The notes under the pieces are model-generated. The model was not told the origin of the DNA. It ran no database searches and saw only the letters and a program-made list of their open reading frames with translations. Source: Gordonia insulae (lineage in GTDB: Bacteria > Actinomycetota > Actinomycetes > Mycobacteriales > Mycobacteriaceae). Taken from it: a stretch of 64,000 bases of DNA. A program made the position numbers and the translations under genes. The stretch covers positions 62,001 to 126,000 of the forward strand of contig NZ_CP033972.1 in NCBI RefSeq assembly GCF_003855095.1, written 5' to 3'. Shown here one piece after another: positions 1-64,000 of this stretch. The first letter of the stretch is position 1. Each line of letters begins with the position of its first letter.

Positions 1-150
1 GGGATCCATTGGGGTTTCGAATGCCATCGCGGAATCGCCGACGTGGTGGTGCCGGTGGTGCGGACCGCTCTGGACGGGCCCGGCGACGGGCTTCCGGGCG
101 AACGAAGCGACGGGGGATGTCCTCCGACCGGCGCCGGAGCGACCGGCTAA
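1..150 (+). CDS. SGNH-hydrolase-fold protein, C-terminal fragment (OctT-like)
   Basis: The window opens inside a reading frame that ends with TAA at 148-150. The first residues read GIHWGFECHR, which fits the conserved block V (DxxH) of SGNH hydrolases, so the His at residue 3 is probably the catalytic one. A Pro/Gly-rich tail follows. In M. tuberculosis the gene next to the degV homologue is Rv2418c (OctT), a diglucosylglycerate octanoyltransferase of methylglucose lipopolysaccharide synthesis. The octT assignment rests on that synteny plus this one motif. The 5' part lies outside the window. Confidence 0.55.
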   Translation, partial: GIHWGFECHRGIADVVVPVVRTALDGPGDGLPGERSDGGCPPTGAGATG

Positions 151-159
151 CGTAGACCC

Positions 160-1008
160 GTGCCTGTCGTCGTCGTCACCGATTCATCGTCGCGGTTGCC
201 GGCCGCGATCGCCGATCACTACGGCATCCGGCAGGTCCCGCTCCACCTGAGTCGCGACGGTGTCGACTATCTCGAGGGTGTCGACGACATCCCGGCGGAC
301 ATCATCTCCACACCGGGCGTCACCACCTCCGGCGCCAATCCGCACGAACTGACCCTGGCCTATGAAGAGGCGCTCGAGGCCAGCGACGGCGACGGCGTCG
401 TCGCCGTGCACATGTCGCGGAGACTGTCCGGGACGTGGGGCGCCGGTCGCCTCGCGGCAGAGAAGTTCCCGGGCCTCGTGCGCATCGTCGATTCCCGGTC
501 CGTGGGTCTCGCGGTGGGCTTCACCGCGATCGGTGCCGCCCAGGCGGCGGCGGCCGGAGCCGATCGCGACCGTGTCTACGAATCGGCGATCCGGCAGGCG
601 TCGACGGTCGACTCGATGGTGTGCGTGCACCAACTCGACAATCTCCGCCAGAGCGGCCGGATCAGTGCCGCCAGCAAGATGCTCGGGTCGGCCTTGTCGA
701 TCAAGCCGATCCTGCACATGGTCGACGGGATGCTGACCCTCAAGGAACGGCATCGGACGTTCTCGAAGGCCCTCGCCAAGATGGTGGATGCCGCCGTGGA
801 GTCCGCGGGTGGCCGCCCGGTCACGCTCGGGGTCCAGCACAGCGCCTCGCCCGAGCTCGCGCGAGAACTCGCCGAGCAACTGACCGGCCGGCTGCGCCTG
901 GTGACATCGGAACTCGTGGTCGACCTCGGCCCGATACTCGGTTGCCACGTCGGCCCCGGGGCCATCGGCGTCACACTGGCGTCGCATCTCGATCCGATCG
1001 ACATCTAG
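160..1008 (+). CDS. DegV family fatty-acid-binding protein
   Basis: The 282-residue product has the usual DegV length. The N-terminus VVVVTDSSSRLP, the segment TSGANPHEL (about residue 50), SRRLSGTW (about 87) and the SGRISAASKMLG to LSIKPIL stretch (about 165-190) are hallmark DegV positions that line the fatty-acid pocket. DegV proteins bind a fatty acid and, where characterised (FakB), present it to a kinase. No FakA kinase gene is visible here, so the acceptor is unknown. The start is GTG at 160, ten bases after the previous stop, which suggests co-transcription with the upstream gene. Confidence 0.9.
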   Translation: MPVVVVTDSSSRLPAAIADHYGIRQVPLHLSRDGVDYLEGVDDIPADIISTPGVTTSGANPHELTLAYEEALEASDGDGVVAVHMSRRLSGTWGAGRLAAEKFPGLVRIVDSRSVGLAVGFTAIGAAQAAAAGADRDRVYESAIRQASTVDSMVCVHQLDNLRQSGRISAASKMLGSALSIKPILHMVDGMLTLKERHRTFSKALAKMVDAAVESAGGRPVTLGVQHSASPELARELAEQLTGRLRLVTSELVVDLGPILGCHVGPGAIGVTLASHLDPIDI

Positions 1009-1104
1009 CCCGCATCCTCCACAACGCCGGATCCATCCACAGATCCGGGCCGGGATGCGTTCGCGGCGTTTGCTCCCGCTGACGAGTCCCTACGCTCAGC
1101 GGGC

Positions 1105-2172
1105 ATGAGCACCCCAGCACGACACCCTCGGCGCAGCGCGCTGGACCGGCTGTCATCGCCCGCGGTCGAGTCCCCGCGGGCGGCGCGACACGGTGGCGCG
1201 GTCGACGTCGACGTCTCCGACGTCTGGTCGCCGGCGACGGATCCTGCCGAGGCGCAACGGGATCAGCCCCTCGACGCCGATCTCCCGCCGGACGTCGCAC
1301 CGACTCCGGACGTCGGGGTACGTCCCGCGGAGGACCGCCCGTGGGGCGTGACGGCCGTCCCGACCTGGCTGGAACCCATTGCGCCGCATGACCCGTCGCG
1401 TTCCCGGATGGCGATCGGGGACAGGTTCGGTGCACCGGACCCGGATGAGCCCGACGACGATCGGCCACGCCGCCGCTTCGCGGTCGCGCCGCCAGCGGCG
1501 ATCGCGCTCATCGTCATCGGAATCGTCGCATGCGCGGTCGCCGGCCTCTCGTTGCTGCACGGCGGATCGGAAAGCACCTCGCCGGTGGCATTCCCGGCCT
1601 CCGCGGGACCGACCGAGCCGACCCCGGCCGGTCAGTCGCCGCCGGCGAACCCGGCCGCACCGTCGGTCACGTCCGGCGAGATGGTCGTGAGTGTGGTCGG
1701 TCTCGTCCGTCGGCCGGGCCTGGTCCGACTGTCCGGGCAACCGCGGGTCGCCGATGCCATCGATCGGGCGGGCGGCGCCCGACAAGGCGCAGATCTTCTC
1801 TCGCTCAACCTGGCCCAGCGGCTCAACGACGGCGATCAGGTCCTCGTCGGATACACCGGCGGCGGTGGCCGGATGTCGTTGCGCAGTGCCGTCGTCGGGG
1901 CCGGCGGAACGGGCGGTGCGTCGTCGGGGTCCGGATCCTCCGCGGCGGCAACGAGTTCGGCCGTGCCGAGCGGGGCGGGAGCCAAGGTCGACCTCAACTC
2001 GGCGACCGAGGCGCAACTCGACGAATTGCCGGGCGTCGGGCCGGTCACCGCCAAGGCCATCGTCGCGTGGCGGGATGCTCACGGCCGCTTCACCTCCGTC
2101 GATCAGCTCGGCGAGGTCGACGGGATAGGGCCCACTCGCTTGGCGAAACTGCGCGACCTGGTCACGGTGTGA
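1105..2172 (+). CDS. comEA: ComEA family DNA-binding protein
   Basis: The product has 355 residues: a long acidic, Pro-rich N-terminal region, one membrane helix at about residues 130-150, an SLBB domain (about 195-250, VVGLVRRPGLVRL and NDGDQVLVGYTG), a Gly/Ser linker and a C-terminal pair of helix-hairpin-helix motifs (VDLNSATEAQLDELPGVGP and VDGIGPTRLAKLRDL). ComEA is the membrane-anchored receptor for incoming DNA in competence. The long cytoplasmic N-terminus is typical of actinobacterial versions. The stop overlaps the GTG start of comEC by four bases, so translation is probably coupled. Natural competence is not generally established in this group. Confidence 0.92.
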   Translation: MSTPARHPRRSALDRLSSPAVESPRAARHGGAVDVDVSDVWSPATDPAEAQRDQPLDADLPPDVAPTPDVGVRPAEDRPWGVTAVPTWLEPIAPHDPSRSRMAIGDRFGAPDPDEPDDDRPRRRFAVAPPAAIALIVIGIVACAVAGLSLLHGGSESTSPVAFPASAGPTEPTPAGQSPPANPAAPSVTSGEMVVSVVGLVRRPGLVRLSGQPRVADAIDRAGGARQGADLLSLNLAQRLNDGDQVLVGYTGGGGRMSLRSAVVGAGGTGGASSGSGSSAAATSSAVPSGAGAKVDLNSATEAQLDELPGVGPVTAKAIVAWRDAHGRFTSVDQLGEVDGIGPTRLAKLRDLVTV

Positions 2173-3739
2173 GCCGCACGTCGGTGATCGGCGGGTTCCT
2201 CCCGTCGGGTGACTATCGGTTGGTCACACCGGCCGCGACGGTCTGGCTCGTCAGTCTCGTCGCCCTCGCCGCGTCGACGGTCCTCGTCCAGGCACTGGCC
2301 ATCGCGGCCGGGGTGGTGTGCGCGATCGCGGTGGCGTCGGCGTGGCGCGGATGGGTGGGGTGGTCGACCGTCTCGCTCGTCGTGGTGGTGGGCGGCATGG
2401 CCGCGGTCACGGCGGGCGCCATCGCCTTTCGCCTCGAGGCCCGTGCGGTGCATCCGCTCTCGCACAGCGAGGGCAAGACGCGGGTGACGGCGATCATCCG
2501 CGACGACGCGGTCGCTCTCGGTCCGGCCGCCGCGTCGAGAGTGCGCGTGCGGGTCGACGTAGACGGGGTCGCCGGACGTCAGGTCGCGCCGGTGTCCGCG
2601 GAGCTGACGGGAGGATCGTCCGAGTGGTCTGAACTCCTTCCCGGGCAACACTTCACCGCAGTCGTGCGGGTCGCTCGGCCGCGCGGTGGAGACCTCATGG
2701 TGGCGCGTCTGTCCGCGGTGTCGACGCCCACCCTCCTCGGGCGACCGCCGCCGCACCAACGGCTCGCGGGTGCGATCCGCCAGCGCCTGCAGATGGTGTC
2801 GGCGCGAGCACTGGGACCCGAGGCGGCCGGTCTGCTGCCCGGGCTCGTCCTCGGTGACACCAGCTCCCTGGATGCGGTTGTCCGCGAGGACTTCCGAGAC
2901 GCCGGACTGACCCATCTGGTCGCGGTGTCCGGCAGCAACTTCGCGATCGTGTGCGGTGCGGCGGTGATGGTGGTGCGGATTGCGGGGGCGTCACCGAGGG
3001 TCACTGCGATCGTCGGTGCGGTCATCGTCGTCGCATTCGTGATCCTGGTGCGCCCGTCGCCGAGTGTGTTGCGCGCGGCGATGATGGGCATGGTGGGTCT
3101 GTTGGCACTGGCAGGATCACGACATGCACAGGCGATGCCCGCACTCGGTGCCGCGACCATCGTCGGTCTGCTGTGGTGGCCGGAGCTCGCCGTCGCCCCC
3201 GGATTCGCGCTGTCGGTCCTGGCCACGGCCGGACTCGTCCTCTGGTCGGCCGGTCTGCGGGATTGGTTGCGCGATCGGGGATACCGTCGGGACTCGCCGA
3301 GCTGATCGCGATGGCGACCGCGGCGCAGTTGGTCACCGCCCCCGTCGTCGCGTTGCTGAGCGGACGGTTCACCGTCCTCGGACTCCTCGCGAACATCATC
3401 GTGGTCCCGGTGGTCGGACTCGTCGGCATCGCGGGCACCGCGGCCGCGGTCATCGGCGCGGTCGGCGGCCCGGACGGGCTCGGTGCCGGCATCGCCGAAC
3501 TCATGATCAGAGCGCTCGGACCCGAACTGTGGTGGATGCTCACGTGTGCCCGGGTACTGGGCGGTGTGTCGTGGGCGGTGGTGCCGGTGCCGTCGGGGGT
3601 GCGAGGGGCGGTGGTCGTGGGGCTGGCCACGGTGGCTGCCGTGTTCACCATCCGCGTCCTGATCCGGTGGGGCGAGGTCCTCCGACGTGCTCGTCGGATG
3701 GGTGTCCGCCCGGTCTGGCACCATGGTCGCCGTGAGTGA
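2169..3739 (+). pseudogene. comEC: ComEC/Rec2 competence protein, interrupted by a one-base frameshift
   Basis: From the GTG at 2169 the frame encodes the N-terminal membrane region and the competence domain core (LPGLVLGDTSSLD, then GLTHLVAVSGSNFAIV), ending at TGA 3303-3305. The homologous remainder (IPSGLAELIAM, TAAQLVTAPVVALLSGRF and two more membrane segments) runs in another frame to the stop at 3737-3739. The switch falls on the G4 run at 3277-3280. One extra G would give a continuous protein of about 523 residues, close to the length of mycobacterial ComEC, which also lacks the C-terminal metallo-beta-lactamase domain. Either a real inactivating mutation or a homopolymer sequencing error is possible. 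The distal frame overlaps holA. Confidence 0.85.
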
Positions 3740-4706
3740 ACGCCTGCACCTGTTGCTCGGGGACGACGATTTCCTGACGGGTCGGGTGATCACGGCCGTC
3801 GCGGCCGAACGGACGGCCGCCACCGACAGCGACATCCCGGTCACCCGTGTCCGGGCCGGCGACGTCACCGAGCACGAGCTCGCCGAGTTGCTGAGCCCGT
3901 CGCTGTTCGCGGAAGACCGCATCGTGGTGATCGAGTCCGCAGCCGATGCGGGCAAGGAGCCGGCGTCCCTCATCGCCGAGGCGGCCGGCGAATTGCCGGA
4001 CGGGATCACGCTCGTGGTCGTCCACACGGGCGGTGGCCGCGCCAAGTCGCTGGTGCCCGCCCTGAAGAAGGCCGGCGCGGTCGAGCACGATTGCGCCGCA
4101 CCGAAATGGCCGTCGGAACGCGTCGACTTCGTGCGCAAGGAGTTCCGCTCGCTGGGCGTCAAGGTCGGCAACGATGTCGTCGAGCAGGTCGTCGAGGGCG
4201 TGGGATCAGAACTGCGTGAACTGGCCGCGGCGTGCAGCCAGTTGGTGGCGGACACGGATGGAAAGGTCACCGTCGATGCCGTCCGGTTGTATTACCAGGG
4301 ACGGCCGGAGATCACCGGATTCGAGGTCGCCGACAAGGCGGTGACCGGCGACCGGCCGGGTGCGCTGGAGTCACTGGCGTGGGCCGAACATCACGGCGTG
4401 CCGCGGGTGCTGCTCGCCGACGCGCTCGCGGAGGCGGTCCACGCGATAGCGCGTGTGCGGGCGATGGGGTCGATGGACCAGTATGCGGCGGCATCGGAGC
4501 TCGGCATGCCGCCGCGGCGCGTCAAGAAGGTGCAGGCGCAGGCGCGTGCGTGGGACTCGGCATCGATCGCCGCCGCGATCGTGGTGGTCGCCAAACTCAA
4601 CGGCGACGTCAAGGGTCAGGCCGCGGATGCGGACTTCAGTCTGGAACACGCGGTCGCGACCGTGGCCGGGCTGCGGCCGACCCGTGAGCGTGGCCGGGCG
4701 GACTGA
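3723..4706 (+). CDS. holA: DNA polymerase III subunit delta
   Basis: The 327-residue product begins LHLLLGDDDFLTGRVI, the usual start of the delta subunit. It matches the HolA family along its length, including SELRELAAACSQL and the C-terminal helical region. Delta is the wrench subunit of the clamp loader: it opens the beta clamp so that it can be placed on primed DNA. It follows comEC as in M. tuberculosis (Rv2413c). Start choices are ATG 3723 or GTG 3732 (GTG AGT GAA); both overlap the end of comEC. The gene ends at a bidirectional terminator. Confidence 0.9.
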   Translation: MVAVSERLHLLLGDDDFLTGRVITAVAAERTAATDSDIPVTRVRAGDVTEHELAELLSPSLFAEDRIVVIESAADAGKEPASLIAEAAGELPDGITLVVVHTGGGRAKSLVPALKKAGAVEHDCAAPKWPSERVDFVRKEFRSLGVKVGNDVVEQVVEGVGSELRELAAACSQLVADTDGKVTVDAVRLYYQGRPEITGFEVADKAVTGDRPGALESLAWAEHHGVPRVLLADALAEAVHAIARVRAMGSMDQYAAASELGMPPRRVKKVQAQARAWDSASIAAAIVVVAKLNGDVKGQAADADFSLEHAVATVAGLRPTRERGRAD

Positions 4707-4768
4707 CCCGGGCCGCCTGCACGCCCACTCAGGTTCGGTACCAGCCCGCTCATGTCGCATACACGACG

Positions 4769-4811
4769 CGGCTCACCCCGGTGACCGCGTGGGTGTCACC
4801 GGGGTGAGCCG
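4769..4811. terminator. Bidirectional terminator between holA and rpsT
   Basis: A perfect 17-bp inverted repeat (arms 4769-4785 and 4795-4811) encloses a 9-nt loop. It sits between two convergent genes. There is no strong T tract on either side, as is common in high-GC actinobacteria. Confidence 0.8.
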
Positions 4812-4845
4812 TGAGAACGTTGTGCTGAGGGCTACCGGGGGTAGA

Positions 4846-5106
4846 TCAGAGCTTGTTGACGGCCAGCGCCATGGCCGACTTCTTGTTGGCGGCCTGGTTG
4901 GCGTGGATGACGCCCTTGCTGGCTGCCTTGTCGAGCTTCTGCCCCGCGGCGGCGGCGAGCTCGGTGGCCTTGGCCTTGTCACCTGCGTCGACGGCCTCGC
5001 GGAAGTGGCGGATTGCGGTCCGCAGCGCCGAGCGCACCGACTGGTTGCGCTGGCGGCTCGCCTCGTTGGTGCGAATCCGCTTGATCTGCGACTTGATGTT
5101 TGCCAC
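4846..5106 (-). CDS. rpsT: 30S ribosomal protein S20
   Basis: The 86-residue protein begins [15 protein letters not shown] and contains [16 protein letters not shown] and [19 protein letters not shown], diagnostic for S20, which binds the 5' domain of 16S rRNA. The start is GTG at 5106, preceded by AGAGG on the minus strand. The open frame extends further upstream but has no S20 homology there. A TAAAGT hexamer within the upstream 130 bp could be its -10 box. Confidence 0.97.
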
Positions 5107-5349
5107 GCGTGTATACCTCTTGGTTCTGGTTGGTTCTCGTTGTCCGTGTTCGGCGGCGAGCGGGTCGCGCCTGAGCAGGTCGGACGGTTGTGGATCAGGG
5201 GTGATCACGCCGACGCTGCGACAGCGTTCGACTTTACCAGCACGCCTTGTCACGACCCAAATCGCGCGGCGTCCCCGGGCGCCCGGCTCGTCGGTGGCCT
5301 TCGCCGCGGCCGGATGCGCAAGGGTTTTCACCAACTAGGCTAGAACATC

Positions 5350-6489
5350 ATGTCTGTCGTCTTCGTGCACATCGGCCTGCCCAAAACCGGGACCACCCAC
5401 CTGCAGGACCGGCTCTGGCGCAACCGCGACCTGGCGTTGCGGTCGGCGGGACTGCTCTACCCGGGCAACGTGATCTCCGATCATTTCCACGCCGCGGTGC
5501 ACCTCCAGCCCGATCGGTACCTGGACTGGGTCGATCCGGCCTTCGCGGGTACGTGGCCGACGATGCGGGCGCAGATGAAGGCGTGGCCGCAGGCCTCGCT
5601 GCTGTCCCACGAGCTCTACGCCACCGCGAGGCCCGAGCACATCGCCACGTTGCTCGACGACCTGTCGTTCGCCGACGAGGTCCATGTCATCGCCACGGTC
5701 CGTGACCTGGCCCGGCAGCTGCCGTCGGTGTGGCAGGAGAACATCAAGAATCAGCGGGAGGCGACCTTCGACGAGTTCCTCCACTCGGTACACACCCACG
5801 GCCCGGCGCTGCCCGGTTTCACCCCGCCCGCCGACGGCGGGATCGAGGAGCCGTTCTGGGAGTTCCAGGACCACGTCCGGATCCTGAACGACTGGGCGGC
5901 GGCCGTAGGGCCCGAACGCGTGCACGTCGTCACCGTCCCCACTCGCCGCGACACGCCCGGGGACACGATCTGGGAGAGATTCCTGCGGGTTCTCGACGTC
6001 GACCCCGCGCCGCTCACCATTCCGGTGCCGAGCCTCAACTCGTCGCTCTCCTCGGCGCAGGCGGAATTCCTGCGCCGGCTCAACGGTCGGCTCCAGCCCA
6101 CAGACGTCGAGTGGCGTCGATACGAGCGTGTCGTCAAGGGGCAGCTGATCGGCGAGATCCTGTTCGAGGCGCCGTCGGGTCCGCCGCGCGGGCTCACCTC
6201 CGATCAGCGCACGTGGGTGGCGCAGACCGCGGACGAGATGATCGCCGAGGTCCGCGCGGCCGGCTATCGGGTCTCCGGGGATCTCGACGATCTGACGGTC
6301 AGCAGACTCGCGGCCGGTGACGCACTGCCGCCCACCATGCAGGATGTCCTCGACGTCGCCCTCGACACTCTCGCCGAGGTCGTCAAGACGGCACCGCTGC
6401 CGGCAGTGGGGCCGCGCCGGCGGACCCGGGCGATGAACGTCGTGCGACGCGTGCGGCGGCGGGTGACAGGACTGCGCCGCTCCCTCTGA
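5350..6489 (+). CDS. Sulfotransferase family protein
   Basis: The 379-residue protein starts VVFVHIGLPKTGTTHLQ. PKTGTT is the 5'-phosphosulfate-binding loop that holds PAPS. A candidate 3'-phosphate-binding segment (VIATVRDLARQLPSVWQE) lies at about residues 115-132. Such enzymes move a sulfuryl group from PAPS to a glycolipid, polysaccharide or small molecule; the acceptor cannot be told from sequence. It stands between rpsT and the ATP-grasp triad, a position it does not occupy in M. tuberculosis. The C-terminus is rich in basic residues. No cysC-type APS kinase is visible in this window, so the PAPS source must be elsewhere. Confidence 0.8.
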   Translation: MSVVFVHIGLPKTGTTHLQDRLWRNRDLALRSAGLLYPGNVISDHFHAAVHLQPDRYLDWVDPAFAGTWPTMRAQMKAWPQASLLSHELYATARPEHIATLLDDLSFADEVHVIATVRDLARQLPSVWQENIKNQREATFDEFLHSVHTHGPALPGFTPPADGGIEEPFWEFQDHVRILNDWAAAVGPERVHVVTVPTRRDTPGDTIWERFLRVLDVDPAPLTIPVPSLNSSLSSAQAEFLRRLNGRLQPTDVEWRRYERVVKGQLIGEILFEAPSGPPRGLTSDQRTWVAQTADEMIAEVRAAGYRVSGDLDDLTVSRLAAGDALPPTMQDVLDVALDTLAEVVKTAPLPAVGPRRRTRAMNVVRRVRRRVTGLRRSL

Positions 6490-6546
6490 CGTGGGCGTGT
6501 CCAACCGTCCTGCCGAATCCGTCGTTTTGTAGCACCATGTCAAGTT

Positions 6547-8406
6547 ATGACTCCCGCGTCGACGACCCCAGCGTCCAGCAAGCGAACCGCCACCAAGGCC
6601 GCCGCCGGCAAGTCGAGCGCCACGAGTGCGGCAAAGGGCGCGAAGTCGGGTGGTGGCCGGGGTGCCGACGGCAAGGCGCCCGCAGCGGCGAAGTCGAAGC
6701 CCAGGGAGTCCACGCCACCCGCGCGGCGGGCCAAGACCGTTGTCCGGGAACCGAAAGCGGTCGACAACACCATCTTCGCCGGATACGGCCGAGGCCCGTA
6801 CGGCAAGGCCTTCGACGAGATGTTCGACGCCGACGGGGATGTGCGGGGTCCGTACCGGGGGATCTACCGCGCCATGTCGGAGTACGACGCCGCCGACCTC
6901 GACGTCCGAGTCGACGCGCTCGGTCGCGCGTTCATCGATCAGGGCGTCACCTTCTCGCTGTCCGGCAAGGAACGTCCCTTCCCGCTCGACGTTGTGCCGC
7001 GGGTGATTTCGGCCGGTGAGTGGACCAAGTTGGAAGCCGGCATCACCCAGCGGGTGCAGGCGCTCGAACTGTTCCTCGACGACATCTACGGTGAGCAGGA
7101 GATCCTGCGTGACGGCGTACTGCCCAAACGTCTGGTCCACTCGTGCGAGCACTTCCACCGCCAGGCCGCAAACATCCGTCCGCCCAACGGGGTTCGTATC
7201 CATGTCGCGGGCATCGACCTGATCCGGGACGAGAACGGTGACTTCCGCGTACTCGAGGACAATCTCCGTTCGCCGTCGGGCGTCTCCTACGTGATGGAGA
7301 ACCGCCGGACCATGGCCCGGGTGTTCCCGGATCTCTTCTCGTCGCATCGCGTCCGCGCGGTGGGCGACTACCCGAGTCACCTGCTGCGCGCGTTGCGTGC
7401 CTCGGCGGCCTTCAACGAGGCCGATCCGAACATCGTCGTGCTGACGCCGGGTGTCGCGAACTCGGCCTACTTCGAGCATTCCCTGCTGGCCCGGCTGATG
7501 GGTGTGGAACTCGTCGAGGGACGAGATCTCTTCTGCCGCGACAACGTCGTCTACATGCGCACGACCGAGGGTGAACAGCGTGTCGACGTGATCTACCGGC
7601 GCATCGACGACGATTTCCTCGATCCGATGCAGTTCCGGCCGGATTCCATGCTCGGAGTCGCGGGACTGCTGAACGCCGCCCGGGCCGGGAACGTGGTGAT
7701 CTCGAGTGCGGTCGGCAACGGTGTGGGCGACGACAAACTGATCTACACGTATGTGCCCGAGATCATCCAGTACTACCTCGGCGAGAAGCCGTCGCTGATG
7801 AACGTCGACACCTTGCGCTGTTGGCTCGACGACGAGTGCGAGGAAGTCCTCGACCGCATCGACGAACTCGTCATCAAGCCCGTCGAGGGCTCCGGCGGAT
7901 ACGGCATCGTATTCGGGCCCGACGCCACCAAGGCGGAACTGGACACGTTGGCCCGCAAGGTGCGCAACGACCCGCGCGGGTGGATCGCCCAGCCCGTGGT
8001 CCAGCTGTCGACGGTGCCGACCAAGATCGACGGCGACGTCCGCCCGCGACACGTCGACCTGCGGCCGTTCGCGGTCAACGACGGAGAATCCGTGTGGGTG
8101 TTGCCCGGCGGCCTCACCCGAGTCGCACTGCCGGAGGGATCGCTGGTGGTCAACTCCAGTCAGGGTGGCGGTTCCAAGGACACCTGGGTGCTGGCATCGT
8201 CGCGGTCGTCGGAGGAGCGGGAACTGTCGGGTGCAAAGGTCGTCGACGCCAGCGGGGTGGCCGCGGCGCGGCCCGCGGAGAGCGCGCCCGATCCGCTGCA
8301 CACCCAGACCCAGCAACAGCAGCAGGCCAGACAGACACAGTCGCCCGGTGGGCAATCGCAGACGATCGGCACCATGACACAGAGCCAGGGCGGTGATCCC
8401 CGATGA
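6547..8406 (+). CDS. Circularly permuted ATP-grasp family protein (Rv2411c-like)
   Basis: The protein has 619 residues: a Lys/Ala-rich disordered N-terminus (about 1-65), the permuted ATP-grasp core and a Gln-rich low-complexity tail after about residue 570. Core signatures are VLEDNLRSPSGVSYVMENR, VDVIYRRIDDDFLDP and KPVEGSGGYGIVFGP. The family is predicted to form an amide or peptide bond using ATP, but its substrate is unknown. It is followed, with overlapping stop and start codons, by the alpha-E and transglutaminase-like genes. This three-gene order is conserved across many bacteria and points to one pathway. The start at ATG 6547 is the first clear in-frame ATG. Confidence 0.9.
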   Translation: MTPASTTPASSKRTATKAAAGKSSATSAAKGAKSGGGRGADGKAPAAAKSKPRESTPPARRAKTVVREPKAVDNTIFAGYGRGPYGKAFDEMFDADGDVRGPYRGIYRAMSEYDAADLDVRVDALGRAFIDQGVTFSLSGKERPFPLDVVPRVISAGEWTKLEAGITQRVQALELFLDDIYGEQEILRDGVLPKRLVHSCEHFHRQAANIRPPNGVRIHVAGIDLIRDENGDFRVLEDNLRSPSGVSYVMENRRTMARVFPDLFSSHRVRAVGDYPSHLLRALRASAAFNEADPNIVVLTPGVANSAYFEHSLLARLMGVELVEGRDLFCRDNVVYMRTTEGEQRVDVIYRRIDDDFLDPMQFRPDSMLGVAGLLNAARAGNVVISSAVGNGVGDDKLIYTYVPEIIQYYLGEKPSLMNVDTLRCWLDDECEEVLDRIDELVIKPVEGSGGYGIVFGPDATKAELDTLARKVRNDPRGWIAQPVVQLSTVPTKIDGDVRPRHVDLRPFAVNDGESVWVLPGGLTRVALPEGSLVVNSSQGGGSKDTWVLASSRSSEERELSGAKVVDASGVAAARPAESAPDPLHTQTQQQQQARQTQSPGGQSQTIGTMTQSQGGDPR

Positions 8407-9383
8407 TGCTGGCCCGCAACGCCGAATCGCTCTATTGGATCGGCCGCTATGTCGAGCGTGCCGATGACATGGCCCGCATCCTCGACGTCGCGATCCATCA
8501 GCTGCTCGAGGACGCCACCGTGGATGTCGACCGGCAGGCGCGCCTGGTGATCCAGGTGCTGGGTCTCGAGGCGCCGGATCCGGACGAACTCATGGACGTC
8601 TGGTCGCTGACCGAACGCGTTGCCTACGAGAAGGATTCGGTCGGATCCATCGTCGACCTCATCCGATCGGCACGCGAGAACGCGCGCGGGGCACGCGAGG
8701 TCACGTCGAGCGAGATGTGGGAGTGCCTCAACACCACCTACAACGGGCTCGGCGACGCAGAGCGGCGCGCCCGACGTCTCGGACCGCACGAGTTCCTGTC
8801 CTACGTGAAGAACCGGGCCGCCATGTTCGCGGGCCTCGCGGACGCGACCCTCAGCCACGACGACGGCTACCGGTACCTGCTTCTCGGGCGGTCGGTGGAA
8901 CGCGTCGACATGACGATCAGGATGCTGCTGTCGCGGGCCGGCGACCGGGTGAGTTCACCCGCGTGGGTCAGCGTCCTGGTGTCGGCGGGAGCCCACGACA
9001 CCTTCCTGCGGACCTATCGCGGGGTGCTCGACGCCGAGAACATCGTGGAGTTCATGCTGGTCGACCGGTTGTTCCCCCGCTCGGTGTTCCATGCGCTCCG
9101 GGTCGCCGAGCAGAACATGGGTGACCTGGAGAAGCGCACCAGCCGGGTCGGTGCGCAAGGCGAGGCGCTGTTGCTCCTCGGACGGGCGCGCAGCTCGCTC
9201 GAGTTCCTCGAACCGGGCAGGCTGCTCGACGACCTACAGGACCGGCTGCTCGAGTTGCAGGACACGTGCCGCGAGGTCAACGAGGCCGTGACCGCCCAGT
9301 ACTTCCACGTATCGCCCTATGTGTCGTGGGCCGACGCCCGGGTGGACACCGAAGACCATGTCATCGAGGAGAGTGAACTGTGA
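8403..9383 (+). CDS. Alpha-E domain-containing protein
   Basis: The 326-residue, largely helical protein opens with the family signature MLARNAESLYWIGRYVERAD. The family has no experimentally settled activity. It is nearly always encoded with the permuted ATP-grasp protein and a transglutaminase-like protein, so it is thought to act in the same peptide-modifying pathway. Its ATG overlaps the stop of the ATP-grasp gene (ATGA), and its own stop overlaps the next start, so all three are probably translated in a fixed ratio. Confidence 0.92.
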   Translation: MMLARNAESLYWIGRYVERADDMARILDVAIHQLLEDATVDVDRQARLVIQVLGLEAPDPDELMDVWSLTERVAYEKDSVGSIVDLIRSARENARGAREVTSSEMWECLNTTYNGLGDAERRARRLGPHEFLSYVKNRAAMFAGLADATLSHDDGYRYLLLGRSVERVDMTIRMLLSRAGDRVSSPAWVSVLVSAGAHDTFLRTYRGVLDAENIVEFMLVDRLFPRSVFHALRVAEQNMGDLEKRTSRVGAQGEALLLLGRARSSLEFLEPGRLLDDLQDRLLELQDTCREVNEAVTAQYFHVSPYVSWADARVDTEDHVIEESEL

Positions 9384-10222
9384 GCTGGCGTCTACGGGTC
9401 GTCCATTCCACCGGCTTCGCCTACAAGAGTCCGGTCACCTCGTCGTACAACGAGGCGCGCCTGACCCCGCGCAGCGACAACCGGCAGAACGTCATCGTCA
9501 ATCGGGTCGAGACGGTGCCGGCCACCAGGTCCTACCGCTACACCGACTACTGGGGCTCCGCCGTCACGACATTCGACCTGCACGCCCCGCACGAGGAGCT
9601 CGAGGTCTCGGGGATGTCGGTCGTGGAGACCGAGGCGGGTGAGCGGCCGACGAAGAAGGTCACCTGGGACGAGGTGCGCAGCGACTACGTCGCCGACCGC
9701 TACGACGAGATGCTGTCGTACACGGGTTATGTCTGCAAGAACCGTCAACTCTCTTCCGCGGCAAACCGATTGGCCAAGGGTCTCGAACCCGAGGACGCGG
9801 TCGAGGCGGTGTGCAAGTTCGTCAATGAGGAGATGGAGTACGTCCCCGGCACCACGGGCGTGCACACCACCGCCGTGGACGCATGGGTCGAGCGCAAGGG
9901 TGTCTGCCAGGACTATGCGCATCTGACCCTGCTGATGCTGCGAGGTCTCGGGATACCCGCCCGATACGTGTCGGGGTACCTGCATCCGCAGTCCGACGCG
10001 GAGATCGACACGACCGTCGAGGGACAGAGCCACGCGTGGATCGAGGCGTGGACGGGTGGCTGGTGGGGCTATGACCCGACCAACGACACCACCATCACCG
10101 AACGGCATGTGTCGGTGGGCGTGGGCCGCGACTACTCCGACGTGTCGCCCCTCAAGGGCATCTACACCGGCGGTGGCGCAACAGATCTCGATGTGGTGGT
10201 GGAGATCACGCGACTGGCGTGA
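9380..10222 (+). CDS. Transglutaminase-like cysteine protease family protein
   Basis: The 280-residue protein has an N-terminal beta-rich domain (LRVVHSTGFAYKSPV) typical of bacterial transglutaminase-like proteins, then the core with the Cys-His-Asp triad: Cys in RKGVCQDYAHL (about residue 176), His in QSHAWIEAW (about 218) and Asp in GYDPTND (about 232). It may hydrolyse or make amide bonds in a peptide produced by the upstream ATP-grasp enzyme. The GTG start at 9380 overlaps the upstream stop. The gene ends four bases from a convergent stop, with no terminator hairpin seen. Confidence 0.92.
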   Translation: MSWRLRVVHSTGFAYKSPVTSSYNEARLTPRSDNRQNVIVNRVETVPATRSYRYTDYWGSAVTTFDLHAPHEELEVSGMSVVETEAGERPTKKVTWDEVRSDYVADRYDEMLSYTGYVCKNRQLSSAANRLAKGLEPEDAVEAVCKFVNEEMEYVPGTTGVHTTAVDAWVERKGVCQDYAHLTLLMLRGLGIPARYVSGYLHPQSDAEIDTTVEGQSHAWIEAWTGGWWGYDPTNDTTITERHVSVGVGRDYSDVSPLKGIYTGGGATDLDVVVEITRLA

Positions 10223-10226
10223 GCGG

Positions 10227-10643
10227 TCAGCGCCACCCGAAGTCGCTCCGCAGTCGGGTTGCGACGATCTCGAACCGCACCCGGGCGAGGATGGCGCCCT
10301 CGCGCCGCACGCCGTGCTCCTCGATCGTCAGGACGCGATCGAGTCTCACGAAACTCTCACGCCCCCGGCTGTCCCACTCCCCGGTGCCGACGGAGATCCA
10401 GTCCGAGTCATCGCGGTGATAGTCCTTGCTGGACAACATGAGCCCGAGCAGGTGTGATCGGTCGGCGTCATCGATGTCGCGTCCGACGACGAGCACCGGT
10501 CGGTCCTTGCCACGCGCCGCGTCATCCTCGAAGACGACCCAGGTCCAGACGATCTCGCCGGGATCGGCGGCGCCGTCGAGATCGGGCGCGTAAGCGATGT
10601 GCCGGGCGAACTCGTGGGTCGGATGCCCCGGGCCGACGGTCAT
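10227..10643 (-). CDS. PemK/MazF-like toxin-family protein
   Basis: The 138-residue protein has the layout of PemK/MazF-like beta-barrel proteins: GEIVWTWVVFEDD, then KDRPVLVVGRD, SHLLGLMLSSKDYHRDDSDWI and SFVRLDRVLTI. MazF-type toxins cleave mRNA. A VWT-type start strand and the DRPVLVVGR strand are present. No small antitoxin gene lies beside it. Instead it is coupled by a 4-bp overlap to an alpha/beta hydrolase gene upstream. It may therefore be a housekeeping relative rather than an active toxin. Confidence 0.7.
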   Translation of the reverse strand: MTVGPGHPTHEFARHIAYAPDLDGAADPGEIVWTWVVFEDDAARGKDRPVLVVGRDIDDADRSHLLGLMLSSKDYHRDDSDWISVGTGEWDSRGRESFVRLDRVLTIEEHGVRREGAILARVRFEIVATRLRSDFGWR

Positions 10644-11353
10644 CGGCCGCGCCCGAGCAGGACCTCGACCACGGCATCGGCGGTCAACGTCGCGGTCGGC
10701 TTCCGATCGGGATTCAGATTGTGCCCGACCTTCTCGAGTTCGACGACCCGGGTGGCAGCCGGGATCAGCGCGACGGCCGCCGTGAGTTCGTCGGTGGTGG
10801 CGAACGGATCGGTGCTGCCGTGCACGATGACCGTGGGAACGGTGATCGACGGCAGGTGTTCGGTGCGCAGGCGGTCGGGCTTTCCGGGCGGGTGCAGTGG
10901 GTATGACGTGAGCAACAGGCCATCGGCGAGATCGGGATTCTCCGCGACGGCCATCGATGCCTGCCGGCCACCATACGAATGGCCGCCGACGATGAGCGGA
11001 CCGGTGGACTCGCCCCGCAGCGCCGCGCAGGCCGCGACGATGCCGTCGCGGTCGGCGGCGGCCGTAGACGGACTCGGCGGACCCTTGGGGCGGCGCTGAC
11101 GGTAGGGGAGATCGATCCGGGCGACGACCAGACCGCGTGCACACAACTCGCCGGCGACGGCCCGCAGGATCACCGCGTGCCGATCACCCCCGGCACCGTG
11201 TGCCAGCACGGCCACACCGATGCTGTCGCCGGGGGGACGGGACACCTCGGCGACCACGCCGTCGTCGTCGTAGGGCGTCGTCTCAGGGGTCGTCGCGGCC
11301 ATGCCTCTCACGGTAGCGGCGGGAGCGCTGTGGACGGGGGTGCGGTCACTCAT
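10640..11353 (-). CDS. Alpha/beta hydrolase (dienelactone-hydrolase/Tex30-like)
   Basis: The 237-residue protein has an early VAVLAHGAGGDR oxyanion-hole segment, the nucleophile elbow GGHSYGGRQAS (Ser at about residue 129), a late acid in VHGSTDPFAT and the catalytic His in KVGHNLNPD. This is the order of small alpha/beta hydrolases of the KANL3/Tex30 type. The substrate is unknown. The ATG at 11353 is used here; a second ATG at residue 18 would also give a complete fold. It is divergent from lepA and forms a two-gene unit with the PemK/MazF-like gene. Confidence 0.82.
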   Translation of the reverse strand: MSDRTPVHSAPAATVRGMAATTPETTPYDDDGVVAEVSRPPGDSIGVAVLAHGAGGDRHAVILRAVAGELCARGLVVARIDLPYRQRRPKGPPSPSTAAADRDGIVAACAALRGESTGPLIVGGHSYGGRQASMAVAENPDLADGLLLTSYPLHPPGKPDRLRTEHLPSITVPTVIVHGSTDPFATTDELTAAVALIPAATRVVELEKVGHNLNPDRKPTATLTADAVVEVLLGRGR

Positions 11354-11422
11354 GAGAAACTGGTATGGACAACGCGGTCACCCGACCGCCGACCCCGTCT
11401 GACACGTCAGTGCCGCACGTTC

Positions 11423-11438
11423 GAGGAGCAGTTCGATT
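11423..11438 (+). promoter_or_regulatory. Shine-Dalgarno sequence placed for an AUU start of lepA
   Basis: GAGGAG at 11423-11428 is followed after 7 nt by ATT at 11436-11438, which begins the LepA frame (IPNFADTTF). In this frame no ATG, GTG or TTG occurs between the stop at 11400-11402 and residue 35 of LepA, which is already past the GTPase P-loop. Confidence 0.5.
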
Positions 11439-13292
11439 CCCAATTTCGCCGACACCACCTTCACCGACCCCGCGCGGATCCGGAACTTCTGCATCATCGC
11501 TCACATCGACCACGGAAAATCGACCCTGGCCGACCGGATGTTGCAGCTCACGGGTGTGGTCGAGGAACGACAGATGCGCGCGCAGTACCTCGACCGGATG
11601 GACATCGAGCGTGAACGCGGGATCACCATCAAGGCCCAGAACGTGCGTCTGCCCTGGCAGGTGACCACCGACGGCGTGACCACCGACTACGTCATGCACC
11701 TCATCGACACCCCCGGCCACGTCGACTTCACCTATGAGGTCTCCCGTGCCCTCGAGGCGTGCGAGGGGGCGGTTCTGCTGGTCGACGCCGCACAGGGCAT
11801 CGAGGCGCAGACCCTCGCGAATCTCTACCTGGCGATGGACAACGACCTGACCATCATCCCCGTGCTGAACAAGATCGACCTGCCGGCGGCCGATCCGGAC
11901 CGCTACGCCGCCGAGATCGCGCACATCATCGGCTGTGAGGCCGATGACGTGCTGCGCGTCTCCGGCAAGACCGGTGCGGGTGTGGGGGAGCTGCTCGACG
12001 AGGTGGTCAAGTTGATCCCGCCGCCCGTGGGCGATGCGGATGCGCCGGCCCGCGCCATGATCTTCGACTCCGTCTACGACACCTACCGCGGCGTCGTCAC
12101 CTACGTCCGCGTGGTCGACGGCCGGATCGTGCCGCGCGAGAAGATCGCGATGATGTCGACGGGAGCGACGCACGAACTGCTCGAGGTGGGCATCGTCTCA
12201 CCGGAGCCGAAGCCGACGAAGGGGCTCGGGGTCGGTGAGGTCGGCTATCTGATCACCGGCGTCAAGGATGTCCGCCAGTCGAAGGTCGGTGACACGGTCA
12301 CGACGGCCCGCCACGGCGCCACCGAGGCGCTCACCGGGTATCGCGAACCGCGTCCCATGGTCTACTCCGGGCTGTATCCGATGGACGGATCCGATTACCC
12401 GGTGCTGCGTGAGGCGCTCGACAAGCTGCAGTTGAACGATGCCGCGCTGACATACGAGCCCGAGACCTCGGTGGCGCTCGGCTTCGGTTTCCGCTGCGGC
12501 TTCCTCGGGTTGCTGCACATGGAGATCACCCGCGAGCGGCTCGAGCGCGAGTTCAACCTCGAACTCATCTCGACCGCCCCCAACGTGGTCTACCGCGTGG
12601 TGATGGAAGACGGTACCGAGCACATCGTGACCAATCCGTCGGACTGGCCCGACGGGAAGGCCCGCCACATCTACGAACCGATCGTGAAGACGACGGTCAT
12701 CGCGCCCAGTGAGTTCATCGGCGCGATCATGGAACTCTGCCAGTCCCGACGCGGCGAACTCGGCGGCATGGACTACCTGTCGGAGACCCGTGTCGAGCTT
12801 CGCTACACGTTGCCGATGGCCGAGATCATCTTCGACTTCTTCGATGCACTCAAGTCCCGGACCCGCGGTTATGCGAGTCTCGACTACGAGGAGGCGGGTG
12901 AGCAGGAGGCCGATCTGGTCAAGGTCGACATCCTGCTGCAGGGTGAGGCCGTCGACGCGTTCAGCGCGATCGTCCACCGCGACGCCGCCTACGCATATGG
13001 CAACAAGATGTCCACCAAGCTCAAGGAACTGATCCCGCGGCAACAGTTCGAGGTGCCGGTGCAGGCTGCCATCGGCTCGAAGATCATTGCGCGCGAGAAC
13101 ATCCGGGCGATCCGAAAGGACGTGCTCGCCAAGTGTTACGGCGGTGACATCAGCCGTAAGCGCAAGCTCCTCGAGAAGCAGAAGGAGGGCAAGAAGCGGA
13201 TGAAGACCATCGGTCGCGTCGAGGTTCCTCAGGAGGCCTTCGTGGCCGCACTGTCCACCGACGCGGTCGGCGACAAGCCGAAGGGGAAATGA
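11436..13292 (+). CDS. lepA: Elongation factor 4 (LepA)
   Basis: Homology spans about 618 residues: G1 [18 protein letters not shown] and SGKTG motifs of the GTPase domain, then the EF4-specific regions ([33 protein letters not shown]) and the unique C-terminal domain ending [20 protein letters not shown]4 binds ribosomes and back-translocates or remodels stalled complexes. The first canonical start in frame (ATG 11538) would delete the P-loop, so translation must begin upstream. A well-placed ribosome site points to AUU at 11436. Alternatively one C is missing from CCC at 11439-11441, and the start is ATG 11365. The stop overlaps the next gene (ATGA). Confidence 0.9.
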
Positions 13293-15328
13293 CGATGGTG
13301 AATCCCGTTCTCGCGCCGAGTGACCTGCCGCACGGACTGCCCGATTTCGCATCGATCGGCGATGACGATTTCCTGCCCGCTTTCGCCGAGGCGATGGACA
13401 CCCAACTCGCGGAGGTGGAGACCATCGCCGGCGACGGGCGGCCCGCCACCTTCGCCAACACGATCGAAGCCCTGGAGCTGTCCGGGCGTGACCTCGCGCG
13501 GGCTGCCGGAGTGTTCTTCAACCTCGTCGGACCGGACACCAACCCGCAGCGCAACGAGATCTCGCAGAAGCTGTCCACGCTGCTCACCGACCACGCGAAC
13601 ACCATTGCGATGGACGCGAGGCTGTTCGGGCGGATCGCCGACCTCTACGGACGCCGGACGGAGCTGGACCTCACCGAGGCGCAGGACCGCCTGCTGGCCA
13701 AGCGATATCGCGAGGCGGTTCGGGCGGGCGCGGGTCTGGGGCCCGAGGAGCAGGAACGGATGCGCCGGATCTCGTCCCGCCTGGCCTACCTCACCACGAC
13801 GTTCTCGCAGATGATCCTCGACGACACGAACGAATCGGCCGTCTTCGTGGAGGACGTCGCGGACCTCGACGGTCTCTCGGCCGGGGAGATCGCCGCGGCG
13901 CGGCGGGCCGCGGCCGATGCCGGTCGCGGGGCCGGATATCTCATCACGCTGGAACTGCCGACGAGTCAGTCGGTGTTGACGTCCCTGACCGATCGCGGTG
14001 TGCGGCAACGGGTTTTCGACGCCTCGGTGGGCCGGTGCTCGCGGGGTAATTCGCATGACACGCGTGCGCTGGTTCTCGAGATCGTCGGGCTGCGTGCGGA
14101 GCGGGCGCGGTTGCTCGGGTACACCGACCACGCCGAGTACGTGATCGCCGAGGAGACGGCACCGAATCCGTCGGCGGTGCTCGACCTGCTGGGCGAACTC
14201 ACCGCGTCGGCGATCCGGGCCGGTGGCCGGGAACTGACCCGACTGACCCGCCTGGCCGACGAGGAGATCGGTGCCGCCGACCTGACCTTCTGGCTGAACC
14301 GGGAGAAGCGGTCGACATCGGCTGTGTCACTTGATGATTTCGCCGACTACTGCGAACTCGATGCCGTGCTGGAACGCGGTGTGTTCCATGCCGCGGGCAA
14401 GCTGTACGGGCTGCGCTTCGCCGAACGACGCGATCTGGCGGGCTACCACCCCGACGTCCGTGTGTGGGATGTCCTCAACGACAGCGGGCGCAGCATCGGA
14501 CTGTTCCTCGGTGATTACTTCGCGCGGCCGTCCAAACGGGGCGGCGCATGGATGAACAACATCGTCGACCAGTCGGCGGTGTTGGCGACGCAGCCGATCG
14601 TGGTCAACGTCCTCAATCTCACGAAACCCGATGAGGGTGAGCACTGTCTGCTCACCATGGATCAGCTGACGACCCTGTTCCACGAGTTCGGGCATGCCCT
14701 GCACGGGCTGCTGTCGGCGGTCGACTATCCGTCCCAGTCGGGGACGTCGGTGCCCCGCGATTTCGTCGAGTTCCCGTCGCAGGTCAACGAGATGTGGGCG
14801 CTGCATCCGGATGTGTTGTCGCACTACGCGCGCCATCACGTGACGGGCGAACCGATTCCGGCGGAGCTCGCCGAGGCGGCGCGCGCATCGGCCAACACCG
14901 AGAGCGCTCACGGCACCATCGAGTACCTGGCCGCGGCAGTTCTCGACCTCGCGTGGCACCGCCTCAGCGCGGATGACACCGTCGACGACGTCGAGGCGTT
15001 CGAGCGCGACGCGTTGCGGTCGGCGGGTTTCGTCGGCGACCTCATCCCGCCGCGCTACCGCAGTGCGTACTTCAACCACATCTTCGGTGGGGGATACTCG
15101 GCCGGCTATTACTCGTACATCTGGTCGGAAGTACTCGACGCGGAGACCGAGCAGTGGTTCCTCGCCGAGGGGGGTCTGCAGCGGTCCGCCGGTCAGCGTT
15201 TCGCCGAGGCCACCCTGTCTCGGGGCGACAGCGTCGATCCGCTTGTCGCACATGAGAAGCTGATCGGACGCAAGGCCGAGATCGGGCCGCTGCTGACGCG
15301 CCGGGGACTCGGCGCCGTCAGCAGCTGA
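13289..15328 (+). CDS. M3 family zinc metallopeptidase (Dcp/oligopeptidase A type)
   Basis: The 679-residue protein has the length of peptidyl-dipeptidase Dcp. The HEFGH zinc site occurs in [14 protein letters not shown] (about residue 465), with the downstream glutamate in the [10 protein letters not shown] region. The C-terminus [20 protein letters not shown] is the conserved substrate-closing segment of M3 peptidases. It is a cytoplasmic enzyme that degrades oligopeptides left by proteasomes or Clp/Lon. It is translationally coupled to lepA by ATGA overlap; the functional reason for the pairing is unclear. Confidence 0.93.
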
Positions 15329-15349
15329 ACGCGGTCCGGTGACGGCCGC

Positions 15350-17358
15350 TCAGTGATGGGCCGGCTGGAACGTGCCGTGGCTGGCGGCCTCCTCGGCGCG
15401 GATCACGTGCATGACCGCGTTGATCAGTGCCAGGTGGGTGAACGCCTGCGGGAAGTTGCCCAGATGCTGCCCGGTCTTGGCGTCGATCTCCTCGGCATAC
15501 AATTTGAGCGGACTGGAGAACGAGAGCAGCCGCTCGCACAGCGTCTTGGCGCGGGGTAGCTCACCGATCTCGACGAGCGCCGACACCAGCCAGAACGAGC
15601 AGATGGTGAAGGTGCCCTCCTCGCCCGAGAGGCCGTCGTCGGTCTCCTCGACCCGGTAGCGCAGCACCAGTCCGTTGTCGGTGAGTTCGTCGGCGATGGC
15701 GAGGACCGTGTTCCGCACCCGGTGGTCATCCGACGGCAGGAACCGCAGCAACGGCACCAGCAGCAGTGACGCGTCCAGAGCGTCGTCGCCGTACCGCTGG
15801 GTGAACACGCCGCGCTGGTTGACGCCGTTCGCGAGGATGTCCTCGCGGATCTCGTCGGCGATCTCGGACCACGTCCTGGCGTAGGACTTCTCGCCGTGCA
15901 GCGCCGCCAACCGGGAACCGCGATCGAGTGCGACCCAACACATGACCTTCGACGACGTGAAGTGCTTCGGTTCGCCGCGCACCTCCCAGATACCGCGGTC
16001 GGGCTTGCGCCAGTTCTTCACGGCCTCCTCGACCTGCGCCTTGAGGACCGGCCACAGGGTCTCGGGCACCGCCTCGTTGGACTTGGTGTTCAGGTACACC
16101 GAGTCGAGCATGGTGCCCCAGATATCGTGCTGCGCTTGGTTATACGCGCCGTTGCCGATCCGGACCGGCCGGGCGCCGTCGTAGCCGGAGAGATGGTTCA
16201 GTTCGTGTTCCTCGAGTGTCCGTTCGCCGCCGACGCCGTACATCACCTGAAGCGGATGATGCTCGGAGTTGGTCACCCCGGACACGTCGGCGATGAACGA
16301 GAAGAAGTCGTTCGCCTCCCGATCGAGTCCGAGCGTGTAGAGGCCCCACAGCGCGAACGTCGAATCGCGCACCCACGCATACCGGTAATCCCAGTTGCGT
16401 TCGCCTCCGGGGGTTTCGGGCAGCGATGTGGTGGCGGCGGCGAGCAGCGCGCCGGTCGGGGAGTAGGTGAGGCCCTTGAGGGTGAGTGCCGATCGCTGCA
16501 GATGGCTGCGCCACGGGTGGTCGGGGAAGGTGCCGATGTTGATCCACTGCCTCCAGCACTCCGAGGTGGCCCACATCTTCTGCGCCGCCTCCTCGAAGTT
16601 CTGCGGCGCCGGTTGACTCGACCAGGTCAACGCGACGAATCGGTCGTCGCCCTCGACGAGTCGGGTGCGGGCGCGCGCCTCGCGGCCCTCGAGTCCCAAC
16701 CGCAGATCGGTGGTCATCTTCAGCGTGGGACTGGGAGTCGTCGTGTTGGTACCGGTGGCGATCGCCTCGCCGTACGCCGGTCCGGAGTACTCCCAGACGG
16801 TGTTGCCGCGGTGATAGTCGAAGGCGGGTTCGCAACTCATCGAGAGTTCGACGGTGCCCGACACACAGCGAACCGTGCGCAACAGGATGTGCTCGGCATC
16901 CCAATCGGTGGGTGTGCGGCGGTGCGTCGTCGAGCGGCGGTCGTTGTCGTGCCACGGGCCCATCACCAGGGCGTCGCGCACCACGATCCAGCCGGTCTCG
17001 GTCTGCCAGGTGGTCTCCACCATCAGACTGCCGGGCAGATACCGACGGTCCACCGGCACGTTGACCCCGTACGGCGCCAACCGGAAATGCCCGGCGCTGC
17101 GGTCGAGGATCGCGCCGAACACGCTCGGCGAGTCCGGGCGCGGCACGCACATCCACTCGACGGAACCGTTCCGGGAGATCAGACAGTTCGTCTCGGTGTC
17201 GGAGAGGAACGCGTAGTCCCCGATCGGGGGAAGGCGTTCTGGCTCGACGTCGCAGGTGAGAACGCCATCGCCTCCGGGTCCACCGGTCCCGCCTCCGGGT
17301 CGGGGGCCGAGCTCGCAGTGGGTAGCGCGGTGACGGCGGCGTCTTCCGGAGGAGTCAT
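15350..17358 (-). pseudogene. Glycoside hydrolase family 15 protein (trehalase/glucoamylase-like), N-terminal frameshift
   Basis: Homology to Rv2402-type GH15 enzymes, which hydrolyse trehalose, is continuous from PPIGDYAFLSDTETNCLISR through RNWDYRYAWVRDS, the catalytic-acid segment GIWEVRGEPKHF and the C-terminal HLGNFPQAFTHLALINA. The frame holding these motifs has no start before an internal ATG at 17152, which would drop the conserved N-terminus. A start at ATG 17358 (MTPPEDAAVT) opens another frame that reads NAFP and then diverges. Adding one C to the C5 run (plus-strand G5, 17226-17230) joins the two as NAFPPIGDYAFLSD. The gene is thus either newly disrupted or miscalled by one base. 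Confidence 0.85.
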
Positions 17359-17487
17359 GGCTATATCATTGCGAGGTGCATCTGTTGTCGCCACTCGACA
17401 GCGATCGGGACAGGCGCACTTTTAATTCAAGCTGAGTCAAATTGTGGTCCGTGTCCGATTCGGGCGAAGTATGAGGTGAGGTGAGAC

Positions 17488-17688
17488 GTGACGTCGGTGA
17501 GTTCCTGGTGGGACGGCGTGGAGGAATGGCTGACCGGACTCTCGTTCGTGCCGCAGCTGATCATGACCCTCATCGTGGTGATCCCGCTGGCGGTGCTGGT
17601 GGCTGCCGCCCTCAATCTGCTGGTCGACACCGTCTCGACGATCTTCGACCGACGTCGCTTCGCCGATGACGACGGAACAGGCCTCTGA
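17488..17688 (+). CDS. Small membrane protein (Rv2401A-like)
   Basis: The 66-residue product starts at GTG 17488, preceded by GAGGTGAG. It has an amphipathic N-terminus (SSWWDGVEEWLTGL), one strong membrane helix (about residues 22-50) and a charged C-terminus. In M. tuberculosis a small membrane protein with a similar WWDGVE-type start (Rv2401A) lies at the same place between the GH15 gene and the sulfate transporter. This match is from memory. Function is unknown. Confidence 0.75.
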   Translation: MTSVSSWWDGVEEWLTGLSFVPQLIMTLIVVIPLAVLVAAALNLLVDTVSTIFDRRRFADDDGTGL

Positions 17689-17691
17689 GCG

Positions 17692-17769
17692 ATGATCCGT
17701 TCCCGAGTCACCCTCGCCCTGATCGCCCTCATCCTGTTGGTCCTTCTCGCATGGGTTCTGACCCGATAG
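17692..17769 (+). CDS. Possible 25-residue membrane micropeptide
   Basis: An ATG three bases after the stop of the preceding small gene opens a 25-codon frame ending TAG. The peptide is Met-Ile-Arg-Ser-Arg followed by about 17 hydrophobic residues and a final Thr-Arg, a complete single-pass membrane helix flanked by Arg. Its position directly behind another small membrane protein suggests co-translation and perhaps interaction. Short frames arise by chance, so conservation in relatives is needed. Confidence 0.45.
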   Translation: MIRSRVTLALIALILLVLLAWVLTR

Positions 17770-17919
17770 CACAGCGACCGCACGGACCCAAATCACGGGC
17801 TTGACGTGCGCAGGGCCCGCTCTGGCCATTGCTAGCGTTTACCCGTTCAAGGTGGTGTCGTGAGGGTCGGGGGAGTCCCGGCCGGTCCGGCAGCCGTGCG
17901 TGAGGGCCGGGAGGATTGC

Positions 17920-19038
17920 GTGGCGAGATCCGTGGTTGTGCAGAGGTGGCGTGCCGTCGTGGCGGCGGCAGTCGTGCTGATGGCGCTCACGAGCGTGACG
18001 GCCTGTGGCGCGGGTTCGACGGACGAACCCGGCGGTGCGGACATCTCCAGCGGCAGCAGGCACCTGAATCTGGTCGCCTATGCGGTGCCCAAGCCGGGCT
18101 ACGACGTGATCATCCCGGCGTTCCGGGCGACCGAGGCCGGACACGACATCGGGTTCTCCCAGTCCTACGGCGCCTCGGGTGATCAGTCCCGCAAGGTGGC
18201 CCGGCGCGTGCCCGCCGACGTGGTCAACTTCTCCGTCGAGCCCGACATCACCCGTCTGGTGAAAGAGGGTGTCGTCGACGAGGACTGGAAGAAGCAGGCG
18301 CCCAACAACAGCACCCCGTTCGGGTCCGTGGTGGCGCTGGTGGTCCGCAAGGGCAACCCGAAGAACATCCGGGACTGGGATGACCTCCTCAAACCCGGTG
18401 TCCAGGTGGTGACCCCCAATCCGGGCAGCTCCGGATCCGCGAAGTGGAATCTCCTCGCCCCGTACGCGGCCAAGAGCAACGGTGGCCGGGATTCTGCGGC
18501 CGGTCTCGACTATGTCGCCGAGCTCGTCCGCGATCACGTGACCGTGGTGCCCAAGTCGGGTCGCGAGGCGACCACCGCCTTCGAGCAGGGGCAGGGTGAC
18601 GTGCTGATCAGCTACGAGAACGAGGCGATCATGCTCGACCGCGCGAACGCGACGTCGCCGGCGGATCAGCAGGTCGAGTACGTGATCCCGCCACAGACCT
18701 TCAAGATCGAGAACCCGGTCGCCGTCGTCAACACGTCCACCGACAAGGCCGGCGCCAAGGCGTTCGTCGACTTCCTGTTCACGCCGGAGGCGCAGCGACT
18801 GTGGGCGAGCGAGGGCTTCCGCCCGGTACTCCCGGACATCGTCGCGCAGACCGCAGGCGAATTCCCCGGGGACATCGCCAAGCTGTGGACGATCAAGGAA
18901 CTCGGTGCGGTGCTCGGTGAGGGCACCGCGGCGAAGAACGACGGCAAGGATCTCACCGGCTGGAAAGCCGTCGACAGCGCGCTGTTCGGCGCCAAGGGCG
19001 ACATCACCAAGATCTACAACTCGGGAGGGCGGCAATGA
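17920..19038 (+). CDS. subI: Sulfate ABC transporter substrate-binding lipoprotein
   Basis: From GTG 17920 (preceded by GGGAGGA) the 372-residue protein has a lipoprotein signal with lipobox TSVTAC, then the sulfate/thiosulfate-binding fold: VAYAVPKPGYDVIIPAF, FSQSYGASGDQSRKV and VVTPNPGSSGSAKWNL, which form the anion pocket. It captures sulfate outside the membrane and delivers it to CysTW. It is the first gene of subI-cysT-cysW-cysA, linked to cysT by a 4-bp overlap. An upstream in-frame start at 17860 would place non-signal sequence before the lipobox and was rejected. Confidence 0.95.
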   Translation: MARSVVVQRWRAVVAAAVVLMALTSVTACGAGSTDEPGGADISSGSRHLNLVAYAVPKPGYDVIIPAFRATEAGHDIGFSQSYGASGDQSRKVARRVPADVVNFSVEPDITRLVKEGVVDEDWKKQAPNNSTPFGSVVALVVRKGNPKNIRDWDDLLKPGVQVVTPNPGSSGSAKWNLLAPYAAKSNGGRDSAAGLDYVAELVRDHVTVVPKSGREATTAFEQGQGDVLISYENEAIMLDRANATSPADQQVEYVIPPQTFKIENPVAVVNTSTDKAGAKAFVDFLFTPEAQRLWASEGFRPVLPDIVAQTAGEFPGDIAKLWTIKELGAVLGEGTAAKNDGKDLTGWKAVDSALFGAKGDITKIYNSGGRQ

Positions 19039-19889
19039 GCACGCAGACGGTGGATCATCCGAACCCGCCCGGGGGATTCCTCGGCAGGTCACGGACATTC
19101 AGCGGTGTGTCGCCGCTCGGGGTCGGGGTGGCCTGGTTGTGGCTGAGCGTGATCGTGCTGCTGCCGCTGGCCGCGATCACCGTCCAGGCCTTCACCGACG
19201 GCTGGGGTGGATTCTGGGATGCCGTCAGTGACCCGAATGCACTGGACGCACTGTGGATCACCGTGCTGGTGTCCGTCGTGGTCGCCTTGATCAATGTCGT
19301 GTTCGGCACGCTCATCGCCTGGGTCCTGGTCCGTGACGAGTTCCCCGGCAAGGGATTCGTCAATGCCATCATCGATCTGCCGTTCGCACTCCCGACCATC
19401 GTCGCCAGCCTCGTGCTGCTGTCGCTGTACGGACCCAACAGCCCGATCGACATCCAGCTCAACGCGACCAAACCCGCGCTGGTGATCGCGCTGACGTTCG
19501 TCACCCTTCCGTTCGTGGTACGTCAGGTCCAGCCGGTGCTCATCGAACTCGACACCGACGTCGAGGAGGCCGCGGCCGTGCTCGGGGCGAGCAACTGGGT
19601 GACCTGGACCAAGATCGTGTTGCCTGCGCTCCTGCCGGCGATCCTGACGGGTGCGGGACTGGCGTTCACCCGGGCCATCGGCGAGTTCGGCTCGGTCGTG
19701 CTCATCGGTGGAAACATTCCCGGCGACACCCAGGTCGCCTCCCAGTACATCCAGCAGCAGATCGAGATCGACGAACCGGTGAATGCCGCCGCGGTCTCGG
19801 TGATGTTGCTGCTCATCGCGTTTGTCGCGCTGCTCATCCTGCGGGTGGTCGGCCGACGTCAATCCGTGCGGGAAGGACAGGATCGATGA
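19035..19889 (+). CDS. cysT: Sulfate ABC transporter permease CysT
   Basis: The 284-residue integral membrane protein has about six helices. The EAA coupling loop, EEAAAVLGASNWVTWTKIVLP (interrupted here only by its usual variable residues), lies at about residues 175-195 and contacts the CysA ATPase. It forms the translocation channel with CysW. ATGA overlaps join it to subI before and cysW after, so the four transporter parts are made together. Confidence 0.95.
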   Translation: MSTQTVDHPNPPGGFLGRSRTFSGVSPLGVGVAWLWLSVIVLLPLAAITVQAFTDGWGGFWDAVSDPNALDALWITVLVSVVVALINVVFGTLIAWVLVRDEFPGKGFVNAIIDLPFALPTIVASLVLLSLYGPNSPIDIQLNATKPALVIALTFVTLPFVVRQVQPVLIELDTDVEEAAAVLGASNWVTWTKIVLPALLPAILTGAGLAFTRAIGEFGSVVLIGGNIPGDTQVASQYIQQQIEIDEPVNAAAVSVMLLLIAFVALLILRVVGRRQSVREGQDR

Positions 19890-20818
19890 AGGTCTCACCT
19901 TTCACCCGGTACACGCTCCGGACAATTGCGCTGATCTACCTGTTCATCCTGCTGATCGTGCCGGTCGGGCTGATCTTCTGGCGGTCGTTCGAGCACGGCC
20001 TCGGCCAGTTCTGGGAGTGGATCACCACGCCCGCCGCCATCGCGGCGCTCCAATTGAGCCTGCTGATCGTGGTGATCGTCGTGCCGCTCAACGTGATCTT
20101 CGGCATCGTCACCGCTCTGGCGCTGGTACGCGGCCGGTTCCGTGGCAAGGGTTTCCTGCAAGCCGTGGTGGATCTGCCCTTCGCGGTCTCGCCGGTGGTC
20201 GCGGGTGTCGCCCTGATCCTGCTGTGGGGCTACGGCGGTTGGTTCGGCGGCATCGAGAGCACCGGCTTCCGGATCATCTTCGGATTCCCCGGACTCGTCC
20301 TCGCCACACTCTTCGTCACCCTCCCGTTCGTGGTGCGTGAGGTCGAGCCCGTGCTGCGGGAGATCGGCACCGAACAGGAACAGGCGGCGGCGACCCTCGG
20401 CGCCAACGGGTGGCAGACATTCAGCCGGATCACGCTCCCGGCGATCCGCTGGGGCCTTACTTACGGCATCGTCCTGACGGTGGCCCGCGCCCTGGGCGAG
20501 TACGGGGCCGTCACGATGGTGTCGTCGAACTTCCCGGGGATCTCGCAGACGCTCACGTTGCTGGTCAACTCGCGCTACACCGACGACTACAACGAATTCG
20601 GTGCCTACGCCGCGGCGACGCTGCTGATGTTCGTCGCGATCCTGGTGCTCGTCGCGATGACCCTCGTCGAACGTCGGGCCAAGGGCCGCTACGCGGAGGC
20701 GAGCACCACCTACGCGGGCAGCACCGAGGCGACCGAGGTCGAGGCCGACCTCACCCCTCCGCACGGACCCCGATCCATCGATGCCCAGCAGCTCGTGCAC
20801 CACAAGGAAGGCGTGTGA
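19886..20818 (+). CDS. cysW: Sulfate ABC transporter permease CysW
   Basis: The 310-residue partner of CysT shows the paired EAA loop ([20 protein letters not shown]) at about residues 170-190, then [15 protein letters not shown], the usual CysW signature. A hydrophilic C-terminal tail of about 45 residues extends beyond the last helix and is longer than in enteric CysW. The stop is followed immediately by the cysA start. Confidence 0.95.
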
Positions 20819-20819
20819 C

Positions 20820-21830
20820 ATGTCCATCTCGGTTATCGGCGCAAACAAACGGTACGGCGATTTCGCGGCGCTCGACGACGTGTCGATCGACATCCCGGCG
20901 GGCTCGCTGACCTCGCTCCTCGGACCGTCGGGCTCCGGCAAATCGACACTGCTACGGGCGATCGCGGGCCTGGACAGTCTCGACTCCGGCACTGTCATCA
21001 TCAGCGGCAACGATGTGTCCGGCGCTGCTCCGCAGAAGCGCGACATCGGGTTCGTGTTCCAGCACTACGCCGCGTTCAAGCATCTGAACGTCCGGGACAA
21101 CATCGCGTTCGGTCTGAAGATCCGCAAGCGTCCCAAGGCCGAGGTCGATGCCAAGGTCGATGAGCTTCTCGAGATCGTCGGACTCACCGTGTTCCAGAAG
21201 CGGTTTCCCGCCCAGTTGTCCGGCGGTCAGCGTCAGCGGATGGCGCTGGCACGGGCGCTGGCCGTCGACCCACAGGTGTTGCTCCTCGACGAGCCGTTCG
21301 GCGCCCTCGACGCCAAGGTGCGCGAGGATCTGCGAAAGTGGTTGCGCCGCTTGCACGAAGACGTCAACGTGACGACGGTTCTGGTCACCCACGACCAGCA
21401 GGAAGCGCTCGACGTCAGCGATCGCATCGCGGTGCTGAACAAGGGACGCATCGAGCAGGTCGGTTCGCCCGACGACCTCTACGATCGCCCGGCGAACGAG
21501 TTCGTCGCCTCGTTCCTCGGTTCCACCGTTCGTCTCAACGGAGAACTCGTGCGTCCGCACGACATCCGGATCGGTCGCAATCCGGAGTTGGCGTTGCCTG
21601 CCGCGGATGCGTCACTCGACACGGGCGTCATCAAGGCGACCGTGGCCCGGGTGGTGAACCTGGGCTTCGAGACCCGGGTGGAGCTGATCTCCGCCGCCAC
21701 CGGCGACGAGTTCCAGGCGCAGATCACCCGCGGGGACGCCAACGCGCTGAATCTGCAGGCGGGGGAGACGATCTACGCCCGGGCGACGAAGGTCGCCGCG
21801 TTGACCGAAACCGTGGTTGCCGACTCCTGA
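20820..21830 (+). CDS. cysA: Sulfate ABC transporter ATP-binding protein
   Basis: The 336-residue ATPase carries Walker [10 protein letters not shown] (about 36-44), signature LSGGQRQR (about 135), Walker [12 protein letters not shown] and the switch His in [10 protein letters not shown]-terminal TOBE-like regulatory domain follows ([14 protein letters not shown]). It powers sulfate import through CysTW. ATG 20820 lies next to the cysW stop. Its last 58 bases overlap the convergent chelatase gene tail to tail. Confidence 0.95.
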
Positions 21831-22558
21831 ACGGTGGGGCGGTCGGCAGACGCCGCAGCCCAGTAGTGGTGGCACACCGCGTCCACGATGTCGCGGTGTG
21901 CACCCAACGGCCCGGCCACCAGGGAGCCCGGTGCGTGGTCATCAAGGGCGGCTTCCACCCGTTCGGTGAGCAGTCCCGCGGACAAGAAGTAGGGACTGAC
22001 CGCGATTCGCTGTGCGCCGGCCGCGCGCAGTCGTCGGATCGCGGAGCGCAGCCGATGTTCGCGAGGGCCGAGTTTGGTCGCGAACACCACTTCGACGGGG
22101 CGGTTCAGCAGCGTCGACAACTCGATCGCGCGACGCCGGACATGCTGATCGGCGCTCGGGTCCGACGATCCGACCGCGCTGAGCACGATGCCGGTCCGGC
22201 CGTCGGCGGCATTCACGCCTGCCTCGCGCAGGCGGTCGGCCAGCGCCGATGCGAGCGGGAACTCGCCGATGACATCGGCCTGCATGATCGCCCGCCCGGG
22301 TCGTTCGTGCGCGGCGACGATCGCGGGGAGATCGACCTTCTGGTGATAGCCCGCCGCGAACAGCAGCGGCACCACCACACAGTCCCCGGTCACCTCGTCG
22401 AGCGTGTCCCCGACCAACGGCTCGTTGAGATCCAGGTAGGACAACCGCACGTCGGCACCGGGCAGCGCATCGGCCACGGCGTCGCGCACACGCCCGGCGG
22501 TCGCCGGGAAACGTGCGTCGCGACTGCCGTGTGCGACGAGCAGCAGGGTGGGGAGCAC
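21773..22558 (-). CDS. Sirohydrochlorin chelatase (CbiX/SirB type)
   Basis: The 261-residue protein begins [16 protein letters not shown], the HGSRD motif with the metal-binding His, and has a second set of chelatase residues in [18 protein letters not shown] (His at about residue 82). A tandem two-domain arrangement is typical of actinobacterial versions (Rv2393-like). The expected reaction is insertion of Fe2+ into sirohydrochlorin to give sirohaem, the cofactor of the sulfite reductase encoded at the head of this operon. A cobalt chelatase role cannot be excluded. GTG 22558 lies 17 bases after the cysN stop. Confidence 0.85.
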
Positions 22559-22575
22559 CGGGGAACCGAACCGGC

Positions 22576-23892
22576 TCAGACGAGTTCGGGTGCCGCGGTC
22601 AGATGCAGATTCTCCAACGCGTCCCCGACGAGGCCGGCACCGAGGGTGTTGCCGCCCTGCGGATCGATCAGCAGGAAGCTGCCCGACTCGCGGTTGACCT
22701 GATAGTCGTCGGCGGCGATCGGCTCTGCGGTCTGGATCGCGATGCGTCCGATCTGGTTCAGCTCGACGGTGTCCGGCGCGTCCACCAGCGACAGGTTCTG
22801 CTCGTCGAAGAGCACCTCGAGTGACCCGACGATGGCCTGCGTCGTCTTGGTGCCGTGCTTGAGGAGTAGCCGTGCGCCGGGGCGCAGTGCCTTCTCGGCG
22901 AGCCAACAGACGGTTGCGCTGAACTGCTGCACCGGCTCCGGGGCGTCGACCGCGCTCGCGATGAGGTCACCGCGTGAGGCATCGACGTCGTCGGAGAGCA
23001 GGATCGTCACGCTGCGGCCGGTGTGCGCGGTGGCGAGTTGTCCGTCGGCGGTGTCGATCTGGCTGACCGTGGTGCGCGTGCCGGACGGCAGGATCACCAC
23101 TTCGTCGCCGACCGACACCCGGCCGGCCGCGATCTGGCCGGCATACCCCCGGTAGTCGGGGAACTCCGGCGTCCGCGGGCGGATCACGTACTGGACCGGG
23201 AATCGCAAACCGACCTGCTTGCGGTCGGTCAGGTTCGGCACGGTCTCGAGATGCTCGATGAGAGTGGGGCCGTCGTAGAACGACGTGTTCTCCGAACGGG
23301 TGGCCACGTTGTCGCCGTTGAGCGCCGACACCGGGATCGAGATGACCTGTTCTGCCGACCAGCCGAGGGACCGGGTCAGTTCGGCGAACTCGGCCGAGAT
23401 CTCCGCGTACACCGACGCCGCATCCTCGACGAGGTCGATCTTGTTGACGGCCAGCACGAGCTGCGGCACACCGAGGAGGGCCATGACCGCGGCGTGACGT
23501 CGGGTCTGGGAGACCACACCGTTGCGCGCATCGACCAGCAGGATCACCAGTTGTGCGGTGGACGCACCGGAGACGGTGTTGCGGGTGTACTGCACGTGCC
23601 CGGGGGTGTCGGCGAGGACGAATGATCGTGCGGGCGTGGCGAAGTAGCGGTACGCGACATCGATGGTGATGCCCTGTTCACGCTCGGCGCGCAGGCCGTC
23701 GACGAGCAACGACAGGTCCGGGCCCTCGAGGCCGCGATCCACCGACGCCTTCGTGACGGCGTCGATCTGGTCGGCGAGTACCGATTTGGTGTCGTAGAGC
23801 AACCGTCCGACGAGGGTCGACTTACCGTCGTCCACACTGCCCGCGGTCGCGATGCGCAGCAGGTCCGGAGCGTGGTGGTGGATCGAGCTCAT
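22576..23892 (-). CDS. cysN: Sulfate adenylyltransferase subunit 1 (GTPase)
   Basis: The 438-residue protein is an EF-Tu-like GTPase with the P-loop GSVDDGKSTLVG (about 18-29), DTPGH, NKID and beta-barrel domains. It couples GTP hydrolysis to sulfate activation by CysD, giving adenosine 5'-phosphosulfate. It ends without the APS-kinase (CysC) domain fused in M. tuberculosis CysNC. That fits a cluster devoted to reduction via APS reductase. Its ATG shares one base with the cysD stop. Confidence 0.95.
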   Translation of the reverse strand: MSSIHHHAPDLLRIATAGSVDDGKSTLVGRLLYDTKSVLADQIDAVTKASVDRGLEGPDLSLLVDGLRAEREQGITIDVAYRYFATPARSFVLADTPGHVQYTRNTVSGASTAQLVILLVDARNGVVSQTRRHAAVMALLGVPQLVLAVNKIDLVEDAASVYAEISAEFAELTRSLGWSAEQVISIPVSALNGDNVATRSENTSFYDGPTLIEHLETVPNLTDRKQVGLRFPVQYVIRPRTPEFPDYRGYAGQIAAGRVSVGDEVVILPSGTRTTVSQIDTADGQLATAHTGRSVTILLSDDVDASRGDLIASAVDAPEPVQQFSATVCWLAEKALRPGARLLLKHGTKTTQAIVGSLEVLFDEQNLSLVDAPDTVELNQIGRIAIQTAEPIAADDYQVNRESGSFLLIDPQGGNTLGAGLVGDALENLHLTAAPELV

Positions 23893-24845
23893 CAGAAGTA
23901 TCCTTCGCGTTTGCGGTCTTCCATGGCGGCCTCGGAGACGCGGTCATCACCGCGGGTGGCACCACGTTCGGTCAGCCGGGAGGCGGCGACCTCGTCGAGG
24001 ACGGCGTCGTTGTCGGCGGCATCGGAGAGGACCGCGCCGGTGGACGAGCCGTCCCCGACAGTGCGGTAGCGCACCGAAAGTCGTTGCAGCTCCTCACCCT
24101 CGCGCGGACCGCCCCACGGCCCGGGGGTCATCCACATGCCGTCGCGGAGGAACACGTCGCGCTGGTGGGCGTAATAGATCTGCGGCAGCAACACCTGCTC
24201 ACGGGCGATGTAGCGCCACACGTCGAGCTCGGTCCAGTTGGACAGCGGGAACACGCGGACGTGCTCGCCCGGCGCGTGCCGGCCGTTGTAGAGGTTCCAG
24301 AGCTCCGGACGCTGCCGCTTCGGGTCCCACTGTCCGAAAGCGTTGCGCAGGGAGAAGATCCGCTCCTTGGCGCGCGACCGCTCCTCGTCGCGACGACCAC
24401 CGCCGAAGACCGCGTCGAAGCGGTTCTCGGTGATCGCGTCGAGCAGCGGGATGGTCTGCAGCGGGTTGCGGACACCGTCGGGACGTTCGGTCAGCCGGCC
24501 GTCGGCCAGATAGTCCTCGACCTTGGCGACGTGCAGCCGGAGGTTGTACCGCTCGACGACCTGGTCGCGGAACTCGAGCACCTCGGGCAGGTTGTGTCCC
24601 GTGTCGACGTGCAACAGCGCGAACGGCAGGGGAGCGGGCCAGAAGGCCTTGAGCGCAACGTGCAACAGGACCGTCGAGTCCTTGCCGCCGGAGAAGAGGA
24701 TCACCGGGCGCTCGAACTCGCCTGCGACCTCACGGAAGATGTGGATCGCCTCCGACTCGAGGGCGTCGAGAGTGCTGAAGTCGTCCGCGGTGTCGACGAC
24801 GGCAGCGGCCGCGGCGGAGTTGGCAGTCGTATCGGCGATGGTCAT
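23892..24845 (-). CDS. cysD: Sulfate adenylyltransferase subunit 2
   Basis: The 317-residue ATP-PPase has the pyrophosphatase loop SGGKDSTVLLH (about residue 57), HVDTGHNLPEV, GGGRRDEERSRAKERIFSLR and the C-terminal RKREGYF typical of CysD. It adenylates sulfate in complex with CysN. The start is ATG 24845, which overlaps the cysH stop. The frame continues upstream inside cysH but shows no homology there. Confidence 0.96.
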   Translation of the reverse strand: MTIADTTANSAAAAAVVDTADDFSTLDALESEAIHIFREVAGEFERPVILFSGGKDSTVLLHVALKAFWPAPLPFALLHVDTGHNLPEVLEFRDQVVERYNLRLHVAKVEDYLADGRLTERPDGVRNPLQTIPLLDAITENRFDAVFGGGRRDEERSRAKERIFSLRNAFGQWDPKRQRPELWNLYNGRHAPGEHVRVFPLSNWTELDVWRYIAREQVLLPQIYYAHQRDVFLRDGMWMTPGPWGGPREGEELQRLSVRYRTVGDGSSTGAVLSDAADNDAVLDEVAASRLTERGATRGDDRVSEAAMEDRKREGYF

Positions 24846-25591
24846 GCGTGCAGCCCACATTCTGTCTTGGCGCGACCGGCCCAACGGCCACTGCGCGGAT
24901 CGGATCCGGGTTCGGGTTTGACGGTGCACGGCGCGCAGCCGATCGACGGATAGCCGTCGTCGACCAACGGATTGACCAGCACCCCTTTGCTGTCGATGTA
25001 GTCCTGCATGGTCTCGTCGGACCACGCGGCGATCGGGTTGATCTTCACCAGCCCGAAGCCCTCGTCGAAGGAGATGAGCGGCGCGTTCGCGCGGGTCGGA
25101 GCCTCGACGCGACGGATACCGGTGATCCACGCGTCGTAGGGCTGCAGTCCCGCCTTGAGCGGGACGACCTTGCGCAGCCGGCAGCATTCACCGGGATCGC
25201 TCGCGAACAGGTTGCGCCCCAACAGCTCATCCTGTTGAGCGACGGAGTGCTCCGGGGTCAGGTTGACCATCTCGACGCCGTAGACCTGCTCGACCGCGTC
25301 GCGTGTGCCGATGGTCTCGGCGAAGTGATAACCGGTGTCGAGGAACAACACCTTGACCGGCGATCCGTCCAGCAGCTCACGGTCGACGTGCTTGACGGCC
25401 AGATCGACGAGGGCCGCGTCCTGCATGTTCGACGCGACGACGAAGTTGTCGCCGAAGTTCTCCGCGGTCCAGCGGATCAGTTCTTCCGGGGTCGCGTCGG
25501 CACCGAGGTCCCGGGCGCCCTTCTCCGCGATCGCACGCAACTCGGATTCGGTATGCCGGCGCCCGGTGGTTGCAGATGTTGACGCGGTCAT
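24842..25591 (-). CDS. cysH: Phosphoadenylyl/adenylyl-sulfate reductase (APS type)
   Basis: The 249-residue protein has the nucleotide-binding VVASNMQDAALVDL and LFLDTGYHFAET segments, the Fe-S cluster cysteines in GECCRLRK and IGCAPCT, and the catalytic C-terminal ECGLH. The CC...CxxC pattern marks the 4Fe-4S enzymes that usually reduce APS directly, with thioredoxin, to sulfite. This agrees with the absence of an APS kinase nearby. The gene overlaps sir by 4 bp and cysD by 4 bp. Confidence 0.95.
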   Translation of the reverse strand: MTASTSATTGRRHTESELRAIAEKGARDLGADATPEELIRWTAENFGDNFVVASNMQDAALVDLAVKHVDRELLDGSPVKVLFLDTGYHFAETIGTRDAVEQVYGVEMVNLTPEHSVAQQDELLGRNLFASDPGECCRLRKVVPLKAGLQPYDAWITGIRRVEAPTRANAPLISFDEGFGLVKINPIAAWSDETMQDYIDSKGVLVNPLVDDGYPSIGCAPCTVKPEPGSDPRSGRWAGRAKTECGLHA

Positions 25592-27372
25592 CGCAGTGCC
25601 TCCTCATCAGCACGAACGGCCCACTGTGCGAACCGCTCTCCTTGATCTCGCTGGTCCACGTAGTTCCGCACGACGCGGTCGATGTAATCGCCGAGCTCGG
25701 TCGAGAGGACCTTGTGCTGGCGCAGCTTCCGGCCGAAACCGGAGTCCTGCCCCAGGCTGCCGCCGAGATGCACCTGGAAACCGTCGGTCTGATTGCCGTC
25801 CTCGTCCTCGACGAGCTGACCCTTGAAGCCGATGTCGGCCACCTGCGAGCGCGCGCAGGAGTTCGGGCATCCGTTGATGTTGACGGTGATCGGGACGTCG
25901 AGGGCCGAGTTGATGTCGGCCAGACGCTCCTCGAGCTCGGGCACGAGCCGCTGGGAACGCTTACGGGTCTCGGTGAACGACAGCTTGCAGAACTCGATCC
26001 CGCTGCACGCCATCAGGTTCTGTCGCCAGTTGGACGGACGCGCCGACAGTCCGAGCGCGCCGACCTCGGAGATGATCTGCTCGACCTTGTCGTCGGGGAT
26101 GTCGAGCACCACCAGCTTCTGGTACGGCGTGAAGCGGATGCGGTCGGACCCGGCACGCTCGGCGGCGTCGGCGACGGCGGTGAGAATGGTGCCGGAGACG
26201 CGGCCCGCGATGGCGGCGAATCCGACGGAGTTCAGACCGTTCTTGAGTCGCTGCACGCCGACGTGGTCGCGGGGGCGGGTCAGCGGCTGCGGGGCGGGGC
26301 CGTCGATCAGCTTGCGGCCCAGGTATTCGTCCTCGAGCACCTGACGGAACTTCTCGATGCCCCAGTCCTTGATGAGGAACTTCAGGCGGGCCTTGGCGCG
26401 CAGGCGACGGTAGCCGTAGTCACGGAAGATCGAGACGACGCCCTCCCACACATCCGGGACCTCGTCGAGCGGAATCCATGCGCCGACCCGTTGCGCCAGC
26501 ATCGGATTGGTGGACAGACCGCCACCAACCCACAGGTCGAGACCGGGGCCGTGTTCGGGATGGTCCACTCCGATGAATGCGATGTCGTTGGTCTCGTGAG
26601 AGACGTCCTGCAGGCCGGAGATCGCCGTCTTGAACTTGCGGGGCAGGTTCGAGTACTGCGGATCGCCGATGTAGCGGCGCACGATCTCGTCGATCGCGGG
26701 AGTCGGGTCGAGCACCTCGTCGACGGCGTCGCCGGCCAACGGGGAGCCGAGCACGACGCGAGGGCAGTCGCCGCAGGCCTCGGTGGTCTTGAGGCCCACG
26801 CCTTCGATCCGTTCCCAGATCGTCGGGACGTCCTCGATGCGGATCCAGTGGTACTGCACGTTCTCGCGGTCCGACAGGTCCGCGGTGTCGCGGGCGAACT
26901 CGGTCGAGATCTGCCCCAGCGTCCGCAACTGCGCCACGTTCAGCGCGCCCGCGTCGCAGCGGATGCGCATCATGAAGTGGTTGTCCTCGAGGATGTCGAT
27001 GTTCTCGTCGCCGGTCCAGGTGCCGTCGTAACCCTCTTTGCGCTGGGTGTAGAGACCCCACCAGCGCATGCGGCCACGCAGATCCTGCTTGTCGATCGAG
27101 TCGAAACCCTGCTTGGAGTAGATGTTCTCGATCCGCGCCCGGACGTTGAGCGGGTTGTCGTCCTTCTTGACCTGCTCGTTGGGGTTCAGCGGCTCGCGAT
27201 AGCCGAGCTTCCACTGACCTTCGGCCCGACGCTTGGTGGGCCGCGCCTTGCGGGCCGGACGCTCGCCGCGCGCCGCGGGCTTGGTCCGGGTTGCGGGACC
27301 ATCCCCGTTCGCCGGCTCACTTGCGGCCGCGTCAGAGGTGGTCACGGAAAGATCGTCGGTGGTGGACGTCAT
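25588..27372 (-). CDS. Sulfite reductase, ferredoxin-dependent (NirA/Sir)
   Basis: The roughly 594-residue sirohaem/4Fe-4S enzyme reduces sulfite to sulfide using ferredoxin. Cluster ligands are seen in MACSGIEFCK and NINGCPNSCARSQ near residues 425-510. WWGLYTQR and ACGDCPR carry the Tyr and Cys that form the active-site cross-link in M. tuberculosis NirA. A basic Ala/Lys/Arg N-terminus precedes the core. ATG 27372 has CAGGAGA at a good distance; the open frame extends eight codons further. It is the first gene of the sir-cysH-cysD-cysN-chelatase operon. Confidence 0.93.
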   Translation of the reverse strand: MTSTTDDLSVTTSDAAASEPANGDGPATRTKPAARGERPARKARPTKRRAEGQWKLGYREPLNPNEQVKKDDNPLNVRARIENIYSKQGFDSIDKQDLRGRMRWWGLYTQRKEGYDGTWTGDENIDILEDNHFMMRIRCDAGALNVAQLRTLGQISTEFARDTADLSDRENVQYHWIRIEDVPTIWERIEGVGLKTTEACGDCPRVVLGSPLAGDAVDEVLDPTPAIDEIVRRYIGDPQYSNLPRKFKTAISGLQDVSHETNDIAFIGVDHPEHGPGLDLWVGGGLSTNPMLAQRVGAWIPLDEVPDVWEGVVSIFRDYGYRRLRAKARLKFLIKDWGIEKFRQVLEDEYLGRKLIDGPAPQPLTRPRDHVGVQRLKNGLNSVGFAAIAGRVSGTILTAVADAAERAGSDRIRFTPYQKLVVLDIPDDKVEQIISEVGALGLSARPSNWRQNLMACSGIEFCKLSFTETRKRSQRLVPELEERLADINSALDVPITVNINGCPNSCARSQVADIGFKGQLVEDEDGNQTDGFQVHLGGSLGQDSGFGRKLRQHKVLSTELGDYIDRVVRNYVDQRDQGERFAQWAVRADEEALR

Positions 27373-27474
27373 GAAGTCTCCTGCGCCGACGCGCACGCAC
27401 GTCAGCAGTCACGAAAGGTGGGCTGGAAACGTGCCGGCATACCCGCGATGAGCGGGGACTTCTCTGGGCCGACC

Positions 27475-27516
27475 GTCGTCGTGGGACGACAGGGGGACAC
27501 GTCGTCTAAGGACGAC
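27475..27516. promoter_or_regulatory. Two tandem GTCGTC-N4-GACGAC palindromes in the sir/hemW intergenic region
   Basis: Perfect 16-bp palindromes lie at 27475-27490 (spacer GTGG) and 27501-27516 (spacer TAAG). Each is followed by AG, and their centres are 26 bp apart. They sit about 100-145 bp upstream of the sir start, inside its probable 5' leader or promoter. They could be a double operator or two small hairpins in the sir leader. GTCGTC words are common in this genome, but two identical palindromes in non-coding DNA are less so. No regulator is assigned. Confidence 0.45.
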
Positions 27517-27634
27517 AGAATGCGCTGCAGACGCGCTTGAGATCAATGTGGCGTCGAGCTGCGAGCCACACCCCTGGGGAAGTCACGTCGTTCATAGTGC
27601 CACGATCACCCTTGACTCGTCTACTTGGGTTTAT

Positions 27635-27655
27635 TTTGCCTCACCGTGAGGCAAA
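27635..27655. promoter_or_regulatory. 21-bp palindrome TTTGCCTCA-N3-TGAGGCAAA, candidate operator
   Basis: Nine-base perfect arms flank CCG. The site lies mid-way between the divergent sir and hemW genes, next to TTGACT (27612-27617) and TATTTT (27632-27637), which resemble promoter hexamers with a short spacer. Its AT-rich outer arms stand out in this GC-rich DNA. The remaining parts of the 27373-27807 gap show no gene-like sequence; the 72-codon frame there has no homology or codon signal. Confidence 0.5.
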
Positions 27656-27807
27656 CCCGGCTTGCGCTTCCTACTTGTTGGAGTCAAGGCATCCGGGGCG
27701 GGTGGTATTCCCGGGGTTCGGATCAGTCCGGCCGTGCTTCGGTTCCCGATCGTGACCTTCCGCGACGTGGTGCTGATCACACGACGGTCGGCGCGCATGA
27801 TGGAGGT

Positions 27808-29019
27808 GTGCAGGTCGACAGCGAGGTGGATGTCTACGGCGTCGTCGGCGACGCCTGTGGTGCCGTCGACCCCGCGACTCCGCTCGGTCTCTACCTTCAC
27901 GTCCCCTTCTGTGCGACGCGGTGCGGGTACTGCGACTTCAACACCTACACAGCCGGCGAACTGGGCAGCTCGTCGTCCCCGGAGTCCTGGCAGGAGGCTG
28001 TCGACCGGGAGTTGAGAAGTGCTGCGCGACTGCTGAATCCGAGCCGTCCGGTGTCGACGGTCTTCGTCGGTGGCGGCACACCGTCGTTGCTCGGTGCAGA
28101 CGGTCTCGGGCGACTCCTGCAGTCGGTCCGGGACAACTTCGACCTCACCGACGACGCCGAGGTCACCACCGAATCCAACCCGGAATCCACCTCGCCGGAA
28201 TTCTTCGACGGGCTGCTGCGTGCCGGCTTCACCCGGATCTCGCTCGGTATGCAGTCGGCGGCCCCCCACGTCCTGGCCACCCTTGATCGGACCCACACGC
28301 CGGGGCGTGCGGTCGCCGCGGCCCGAGAGGCGACGGCCGCCGGGTTCGCACATGTCAACCTCGACCTGATCTACGGCACGCCTGGTGAGACCGACGAGGA
28401 CCTGCACGCAAGCGTCGACGCCGTGCTCTCCACCTCGGTCGACCACGTGTCCGCGTACGCACTCATCGTCGAGGACGGGACCGCGCTGGCCCGACGGATC
28501 CGCAGAGGTGAGCTACCGGCACCCGACGACGACGTCCTCGCCGATCGCTACCGAATCCTCGACGACCGGCTGCGCGCCGACGGCTTCGACTGGTACGAGG
28601 TGTCGAATTGGGCGCGCACGACGCCGGGCGAGTGCCGTCACAACCTCGCCTACTGGTACAGCCACGACTGGTGGGGGATAGGTCCGGGCGCGCACTCGCA
28701 CGTGAACGGTGTGCGGTGGTGGAACCTCAAGCATCCGGCTCGCTACGCCGATTCGCTTGCCGCCGAACAACTTCCGATCGCCGGGCACGAGATGCTGACC
28801 GAGGAGGACCGACATCTCGAATCGGTGATGCTGACCGCACGCTGCCGCTCCGGGCTGGCCGTCGAGGAGTTGTCTCCCGAGGAGTACCGACGGGCGGCGG
28901 AGTTTGTCGCCGATGGTCTGCTCGAGCATGTGGGCAGCGTCGGAGCGCGCCTCGTGCTCACCGATTCGGGTCGACTGCTCGCCGATCGCGTGGTGCGCGA
29001 GATCCTCGTCGCGAGTTAG
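27808..29019 (+). CDS. hemW: HemW-like radical SAM protein (haem chaperone family)
   Basis: The 403-residue protein has the radical-SAM cluster motif CATRCGYC (CxxxCxxC) in LHVPFCATRCGYCDFNTYT, then VFVGGGTPSLL, ISLGMQSAAPHVL and the C-terminal HemW domain (WWGIGPGAHSH). Proteins of this branch were long annotated as oxygen-independent coproporphyrinogen oxidase (HemN), but HemW members lack that activity and act as haem chaperones. Start: GTG 27808 or GTG 27826; neither has an ideal ribosome site. The gene is divergent from the sulfite reductase operon. Confidence 0.9.
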   Translation: MQVDSEVDVYGVVGDACGAVDPATPLGLYLHVPFCATRCGYCDFNTYTAGELGSSSSPESWQEAVDRELRSAARLLNPSRPVSTVFVGGGTPSLLGADGLGRLLQSVRDNFDLTDDAEVTTESNPESTSPEFFDGLLRAGFTRISLGMQSAAPHVLATLDRTHTPGRAVAAAREATAAGFAHVNLDLIYGTPGETDEDLHASVDAVLSTSVDHVSAYALIVEDGTALARRIRRGELPAPDDDVLADRYRILDDRLRADGFDWYEVSNWARTTPGECRHNLAYWYSHDWWGIGPGAHSHVNGVRWWNLKHPARYADSLAAEQLPIAGHEMLTEEDRHLESVMLTARCRSGLAVEELSPEEYRRAAEFVADGLLEHVGSVGARLVLTDSGRLLADRVVREILVAS

Positions 29020-29046
29020 GACGTCACCCGGGTCCGGCGCCGATCG

Positions 29047-29499
29047 TCACCATTCGGGGGCCGACGGGTCCGACGGCGGCAGGGTCCAGCCGGTACTGCG
29101 AGCCGAGCGGCGATGTGCTCCCGGATTGGGAACACGACCCGGTGCCGGAAGGCGCTCGGTGTCGACCTGACCTTCGATGAACTCCGACCCCGGCTCCAGA
29201 TCGAGCTCATCGAGATCGAGCATCCGGGCGTGGATGATGTGCCTGTTCCGTAGCGCCGAGCGCACGGCCCGATGCAGACCGTCCTCGAGGTAGAGGTCGC
29301 CCCGCCAGCGGACGACGTGCGAGAACAGGTCGCCGTAGAAGGTGGAGTCCTCGCTGAGCAATCTGTCGAGCGCCAGCACCGTGGTCACTGTGGTGAGTTC
29401 GTCGAGGCGGAATTGCCGGGGCGGGATCTTGGCCCAGGCGCGCGCAGACAACCCGTGGTCGGGATAGGGCTTCCCCTCCCGCACCCCCTTGAAGATCAT
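29047..29499 (-). CDS. Conserved protein of unknown function (Rv2375-like)
   Basis: The 150-residue protein starts MIFKGVREGKPYPDHGLS and contains RLDELTTVTTVLALDRLLSED and YLEDGLHRAVRSALRNRHIIHAR. A protein with this start lies divergently next to hrcA in mycobacteria (Rv2375), by recollection. The DGLHR segment recalls the DGHHR loop of ParB/sulfiredoxin-fold proteins, but this is only a resemblance. The C-terminal 45 residues are Pro/Arg-rich and probably disordered. It is convergent with hemW and divergent from hrcA. Confidence 0.75.
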   Translation of the reverse strand: MIFKGVREGKPYPDHGLSARAWAKIPPRQFRLDELTTVTTVLALDRLLSEDSTFYGDLFSHVVRWRGDLYLEDGLHRAVRSALRNRHIIHARMLDLDELDLEPGSEFIEGQVDTERLPAPGRVPNPGAHRRSARSTGWTLPPSDPSAPEW

Positions 29500-29612
29500 C
29501 GAGCACTTCCTGAGTCCGGCGCGACCACGCGGATGATGTGGCTTCCGCGCAGCGGTTCGTAAGATGGATGTGACCTACTGTATGGCAGAGTCGGTGAACC
29601 GGGAGGTGTCAC

Positions 29613-30647
29613 GTGTCGAGTACGGATGATCGGCGGTTCGAGATCCTGCGTGCGATCGTCACGGACTTCGTCGACACGCAGGAACCCATCGGGTCCAAGG
29701 CCATCGTCGAGCGCCACCAACTCGGCGTGTCCAGCGCCACGGTCCGCAACGACATGGCGGTGCTCGAGGCCGAGGGATACATTGCCCAGCCCCACACCAG
29801 TTCGGGACGCGTCCCGACCGACAAGGGCTACCGGATGTTCGTCGACCGGATCAGTGAGGTCAAACCCCTGTCGACGGCCGAACGCCGGGCGATCCTGTCC
29901 GTTCTCGATTCCGGCGTTGACCTCGACGACGTGCTGCGCCGGTCGGTCAAACTTCTCGCACAGCTGACTCGTCAGGTCGCGGTCATCCAGTACCCGGTGC
30001 TGTCCACGGCGACCGTCCGTCACCTCGAGGTCGTCTCGCTCTCGCCCTCGCGCCTGTTGCTCGTCGTGATCACCGACACCGGGCGCGTCGAGCAACGGAT
30101 GGTCGCACTGTCGGAAGATCTCGCCGACGCCGACTACATCCGGCTGCGCGACATGTTCTCCGCGGCCTTGCACGGCAAACGCCTCGAGGCCGCCTCGGCC
30201 GCGGTTGCCGAGCTCGCCAACGACGCGCCGGACGACATCCGCGACGTGGTGATCACGGTGGCCACCGTGCTCGTCGAGACACTGGTGGAGCGCGGCGACG
30301 ACCGTCTGGTGCTCGGCGGGACGTCCAATCTGGCGCGGTCGGCGGCCGACTTCGCACCGGTCGTCGGTGGCATGGATACCGTGCTCGACGCACTCGAAGA
30401 GCAGGTGGTGGTGTTGAAATTGCTCGCCGCCACACAACGTATGGGGCGGGTCACCGTGCAGATCGGAGAAGAGACCCAGACCGAGAACCTGCGTGGCACG
30501 TCCGTCGTCTCGACAGGGTACGGTGCATCGGGCACGGTATTCGGCAGCGTCGGTGTGGTCGGCCCCACACGCATGGACTACCCGGGAACAATCGCGTCGG
30601 TGGCAGCCGTTGCCAAATACGTCGGCGAGGTGTTGGCCGATCGCTGA
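29613..30647 (+). CDS. hrcA: Heat-inducible transcription repressor HrcA
   Basis: The 344-residue repressor starts with the winged-helix domain [23 protein letters not shown] (residues about 5-27, broken here for length) and [18 protein letters not shown], then the inserted dimerisation domain and a C-terminal [17 protein letters not shown]. HrcA represses chaperone genes by binding CIRCE elements, helped by GroEL. No CIRCE repeat is visible upstream of it here. GTG 29613 follows GGGAGG. The gene precedes dnaJ as in other actinobacteria. Confidence 0.95.
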
Positions 30648-30741
30648 CCCGTGCGGCCGTGGCGAGCGGCCCGGGTGTGATTGTGCGCCGCGCGACCCCG
30701 CGCCCATGTGAGACGAAGTGAGATAGAGGACCGAGACGACT

Positions 30742-31905
30742 GTGGCACGTGATTACTACGGAATCCTGGGTGTGGCCAAAGGCGCCACCGACCAGGAGAT
30801 CAAGCGCGCTTATCGCAAGAAGGCGCGTGAGTTGCATCCTGACGTCAATCCGGGCGAAGAGGAACGGTTCAAAGAGGTCAGCGCCGCCTACGAGGTGCTG
30901 ACGGATCCCGAGAAGCGTCGCATCGTCGACGCCGGCGGCGATCCACTCGCCGGTGCCGGGGCGGGCGGCTTCGCCGGAGGTGGATTCGCCGGTGGCGGCC
31001 TCGGCGATGTGTTCGAGGCGTTCTTCGGCTCCGGTGGCGGCGGCTTCGGTGGCGGCGGTTTCGGTTCGGGCCGCGGACCGCGTAGTCGGGTCCAGCCCGG
31101 TGAGCCGGCGCTCGTCGCGGTCGAGCTCGATCTCGAGGAATGCGCCTCCGGCGTCAACAAGGAGATCACCGTCGACACCGCGATCCTGTGCGACCTGTGC
31201 AAGGGCGCCGGGACCAGTGGGGATTCGAAGCCGATCAGCTGCGACACCTGTAAGGGTGCCGGCGAGATCCAGGCCGTGCAGCGGTCGTTCCTCGGTCAGG
31301 TGATGACCGTCCGTGAATGCCCGACGTGCCACGGCGTGGGCGAGATCATCCCCGACCCGTGCCGCAAGTGCGGCGGCGACGGCCGGGTGCGGTCGCGTCG
31401 CACGATGACCGTGAAGATCCCGGCCGGTATCGAGAACGGGATGCGTGTGCGCCTCTCCGGACAGGGCGAGGTCGGGGCAGGCGGAGGACCCGCCGGCGAC
31501 CTGTACGTCGAGGTCGGCGAACGCCAGCACGATGTGTTCGTGCGTGACAAGGACGACCTGCACTGCACGATCCGTGTGCCGATCGCCGACGCCGCCCTCG
31601 GTGGCGAGATCGAGGTCGACACCATCCTCGGTGGCACGGCGCGCGTCACCATCAACCCCGGGACCCAACCCGGACAGGTGGTCAGGGTGCGGGGCCAGGG
31701 CATGCCGCACCTCAACACAGGGGTTCGCGGCAACCTGCACGCACACCTCGACGTCGTGGTGCCGACCAAGCTCGACGCAGCACAGACCGAAGCGCTCCGT
31801 CAGTACCGTGACGCGTCCGAGGATCACGTCGAGGTGGTCTCGTCGGCGGGCGCTGCAGCAGGTGGGCTCTTCTCGCGTCTGCGCAACGCCTTCGCCGGGC
31901 GCTGA
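30742..31905 (+). CDS. dnaJ: Chaperone protein DnaJ (DnaJ2 type)
   Basis: The 387-residue co-chaperone has a J domain with HPD in [11 protein letters not shown] (about residue 34), a Gly/Phe-rich linker (about 70-115), four CxxCxGxG-type zinc repeats ([32 protein letters not shown], about 150-215) and the C-terminal substrate-binding barrels. It delivers unfolded proteins to DnaK and stimulates its ATPase. GTG 30742 is 94 bp after hrcA. The arrangement hrcA-dnaJ-rsmE matches M. tuberculosis Rv2374c-Rv2372c. Confidence 0.96.
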
Positions 31906-31921
31906 CGATCGGGTCACCCGC

Positions 31922-32674
31922 GTGAGTCCACCTCTGTTCTGGCTCGACGAGGTCCCGCGCGCCGGATCCGACGTCACCCTCACCGGGCCGGAAGGCCGCC
32001 ACGCGGTGACCGTCACACGCCTCGCCGTGGGCGAGGAACTGACCCTCGCCGACGGGCACGGTTCGACGGCCCACTGCGAGGTCACCGCCATCACCGCGAA
32101 GGACACGCTGGTCGCGCACGCCCACACCTACGCCTACGCCGAACCGCCACGCCCACGTGTGACGGTGGTGCAGGCGCTGCCCAAGTCCGAACGTTCGGAA
32201 CTCGCCGTCGACCTGGCCACCGAGGCCGGTGCCGATCGGATCGTGCCCTGGCAGGCCGCGCGTTGCGTGGCACGGTGGTCCGGGAAATCCGAGAAGGGCA
32301 TCGCGAAGTGGACGGCCGCAGCGTCGGCAGCTGCGAAACAGAGCCGGCGCTCCTGGATTCCGGAGATCGCGCCGCTGGCGTCGACCACGGATGTCCGCGC
32401 CATGTGCGCCGACGTCATCGCGTCCGGGGGGATCGTCGCGGTTCTCCACGAACACGGCACCACCCCACTGCGCGATCTCGCGCTCGCCGACGCCGGGGAG
32501 GTGGTCTTGGTGGTCGGCCCCGAGGGTGGCCTCGACGACACGGAGATCGCCGACCTCACGGCGCTCGGTGCGACGTCGGTGATCCTGGGACCCGAGGTGC
32601 TGCGCACCTCGACCGCGGCCGCTGTCGCGTTGGGTGCGATCGGCGTGCTGACCGACCGGTGGACCACCCCATGA
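31922..32674 (+). CDS. rsmE: 16S rRNA (uracil(1498)-N(3))-methyltransferase
   Basis: The 250-residue protein has an N-terminal PUA-like domain (GPEGRHAVTVTRL) and the SPOUT methyltransferase knot: QALPKSERSELAVDLATEAG, VVGPEGGLDDTEI and LGPEVLRTSTAAAVALG. It methylates U1498 of 16S rRNA in the mature small subunit using S-adenosylmethionine. GTG 31922 lies 16 bp after dnaJ, so it is probably in the same transcript. Confidence 0.94.
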   Translation: MSPPLFWLDEVPRAGSDVTLTGPEGRHAVTVTRLAVGEELTLADGHGSTAHCEVTAITAKDTLVAHAHTYAYAEPPRPRVTVVQALPKSERSELAVDLATEAGADRIVPWQAARCVARWSGKSEKGIAKWTAAASAAAKQSRRSWIPEIAPLASTTDVRAMCADVIASGGIVAVLHEHGTTPLRDLALADAGEVVLVVGPEGGLDDTEIADLTALGATSVILGPEVLRTSTAAAVALGAIGVLTDRWTTP

Positions 32675-32684
32675 CCTGGAGTGC

Positions 32685-33467
32685 ATGGTGAAGAAGTGTG
32701 CGGTGCATCGCACCAAGATCGAATACGGCAGTGCGCCATCACAATTCGGCCATGTCTATCACCCGGTCGATGGAGTTGCGTCGGATGCGTCGGTGCGGCC
32801 CGTGGTGCTCATCCACGGTGGGTACTGGACGACGGAGTTCGGGCTCACCATCGAGACCGCGATCGCGCGGCTGTTCGCAGAGCGCGGCGCGGTGGTGTGG
32901 AACATCGAGTACCGGCGCGTCGGCGAGCCGGGTGGGGGATGGCCGACGACGGGACGCGACGTCGTCGCGGCCATCCGTGCGCTCGACGGTCCGGTGCCCG
33001 CGGCGCTGCCTGCCGAGGTCGCCGAGCGGGTCGACTGGGGTTCCGTGGCCGTCGTCGGGCATTCCGCCGGTGGTCAACTCGCCGTATGGTCGGTGTCCCA
33101 ACTGCGGGCGCGCACCGACACGTGTGCGATCTCGACGGTCATCGCACAGTCGGCGGCCCTGGATCTGGAGGCGGGCGCGGACCGTCCGTCGATCCGCGGA
33201 CTGATGGGCCGGCCGGCCGACGAGATCCCGCACCGCTACCGCGACGCGTCCCCACTGTGCCAGGAGCCGTTCGAGGCGCATGTCGTCGCGCTGCACGCCG
33301 CGGACGACACCGCCATCCCGGTCGAGTCGAGCCGCCGTTACGTCGAGGCCGTGACGGCACGAGGGCAGTCCGCCGAACTGATCGTCGTCCCGGGCGAGGG
33401 CCATGACGCCTTCGTCGACCCGCGCAGCGCGTCGACCCGACAGACCGTGCGGCTACTGGGTCTCTGA
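32685..33467 (+). CDS. Alpha/beta hydrolase with HGGYW motif (kynurenine formamidase-like)
   Basis: The 260-residue protein carries HGGYW in VVLIHGGYWTTEFGL (about residue 46), the oxyanion-hole motif of kynurenine formamidases. It also has the nucleophile elbow VVGHSAGGQLA (Ser about 127), an Asp in LHAADDTAIPV and the terminal His in GEGHDAFVDP. It may be an arylformamidase or another esterase; no tryptophan-degradation genes are nearby. It begins 10 bp after rsmE and may be read from the same transcript. ATG 32685 is preferred over nearby GTG codons. Confidence 0.78.
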   Translation: MVKKCAVHRTKIEYGSAPSQFGHVYHPVDGVASDASVRPVVLIHGGYWTTEFGLTIETAIARLFAERGAVVWNIEYRRVGEPGGGWPTTGRDVVAAIRALDGPVPAALPAEVAERVDWGSVAVVGHSAGGQLAVWSVSQLRARTDTCAISTVIAQSAALDLEAGADRPSIRGLMGRPADEIPHRYRDASPLCQEPFEAHVVALHAADDTAIPVESSRRYVEAVTARGQSAELIVVPGEGHDAFVDPRSASTRQTVRLLGL

Positions 33468-33603
33468 TCAGCCGTTTCTCGTCGCTGGTGGACATTGACG
33501 ACGTATCCTGTGAAGGCCATGGACAGTCCGCGCTGCAACGCGACGGTTCGAGAGCGCGCCGGCCTCACGAGGTCAGTATCCGGTTCAGCCGTGGGAGGTC
33601 GCG

Positions 33604-34773
33604 GTGTTTGGCCTCAGATTGCGCCCGGTCGGTCGGCTGTTCGTCGCGGTCGGTGCGACGGTCGCGTCGCTCGCACTCGTGATCTGTGGTGAATCCACGG
33701 TCGCCGCCGAGCCGTCCTCGCCGACCATATGGTTGTGCAGTCCGACGATGGCGTCCGACCCGTGCGATCTCCCTCAGGACACCACCGACCTGTTGACCGG
33801 TCGGGTGAGCGCGCCACCACCGGTGACGGAATCCGAGAAGCCTGTGGATTGCTTCTTCGTGTACGGGACCGCGACGAATGCACTAGCACTCAACGCGGAT
33901 CCCGTTGCGTCGCCCGAGATCCAAGCGGCCGCCAAACTGCATGGCGCACGGTTCAACCGGACGTGCCGCATGTTCGCCCCCGTCTACCGGCAGGTGTCGT
34001 TGCCGGCCGGGGTGCTCGTCAACCTCGGCTTGGCCGAGCCCTTCGCCATCGCCTATCGCGATGTCCGCAAGGCGTGGCGAGAATATCTCGCCCAGGCGGA
34101 CGGTCGGGGAGTGATCTTCATCGCCGATTCGCAGGGCGCCTACCAGCTCCGCAAACTCATCCGCGAAGAAGTCGATCCCCGGCCGGCGCTGCGCAGTCGA
34201 CTCGCCGGCGCATTCCTGATGGGCGCCAACGTGACAACCGCCAGAGGCAGTGTCGTCGGCGGCGACTTCCGCAACATTCCCGTGTGTAGCCGCCGGGGCG
34301 AATACGGCTGCGTGATGGCGTATTCGTCGAACGTCGTCTACCCACCGGTGTCGGCATTCGGCAACAGTGCGGTCGATGTCACGTCGCGGGCGTCGGGATT
34401 ACCTTTCGGGCCGCAGTACCAGGTCGCCTGCACCGACCCGGCGGTGGTGAGCGGCGACCACGCACCGGTCGGCATCACGGTGCCGAGCGAGCCGTTCCCG
34501 CCAGGACTCCTCGCGGGATTTCTGGCCTACGCGAGGTTCCCGGACGCCTGGCCGACGTCGTCCTCGACGTGGACGACCGGCCGCGGTCGCGGGGTGGGTA
34601 GCTGCGACGAGGTGTACGGCATCCGCGAATACCACATTCGGATGATCCGACCGCAGCCGATCAACCAGCTGCCGCTGCTGGACACCCACGATCTCGACTT
34701 CAGTTTCGGGCTCGACCGGCTCGTCGGAATTGCCGCCAGGCAAGCGGAGGACTGGCGAGCACACTCTCGTTGA
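33604..34773 (+). CDS. Exported DUF3089 domain-containing hydrolase-like protein
   Basis: The 389-residue protein has a signal peptide (VAVGATVASLALVICGEST then VAAEP). The rest reads as DUF3089: TIWLCSPTMASDPCDL, KPVDCFFVYGTATNA, CRMFAPVYRQVSLP and GVIFIADSQGAYQLRKLI. DUF3089 proteins look like alpha/beta hydrolases with a GHSQGA nucleophile elbow; here it reads ADSQGA, so the first Gly and His are changed while the Ser is kept. Eight or more Cys suggest disulfides in an exported protein. GTG 33604 has GGGAGG upstream. No partner genes are evident. Confidence 0.75.
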   Translation: MFGLRLRPVGRLFVAVGATVASLALVICGESTVAAEPSSPTIWLCSPTMASDPCDLPQDTTDLLTGRVSAPPPVTESEKPVDCFFVYGTATNALALNADPVASPEIQAAAKLHGARFNRTCRMFAPVYRQVSLPAGVLVNLGLAEPFAIAYRDVRKAWREYLAQADGRGVIFIADSQGAYQLRKLIREEVDPRPALRSRLAGAFLMGANVTTARGSVVGGDFRNIPVCSRRGEYGCVMAYSSNVVYPPVSAFGNSAVDVTSRASGLPFGPQYQVACTDPAVVSGDHAPVGITVPSEPFPPGLLAGFLAYARFPDAWPTSSSTWTTGRGRGVGSCDEVYGIREYHIRMIRPQPINQLPLLDTHDLDFSFGLDRLVGIAARQAEDWRAHSR

Positions 34774-34902
34774 GGTCCGGGTGGGCACACCCTGTGGGGC
34801 GCTGCCCAATAATGCCCAGGTGGCGCCGACTCCGATCGAGTTAGACTGGGGTGATCCGGCGAACGCCGGACCCCGTTCGTCCACTGAGGAGTGATTGCAT
34901 AC

Positions 34903-37068
34903 GTGAGTGACGACAACCCCGACCTGAGCACGCCGACGAGCCGGACTCTTGCGGGTCGATCTGTCACCTCCAACGTGGAAATCTCTCCCGAGGTGGTGTT
35001 CGGGCTGCTCGGGACCAGTGACGTCAACCTCCGCACGCTCGAACAACTGCTGCCGGCGGACATCCACGTGCGCGGCAACCAGGTCACCCTGACCGGTGTG
35101 CCCGCCGACGTCGCGGCCTCGGAACGGGTGATCGCCGAACTCGTCGACCTGGTCGGCCGCGGCACGCCCCTCACCCCCGACCTCGTGCGGCACAGCGTCT
35201 CCATGCTGTCCGAGGGATCCGCCGAATCGCCCGCCGACGTGCTGTCGCTCGACATCCTGTCGCGGCGCGGTAAGACGATCCGTCCGAAGACCCTGAACCA
35301 GAAGAAATACGTCGACGCGATCGACAACAACACGATCGTGTTCGGACTGGGCCCGGCGGGCACCGGCAAGACCTATCTGGCGATGGCCAAGGCCGTGCAG
35401 GCGCTGCAGTCGAAGTCGGTCAACCGCATCATCCTGACCCGGCCCGCCGTCGAGGCCGGTGAGCGCCTCGGCTTCCTGCCGGGCACGCTCAGCGAGAAGA
35501 TCGACCCGTATCTGCGCCCCCTCTACGACGCGCTGCACGACATGATGGACCCGGAATCGATCCCGAAGCTGATGGCCGCGGGCGTCATCGAGGTCGCGCC
35601 GCTCGCATACATGCGTGGGCGGGCCCAGCCCTTGTCGACCAGGGTCCTCACCGCGGCGGGATTCCGGCCGATCGGTGAGTTGCAGGTAGGCGACTCGGTC
35701 ATCGGTTCGGATGGCACGCCCACCGAAGTTCTCGGTGTCTACCCGCAGGGTTTCAAGGACATCGTGCGTGTGACCACCCAGGACGGCGCGTCGACACTGT
35801 GCTCGACGGATCACCTCTGGTCGGTCTACACGCGGTCCGACCGGCGCCGCGGCAAGGGGCCCCGGGTGCTGGCGGCCAAGGAGATGATCGGAAATCTACG
35901 CGCCGCGCATCACCATCGCTTCGAGCTGCCGCTCGTGACCGCGCCGGTGTCTTTGGATGCGCAACCGGTGCCGTTCGATCCCTATGCGCTCGGGTTGATG
36001 CTGGGCGACGGCTGTATGTCCGGCGTGACGACACCGGCCTTCACGACAAAGGACCCGGAACTGGTCGACGCATTGGTGGATGCCGTACCCGGCATTCGCG
36101 CGCGGCAGAGGACCGAGATCGATTACGTGCTCAACCGGATCGCCACACCAGGTGAAGTGATCACCATCGAGAACCCGGTGACCGGCGCGATGCGAGCGCT
36201 GGGACTCTGGGGCACGAAGTCGCCGACGAAGTTCGTGCCGAGGCAGTACCTGCTCAACTCGGCGGCGGTACGGCTCGCGGTGCTGCAGGGTCTGCTGGAC
36301 ACCGACGGTGGGCCGGTTGGTCAGGCGGGACGTACCTGCCGCGTCCAGTACACGACCGTGTCCGACCGACTCCGCGACGACGTGATGTTCCTCGTTCAAT
36401 CGTTGGGCGGCATCGTCACCATGCGCACGCGCGTCGCGGAGGGGCGTAACCCGGGCAAAGCGCGAGGGCGCGAAGTCTCGCACCGCCACGACGCCCATGT
36501 GCTCGACATCCGACTCCCAGCCGAAGTCGCGCCGTTCCGACTCGGCCGCAAGGCGGCCCGCTACAGCGCGGACGGCTTCAAGGAGCCCAAGCGCTACATC
36601 GAGAGCATCGAATCGGAGGGCACCGAGGAGGCCGTCTGCATCAAAGTCGCCGCCGACGATTCGCTGTACGTCACCGAGGACTTCCTGCTGACACACAACA
36701 CGTTGAATGACGCCTTCATCATCCTCGACGAGGCGCAGAACACCACGGGCGAGCAGATGAAGATGTTCCTCACCCGACTGGGTTTCGGCTCCAAGGTGGT
36801 CGTCACCGGTGACACCACGCAGGTCGACCTGCCGGGGGGCGCGCAGAGCGGTCTGAGCGCCGCGACACGCATCCTCGACGGCATCGACGACATCCACTTC
36901 TCGCACCTCACCAGTGCCGACGTGGTCCGGCACCGACTCGTCGCCGACATCGTCGACGCGTACGGCCGGGCAGAGGACAACGAGCGGGGCGGGCGACTGC
37001 GCGATGCCGATCGGTTGCCGGGCAACCGCGCCGCGCGACGGGCGTCGACCCACGGGCGTCGCTCATGA
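34903..37068 (+). CDS. PhoH family ATPase containing an intein
   Basis: The precursor has 721 residues. The extein (362 after splicing) is a PhoH1-type P-loop ATPase: Walker [45 protein letters not shown] split by the intein, Walker [12 protein letters not shown] and [12 protein letters not shown]. The intein takes residues 241-599. PhoH-like proteins are linked to RNA metabolism with YbeY, the next gene, which overlaps by 4 bp. GTG 34903 is preferred because GAGGAG (34886-34891) precedes it at 11 nt; GTG 34891 overlaps that site. Loss of splicing should leave PhoH inactive, because the intein interrupts the RGRT motif. Confidence 0.95.
35623..36699 (+). mobile_element. Class-3-type intein with LAGLIDADG homing endonuclease in PhoH
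   Basis: The 359-residue intein starts with Ala ([16 protein letters not shown]), not Cys or Ser, and ends LLTHN before Thr+1 of the C-extein. It has the three residues that define class 3 inteins: Trp66 two positions after the block B His64 (STDHLW), Cys339 in block F (EAVCIKV) and Thr357 before the terminal His-Asn. In this class the block F Cys attacks the N-terminal junction. Endonuclease motifs are seen at [10 protein letters not shown] (about 121-130) and [10 protein letters not shown] (about 230), so it may still home. The coding DNA is inserted in frame exactly in the RGR/T codons of phoH. Confidence 0.92.
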
Positions 37069-37631
37069 GCATCGAACTCGCCAACGAATCAGGTGTCGAG
37101 GTCCCCGCGGATCTCATCATCGAGGCGGCGCGCTTCGCCATCGTCGCGATGGACGTCCACCCGGCCGCCGAGTTGTCGGTGCTGTGCATCGACGAGGACG
37201 CGATGGCCGACATGCACATGCAATGGATGGACCTGCCCGGCCCGACCGATGTGATGAGCTTCCCGATGGACGAATTGGTGCCGGGCGGGCGACCCGACGC
37301 CGCGGAACCGGGGCCGGCGATCCTCGGTGACATCGTGCTGTGTCCCGCGTTCGCCGCCCAGCAGGCGAAGACCGCGCGTCGCTCGTTCGAGCACGAACTC
37401 TCCATGCTCACCATCCACGGGGTGCTGCACCTTCTCGGGTACGACCACGCCGAGCCGGACGAAGAGAAAGAGATGTTCGGTCTGCAGAACCGGATCCTCG
37501 AGGAGTTCTACGCGGAGCGGCACCGTCGGGCGCAGGAGCAACGGCAGTCCGACCGGGACACACGCCTGCTGACGAACATCGGGTTCACCGAGACGTCGCT
37601 GCCCGAGAACGAAGCGACCGAGGACAAGTGA
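37065..37631 (+). CDS. ybeY: Endoribonuclease YbeY
   Basis: The 188-residue protein has the zinc motif [11 protein letters not shown] (about residues 123-133) and [10 protein letters not shown], typical of YbeY. It is a metal-dependent RNase active in 16S rRNA 3'-end maturation and ribosome quality control. ATGA overlap with phoH and a GTGA overlap with the following CorC-like gene indicate tight translational coupling. The C-terminus is about 40 residues longer than in short family members. Confidence 0.95.
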
Positions 37632-39117
37632 GCGTGCCCGACGACGTCTTGTTCGTCGTGGCCGCCCTCCTGCTCATCGGGATCGGGGGCCTGTTCGCCG
37701 CCATCGACGCAGCCCTCACGACGGTCTCGATGGCCCGTGTCGAGGACATGATGAAAGAGCGGCGGGCCGGCGCGGTCCGACTGGCGACAGTCCTGCAGGG
37801 CCGCGGCACCTACGTCGGTCTCGCCGTACTGATGCGCGTCACGTGCGAGACCGCATCGGTCGCGCTGATCGCCCTGGTCCTCACCGACTCGATCGGCGTC
37901 GGCTGGGGTCTGTTCGCGACGATCATCGGTATGGCGGTGGTCTCCTACATCGCGGTGGGCGTCGGTCCACGCACGCTCGGTCGCCAGCACGCGTACACCA
38001 TCGCGCTCTCGTCGGCGATCGTGTTGCAGGCCATCGGTATTCTGCTGAAACCGTTGACCCGTCTGCTGATCCTGCTCGGCAACGCGGTCACCCCGGGTAA
38101 GGGTTTCCGCAACGGCCCGTTCGCGACTGAGGTCGAGTTGCGTGAGGTCGTCGACCTCGCGGAGGCCAGCGGCGTCGTGGCCGAAGGCGAACGCCGGATG
38201 ATCCAGTCGGTTTTCGACCTCGGGGACACCAATGCCAAAGAGGTGATGGTGCCGCGTCCGGAGATGATCTGGATCGAGGAGGACAAGACCGCGGCGCAGG
38301 CGATGAACCTCGCCGTCCGTTCCGGGCACTCACGAATCCCGGTGATCGGCGAGAACCCCGACGACATCGTCGGGGTGGTCTACCTCAAGGACCTGGTCGC
38401 GGCGGGCGGACCGGCCATGTCGGCACTCGTGCGTGACGCGATGCGCGAAGCCGAGTTCATCCCCGACTCCAAGCCGCTGGACAAGGTGCTCGCCGACATG
38501 CAGCGCACCCGTAACCACATGGCGATGCTGGTCGACGAATACGGCGGAATCGCCGGACTGGTCACCATCGAGGACGTCCTGGAGGAGATCGTCGGGGAGA
38601 TCACCGACGAATACGACACCGACGAGGTGGCACCGGTCGAGGATCTCGAGGACGGGTCCTACCGCGTGTCGGCCCGACTGCCGGTGGAGGACCTCGGCGA
38701 ACTCTTCGGCCTCGACATCGACGACGACGAGGTCGAGACGGTCGGCGGACTGCTCGGACTCGAACTGGGCAGGGTGCCCCTGCCGGGGGCCCGCGTCGAG
38801 TCGAACGGGCTGCTCCTGGTCGCCGAGGGCGGACCGAATCGGCGTGGACGGCAGCGCATCACCACGGTCCTGGTACGCCGGGTCGACGAGCCGGAATCCA
38901 CCGTCGAAGCCGACGGTGACCGTCGCGACGGGCATGCCGACGTCGAGTCCGCGGACACTCCGCCGAGCCCCGGTGACGACGGCGACACCGACACCCCGAG
39001 CGCGCCGTCGCCGAAACCGGACGCGGTGGGGAATACTCCATGTCCAGCCGGGGCCGTTCCCATCGGGGGCACGGCGACCGAGAGCGCGACACCACCCGGA
39101 GCGAGGACCGACCGTGA
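37628..39117 (+). CDS. CNNM/CorC-like hemolysin-family membrane protein, probable frameshift in the C-terminal tail
   Basis: From GTG 37628 the protein has an N-terminal CNNM/DUF21 membrane domain with about three or four helices ([20 protein letters not shown]), paired CBS domains ([17 protein letters not shown] and [19 protein letters not shown]) and a CorC/HlyC C-terminal domain to about residue 420. The family is involved in Mg/Co ion handling. The frame meets no stop until the end of era at 40378. In a neighbouring frame a TGA (39115-39117) overlaps the GTG of the next gene, the usual arrangement. A lost base, for example in G4 at 39028-39031, would explain this. The exact end is therefore inferred. 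Confidence 0.8.
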
Positions 39118-39467
39118 CCCCACCCGCGAGCGGGCCAGAACTGTCCGACGAAGACCAGAAGCTGGTCGTGTTGGCGCGCGGTGCCCTGGCCCGCGCCGAG
39201 ACCAGCAGCGCCGCCGCCGTGCGCGACGGCGACGGGCGGACCTACGCCGGCGCGCCCGTCACGACCAGCACCCTGACACTGTCCGGGCTTCAGGTGGCCG
39301 TCGCGAGTGCGCTGTCGAGCGGCGCGCGCGCATTCGAGGCCGCGGTCCTGGTCAACGGCACCGGCGACGACCCGGGGATGGCCACGCTGTCCGAGATCAG
39401 CCCGGACGCCTATGCGGTGGTGACCGACCTGTCGGGCACCCCCACCGATCGTCAGGACTCCGTCTGA
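39114..39467 (+). CDS. Cytidine-deaminase-like protein (Rv2365c-like)
   Basis: The 117-residue protein starts at GTG 39114 (GAGGA seven bases upstream). It resembles the small conserved protein encoded before era in mycobacteria. [20 protein letters not shown] and [28 protein letters not shown] recall the cytidine deaminase fold, but the catalytic H(A/C)E and PCxxC zinc motifs are absent, so it is unlikely to be an active deaminase. The stop shares a base with the era start. Confidence 0.8.
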
Positions 39468-40378
39468 TGGCCGAATTCCGTTCCGGTTTCGTGTGTTTCG
39501 TCGGCCGCCCGAACACCGGCAAATCCACCCTGACGAATGCCCTCGTCGGTGAGAAGATCGCCATCACTTCCAACCGGCCGCAGACGACCCGCCACACGAT
39601 CCGGGGGATCGTCAACCGCGACGACGCGCAGCTGATCCTGGTGGACACGCCCGGTCTGCATCGCCCGCGGACGCTGCTCGGACAGCGCCTCAACGATCTC
39701 GTGCGCGACACGTACTCCGAGGTCGACGTCATCGGCGTGTGCGTGCCCGCCGACGAGGCCGTCGGGCCCGGTGACCGGTGGATTGTCTCCCAGGTGCGCC
39801 AGATGGCACCCCGCACGACGGTGCTCGGCGTCGTCACCAAGATCGACCGGGTCACCCCGGACCGGGTCGCGGCGCAGTTGATGGCGCTCTCACAGCTCCT
39901 CGGCCCGACGTCCGAGGTGGTGCCCGTGTCGGCGAAGTCGGGCAAGCAACTCGACGTGTTGACCGATGTCCTGGTCGGCTTGATGGACCCGGGGCCGGCC
40001 TTCTACCCCGACGGCGAGCTCACCGACGAGCCCGAGGAGACGTTGATGGCGGAGTTCATCCGCGAGGCCGCGCTCGAGGGCGTTCGCGACGAGCTCCCGC
40101 ATTCGCTGGCGGTCGTGATCGAGGAGGTCATCCCGCGTGATGACGGCGACGGGGATGGCCCGTCGATGGTCGATGTGCACGCGATCCTCTACGTCGAGCG
40201 CGACAGCCAGAAGGGAATCATCATCGGGCACAAGGGCTCACGACTCAAAGAGGTCGGGACCGTCGCCCGCGCCCAGATCGAGAAGTTGTTGGGCACCAAG
40301 ATCTACCTCGATCTGCATGTGAAAGTGGCCAAGGACTGGCAACGGGACCCGAAACAGCTCAGGCGCATGGGTTTCTGA
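39467..40378 (+). CDS. era: GTPase Era
   Basis: The 303-residue GTPase has G1 [14 protein letters not shown] (about 12-25), the G2 Thr in [11 protein letters not shown]3 VDTPGLH and G4 TKID. The C-terminal KH domain includes [27 protein letters not shown]. Era binds the 3' end of 16S rRNA and assists 30S assembly, fitting the nearby ybeY. ATG 39467 shares a base with the preceding stop. The same frame is open far upstream because the CorC-like gene lacks an in-frame stop. Confidence 0.96.
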
Positions 40379-40418
40379 CCTCTGCGGTCCGGCATCGGCG
40401 AGTCGAGAGGGAGCAGAG

Positions 40419-41921
40419 ATGGGTCGGCACGACACAGGCGAGGAAGCGCGGCAGGTCGGCCGGGGTGGCCACGAGGCCCCGACGCACGACGCCGAGGCGG
40501 GCACCACCATCGCCGGCGTGCTCCGGTCGCCCCGATTCTGGCTGGCGCCGTTGCTCCTCGTCGTCGTCATCATGTCGCTGATGGCGGCGTTCTACATGGG
40601 AGCGGTGGCCGACCCGCAACGAAATCTGCACGATTTCCCGATCGCGTTGGTCAACGAGGATCGGGGCGGTGAGGTCGACAATCCCGACGGCGGGACGACG
40701 ACTCAGAACTTCGGCGACGAGGTCGCGGACGGGGTGATCTCGGCCGCAGCCGAGAGTGGGATCGCCGTGCACCGGACCGACCGCACGACCGCGCTGAACG
40801 AGCTGAACTCCGGCAAGGCCTACGGGGTCGTCGTGATCGGTCCGAACTTCACCAATCGCGCGGTGAGCCTGGGCCGCTCCGCCGTGCTGCAGGCCAAACC
40901 GGACCCGATGGCCATCGACGTCTTCATCAACAGAGGTTCGGGCACCTTCGCCTCGGCGGTCACCACGACGTTCGCCGACCAGATGTCCGAGCAGGTCAAC
41001 GCCCAGGTCGGGCAGCGGTTGGTCGCCACCGTCCGGCAGACCCTGGTGAAGGCCGACGTCCCGTTCTCCGGTGCCGCCCAACTCGCGCTGTCGAACCCGG
41101 TCGAGGTGAAGGTCGTCGAGCCGACGCCGTTGCCGGACGGTTCCGGGAACGGCCTGTCCGCGTTCTACTACACGCTGCTGCTGATCCTCGCCGGCTTCAC
41201 CGGGGCGATGATGGTCAGCATCGTCGTCGACGGGATTCTCGGTCAGACCCCGATCGAGTTCGGGCCGTTCTATCAGCTCCGGCAACGGCTGGCGATCTCG
41301 CGGTGGGGCACCCTCGCCGCCAAATGGACGATCATGTTCCTTGTCGCGGTGGTGCAGTCGGCGTTGTTCATCGGGGTGTGTACGGCGGTCGGCACATCGC
41401 TGCCGAATGCGTTCTCGCTGTGGGTGTTCTCGGTGCTGGTGATCACCGCCGTCGGGGTCTCGGCGAGTTCGATGATGGCAGTGTTCGGCAACCCCGGGTT
41501 GTTGCTGAACCTCTTGTTCTTCGTGATCCTCGGCCTGCCGTCGTCCGGCGGCACCGTCCCGCTGGAGGCCAGTCCACGTCTGTTCGCGTGGATCGCCGCA
41601 TTCGAGCCGATGCATCTGGTCTATCTCGGCGCTCGCGCGATCCTCTACTTCGATGCGGACTTCGACGCCGGGCTGGGTCGCTCGGTCATCCAGTGCATCA
41701 TCGGTCTGATCGTCGGGCTCCTGCTCGGCTGGGGCGGAACCAAGCTCTACGACCGCAAGGGATGGCATCGCTTCCCGGGTGGCATGACGTTGCCACCCCG
41801 GTTGGCCAAGCTGTTGGACGGGGAGGGACCGGCCACCATCACCACTCCGTCGCCGGCGCATGTCGCCGCGGTGGACCGGGAGAAGGCGGCCGGCGAGGTG
41901 TCGGAATCCGGTCGGACCTGA
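40419..41921 (+). CDS. DUF3533 / SNG1-YhgE-type membrane protein
   Basis: The 500-residue protein has one N-terminal helix (FWLAPLLLVVVIMSLMAAFY, about 40-59), a soluble extracellular region of about 180 residues with PIALVNEDRGG and KAYGVVVIGPNFT, then about five to six helices. This layout matches the DUF3533/SNG1 and YhgE/Pip proteins, which relate to ABC-2 permeases and are linked to drug resistance or phage infection. No ATPase gene is adjacent. It lies between era and recO, where M. tuberculosis has an amidase gene. Confidence 0.8.
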   Translation: MGRHDTGEEARQVGRGGHEAPTHDAEAGTTIAGVLRSPRFWLAPLLLVVVIMSLMAAFYMGAVADPQRNLHDFPIALVNEDRGGEVDNPDGGTTTQNFGDEVADGVISAAAESGIAVHRTDRTTALNELNSGKAYGVVVIGPNFTNRAVSLGRSAVLQAKPDPMAIDVFINRGSGTFASAVTTTFADQMSEQVNAQVGQRLVATVRQTLVKADVPFSGAAQLALSNPVEVKVVEPTPLPDGSGNGLSAFYYTLLLILAGFTGAMMVSIVVDGILGQTPIEFGPFYQLRQRLAISRWGTLAAKWTIMFLVAVVQSALFIGVCTAVGTSLPNAFSLWVFSVLVITAVGVSASSMMAVFGNPGLLLNLLFFVILGLPSSGGTVPLEASPRLFAWIAAFEPMHLVYLGARAILYFDADFDAGLGRSVIQCIIGLIVGLLLGWGGTKLYDRKGWHRFPGGMTLPPRLAKLLDGEGPATITTPSPAHVAAVDREKAAGEVSESGRT

Positions 41922-41974
41922 GGCGACGCATGTCGTAGCGGTGCGCTGTCGGTGCGCGGTGGAAGAATGTCCCG

Positions 41975-42733
41975 GTGAGGTTCTATCGGGATGAGGCCGT
42001 GGTGCTTCGCCAGCACAAGCTGGGCGAAGCCGATCGCATCATCACGTTGCTCACCCAGGACCACGGCCTGGTGCGCGCGGTTGCCAAGGGGGTCCGCCGC
42101 ACCCGATCGAAGTTCGGCGCCCGGCTCGAGCCGTTCGCGCACGTCGACGTGCACCTCTATCCCGGCCGCAGTCTGGACGTCGTGACGCAGGTGCACACCC
42201 TGAACGCCTTCGCGGACGCCATCGTCGCCGATTACGGCCGCTACACCACCGCGTGCGCGGTGCTCGAGACCGCGGAGCGGCTGGCCGGTGAGGAGCGCGC
42301 CCCGGCCGCCCAACTACACCGACTGACCGTCGGTGCGCTGTCCGCGCTCGCCGAGCGCCGCCGCCAGAACGAACTCATCCTCGACGCCTACCTGCTCCGG
42401 GCCATGCACTGTGCCGGGTGGATGCCGACGCTGGACCTGTGTGCACGGTGCGCACAGCCGGGACCGCATCGGGCGTTCCATGTGGCCGCGGGCGGCGCGG
42501 TCTGCATCCATTGCCGTCCACCGGGCGCGGCCACTCCGTCACCGGGTGTGCTGGATCTGATGGACGCGCTCTTCCGGGGCGACTGGGAGCACACCGTCGG
42601 GGTCAGTTCGTCGATGCAGCGCCAGGCCAGCGGGCTGACTGCGGCACATCTGCAATGGCATCTCGAACGTCAGTTGCGAACCCTGCCGCTCATCGAACGC
42701 GAAGCACCTCATAGGCTGGTGGACACCGCGTGA
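41975..42733 (+). CDS. recO: DNA repair protein RecO
   Basis: The 252-residue protein has the N-terminal OB-fold ([21 protein letters not shown], split by its usual variable sites; [14 protein letters not shown]) and a C-terminal zinc-binding pair, LCARC (about 150) and CIHC (about 170). RecO loads RecA onto SSB-coated DNA with RecR and anneals strands. GTG 41975 is preceded by an A-rich gap. It is followed 13 bp later by uppS, as in mycobacteria. Confidence 0.95.
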
Positions 42734-42746
42734 GAGGAGACGGTTG

Positions 42747-43577
42747 ATGGCTCTACGACCCGGATCGCGACCCGGGAAACGGCAGTCCGCATCCGAACCC
42801 CGAGACCGCGTCCCGGTCCGTCCGCCCGACCCGCATCCCAGCGGCGCGCGGCCGCCGGGCCTCCAGCCGGAACTCATCCCACGGCATGTCGCACTGGTGA
42901 TGGACGGCAACGGACGTTGGGCCCAGGACCGCGGTCTGCCGAGGACCGAGGGGCACAAGCGTGGCGAGGCGGTCCTGATGGACACCGTCTGCGGCTGTAT
43001 CGAACTCGGGGTCGGCTGGCTCTCCGCCTATGCGTTCTCGACGGAGAACTGGTCCCGCAGCCCGGACGAGGTCAAGTTCCTGATGGGCTTCAACCGCGAT
43101 GTGATCCGGCGACGCCGCGACGAGATGAACGAGATGGGGGTCCGGGTCCGGTGGGCCGGACGTCGACCTCGCCTGTGGCGCAGCGTGATCCGTGAACTCG
43201 AGGTGGCCGAGGAGCTGACCAGGGACAACACCGTCATGACGCTCACCATGTGCGTCAACTACGGTGGGCGGGCCGAGATCGCCGATGCGGCAAAGGAGAT
43301 CGCACGCCGAGCCGCCGCGGGCGAGATCGATCCGGATCGGATCACCGAGGCGTCCTTCGCGCGTTATCTCGACGAGCCGGACATGCCCGACGTCGACCTG
43401 TTCCTCCGCCCGTCGGGGGAGCAGCGGATCTCCAACTTCCTGCTGTGGCAGTCCGCCTACGCCGAGATGGTGTACCAGGAGAAGCTCTTTCCGGACTTCG
43501 ACAGGCGCGATCTCTGGGCAGCCTGCGTCGAATACGCTTCACGTGACCGACGATTCGGCGGAGTGATGCCCACGTGA
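42747..43577 (+). CDS. uppS: Isoprenyl (decaprenyl) diphosphate synthase, cis type
   Basis: The 276-residue cis-prenyltransferase has the catalytic region [20 protein letters not shown] (Asp at about residue 52), the GHKRGE diphosphate loop, [12 protein letters not shown] and the C-terminal [16 protein letters not shown]. It makes the lipid carrier used for peptidoglycan and arabinogalactan assembly. The homologue Rv2361c makes decaprenyl diphosphate; chain length here is inferred from that. ATG 42747 follows GAGAGGAGA; a TTG directly before it is also in frame. Confidence 0.94.
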
Positions 43578-43984
43578 CCGCCCCGTCTCCCGGTGCGGCG
43601 CTCCCGGCTCGGGTGGCCGGACTCGTCGGCGAATTCGGTGATGTGGTCTCCGTGGACCCCGACTCGGTGGTGGTCCAGGTGGGAGCCACCCGGGCCTCGA
43701 TCAGGGCCCTGACCCTCGCCCCGGGTCTCGATGTGCTGACCGTCACCCAGCTGGTCGCGGTGAACCTGCCCAACACCGACGCACTTCGCGACGACGTGCA
43801 GTCTGCGGACGGGCAACTGAGCTTCGGCGCACTGCGGCGTTCAGATCCGGAGGGCGTCACCACAGACGTATTGCAGTACTACACTTTTCCGGCCGGATCG
43901 CTCGACGACATCCCGTTGCTGACCGTGCTGCACATGGTGCTCTCGGCCGGCGCCGACGTCGCCCGGCGGTTGTCGGGTTCGTAG
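43574..43984 (+). CDS. Conserved protein of unknown function (Rv2360c-like)
   Basis: The 136-residue protein, GTG start at 43574, overlaps the uppS stop by 4 bp. It contains [21 protein letters not shown] and a hydrophobic C-terminal stretch [24 protein letters not shown]. No catalytic motif is recognised. Synteny with uppS is conserved in mycobacteria (Rv2360c), by recollection. It may assist prenyl-lipid metabolism, but that is inference from position only. It ends 11 bp from the convergent zur gene. Confidence 0.75.
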
Positions 43985-43994
43985 CAGGGGCCGG

Positions 43995-44411
43995 TCAGTT
44001 CGCCGACCGGCACGCCGCGCAGTACCCGAACACCTCGACGGTGTGGTTGATGTCGGAGAAGCCGTGTTGCGCAGCGACACTCGCTGCCCACTTCTCAACA
44101 GGGTCGGCCTGCACCTCGACGGTCGTCCCGCATCGTCGGCACACCAGGTGATGGTGATGTCCCGACGAGCAATGCCGGTACCGCGTCTCACCCGAGCCGT
44201 CCCACAGCACATCGATCTGCCCGGACTGACTCAACGCCTGCAGATTCCGGTAGACGGTCGTCAGTCCGATCGACTCACCCCGCGCCTTGAGCTGATCGTG
44301 CAGCTCCTGCGCGGAGACGAAGTCATCGCCGGCGGCGAGTGCATCGGCGATGGCGGCACGCTGTTTGGTCGAACGCACTCCGGTGACGGGCCGGTCGGTG
44401 GGCGAGGTCAT
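43995..44411 (-). CDS. zur: Zinc uptake regulator, Fur family
   Basis: The 138-residue regulator starts MTSPTDRPVTGVRSTKQR. It has the Fur-type winged helix (SAQELHDQLKARG, IGLTTVYRNLQAL) and metal ligands in RHCSSGHHHHLVCRRCG and the terminal FGYCAAC, giving two CxxC pairs for the structural zinc. The HHHH run supplies regulatory-site ligands. It is the FurB/Zur of actinobacteria, repressing zinc uptake and alternative ribosomal proteins. Its start overlaps the smtB stop, as in the M. tuberculosis smtB-furB operon. Confidence 0.93.
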   Translation of the reverse strand: MTSPTDRPVTGVRSTKQRAAIADALAAGDDFVSAQELHDQLKARGESIGLTTVYRNLQALSQSGQIDVLWDGSGETRYRHCSSGHHHHLVCRRCGTTVEVQADPVEKWAASVAAQHGFSDINHTVEVFGYCAACRSAN

Positions 44412-44791
44412 TCCGCCACCGCCGGTGTGCCACCGGGGTCGACCGGGGAGGCGACGTCCTCCATGGCGTGCGTGAGCGCATCGGTGACGATGTGCGCGAG
44501 GTGGTCGTCGACGAGCTCGTACATGATCTCTCGCCCGTTGCGCTGCCCGCGCACCACACCGGCGTCCTTGAGGACGCGGAGATGCTGACTGACCAGGGGC
44601 TGGCTCAACTCGAGTGTGCCGACGATCTCGTGGACACACGATGGGCGTTCGCGGAGCAACAGAACGATGGCGATCCTGGTCGGTGACGCCAGCGCGCGGA
44701 GGAGCTCGCTCGCCGCCGTGCACTCCACCAGACCCGCGACGTCTGGCCGGGTGGTGACGCGATCTCGATCATGTGAGCCGATGGAGTCCAT
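44408..44791 (-). CDS. smtB: ArsR/SmtB family zinc-sensing repressor
   Basis: The winged-helix repressor (LLRALASPTRIAIVLLL, LVSQHLRVLKDAGVV, REIMYELVDDHLAHIV) has an alpha-5 metal site DDHLAHIVTDALTHAMED with the Asp/His/His/Glu pattern of SmtB zinc sensors. It should release DNA when zinc is high and so control smtB-zur. The frame is open to ATG 44821, but that codon lies in a probable operator. TAGTAT at 44799-44804 would place the transcript start at ATG 44791, so a leaderless message with this start (127 residues) is proposed. ATG 44800 is another option. Confidence 0.88.
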   Translation of the reverse strand: MDSIGSHDRDRVTTRPDVAGLVECTAASELLRALASPTRIAIVLLLRERPSCVHEIVGTLELSQPLVSQHLRVLKDAGVVRGQRNGREIMYELVDDHLAHIVTDALTHAMEDVASPVDPGGTPAVAE

Positions 44792-44798
44792 TGCCTCC

Positions 44799-44820
44799 AT
44801 ACTAAAGGAAGTCGTTTTCA
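44799..44820 (-). promoter_or_regulatory. smtB-zur promoter with Zur-box-like operator
   Basis: On the minus strand TGAAAACGACTTCCT (44820-44806) resembles the actinobacterial Zur box TGAAAATGATTTTCA in 11 of 15 positions. It is directly followed by the -10-like TAGTAT (44804-44799). The start ATG at 44791 lies seven bases further on. Autoregulation by Zur or SmtB is likely by analogy with M. tuberculosis. The consensus is from memory. Confidence 0.45.
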
Positions 44821-44858
44821 TTTGAGGTTGGTAGCCGGTAGGCGATCAAAGGGGGAGC

Positions 44859-46010
44859 ATGGACGCATCGTCGCCGTCGCGAGGTCCATTGTCACAAGGG
44901 CCTGGCGTATCTGTCCTGGACGGACGAACGATCTGGAGTCACCGCGACATGGTCGAGGTCACGGATCGACATCGGCTGGCCGTCCGGCTCGTGCCCCTCC
45001 TGCTTCACTGGGTTGAGGATCCGGCGAATGGCGTCGACGGAATCTGTATGGGCAGGGTTCGGATCCTCGTTGATGGCAACGGCCGCGTCGACTACCAGTT
45101 GGTCGTCGTCGATGAGTGGCGCGTCCGCGACGGTGTCCTCGACGCGGTTCGCGATGATGTCGACGCCGAGTCTCCCCTCCGATCAGGGCTTGTCGATGCG
45201 TTCGTCCGGCGGATCGCAGAACTCATGCCCGATCACTCGATCGACGCCGCTGCGGGTCACGTGGTGGCCGTGCACGCGAAGGCGGTTTGCGAGTTGTCCA
45301 GGAACTCGGTGGCGCAGATCCGAGAGATCCGATATCTGCTCGAGGAGAAACTCGCGGATGAGTCCGCCGACGAGACAGCGGACGAGGCGCACACATGGAT
45401 CGTGTCATCTGTGCTCAAGTTGAACATCCTGTGTGGACGGGTGGTGGACGGCGCGCGGGAAGCCGTCCGTGAAGGTATGTGGTCGTTCATCGACGACGAT
45501 CAGGCCTATCACGCGTATCGCAAACTCCGAGATCCATCGCTGATCGTGAGCCAACCGGCGGCGACGATCGAGACACGTACATGGATGCGCATGCACGATG
45601 CCGCCATCCGTCAGTGCGAGCAGATCGCGGAACAGTTGAACGAGGAATCGACGACCTTGGTGGGCTTGTTGGAGGCGGCCTCATCGATATCGAGTTCCCG
45701 CGAGGCAGACGCGCAGACTCGTCTCAACACCCTGGTTGCCCTGCTGTCACTGGGAATTGGCGTACCTGCGCTGGTTCTCGCCCTGTACGGAGCTCAGTTG
45801 ATTCTGCCGCTGGACACCATGCGTCAGCGGCTCGCCTTTCTGCCGATCGGCCTCTCGTTGCTGGTCGCCGCAATCCTCGCGATCGTGTTCGCACCCAAGG
45901 GGCAGACGCGGCGGATATGGATCGCCGCGGCCGTTGCCGTACTGGGCGTGCTGCTCTGCTTGGTCGTCGGTGCGCTGGTGGTCATAGCCGACCCGATTCC
46001 GATCAGCTAG
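44859..46010 (+). CDS. Unknown membrane protein with helical cytoplasmic region and C-terminal helices
   Basis: I do not recognise this 383-residue protein. About 280 soluble residues (RILVDGNGRVDYQLVVVDEW, then long helices with IREIRYLLEEKLADESADE) precede three membrane helices at about 286-311, 320-343 and 350-376. LNTLVALLSLGIGVP...ALYGAQ recalls the end of CorA-like channels, where the motif is YGMN, but the match is weak. ATG 44859 has GGGGGAG upstream. It sits 68 bp from the smtB start inside an otherwise conserved block and so may be acquired. It overlaps the convergent peptidase gene by 8 bp. Confidence 0.65.
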   Translation: MDASSPSRGPLSQGPGVSVLDGRTIWSHRDMVEVTDRHRLAVRLVPLLLHWVEDPANGVDGICMGRVRILVDGNGRVDYQLVVVDEWRVRDGVLDAVRDDVDAESPLRSGLVDAFVRRIAELMPDHSIDAAAGHVVAVHAKAVCELSRNSVAQIREIRYLLEEKLADESADETADEAHTWIVSSVLKLNILCGRVVDGAREAVREGMWSFIDDDQAYHAYRKLRDPSLIVSQPAATIETRTWMRMHDAAIRQCEQIAEQLNEESTTLVGLLEAASSISSSREADAQTRLNTLVALLSLGIGVPALVLALYGAQLILPLDTMRQRLAFLPIGLSLLVAAILAIVFAPKGQTRRIWIAAAVAVLGVLLCLVVGALVVIADPIPIS

Positions 46011-47541
46011 GCGCCGTGGAGGCGGGTGAGTTGCCACGAGCACGTGTGTGATCCATCGCGAGCGCCCAGGTCCCCACCGCATACCCGACCGCCGACGAGT
46101 TGATCCCCAGTGCGACCCGGTCGACGTTGTCGACGGTGTCGCCCCTCCGGTGGTAGTTCGGGTCGAACGGGGCGTCGGCCCGGCCGCCCCAGAGCGTGGC
46201 CTGTTCCGCCGACTTCTTCTCCTCGGCGCCGGTCAGGATGCCGCCGGCGGGGACTCCGATCTCCAGGAACGGTCCGTAGTCCGAGCGTCCGGTGAAGTCG
46301 GCGGGTCGCGTCGGGATGCGGCGGCCGTCGTAGTACTCGGTGAAGACGCGCTCGATCTGGTCGGAGCCCGCCGGCCCGGGTCCGGCACCCCGGGACTCGG
46401 AATCGTCGCCGTCGTAGACGAAGTAGCCGGGGTTCGGGGAGCCCAGCATGTCGAAGTTGAGATAGCGGCCGATCGTGCGGCGCTGCTCGTCGTCGAGACC
46501 GCTCACGTAGCGCGACGACCCCACGAGCCCGTCCTCCTCGGCACCCCAGAACGTGAAGCGCACGGCGTTCTCGACGCGAGGTGACGAACCGAGCCGCAGC
46601 GCGGTCTCGAGGACCGCGGCCGTCCCGGTCGCGTTGTCGTTCATGCCCGGCCCGTCGGCGACGCTGTCGAGGTGGGCGCCCGCGACCACCACGTCGTCGA
46701 CCGCGCCGGTCCGCGTCTGCGCGATCACGTTGCGGGAGGTGATCGTCCTGGTCTCCGCGGTGAGGTTCAGGGTGAGCGCGCCGGCATCGCGGAGTCCTGG
46801 GCCCGACGCCTGCGCCACGCCGACAACCGGGATGGCGGCGGCGCTATCGACGCCGAGGGTGGCACCGGTCAACGCATCGGGCGATGTGTTCACGACGACC
46901 ACTGCGCGGGCGCCCGCATCCGCCGCGGCGCGGGCCTTGGCGGCGAATGTGCATGTCCCGCGATCCACCACCGCGATCGCGCCCGAGGTGGTCGGCGGAT
47001 AGTCGGCGGGCGCACATCCGTGGCCGGTGATCGCCACCGGTCCGCCGGTCAGTGGCCGCCCGCCCGTCCCGGCGGAATACTGCACCACGGTGGCCTCGAC
47101 GGGCCGGCCGTCGGCAGTGAGTGTCAGTGGTCCACTTTCGAACCGGGGATAGTCGAATGTCGGTGTGGTGACGGAGAACCCGGCGTCGGTCAGACGCCCG
47201 GCGACATAATCGACCGAGGCGTCGTACCCGGCTGTTCCGGACGCACGGTTCCCGTTGTGCCGCTCGGCGATCGACTGCAGGGCCCGGACATGGCCCATCA
47301 CGTTGTCCAGGGTGACCGCGGCGGCGAGGCCGTCCGGTGTGAGGGAGGTGGCCACGGTGGGGCCGGCCGGAGACGAGCTGGTGCGGTCGGCGGTCGGGTC
47401 GGTGCCCGCGCAGGCCGCGACGGCGAACGCCAGGACAAGGGACAGCACCGCATGCGCGCGACGATCGTCGACGTGTCGCTGGGCCCCGGTCACCGCACCA
47501 GGGTAGGCGTTTCCGTGATCGGTCGATGGTTGCGATTCCAT
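46003..47541 (-). CDS. M28 family metallopeptidase lipoprotein (aminopeptidase, LpqL-like)
   Basis: The 512-residue protein has a lipobox AVAAC (Cys at about residue 44), a PA domain (about 160-260, RGTCTFAAKARAA) and an M28 catalytic domain. Zinc ligands are visible in VVAGAHLDSV (His), GMNDNATGTA (Asp), WGAEEDGLVGS (Glu, Glu), NFDMLGSP (Asp) and YHRRGDT (His). It should cleave N-terminal residues from peptides outside the membrane. The N-terminus before the signal helix is long; GTG 47493 is an alternative start. It is divergent from glyS. Confidence 0.9.
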   Translation of the reverse strand: MESQPSTDHGNAYPGAVTGAQRHVDDRRAHAVLSLVLAFAVAACAGTDPTADRTSSSPAGPTVATSLTPDGLAAAVTLDNVMGHVRALQSIAERHNGNRASGTAGYDASVDYVAGRLTDAGFSVTTPTFDYPRFESGPLTLTADGRPVEATVVQYSAGTGGRPLTGGPVAITGHGCAPADYPPTTSGAIAVVDRGTCTFAAKARAAADAGARAVVVVNTSPDALTGATLGVDSAAAIPVVGVAQASGPGLRDAGALTLNLTAETRTITSRNVIAQTRTGAVDDVVVAGAHLDSVADGPGMNDNATGTAAVLETALRLGSSPRVENAVRFTFWGAEEDGLVGSSRYVSGLDDEQRRTIGRYLNFDMLGSPNPGYFVYDGDDSESRGAGPGPAGSDQIERVFTEYYDGRRIPTRPADFTGRSDYGPFLEIGVPAGGILTGAEEKKSAEQATLWGGRADAPFDPNYHRRGDTVDNVDRVALGINSSAVGYAVGTWALAMDHTRARGNSPASTAPS

Positions 47542-47648
47542 CGCCGCCGCGCCCTGCGGCTACCCTGTAAGGGTTGCCGTGTCGTCAGCGACGCTGACGC
47601 CGCACGCGACGCACCCGAACCCGAACTAGTCGTTGGAGATCATTCACC

Positions 47649-49037
47649 GTGGCCGCCCAGTCCAACCGCGTCGAAGCCGTCGTCAATCTCGCCAAGCGTC
47701 GAGGTCTGGTCTTCCCGAGCGGTGAGATCTACGGAGGGACCCGGTCCGCGTGGGACTATGGGCCGCTGGGCGTCGAGGTCAAGGAGAACATCAAGAAGCA
47801 GTGGTGGCGCTCGATGGTCACCAGCCGCGACGACATCGTCGGGCTGGACTCGTCGGTCATCCTGCCGCGACGGGTGTGGGAGGCCTCCGGGCACGTCGAG
47901 GTGTTCACCGATCCGCTCGTCGAGTCGCTGCACACGCACAAGCGCTACCGCGCGGATCACCTTCTCGAGGCCTACGAGATCAAACACGGGCACCCGCCGG
48001 TCAACGGCCTCGCCGACATCAACGACCCGGACACCGGGCAGCCCGGCCAGTGGACCGAGCCCAAGGCGTTCAGCGGTCTGATGAAGACCTACCTCGGCCC
48101 CGTCGACGACGAGGAGGGGCTGCACTATCTCCGGCCGGAGACAGCGCAGGGCATCTTCGTGAACTTCAAGAACGTGATGACGACCGCGCGCAAGAAGCCA
48201 CCGTTCGGCATCGCGCAGATCGGCAAGAGCTTCCGCAACGAGATCACGCCCGGCAACTTCATCTTCCGCACCCGCGAGTTCGAGCAGATGGAGATGGAGT
48301 ACTTCGTCAAGCCCGGCGAGGACGAGACCTGGCACCAGTACTGGATCGACCAGCGATTCGACTGGTACGTCGACCTCGGCATCGACCCGGAGAACCTGCG
48401 GCTCTACGAGCATGCGGCCGAGAAGCTCTCGCATTACTCCAAGCGCACCGTCGACGTGGAGTACAAGTTCGGTTTCTCCGGCAACCCCTGGGGTGAGCTC
48501 GAGGGCGTGGCCAACCGCACCGACTTCGACCTCTCGACCCACAGCAAGCACTCGGGCGAGGATCTGTCCTTCTTCGACCAGGCCTCCGGCGAGCGCTACA
48601 CGCCGTACGTCATCGAACCCGCGGCCGGCCTCACCCGCTCGCTGATGGCATTCCTGTGCGACGCCTACACCGAGGAGGAGGTGCCGAACGCCAAGGGCGG
48701 CACCGACACCCGCACGGTGCTGAAGCTGGATCGGCGTCTGGCGCCGGTCAAGGTCGCGGTCCTGCCGCTGTCGCGCAACGAGAAGCTGTCGCCCAAGGCG
48801 AAGGATCTCGCGGCCGAACTGCGCAGGCACTGGAACGTCGAGTTCGACGACGCGCAGGGTATCGGCAAGCGCTACCGCCGCCAGGACGAGATCGGCACGC
48901 CGTTCTGCGTGACCGTCGACTTCGACACCCTCGACGACCAGGCCGTCACCGTGCGCGAACGCGACACGATGAGCCAGGAGCGAGTGGCGCTGGACAAGGT
49001 CGTCGAGTACCTCGGCGGCAAGCTCCTCGGGGCCTGA
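47649..49037 (+). CDS. glyS: Glycine--tRNA ligase, alpha2 type
   Basis: The 462-residue class II synthetase has the opening [22 protein letters not shown], class II motif 2 in [21 protein letters not shown], motif 3 near [13 protein letters not shown] and a C-terminal anticodon-binding domain ([16 protein letters not shown]). It charges tRNA-Gly. GTG 47649 starts the protein. About 105 bp downstream of the stop hold no clear hairpin before the cold-shock gene. Confidence 0.97.
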
Positions 49038-49164
49038 CCGACCTCTCGGCCATCCCGCCGTCGCGAGGTGCGACCTGCGGTTATCTGTCATAGTTGATTG
49101 TGGAGTTGTCGCACGCCCGGGCATGGGGTCCGTGGCCGGTGCGGCGAGGAGAGTGAGTGCAGCA

Positions 49165-49653
49165 GTGACCGTCAGCGGCAAGGTCGTCCATTACGACACA
49201 AATCGGGGTTTCGGATTTCTCGCACCGGAGGCGGGCGGTGCCGACGTCTTCCTGCACATCAATGACATCGACATCGACGAGAACGCGCTGAAGCCGGGCG
49301 CGAAGGTCGAGTTCGACATCGAGGAGACCGACCGGGGGACCAAGGCGGTCAACGTGGCGGTCACCGAGGCGGCACCCGCCGACGACGGGCCGAGCACGTC
49401 GAGCGCTCGCGCCCACCGTCGCGACAACCACGATCACGGCGGCCGCTCGCACGACCGTGGCGATCGGGGTGACCGTGGCGATCGCGGTCGACGCCCCCGC
49501 AGCGGCGGAGGCTCGCTGGACGCGTCCTCGTTCACCGAGGAGGTCACCGAACTCCTGCTCGACTCGGCCGATGACCTGACCGCGGCGCAGATCGTGGCGA
49601 TCCGACAGCGGATCACCGACTTCGCGGTTGCGCGGGGATGGGTGCTTGACTAG
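49165..49653 (+). CDS. Cold-shock-domain protein with Arg/Asp/Gly-rich linker
   Basis: The protein (162 residues from GTG 49165) has a cold-shock domain at its start: [21 protein letters not shown] with RNP1 GFGFL, then RNP2-like [11 protein letters not shown] low-complexity middle with repeated DRGDRGDRG (about 105-125) is followed by a helical C-terminal module ([20 protein letters not shown]). It should bind RNA or single-stranded DNA. GTG 49153 is an alternative start next to GAGGAG. The 3' end overlaps the dgt start. Confidence 0.85.
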
Positions 49654-50947
49654 CACCACCGGTGTTCCCGCCATCCCTCTGGCGGCCGCCTACGGCGACG
49701 AGGCCGTCGAACGGATCGTGCCGGAGGCCCCCAAGGTGGCGAGTCTGCCCGGGACCCGCACCGATCACCGCAGCGACTACGCCCGCGACCGGGCTCGTGT
49801 CCTGCATTCGGCCGCCCTGCGCCGGCTGGCCGACAAGACCCAGGTCGTCGGCCCGCGCGAGGGCGACACCCCCCGCACCCGGTTGACCCACTCGCTCGAG
49901 GTCGGGCAGATCGGCCGCGGCATCGCCATCGGCCTGGGCTGCGAGCCGGATCTGGTGGAACTCGCGGGGCTGGCCCACGACATCGGCCATCCGCCCTACG
50001 GGCACAACGGGGAACGCGCACTGAACGAGGTCGCGGTCGACATCGGGGGCTTCGAGGGCAATGCGCAGAACCTGCGCATCCTGACCCGGCTCGAACCCAA
50101 GCTGCTCGACGCGAACGGGCGCAGCGCCGGACTCAACCTGACCCGCGCGTCGCTCGACGCCACCCTCAAGTACCCCTGGTTGCGCAGACCGCCGGCGATC
50201 AAGTTCGGCGCCTACGACGACGACGCGGCGGCGCTGGAGTGGGTCCGCCGGGACGCGCCGGGTGATCGGCAATGCATCGAGGCGCAGGTGATGGATTGGT
50301 CCGACGACGTCGCCTACTCGGTGCACGACCTCGAGGACGGAGTGATCGCCCACCGCATCGACCTGCGCACGTTGGGTGACCCGACCGATCAGCGCGCGCT
50401 CGCCGACATCGGGGTCAAGGAGTTCGACGGACTCGAGGCGGGTGCCCTGATCGATGCGGCCCAACGGCTGTCGCGGATGGAGATCGTCGTGGCGGCAGGT
50501 GGGTTCGACGGCAGCCTCGACAGCTCGGTCACCCTCAAACGGCTGACCAGTGAGCTCATCGGCCGATTCGCCTCGGCCGCGATCACCGGCACGCGCGCCG
50601 TCGTGGGCAACCGGTCGGTTGCCCGGTACGACGCGGATCTCACGGTGTCACCGCTGGTCGCCGCCGAGGTCGCCATCCTCAAGACCTTGGCGTTGCGGTT
50701 CATCTTCTCCAATGAACGGCACAAGGCCACCCAACAGCGTCAACGCGAACGCATCCACCGCGTCGCGGACTGGCTGACCGCGGCCGCGCCCGGCGGTCTG
50801 GACCCCATCTTTGTGCCGTTCTGGCAGGAAGCCGCCGATGACGACGCGCGACTGCGGGTCATCGTCGACCAGATCGCATCGATGACCGAGGGTCGTCTGG
50901 AGCGCAGCGATCGACAGAACTCCGGCGCGCAGGCGCATCTGGGATAG
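49646..50947 (+). CDS. dgt: Deoxyguanosinetriphosphate triphosphohydrolase-like protein
   Basis: The roughly 433-residue HD-domain protein has [11 protein letters not shown], the first His in [14 protein letters not shown] (about 80), the HD pair in [15 protein letters not shown] (about 110) and the distal Asp in [18 protein letters not shown]. It hydrolyses dNTPs to the nucleoside and triphosphate. The start is probably TTG 49646, overlapping the preceding stop; TTG 49628 is possible. It precedes dnaG as in mycobacteria. Confidence 0.92.
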
Positions 50948-50973
50948 CCGGCTGCTGGCACTACACTGGTCGC

Positions 50974-52908
50974 GTGCCAGGCCGAATCCCCGATCGTGAC
51001 ATCACGGCGATCCGTGAGCAGACGCAGATCGAGGACATCGTCGGCGACTACGTGGCGCTGCGGCGCGCGGGTGCGGACAGCCTCAAGGGTCTGTGCCCGT
51101 TCCACGACGAGAAGTCGCCGTCGTTCCATGTGCGGCCCAATCACGGACACTTCCACTGCTTCGGCTGCGGCGAGGGCGGCGACGTCTACAGCTTCCTGCA
51201 GAAGCAGGAACACATCAGTTTCGTCGAGGCCGTACAGCAACTCGCCGACCGCATCGGCTATCAGATCCACTACGAGGGTGGCGGCACCACCATCGTCCGC
51301 GACCGGGGCACCCGGGCGCGCCTGGTCGCGGCCAACGCCGCGGCACAGAAGTACTACGCCGAGCAGCTGCAGTCGCCGGAGGCACAGAAGGCTCGTGACT
51401 ACCTGACCGAACGGGACTTCGACGCGTCCACAGCCCAGACCTTCGGCTGCGGCTACGCCCCGGCCGGGTGGGACACGATGACGAAAGTTCTTCTGTCGCA
51501 AGGTTTCGAGTTCAGCGAGCTCGAGGCGGCGGGCCTGTCGAAGCAGGGCCGCAAGGGTCCGATCGACAGGTTCCACCGACGGCTGCTCTGGCCGATCCGG
51601 AACCTCGGCGGCGACATCATCGGTTTCGGGGCCCGCAAACTGTTCGACGACGACAATCTCGGCAAGTACATGAACACGCCGGAGACCATGCTGTACAAGA
51701 AGTCCCAGGTGCTGTTCGGCCTCGACCACGCGAAGAAGAACATCGCCAAGGGGCATCAGGTGGTCGTGGTCGAGGGCTACACCGACGTGATGGCCATGCA
51801 CCAGGCGGGCGTCACCACGGCCGTCGCGTCCTGCGGCACGGCATTCGGCGAGGACCACCTCGCCCTGCTGCGCCGGCTGATGATGGACGACTCCTATTTC
51901 CGCGGCGAGGTCATCTACACCTTCGACGGCGACGAGGCGGGGAAGGCCGCGGCCCTCAAGGCTTTCGAGGGGGAGCAGAGCATCGCGGGCCAGACATTTG
52001 TGGCGGTGGCGCCCGACGGGATGGATCCGTGTGAGCTCCGGCAGCGCAGCGGCGACCCGGCGGTGCGCGACCTGATCGCGCGGCGGGTGCCGATGTTCGA
52101 GTTCGCGATCAAGGCGCTGCTGGCCGAACACGACCTGGACACCGCCGAGGGGCGGGTGCACGCGCTGCGCGACACCGTGCCCGTGGTCGCGCGCATCAAG
52201 GACATCGCACTGCGGGACGAGTACGCGCGGCAGCTGGCCGGCTGGGTCGGCTGGGAAGAGGTCGCTCAGGTGTTGTCCCGGGTGCGCGAGGAGGGTGCGC
52301 GTTTCGCGCGGGCCACCGGGACCGCGGCCCCCGCGCGTGGCGGGCGCAACGACCGGGTGAGTTCCATGCGTCGGCAACGGCCCGAGGCGACATCGACCCC
52401 GCCCACCGCTCGCCCGTTGCCGACAGATCCGCGTTTGTGGCCGCAGCGTGAGGCGTTGAAGGCCGCGCTGCAGTATCCGGCCATCGCCGGCACCGTGTTC
52501 GATTCCCTCCCGGTCGAGTGTTTCACCGAGCCCGCGTACGCGACGATCCGTACGGCGATGACCGCCCTCGGTGGGACGTCGAGCGGGATGGGCGGCGCCG
52601 AGTGGGTCGACGCCGTGCACAACACCGTCGACGATCCGGTGATCGGACCGCTGGTCACCGAGCTGGCGGTCGAGTCGATGCCGGTGGGCGAGAACAACAT
52701 CCCGCGCTACATCGCCAGCGTGCTCGCCCGGCTCCAGGAAGTGTGGGTGGGTGCCCAGATCGCCGACATCAAGTCCCGGTTGCGGCGGATGTCCCCGGGC
52801 GAGGATCCCGACGGCTACAACGCGGTGTTCGGCGATCTCGTCGCGTTGGAGGCGTATCGGCGCAGCCTGCTCGAGCAGGCCGTGGACCCTGACCTCGACG
52901 TCGGCTGA
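50974..52908 (+). CDS. dnaG: DNA primase
   Basis: The 644-residue primase has the CHC2 zinc finger (LCPFHDEKSPSF, FHCFGCGEGG, about 40-65), the catalytic core FHRRLLWPIRNLGG, and the TOPRIM domain with VVVEGYTDVMAMHQAG and YTFDGDEAGKAA. A C-terminal DnaB-binding helical domain follows a Pro-rich linker (about 445-480). It makes RNA primers for replication. GTG 50974 starts the gene. Its stop lies in the first of three 16-bp tandem repeats. Confidence 0.97.
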   Translation: MPGRIPDRDITAIREQTQIEDIVGDYVALRRAGADSLKGLCPFHDEKSPSFHVRPNHGHFHCFGCGEGGDVYSFLQKQEHISFVEAVQQLADRIGYQIHYEGGGTTIVRDRGTRARLVAANAAAQKYYAEQLQSPEAQKARDYLTERDFDASTAQTFGCGYAPAGWDTMTKVLLSQGFEFSELEAAGLSKQGRKGPIDRFHRRLLWPIRNLGGDIIGFGARKLFDDDNLGKYMNTPETMLYKKSQVLFGLDHAKKNIAKGHQVVVVEGYTDVMAMHQAGVTTAVASCGTAFGEDHLALLRRLMMDDSYFRGEVIYTFDGDEAGKAAALKAFEGEQSIAGQTFVAVAPDGMDPCELRQRSGDPAVRDLIARRVPMFEFAIKALLAEHDLDTAEGRVHALRDTVPVVARIKDIALRDEYARQLAGWVGWEEVAQVLSRVREEGARFARATGTAAPARGGRNDRVSSMRRQRPEATSTPPTARPLPTDPRLWPQREALKAALQYPAIAGTVFDSLPVECFTEPAYATIRTAMTALGGTSSGMGGAEWVDAVHNTVDDPVIGPLVTELAVESMPVGENNIPRYIASVLARLQEVWVGAQIADIKSRLRRMSPGEDPDGYNAVFGDLVALEAYRRSLLEQAVDPDLDVG

Positions 52909-52942
52909 CCACGACATCGGCTGACCACGACATCGGCTGACC
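52896..52942. repeat. Three tandem 16-bp repeats across the dnaG stop codon
   Basis: The unit CGACATCGGCTGACCA occurs at 52912-52927, with a one-mismatch copy at 52896-52911 and a copy lacking its last base at 52928-52942. The first copy contains the last DnaG codons and the TGA, so the others look like downstream duplications of the gene end. No function is evident. Confidence 0.85.
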
Positions 52943-52950
52943 GCGAGGTA

Positions 52951-53118
52951 TCAGGCGGCTGTGGTGAAGCGGCGCCCCGGACGCAGTTCCTCGGGGAACA
53001 GTGGACGATGCGGATCGTCGGCGTTGTAGACGCAGCCGCCCGCGTACGTGTGCTCCCCTCGGCACCGGTCCGGAACCGGTCGTGGTCGTCCCCAGATGTG
53101 CTGCCCCGTGCCGCTCAT
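52951..53118 (-). CDS. Small conserved-looking protein of unknown function (55 residues)
   Basis: ATG 53118 is preceded by GAGGGAGGGCGAC, an excellent ribosome site. The peptide MSGTGQHIWGRPRPVPD is followed by a Cys-rich centre (DRCRGEHTYAGGCVYN) and DPHRPLFPEELRPGRRF. It has no signal or membrane helix. Two Cys and a His could bind a metal. The longer in-frame extension upstream lacks coding character. Confidence 0.65.
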   Translation of the reverse strand: MSGTGQHIWGRPRPVPDRCRGEHTYAGGCVYNADDPHRPLFPEELRPGRRFTTAA

Positions 53119-53273
53119 GTCGCCCTCCCTCGATGTTCGGCGATGTAGAGCAGTATGCGACGACCTGTCCGATCGGGCAGGTCGGCGGAGCGATGTCACC
53201 GGGTTCCGGGCATGTGAGGTCACCCACAGGAGGACACGCGGACGCTCGACGGACGCGTCCGTCGATGGTGGGC

Positions 53274-54740
53274 TCAGCCGGCCCGGGAGATGGCCGCGGA
53301 GAGCCAGTCACCCAGCCAGTCGATCGCGTCCCGTCCCTGGCCGTCGACGATCAACGACCCGTATCCGACGTGGCTGTCGGACGAGTAGAACCTGCCCGCG
53401 CTGACGGCGTCGGTGACGAGGGCGGCGGGGTCGGTGATGGCGTACTTCGTGACGATGGTGGTCACCGAGGTCGCGAGAGTGCGCAGATCCGGCGATATCA
53501 CCTCGAGCTCACCGCCGGTCCGCGCCGACGCGGTGATGACACCGCGGGAGACCGAGGCGAGCTCTGATGCGACGCTTCTGAGCTCGGCGGGTGTGGCGTT
53601 TGCGGAGGGCAGCGTGGTGGCGCCGACCTGTCGTCCGACCGCGCCGGCGGCTGTCCAGGTGAGCTCCTGGATCTTGCCGACCAGCAGCGCTGCCCGTTCG
53701 ATGTCGACGTGGGCGAGCGCCCCGGCGAGCACCGACACGGCCTTGGTGAATCCGGTCTTGTCCGGGATGAGCGCGAGCGTGGTGGACACCTCGGTGAAGT
53801 CCACCGTCGCGGCGAGTTCCACCAGCGGCGTGAGGTCGGCGTTCAGGGTGCGGGAGAGGGCGTGCGCGGCCTTGAGATCGCCTGTGGCGACCTTCGTCGG
53901 CAGTGCGCTCAGGCCATCGATGATGCGTGGGAAGGGCAGTGCCGCGAGGATCGTCGCCGCACTGGCCGCGCGTTTCACGGCACCGGCTGCCTCCTCCGGC
54001 GTCTTGCTCAGCACCGACCCCAGCTTGCCGAGGAACGGATTCTGCCTCTTGTCGATCGAGCAGTAGAGGTCGCTGGGGGCGCAGATGGACGAGACCTTGC
54101 CCAGCAGGCTGCCCATGCCCTGCGGCCGCGGATCGGCGATGCCGGTGCCGTCGGCCTTCGGTCCGACCACGGTCTCGCCCGAGGTGCCCGCCCGCGGATC
54201 GGCCAGCAGCGCGACTCCGAGCACCTTGTCCGCGGCGATCGGTCCGAGGTGATTACCGATCGCCGCAGCCAGATCTCCTGCGGCGTCGGCGCCCTGGCTG
54301 TAGCCGGAGATCGTGTACCTCGCGCCGGGGTGATCGGCGGCGAAATCACGGAGGACGCGTGTCGCGTTGTCGAGGGCCGTGGCCTTGCTGACGCCGTAAC
54401 TCTCGCCATTGTCGAACGCTCGCGCGACGTAGGGCAGGAAATAGATCGTCGCAGCATCGCCGTGGTCGCGCCGAATGCGATCGGCGATGGGTTTCAGCGC
54501 GCCGGTGGCCCGCGCGGGATTCGCCGACTCGCTCGTCTCCCAGGTGCCGGGAATGAAGAGATTGAATGTCGTGGCCGCCTCGTCTCCGTCCCTGACGGGA
54601 TCGGCGCCGGCCGACGGCGCGACGGCCGCGGCCGCCACCGCGCCCAGAACGATCGCGCACGCCATGCACTGCCTCATGGTCGAGATGGGGGACTGCCTGG
54701 CGGAGAGATGTTTTCGGGACGGGACAAGGGATCGTGTCAT
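53274..54740 (-). CDS. Secreted cutinase-family (alpha/beta hydrolase) protein
   Basis: From ATG 54740 (GGAG eight bases upstream) the 488-residue protein has a signal peptide (CMACAIVLGAVAAAAVAPSAGA) and a cutinase-like domain: FNLFIPGTWETSESANP, YTISGYSQGADAAGDLA with the nucleophile Ser, and a SSICAPSDLYCS disulfide region. The C-terminal 230 residues are Ala-rich helices of unknown role, making it much longer than plain cutinases. Related mycobacterial proteins are esterases or phospholipases acting at the envelope. An apparent 81-residue N-terminal extension was rejected because it precedes the signal peptide. Confidence 0.82.
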   Translation of the reverse strand: MTRSLVPSRKHLSARQSPISTMRQCMACAIVLGAVAAAAVAPSAGADPVRDGDEAATTFNLFIPGTWETSESANPARATGALKPIADRIRRDHGDAATIYFLPYVARAFDNGESYGVSKATALDNATRVLRDFAADHPGARYTISGYSQGADAAGDLAAAIGNHLGPIAADKVLGVALLADPRAGTSGETVVGPKADGTGIADPRPQGMGSLLGKVSSICAPSDLYCSIDKRQNPFLGKLGSVLSKTPEEAAGAVKRAASAATILAALPFPRIIDGLSALPTKVATGDLKAAHALSRTLNADLTPLVELAATVDFTEVSTTLALIPDKTGFTKAVSVLAGALAHVDIERAALLVGKIQELTWTAAGAVGRQVGATTLPSANATPAELRSVASELASVSRGVITASARTGGELEVISPDLRTLATSVTTIVTKYAITDPAALVTDAVSAGRFYSSDSHVGYGSLIVDGQGRDAIDWLGDWLSAAISRAG

Positions 54741-54986
54741 CGGCGGATCTCCACGAACAGAGGGACGGGAGGTGGAGCGGACGGTTGCGCGGGTGCTGAT
54801 CAAGACGATTATCGCGGACAGTACTCCCGCCGAGTGGCCGGACACGGGAAATTCATCTCTTTGTTCGTATGCTCGTCCGCCGGGAGGTGGATGCAATTGC
54901 GTTGCAATGCTATTCGCTGTGGCTCGAGATGGCAGGTGGGGCTGATGGTGCTCGTGGGACGTCATTCTGCTACCCCGGTGCAACGT

Positions 54987-55069
54987 TTAGCCGTGCGAAC
55001 CATGTTGTCCCGCCGCCGGATTCGGCGCCGCATCTCCGCCGGAGATGGTTAGCGGAGCGAACTGTGTTG
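54987..55069 (+). repeat. Imperfect 21-bp direct repeat in the cutinase/tRNA intergenic gap
   Basis: TTAGCCGTGCGAACCATGTTG-like sequence at 54987-55007 recurs at 55049-55069 with 17 of 21 bases matching, 62 bp apart. The whole gap 54741-55160 is less GC-rich than its surroundings and has no convincing gene. The repeat could mark duplicated regulatory DNA, but nothing ties it to a known site. Confidence 0.4.
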
Positions 55070-55160
55070 GGGTGCAGCCGGTTTGGCAATCCGGCTCGCG
55101 GGGTCACCGAGTGATCGTACGGTCGGCTCATGCGATCGGGGAGTCCCGCGCGCCTTCGCG

Positions 55161-55237
55161 TGGTGGGGCGGGTGGGGCTCGAACCCACGACCAGCGGATT
55201 ATGAGTCCGCGGCTCTAACCGACTGAGCTACCGCCCC
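55161..55237 (-). tRNA. tRNA-Met (CAT)
   Basis: The minus strand folds as a full cloverleaf: acceptor GGGGCGG/CCGCCCC, D-arm TAGCTCAGTCGGTTAGAG, anticodon loop CTCATAA, T-arm GTGGG-TTCGAGC-CCCAC, discriminator A and an encoded CCA (55161-55163). Anticodon CAT means elongator Met, or Ile2 if the C is modified to lysidine. The body looks more like elongator Met. Confidence 0.9.
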
Positions 55238-55411
55238 GAGGGGCACCGTGTGCCCGCCGGTGCACATTATTGCAAGTCGGGTCGGGCCGGTTCCGGCGAG
55301 GCCCGGCCGCCGGGCCGTCGGGAGCCGTGGCGGCGGTGACGCCGCCTGCGCCACTACACTGCAGGGACATCAGACCGCGGATGATCAGCATCCCCGACGG
55401 ACGAGGAGCGC

Positions 55412-56116
55412 ATGACCGGGGCCGACGCGGCGAATGTGGACAGCGGACTCCCCGAGAGTCTCGTGGACGTCGCCGGTCGCCGTATCCGCGACGCGATCCT
55501 GTCCGGCGGATTGAAGCCGGGGGAGAAGATCGTCGAGGAGACGCTGTGCGCCGACCTCGGCATCAGCCGGGCGCCGGTGCGTGAGGCGCTGCGGCTGCTC
55601 GCTCAACAGGGACTCGTCGAACATCAGCGTCGCCGGGGGACCAGGGTGGCCGAGTGGTCCCCGCAGGATATCGTGCAGCTGTTCGGTCTCCGCCAGGTCC
55701 TCGAACGGTATGCCGTGGAATCGGCCCTGCCGCTCACCGAACCGGAAGCGCAGTTGGCCCCGGTGCGGGCGGCGGTCGCGGAGATGCGCCGCGCAACCGA
55801 CGATCTCGCCAAGGATGACGCACACCGCCGGTTCCACGCCGCGGTGGTGGGGTTGGCCGGCAACCGGCAGCTCGACATCGCGCTCGAGCCGATCCTGTTG
55901 AAACTCCAGCTGCCGATGGCGGTGAACTTACGGTCGGAGACCGCCGATCATCACGGGCCCGACGACGGGTTCAAGCGGCATCTCGCCATTCTCGAGGCGT
56001 TGGAGACGAATGATCCAGGCGCGGCGGTGGCCGCGCTGCACGACCACGGTCACCTGCAGTATCTCGATTTGTCGGCCTCACCCGACGGTCCGGCGGCCCA
56101 CGGCGGCACGCGCTAA
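55412..56116 (+). CDS. GntR family (FCD domain) transcriptional regulator
   Basis: The 234-residue regulator has an N-terminal winged helix (IRDAILSGGLKPGEKIVEE, ISRAPVREALRLLAQQGLV) and a helical FCD ligand domain with metal-type residues (DDAHRRFHAAVV, DDGFKRHLAILEAL, HDHGHLQYL). It lies 56 bp before the amidase gene and is read in the same direction. It is therefore the likely regulator of the following amidase, hydrolase and permease, probably answering to a pathway intermediate. Confidence 0.9.
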   Translation: MTGADAANVDSGLPESLVDVAGRRIRDAILSGGLKPGEKIVEETLCADLGISRAPVREALRLLAQQGLVEHQRRRGTRVAEWSPQDIVQLFGLRQVLERYAVESALPLTEPEAQLAPVRAAVAEMRRATDDLAKDDAHRRFHAAVVGLAGNRQLDIALEPILLKLQLPMAVNLRSETADHHGPDDGFKRHLAILEALETNDPGAAVAALHDHGHLQYLDLSASPDGPAAHGGTR

Positions 56117-56155
56117 CACAACCGACACACAGTCGATCCGCAGATGCCACAATTC

Positions 56156-56163
56156 TGTCGACA
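56156..56163. promoter_or_regulatory. TGTCGACA palindrome before the amidase gene, possible GntR operator
   Basis: An 8-bp perfect palindrome in a locally AT-rich stretch (AATTC before, AATCG after) lies 10 bp before ATG 56173. FCD-type GntR proteins often bind short palindromes close to the promoter. This is a weak, positional inference. Confidence 0.3.
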
Positions 56164-56172
56164 ATCGACGGT

Positions 56173-57609
56173 ATGGAAAAACCAGCCCGTCACGAGTCGG
56201 GGCCCAGGATCGGTCCGTCGGTCGCCGAGATCCTCGAGAGTCATGTCAGCGGGAGCGGTTCGCCGTCGCGAACCGCGCGAGGCGTCGCCGACGCGATCGA
56301 AGCGCGCGGCGATGACGGGACGTGGCTGTCCACCGTGCCGCGCGAGCAGCTGCTGACCGCTGCGGCGGAGCTCGAGAATCGTCCGGGGGCGCGTGCGTTG
56401 CCGCTCTACGGGGTGCCGTTCGGCGTGAAGGACAGCATCGACGTGGCGGGCGTGCCGACCACGTTGTCCTGCCCCGACTACGCCTATGTCGCCGAGGAGA
56501 CGGCACCTTCCGTCCAGCGCCTGCTGGACGCGGGCGCGCTCTACGTCGGGAAGACCAATCTCGACCAGTTCGCCACCGGTCTGAACGGCACCCGGACCCC
56601 GTACACGATTCCGCGCAGCGTCTACGGCGGTGAGATGATCAGTGGCGGTTCGAGTTCGGGCTCGGCGTTGGCCGTCGCCCTCGGACAGGTGCCGTTCGCG
56701 GTCGCGACCGACACCGCGGGTTCGGGTCGCGTGCCCGCCGCGCTCAACGGAATCGTCGGCTACAAACCCTCGCGCGGACTGATCAGCACGGTCGGTCTGG
56801 TGCCGGCGTGCAAATCGCTCGACTGCATCACGATGATGGCCGGCTGCATCGACGACGTCGACCGCGTGATGCAGGTGATGCAGGGACGCGACGACGCGGA
56901 CCCATGGTCGCGCGCGCCGGGGCCGACGTCTGGTGGTGGGCCAATCCGCGTTGCCCTGCCCCCACCGGACGAGCTCGAGTTCTTCGGCGACGACGCCATG
57001 CGTGCCGCACACCTCGGGTTCCGGAACAAGATCGCCCATCTCGGCCTCCCGGTCGAGATCGTCGAGACGTCGTTGGCGCCGTTCCTCGCCGCCGGCGAGC
57101 TGCTCTACGCAGGTCCCTGGGTGGCCGAACGGCTAGTCGTGTTCGGTGACTTCCTCGCCGAGCATCCAGACTCCATCCACCCGGTGGTGCGCGACATCCT
57201 GCGCAGCGGCGAACGCTACTCCGCGGTCGACGCGTTCACCGCGATGCAGGCCTTGCAGGAGTTGCGGGCCGAGGTCGGCCGGTTGTGGCAGACGATGGAC
57301 GTCCTCGTCGTGCCGACGATCGGTCGCACGTTCACCGTCGACGAGGTGCTCGATCAGCCCATCAAGGCGAACACGATGCTCGGGCATTACACCCACTTCG
57401 GGAACCTGCTCGACCTCCTCGGCGTCGCGGTCCCGCAGGGACACACCGCCGACGGCCGGCCGCACAGCGCGATGTTGCTGGGCGACGCCCGCTCCGACGA
57501 CACCGTGCTGCGGCTGGCGGCGGCACTCCTCGACGAGCCGCGCACCGGTGCGGCCGGCCCCATCCCCGATCACGACACAGAAAGGCTGACGACGTGGCCG
57601 ACACCGTGA
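56173..57609 (+). CDS. Allophanate-hydrolase-like amidase (amidase domain only)
   Basis: The 478-residue amidase-signature enzyme has the catalytic Lys in PFGVKDSIDVAG (about residue 87), the cis-Ser and nucleophile Ser in GGSSSGSALAVALG (about 160-166), and GIVGYKPSRGLIST. ALPLYGVPFGVKDSIDVAGVP is the form typical of allophanate hydrolases (AtzF/DUR1,2). It ends after the amidase domain; the extra C-terminal domain of full AtzF is missing. The expected reaction is deamidation of allophanate, releasing ammonia and CO2. The next gene, a biuret-hydrolase-like enzyme, would supply allophanate. Confidence 0.82.
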   Translation: MEKPARHESGPRIGPSVAEILESHVSGSGSPSRTARGVADAIEARGDDGTWLSTVPREQLLTAAAELENRPGARALPLYGVPFGVKDSIDVAGVPTTLSCPDYAYVAEETAPSVQRLLDAGALYVGKTNLDQFATGLNGTRTPYTIPRSVYGGEMISGGSSSGSALAVALGQVPFAVATDTAGSGRVPAALNGIVGYKPSRGLISTVGLVPACKSLDCITMMAGCIDDVDRVMQVMQGRDDADPWSRAPGPTSGGGPIRVALPPPDELEFFGDDAMRAAHLGFRNKIAHLGLPVEIVETSLAPFLAAGELLYAGPWVAERLVVFGDFLAEHPDSIHPVVRDILRSGERYSAVDAFTAMQALQELRAEVGRLWQTMDVLVVPTIGRTFTVDEVLDQPIKANTMLGHYTHFGNLLDLLGVAVPQGHTADGRPHSAMLLGDARSDDTVLRLAAALLDEPRTGAAGPIPDHDTERLTTWPTP

Positions 57610-58301
57610 CCATCTCCGCACAACCAGACGACCTCGCCCTCGATCTCACCACGACGGCACTGGTCATCATCGACATGCAGCGGGACTTCCTGCTGCCCGG
57701 CGGATTCGGGGAGACCCTCGGCAACGACGTGACACAGCTGCAACGTGTGGTCGGTCCGCTGGTCGAGCTCCTCGCCGCCGCGCGAAGGGCGGGCATGCTG
57801 GTGATCCACACCCGGGAGGGGCATCTGCCCGACCTGTCGGACTGCCCGCCCGCGAAGCTGAATCGAGGTGCGCCGTCCAAGCGCATCGGAGACCCGGGGG
57901 CATTCGGCCGCATCCTGATCAGGGGTGAGTACGGCCACGACATCATCGACGAGCTCACGCCGTCCGACGGCGAGGTGGTGATCGACAAACCGGGCAAGGG
58001 CGCGTTCTATGCGACCGACCTCGGTGCGATCCTCGCCGAACACGGCATCACCCAGCTGCTGGTCACCGGCGTCACCACCGAGGTCTGCGTCCACACCACC
58101 ACCCGCGAGGCGAACGACCGCGGCTACGAGTGCGTGGTCGTCTCCGACTGTGTCGGTTCGTATTTCCCGGAGTTCCAAAGAGTCGGCCTGGAGATGATCG
58201 CCGCCCAGGGCGGGATCTTCGGCTGGACCGCGCCCAGCGGCGAGCTCATCGCCGCACTCACCGAACATGCGGCAGCGTCGCCGTCCTCGGCAGTCTCCTG
58301 A
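57594..58301 (+). CDS. Isochorismatase-like cysteine hydrolase, probable biuret amidohydrolase
   Basis: The 235-residue protein has the triad of the isochorismatase-like family: Asp in LVIIDMQRDFLLPGG (about 24), Lys in DKPGKGAFYATDL (about 134) and Cys in GVTTEVCVHTTTREAND (about 167). Segments HTREGHLPDLSDCPP and RGAPSKRIGD are typical of BiuH-type enzymes. It would turn biuret into allophanate and ammonia. RutB-like ureidoacrylate hydrolases are close relatives and the substrate is not proven. GTG 57594 overlaps the amidase gene by 16 bp. Confidence 0.82.
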   Translation: MADTVTISAQPDDLALDLTTTALVIIDMQRDFLLPGGFGETLGNDVTQLQRVVGPLVELLAAARRAGMLVIHTREGHLPDLSDCPPAKLNRGAPSKRIGDPGAFGRILIRGEYGHDIIDELTPSDGEVVIDKPGKGAFYATDLGAILAEHGITQLLVTGVTTEVCVHTTTREANDRGYECVVVSDCVGSYFPEFQRVGLEMIAAQGGIFGWTAPSGELIAALTEHAAASPSSAVS

Positions 58302-58338
58302 CTGCACATCACCTGTCGCCGAGAGGAACCCGCATCCC

Positions 58339-59937
58339 ATGAGCACCACCACCGATCCCGCGCCACCCGCCGATCCATCGTCCGCACCGACGTCGAAATC
58401 CCTGCCGTGGTGGACGCGGGGTGACACCAATGCCTTCTTCGGCCTGGGCTTCAACATCCTGGTCAACGTCCTCACCCTGACCGGCCTGATGATCGCCGTC
58501 GTCAATGTGTCGGCCGGTGACGTCCTGGGCACAGTTCTCCCGGCCCTCGGTGTCGCGCTCATCCTGGGCAACCTCTACTACACGTTCCTCGCCCGCCGAC
58601 TGGCCAAACGGGAGGGTCGCGACGATGTGACCGCACTGCCGTACGGCCCCAGCGTGCCGCACATGTTCATCGTCGTGTTCGTGGTGATGCTGCCGGTCTA
58701 TCTCGCGACGAATGACGCCATGCAGGCGTGGCAGGCGGGTCTTGCGTGGGCGTTCATGATCGGGGTGATCGTGATGATCGGCGCGTTCGTGGGCCCCTAC
58801 GTCCGCAAGATCACCCCCCGCGCGGCCATGCTCGGCACCCTCGCGGGCATCTCGATCACCTTCATCTCCATGCGTCCCGCCGCCCAGATGTGGGAGGTCG
58901 CCTGGATCGGTCTGCCGGTGCTGGCGATCATCCTCATCGGCTTCTTCACCGACGTCCGCCTGCCCGGCAACATCCCGGTGGGCCTCGCGGCGCTGCTGGT
59001 CGGCACCGCCATCGGTTGGATCGGCGGCTACATGTCGGTACCCGATCTGACGCAGGCCGTGTCCGACATCGCGATCGGGGTGCCGGACCAACGCTTCGAC
59101 ATGCTGTTCTCCGGTCTGGGCGATCTCGCGCCGTTGCTCGGCACCGCGATCCCGCTCGGCGTCTACAACTTCACCGAGGCGATGAGCAACGTGGAGAGTG
59201 CCGCGGCCGCCGGCGACAACTACAACCTGCGCAGCGTGCTCCTCGCCGACGGTGCCGGCGCGTGCATCGGCGCCGCCTTCGGCTCGCCGTTCCCACCTGC
59301 CGTGTACATCGGGCACCCGGGTTGGAAGGACGCGGGCGGGCGGTCGACCTACTCGCTGGCGAGCGGCGTAGCCATCGGCGTCCTGTGCTTCGTCGGCCTG
59401 TTCGGTGTCCTCGAGGCGTTGTTGCCCGTGCCGGCCATCGTGCCGATCCTGCTCTACATCGGTCTGCTGATCGGCGCGCAGGCGTTCCAGGCGGTGCCGC
59501 GACTGCATGCCATCGCGGTCGTCGCGGCGATCTTGCCGAACCTCGCGCAATGGGGGTCGGGGATGATCGACAACGCGCTCAGTGCGGCCGGTACGACTGC
59601 GGGTGAGGTCGGCGACGAGGCGCTCAACAACGCGGGCGTCGTCTACGAGGGTCTGCAGACGCTGGGGGAGGGCGCGGTCCTCGTCGGCCTCGTGCTCGGG
59701 GCGATAGTGACCTTCATCCTGGACAAGAAATTCCATTACGCGGCGATCGCCTGCGCGGTGGGAGCGGTGCTGTCGTTCATCGGGCTGATCCACGCGCCGG
59801 AGGTGGCCTGGGCGGCTAATCCGGAGGTCGCTCTCGGCTATCTGTTCTTCGGCATCGTGTGCGTCGCGTACTGGTTCCTACCCGGCGCGCGGACGCCAGT
59901 GACCGTCGACGAGGCGGACGTCGTCGCCGGCCACTGA
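58339..59937 (+). CDS. NCS2-like (xanthine/uracil-type) permease
   Basis: The 532-residue membrane protein has about 12-14 helices. GDTNAFFGLGFNILVNVLTL, VTALPYGPSVPHMF, GVYNFTEAMSNVESAAAAGDNYN and GACIGAAFGSPFPPAVYIGHP follow the NCS2 plan, with the substrate-site Asn-Phe-Thr-Glu and Gly-Asp near the middle. Encoded last in the amidase/hydrolase cassette, it probably imports the nitrogen substrate, such as biuret or a related ureide or pyrimidine. ATG 58339 follows GAGAGGAA. Confidence 0.85.
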   Translation: MSTTTDPAPPADPSSAPTSKSLPWWTRGDTNAFFGLGFNILVNVLTLTGLMIAVVNVSAGDVLGTVLPALGVALILGNLYYTFLARRLAKREGRDDVTALPYGPSVPHMFIVVFVVMLPVYLATNDAMQAWQAGLAWAFMIGVIVMIGAFVGPYVRKITPRAAMLGTLAGISITFISMRPAAQMWEVAWIGLPVLAIILIGFFTDVRLPGNIPVGLAALLVGTAIGWIGGYMSVPDLTQAVSDIAIGVPDQRFDMLFSGLGDLAPLLGTAIPLGVYNFTEAMSNVESAAAAGDNYNLRSVLLADGAGACIGAAFGSPFPPAVYIGHPGWKDAGGRSTYSLASGVAIGVLCFVGLFGVLEALLPVPAIVPILLYIGLLIGAQAFQAVPRLHAIAVVAAILPNLAQWGSGMIDNALSAAGTTAGEVGDEALNNAGVVYEGLQTLGEGAVLVGLVLGAIVTFILDKKFHYAAIACAVGAVLSFIGLIHAPEVAWAANPEVALGYLFFGIVCVAYWFLPGARTPVTVDEADVVAGH

Positions 59938-59967
59938 CGAGCACCGACTCCCGTCGCGCGGCCGCAC

Positions 59968-60016
59968 GGACGCGCCGGAGGACAGACGTACAGGCGTTTT
60001 GTTCTCCGGCGCGTCC
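59968..60016 (+). terminator. Terminator after the permease gene
   Basis: Arms 59968-59984 and 60000-60016 pair over 17 bp with one G-U wobble around a 15-nt loop. It lies 31 bp after the permease stop and 34 bp before tRNA-Asn, isolating the tRNA promoter (TAAAGT near 60023). Confidence 0.75.
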
Positions 60017-60049
60017 ATGCGCTAAAGTCAGCACTCGGTTCGAGCGCAT

Positions 60050-60125
60050 TCCCCCATAGCTCAATTGGCAGAGCATTCGACTGTTAATCGAACGGTTACT
60101 GGTTCGAGTCCAGTTGGGGGAGCCA
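60050..60125 (+). tRNA. tRNA-Asn (GTT)
   Basis: The cloverleaf has acceptor TCCCCCA/TGGGGGA, D-arm TAGCTCAATTGGCAGAG, anticodon loop CTGTTAA, a GGTTCGAGTCC T-loop region, discriminator G and encoded CCA (60123-60125). The GTT anticodon reads Asn codons. An asn tRNA also lies near dnaG in M. tuberculosis. Confidence 0.95.
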
Positions 60126-60130
60126 CCGCA

Positions 60131-60165
60131 AACGCCCGCCACCAGCACAGATGGTGGCGGGCGTT
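60131..60165 (+). terminator. Terminator after tRNA-Asn
   Basis: A perfect 13-bp stem (60131-60143 with 60153-60165) encloses a 9-nt loop and is followed by CGTGTTGT. It begins five bases after the tRNA CCA. It may also stop the convergent osmC transcript. Confidence 0.85.
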
Positions 60166-60196
60166 CGTGTTGTCCTGGGGTTTGCAGACCTTCGAT

Positions 60197-60718
60197 TCAG
60201 CGCAGGGTGATCTCCACCGGGACCCTGTTACCGATCGTGTGACCCACCGGGGAGCTCGCGAGCACCTTCGCGTGGAGCTCCTCGAGGCGGTCGCGTGTTG
60301 CGGTGGAGTCGATCGCCACGGTCGCGGTGACCGACTCGAAACCGGCATGCCCCTGCTCGAGTCCGAGGAAGACCCGGAGGTCGAGGTCCCCCTTCAGATC
60401 GATGCGCAGGTCATCGAGCGGAATGCCGAGAACGGACGCGTTGGCGGCGTACCCGACCGCCAGGCAATTGCCGAGCGCCCCGAGCAACTGCTCCACCGGG
60501 TTGGGAGCGCTGTCGGCGCCGCCGAGCGCGGCGGGCTCATCGGAGTCGACCGGTTCGAACCCGCGAATCCGTGCGGCCGAGGCGAATCCGCCTTTCCACG
60601 CCACGTGCGCGGCCCACGTGGTCGTGGCCTTCGCGGGATCGTCACGGATGGCCTGGACAAGCCCTCCGACGGCATCGAGATCGACGTCATTCAGGCGGCT
60701 GGTGCTGGTCTGCGTCAT
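60197..60718 (-). CDS. OsmC family protein
   Basis: The 173-residue protein has the OsmC core: SAPNPVEQLLGALGNCLAVGY with the conserved Glu and one Cys, and a C-terminal EELHAKVLASSPVGHTIG. Most peroxide-reducing OsmC/Ohr proteins have two active Cys; only this one is evident, and a Val occupies the usual second site (SSPVGHT), so peroxidase activity is doubtful. AAGGAGA precedes ATG 60718. Confidence 0.85.
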   Translation of the reverse strand: MTQTSTSRLNDVDLDAVGGLVQAIRDDPAKATTTWAAHVAWKGGFASAARIRGFEPVDSDEPAALGGADSAPNPVEQLLGALGNCLAVGYAANASVLGIPLDDLRIDLKGDLDLRVFLGLEQGHAGFESVTATVAIDSTATRDRLEELHAKVLASSPVGHTIGNRVPVEITLR

Positions 60719-60892
60719 CATGTCTCCTTGAGATGTGCTCGGGCATAAGCTGTTCCGCACCGTAGTGCGGCTCCACCTGGCCCGCGCCGGTTAGAATCGC
60801 CGATCCGGAAAGCCGACTGTTCACGGTCCCGTTGGGATAGGTGCGGGTGGAGTCCGGGAAATTTGTCCGATCCCGGGCCTACCGTGGGGACC

Positions 60893-61318
60893 ATGGCACT
60901 CAGCACATCCGAACGAGAAGCATTCCTCGCCCAACCCCACATCGCCGCACTCTCGGTGGAGGCGGCCCCTGATCGGGCTCCCCTGGTGGTGCCGATCTGG
61001 TATCAGTACGCGGCCGGCGGACGACCGTGGCTGCTCACCGGCACGTCCTCGCGCAAGCTGGAGCTGATCCGGGCGGCGGGCAGATTCACGCTGATGGTCC
61101 AGACCGTGGAACCGAGCATCCGGTACGTCGCGGTGTCCGGGACCGTCGAGGGCTACGAGGACGGGACTCGCGAGCAGCTCACCGAGATGGCGGCGCGCTA
61201 TCTCCCGGCCGACAAGGTCGCCGGGTATGTCGATTTCGCGTGGGACGACCACGGGCCGCAGACCAAGGTGGTCATGCAACCGGGGCAGTGGGTGTCGTCG
61301 GATCTCGGCAGTGTCTGA
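60893..61318 (+). CDS. Pyridoxamine 5'-phosphate oxidase family (PPOX-type) flavin/F420-binding protein
   Basis: The 141-residue split-barrel protein (AFLAQPHIAALSVEAAPD, PLVVPIWYQYAAGGRPWLLT, SIRYVAVSGTVEGY) belongs to the PPOX-class proteins abundant in mycolate actinobacteria. These bind FMN, F420 or haem-related ligands; which one cannot be told here. ATG 60893 follows GTGGGGACC. An in-frame TTG 30 bases upstream is less likely. It ends at a strong bidirectional terminator. Confidence 0.82.
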   Translation: MALSTSEREAFLAQPHIAALSVEAAPDRAPLVVPIWYQYAAGGRPWLLTGTSSRKLELIRAAGRFTLMVQTVEPSIRYVAVSGTVEGYEDGTREQLTEMAARYLPADKVAGYVDFAWDDHGPQTKVVMQPGQWVSSDLGSV

Positions 61319-61360
61319 CCAGCGGGCCTGATCACTGCGCCTCGCCCCGACACATGACGG

Positions 61361-61415
61361 CGCCGCCCAGGGCGGGACTGGTCGTCGGGGGTGACCAGCC
61401 CCGCCCTGGGCGGCG
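61361..61415. terminator. Strong bidirectional terminator
   Basis: A 16-bp perfect stem (61361-61376 with 61400-61415) continues, after one mismatch, with six more pairs (61378-61383 with 61393-61398) around a 9-nt loop. It lies between the convergent PPOX and GntR genes. Confidence 0.88.
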
Positions 61416-61491
61416 CATCAACGAGCCTACCCGACCCGGAACGCGCCTGCGCGACGGCCTCTGTCGAGCGTCACGCGGCACTGTGTGCGGG

Positions 61492-62229
61492 TCAGTTCTC
61501 CGGGTCCCAGATCCCGGTCGTCTCGAGGTGACGGGTGAGGCGTGTCGCGCCATCGGTGAACTGGCGGCGTGTCTGTTCGACGACCTGGTCGCGGTCTCCG
61601 GTGCGATACGCCTGGATCAGCTTGGCGTGTGAGTCGACGGCCACCTCGCCCCATTCCGGATCGGTGGCATAGAGCTGGGAAGGTGTGTAGCGCGTGGCGC
61701 TCAACAGAAACCAGGCGAGTTTGCCGCCCGAGGCGATGAGGTTGTGCACCCGGTGGAACTCGAACTCCGCATCCGCCACCTGTTCGCCGTCGCCGGATTT
61801 CAGCGCGCTCAGGAGTTGCTGATTGTGCCACTCGAGTTCGGCGACCTGCTCGGGGGTGATCGCATCCGCGGTGCGCAGCGCCAGTTTGACCGCTATCTCC
61901 CCCTGCAACCAGAACAGATCCTGCACGTCGGTCCGGCTCAGTTCGGCAACTATGTACCCGCGATGGGGTGCCAGATTGACCATGCCCTCGCCGCGCAGGG
62001 TCAACAAGGCCTCGCGGACCGGTGTCACGCTCACGCCGAGGCGCTCGGCGGTCTCGTCCATCCGGACGTAATCGCCGGGACGGATCGCGGCGGTCATGAT
62101 CTGCTCACGGAGGTGCGTGGCGACCTCTTCGGACAGCTGCGGCCGGCGACGCAGTCGCTGACGTGGCGACGGGCGCAGCGGACCCTCAGAGTCCGAAGGT
62201 TTTCCCGATGATGTCGCGCTGGATCTCAT
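61492..62229 (-). CDS. GntR family (FCD domain) transcriptional regulator
   Basis: The protein (245 residues from ATG 62229) has the winged helix LREQIMTAAIRPGDYVRM and VSVTPVREALLTLRGEGMV, then an FCD-type helical domain with FEFHRVHNLIASG and SHAKLIQAYRTGD. Its 5' end overlaps the end of the acyl-CoA dehydrogenase gene by 44 bp, so the two are co-transcribed. It probably controls that gene in response to an acyl-CoA or acid. ATG 62265 is an alternative start. Confidence 0.85.
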   Translation of the reverse strand: MRSSATSSGKPSDSEGPLRPSPRQRLRRRPQLSEEVATHLREQIMTAAIRPGDYVRMDETAERLGVSVTPVREALLTLRGEGMVNLAPHRGYIVAELSRTDVQDLFWLQGEIAVKLALRTADAITPEQVAELEWHNQQLLSALKSGDGEQVADAEFEFHRVHNLIASGGKLAWFLLSATRYTPSQLYATDPEWGEVAVDSHAKLIQAYRTGDRDQVVEQTRRQFTDGATRLTRHLETTGIWDPEN

Positions 62230-63325
62230 TCGTGCCACCGTAGACGGTCGAGATGATCGCGCCACGCATCAAACGCTCGGCGTCGAACTCGGTTGCATAT
62301 CCGTAACCACCCATCATCTGCATCGCGTCGATCGTCATCCGCTTCGACGTCTCGGTCGCCTTCAACTTGGCCATCGACGCCTCCCGTGGGAGCAACGCGG
62401 TCGGATCGTCATCGGCCTGGCGGGCCACCGAGTACACGAGTTGGCGGGTGCACTCGATCTCGGTCGCGAGGTCGGCCATGCGGTGACGCAGTGCCTGGAA
62501 GCTGCCGATGGGACGACCGAACTGCTTGCGTTCGGTGATGAAGGACAGGGTGTCGGCAAACGACCGTTCCGCGACACCGAGCTGCATGGCGGCGAGGATC
62601 AGACGCTCGGTGTTCAGGCCGGCCATCAACTGGTTCCACCCATTGCCGACCCGGCCCACCACTGAGGAGTCCGAGATGCGGCAGTCGGTGAAGTAGAGGT
62701 CGTTGACCTCGCGACCGCCGAGCGTGTCGATGCCCTTGATCTCCAGCCCCGGGGTGTCGGCAGGGATGTGGAACTGCGTCAGTCCCTCATGCTTCTTGTC
62801 GGTCTTCTCGGTTCGTGCGATCAGCAGGATCGACGTCGCGAAATGGGCGTTCGAGCACCACGTCTTCTGCCCGTTGACGACCCAGCCGCCGTCGACCTTC
62901 TCGGCCCGACAGCTCAGATTGGCCACGTCGGAACCGGCCTCCGGCTCCGACATCGAGATCGCCAATGAGTCGCCCGCGACGACGCCGGCGAGCACGTCCT
63001 TCTTCAGCTGATCATCGGCGAACTTCTGGTAGGCGGCCGCCGTGATCAGGGTAGGGCCGATACCGCCGATCGGGGCCACGCCGCGCATCGCCTCCTCGAG
63101 GAGGATGCACATCTCGACGTTGCCGGCGCCCGCGCCACCGAACTCCTCGGGCACCAGGATGCCGGCCCACCCCAGGTCGGCCATCTTCGTGTACAGCTCC
63201 TGCGAGTGCAGTTCCGCACCGTTGTCGGTGAGTCGATCGCGCTGCTCGCGGGTACCGGACTCGCGTTGGCAGAAGTCGGCGACCGAGCGGGCGAATGCGG
63301 TCTGCTCGGCGGTGAAGGTGACCAT
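62186..63325 (-). CDS. Acyl-CoA dehydrogenase
   Basis: The 379-residue flavoenzyme has the N-terminal helical domain (FTAEQTAFARSVADFCQRE), the FAD/substrate segment SMSEPEAGSDVANL, WVVNGQKTWCSNA and the C-terminal MMGGYGYATEFDAERLMRGA with YGGTNEIQRDIIG. It introduces the alpha-beta double bond in an acyl-CoA. At the position of the medium-chain enzyme's catalytic Glu (YEGT) this protein has Gly, as in many actinobacterial FadE proteins that take the base from elsewhere. GAGAGGA lies eight bases before ATG 63325. The longer upstream frame lacks homology. Confidence 0.93.
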   Translation of the reverse strand: MVTFTAEQTAFARSVADFCQRESGTREQRDRLTDNGAELHSQELYTKMADLGWAGILVPEEFGGAGAGNVEMCILLEEAMRGVAPIGGIGPTLITAAAYQKFADDQLKKDVLAGVVAGDSLAISMSEPEAGSDVANLSCRAEKVDGGWVVNGQKTWCSNAHFATSILLIARTEKTDKKHEGLTQFHIPADTPGLEIKGIDTLGGREVNDLYFTDCRISDSSVVGRVGNGWNQLMAGLNTERLILAAMQLGVAERSFADTLSFITERKQFGRPIGSFQALRHRMADLATEIECTRQLVYSVARQADDDPTALLPREASMAKLKATETSKRMTIDAMQMMGGYGYATEFDAERLMRGAIISTVYGGTNEIQRDIIGKTFGL

Positions 63326-63382
63326 TCGATTCGGTCCTCTCGTCACGGTGGCCCCGGCGGGCGGGAGTGACAGCCAATCTAA

Positions 63383-63399
63383 CACATCAAATATATGTG
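63383..63399. promoter_or_regulatory. AT-rich inverted repeat upstream of the acyl-CoA dehydrogenase gene, candidate operator
   Basis: CACAT-N7-ATGTG lies in a sharply AT-rich stretch (63380-63408) in this GC-rich genome, 58 bp before the acd start. It is also 52 bp before the divergent Mce-associated-type gene. It is a natural site for the co-transcribed GntR regulator. Confidence 0.5.
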
Positions 63400-63450
63400 A
63401 TATGAAAAGGCGTGATCTGGACCACGACCACCACTCGCTACATTGGTCGC

Positions 63451-64000
63451 ATGCCCAAGTCCCAACGACCGCCCGACGTGGGCGAGAGTGACGCCGCATC
63501 CGATGACGTGACCCCGCTCGACGGCGCGGATTTCCTCGCGGCCAATCGAGTCAGTCGGGAGCAGGCGAGGATCGAGGCGCAGCAGAAGGCCGATCGTCGC
63601 ACCCCGGGAAAGGTCGACCCGCCGTCGCGGCCTCGTCGACGGTGGACGTCGGGTTGGCGCCGCCCGCGGATGGGGGTGGTGGCGATCATCCTGGCGGTGT
63701 TCGTCGTCGTCCTGGGTGCCTCGACCGCATACTTCGCCCACGCGTACGTCCAGCAACGCGATCAGGTCGAGGCCGCGGGGCCGTCCCCGGCGCAGCGCCA
63801 GGAGGCGATGGACGTGGCGCGCGAGTACGCCACCACGTTGGCCACCTACGATCCGGCGGACTATGGGGACCTCGACCGTCGGATTCGGGAGATCTCCACG
63901 CCGGAGTTCGCGAAGACCTACATCACGTCGTCGCAGGAGGCGCGACGCGGCAACGCGACCGCGCGGGGTACGTCGCGGGCAGAGGCGAAAGAGGCCGGGC
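63451..64000 (+). CDS. Mce-associated-type membrane protein, N-terminal part
   Basis: An open frame from ATG 63451 runs off the right edge without a stop (183 codons seen). A charged cytoplasmic N-terminus of about 75 residues is followed by one membrane helix (MGVVAIILAVFVVVLGASTAYF, about 75-96, split by its start). An extracellular domain then begins with AREYATTLATYDPADYGDLDRRI and STPEFAKTYI. This layout, a helix followed by an NTF2-like domain, is that of Mce-associated membrane proteins in mycolate actinobacteria. Whether mce genes follow is outside the window. Confidence 0.7.
   Translation, partial: MPKSQRPPDVGESDAASDDVTPLDGADFLAANRVSREQARIEAQQKADRRTPGKVDPPSRPRRRWTSGWRRPRMGVVAIILAVFVVVLGASTAYFAHAYVQQRDQVEAAGPSPAQRQEAMDVAREYATTLATYDPADYGDLDRRIREISTPEFAKTYITSSQEARRGNATARGTSRAEAKEAG

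Follow-up and report, generated by a model that had tools for sequence, protein, structure and literature searches.

The phoH gene of Gordonia insulae raises the question of what the long insertion in its coding sequence is, how PhoH could be made from such a gene and how the insertion reached this site. In the window, by which the whole 64,000-nucleotide stretch of DNA analysed here is meant, the gene lies in an open reading frame at 34891-37068 that matches PhoH (PF02562, 299.6 bits in two stretches) and is interrupted by 359 stop-free codons at 35623-36699 on the forward strand. The insertion bond has YMRGR upstream and TLNDAF downstream, with an intact Walker A motif (GPAGTGKT) in the N-extein and the Walker B region (ILDEAQN) in the C-extein. 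The insert opens with Ala1, contains Trp66, Cys339 and Thr357 and ends in His358 and Asn359, which are followed by Thr+1. A preliminary description of the locus had given these residues and a position in the RGR/T motif of PhoH; its coordinates proved exact to the base, its residues were all right and the junctions read RGR/A and HN/T. The features of the locus are as follows.

33604-34773, forward strand: DUF3089 gene upstream of phoH; among eight aligned relatives, only G049 and G013 have it.
34891-35622, forward strand: phoH N-extein, with Walker A; start probably GTG 34903.
35623-36699, forward strand: class 3 intein with endonuclease (predicted), 359 amino acids; junctions RGR/A and HN/T.
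35623-35862, forward strand: N-terminal half of the Hint splicing domain (about residues 1-80), with His64; Trp66 codon at 35818-35820.
35974-36522, forward strand: LAGLIDADG endonuclease domain (about residues 118-300); D129 codon at 36007-36009, D228 codon at 36304-36306.
36586-36699, forward strand: C-terminal half of the Hint splicing domain (about residues 322-359); Cys339 codon at 36637-36639, Thr357-His358-Asn359 at 36691-36699.
36700-37068, forward strand: phoH C-extein, opening with Thr+1; Walker B region.
37065-37631, forward strand: ybeY (PF02130), its start overlapping the phoH stop codon.

The start at 34903, behind GAGGAG, would give the 362 spliced residues of the preliminary description, and the alternative GTG at 34891 would give 366. 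The closest named proteins are those of Gordonia, the best with 93% identity over the whole protein. The genome of the window (G000) is a single contig of 5.96 Mb with one copy of the PhoH intein, as a search with the window intein and LAGLIDADG_3 found none beyond it. A search of the genome with Pfam PF14890 gave zero matches and is uninformative on other inteins there, since it missed even the window intein. A second PhoH-family region lies outside the window (G000 C1:1704874-1705224, reverse strand; 33% identity over query residues 133-245, 436-residue open frame), and the PhoH intein was not found in it. Downstream of phoH, the CNNM/CBS/CorC gene and era form one open frame of 1012 residues at 37340-40378 (forward strand) in the window's genome, while a stop codon separates the two genes in the eight relatives checked; this joined frame may reflect either a genuine change or an error in the sequence close to where the CorC gene ends.

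Both junctions were read in 46 alleles: Gordonia contributed 14, other genera in its family 18, a sample across the phylum 13 and a Nonomuraea record in a plasmid collection one. The insertion bond RGR/T is identical in all of them. The comparison with intein-free phoH alleles proposed in the preliminary description could be made within the genus, where the site is occupied in 14 of 59 species and empty in the other 45. An uninterrupted RGR-T/S joint was read in all 45 empty species, among them G014 and G010, where it precedes an assembly gap, and takes the form RGR-S in G039. The 46 same-bond alleles and the 45 uninterrupted joints together imply that the insert is no chance feature of an open reading frame. 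Occupied and empty alleles can be close neighbours, as G054 (occupied) and G024 (empty) are sisters in the phoH tree (SH-aLRT 100).

With regard to the wider distribution, a family sample of 401 genomes included 53 from Gordonia, and the intein was found in at least 18 of the other 348. Across the phylum, matches to the intein with an E value of 0.001 or better occur in 62 of the 396 genomes sampled, a count that includes other inteins; a PhoH intein with both junctions read is present in 16 of the 396, and in G419 only the first junction was read. In a large protein set, the intein part alone gave at least 4923 matches among 7993 scored candidates. The rarity earlier attached to class 3 inteins as a minority group is overstated, given the 16 phylum genomes, the mycobacterial class 3 PhoH inteins already published in PMC6195587 and the PhoH intein mentioned for M. 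smegmatis in PMC7360933.

The class of the intein is indicated by its splicing residues. In an alignment with 6riz, the gp41-1 intein given a WCT motif, Trp66 and Cys339 fall on the engineered residues F65W and D107C and thus match its block B and block F positions; a mismatch there had been named in advance as a result that would count against class 3. Thr357 immediately precedes His-Asn, the Hint fold was recovered and the AlphaFold model is confident. His64, Trp66, Cys339, Thr357, His358 and Asn359 are each found in all 46 same-bond alleles, and Cys60 in 30 of them. Alignment to solved inteins, the model and the alleles support the earlier assignment to class 3, splicing itself being predicted. 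In PMC7664689, gp41-1 engineered with WCT mostly cleaved, so that WCT by itself is no guarantee of splicing. Class 1 or class 2 chemistry might be read from the Ser that is residue 1 in two of the 46 alleles, owing to which the first residue of the family is not strictly non-nucleophilic. However, the window allele and 43 others open with Ala, block F holds Cys where class 1 gp41-1 has Asp (6qaz compared with 6riz) and WCT is kept throughout the 46 alleles, and this chemistry is therefore extremely improbable.

Between the two Hint halves, the preliminary description had recognised both LAGLIDADG motifs and an apparently intact endonuclease. The motifs are found at residues 122-130 (ALGLMLGDG) and 220-229 (a second stretch of ten residues), and the Pfam LAGLIDADG_3 match reaches 33.9 bits with a cut-off of 22.5. 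D129 and D228 align with residues 218 and 326 of PI-SceI, which we take to be its catalytic residues. Sequence and fold thus support the prediction of an endonuclease of the LAGLIDADG type that resembles PI-SceI and has both catalytic Asp residues intact. Both are present in 34 of the 38 full-length alleles, one being absent in G084, G375, G731 and G775. The remaining 8 of the 46 alleles are shortened to 261-319 residues by partial deletion of the endonuclease; all eight retain the splicing residues and two (G033, G222) retain both Asp. G049 and G013, which are close by their downstream genes, carry a full-length intein (L003) and one of 319 residues (L121), respectively; the shorter one has D129E and K203E and retains every splicing residue. 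Over 45 pairs of ten full-length Gordonia alleles (43 pairs usable for Hint), dN/dS has a median of 0.059 in the exteins, 0.095 in Hint and 0.106 in the endonuclease. These pairs share branches and are thus non-independent, and many of their synonymous distances are near saturation. Two pairs with G026 give 0.52-0.55 for the endonuclease, so its constraint is not uniform across copies.

Our favoured reading, which we hold with considerable confidence, is that of a full-length class 3 intein whose endonuclease probably homes and which belongs to a family that spreads between species and then loses the endonuclease. After translation, Cys339 rather than residue 1 would attack the bond before Ala1, and the N-extein would be handed to Thr+1. 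Asn359 would then cyclise with the assistance of His358, leaving PhoH joined as ...YMRGR-TLNDAF.... The LAGLIDADG domain (D129, D228) probably cuts intein-free phoH at RGR/T, of which selection, the common insertion bond and the switch points described below are indirect signs, and repair would copy the intein in. The allele family would spread between species in this manner, the endonuclease being lost piecewise afterwards while splicing is kept.

The evidence on movement between species comes mainly from G041, studied in trees whose 17 rows comprise 13 of the 14 occupied Gordonia species and four of another genus; the groups compared were chosen once the trees had been inspected. In the intein tree, G041 joins G040 and G050 (DNA bootstrap 100, SH-aLRT 99.9; protein 99/98), and a tree that forces its intein together with those of G000, G049 and G013 can be rejected (AU p 2.2e-6 for DNA, 0.0089 for protein). 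The exteins place G041 with G049 and G013 instead (97/96), the grouping with G040 and G050 being rejected (p 0.029), and so, independently, do the 3.2 kb downstream of phoH in a tree of 17 rows (100/100; G040 and G050 rejected, p 7.5e-5). Synonymous distances agree with this conflict, since those between G041 and G040 are 0.76 in the exteins, 0.41 in Hint and 0.52 in the endonuclease, and those between G041 and G049 are 0.49, 0.80 and 1.41. Sites matching only one of two relatives were used to locate one switch per side in four comparisons. On the left, the switch lies 43 to 4 bp ahead of the intein's first base, and in none of the four comparisons was any of 1000 shuffles as strong. On the right, it lies in an interval that starts 6 bp inside the intein and ends 12 bp beyond its last base (0, 0, 0 and 2 of 1000 shuffles as strong). 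Because both switches lie near the junctions, the moved piece would be approximately the intein alone, which is what homing with short co-conversion predicts. These trees and switch points suggest that the intein moved between species as an almost exact unit.

The window's own locus shows a broader exchange. At third positions of the N-extein, G000 is 80-82% identical to G049 and G013, whereas six other relatives reach 66-73%. The corresponding values for the endonuclease are 65-68%, compared with 46-55% for the five occupied species among those six, and for the C-extein 63-64%, the others having 63-71%. The stretch common to the window, G049 and G013 includes the DUF3089 gene. Four comparisons, with one switch each, place its end at 36723-36735, 36780-36810, 36516-36521 and 36660-36664 (0 of 1000 shuffles as strong), from 183 bp before to 111 bp after the 3' junction (36699/36700), and a control comparison without G049 or G013 gave no switch (222 of 1000 shuffles). 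These identities and switches indicate that a segment running from roughly the DUF3089 gene to the vicinity of the 3' junction was exchanged with the line of G049 and G013, an exchange that ordinary recombination would explain equally as well as homing. Further upstream, an alpha/beta hydrolase gene at 32800-33467 (forward strand) has higher identity to G040 and G050 (84-89%, measured in steps of 200 bases) than to G049 and G013 (77-83%); as its affinities differ, the neighbourhood appears to be a mosaic of exchanged stretches.

Alternatively, a splicing class 3 intein with an inactive endonuclease could have been moved passively by homologous recombination of phoH: two catalytic Asp residues are necessary and not sufficient for activity, decayed endonucleases occur in 8 of the 46 alleles and a shared stretch that takes in about 3 kb upstream, with the DUF3089 gene, is expected from ordinary recombination too. 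Nevertheless, the endonuclease of full-length Gordonia alleles is about as constrained as the Hint part by median dN/dS, and the G041 switch points adjoin the intein on both sides, a pattern that random recombination would rarely give, so that passive movement seems unlikely. That splicing would control PhoH, as the preliminary description had it, goes further than the data. A role as a switch, with the intein kept because conditional splicing (in response to redox, metal or stress) controls PhoH activity, is less probable still. It would fit the position of the insert between Walker A and Walker B, where the precursor should be inactive, the extra Cys60 in 30 alleles and the inhibition by oxidation and zinc of class 3 DnaB splicing in M. 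smegmatis, as described in PMC6195587 and PMC7360933. Cys60 is not universal, however, and the 45 of 59 Gordonia species that lack the intein are a better fit to a selfish element.

An extein tree of 77 rows needs eight occupancy changes, at least four of them on starred branches, a count that gives no rate because the 20 non-Gordonia rows were chosen mainly for occupancy (18 of 20). The best tree puts four inteins of another genus inside the occupied Gordonia species, although a single Gordonia intein clade is not rejected (AU p 0.129), and transfer between genera is for this reason not shown.

As to the origin of the site, intein matches were found in 773 of 50,697 phage records and 33 of 72,556 plasmid records; all phage matches are below 60% identity, the best among the matches listed being about 41%. 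In a tree with several long branches among the relatives, the 30 PhoH inteins lie on one side of a branch from 15 fetched relatives (100/99.7). Probably, then, the RGR/T family entered the PhoH site a single time and was shared afterwards. Gly-Lys precedes the intein in 14 of these 15 relatives, 12 at the matched start and two (L157 and L162) one and four residues upstream, and in 5 of the 12 loci printed by a rougher pattern scan (L069 being in both sets). These residues in a best-hit sample weakly suggest that the family may have changed its target from Gly-Lys to the Gly-Arg/Thr of PhoH. A combined account, in which an almost exact, still-homing unit crossing species in one genus descends from inteins placed behind Gly-Lys in ATPases, was retargeted to Gly-Arg/Thr in PhoH and leaves the PhoH P-loop (GTGK/T) untouched, is tentative, and we regard it as somewhat less probable than an even chance. 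Phage PhoH was rejected as a source, as the inteins of GX15bay and Eggerthella phage LE2-3 are not at RGR/T and fall outside the PhoH clade. The genes annotated as PhoH in these two phages (L083 and L084) carry intein relatives in flanks other than the RGR/T of PhoH, and the annotation may have come from the intein.

Class 3 PhoH inteins have been published for M. fortuitum (OBK00716) and M. xenopi (EID13626) in Fig. 6a of PMC6195587, whose alignment gives the same host protein and the same class, in a different genus and at a site taken to be identical from other family members. An intein in PhoH of M. smegmatis is also mentioned in PMC7360933, and the window intein therefore joins a known kind. 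Mycolicibacterium PhoH proteins have 72-77% identity to the whole window protein, with the endonuclease domain present. Transfer of class 3 inteins between mycobacteriophages and their hosts, with insertion at the P-loop, has been argued in PMC5050341, which does not mention PhoH. Titles and abstract openings of open-licence literature on inteins with PhoH, Gordonia or mycobacteria name no Gordonia PhoH intein. M. smegmatis DnaBi1 (6bs8) and M. chimaera DnaB1 (6rix) are class 3 mini-inteins in DnaB without an endonuclease, unlike the window intein. PI-SceI, the intein of yeast VMA, is a class 1 intein of 454 residues, longer than that of the window and in a different host. Gene 2 of Mycobacterium phage Phrappuccino, a terminase in one record, has about 41% identity over all 359 residues and the same block residues; full-length relatives from phages and plasmids are in other host proteins, the 15 fetched lying outside the PhoH clade. 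Compared with these systems, the kind of element is already known, and what is new, judging from alleles and trees, is unusually direct natural evidence of its movement. One genus holds empty, full-length and endonuclease-decaying alleles with fixed splicing residues, down to a pair (G049 and G013) with one full-length and one reduced copy, and these natural alleles, including the empty site of G024, make the cycle of invasion, decay and loss of a class 3 intein testable.
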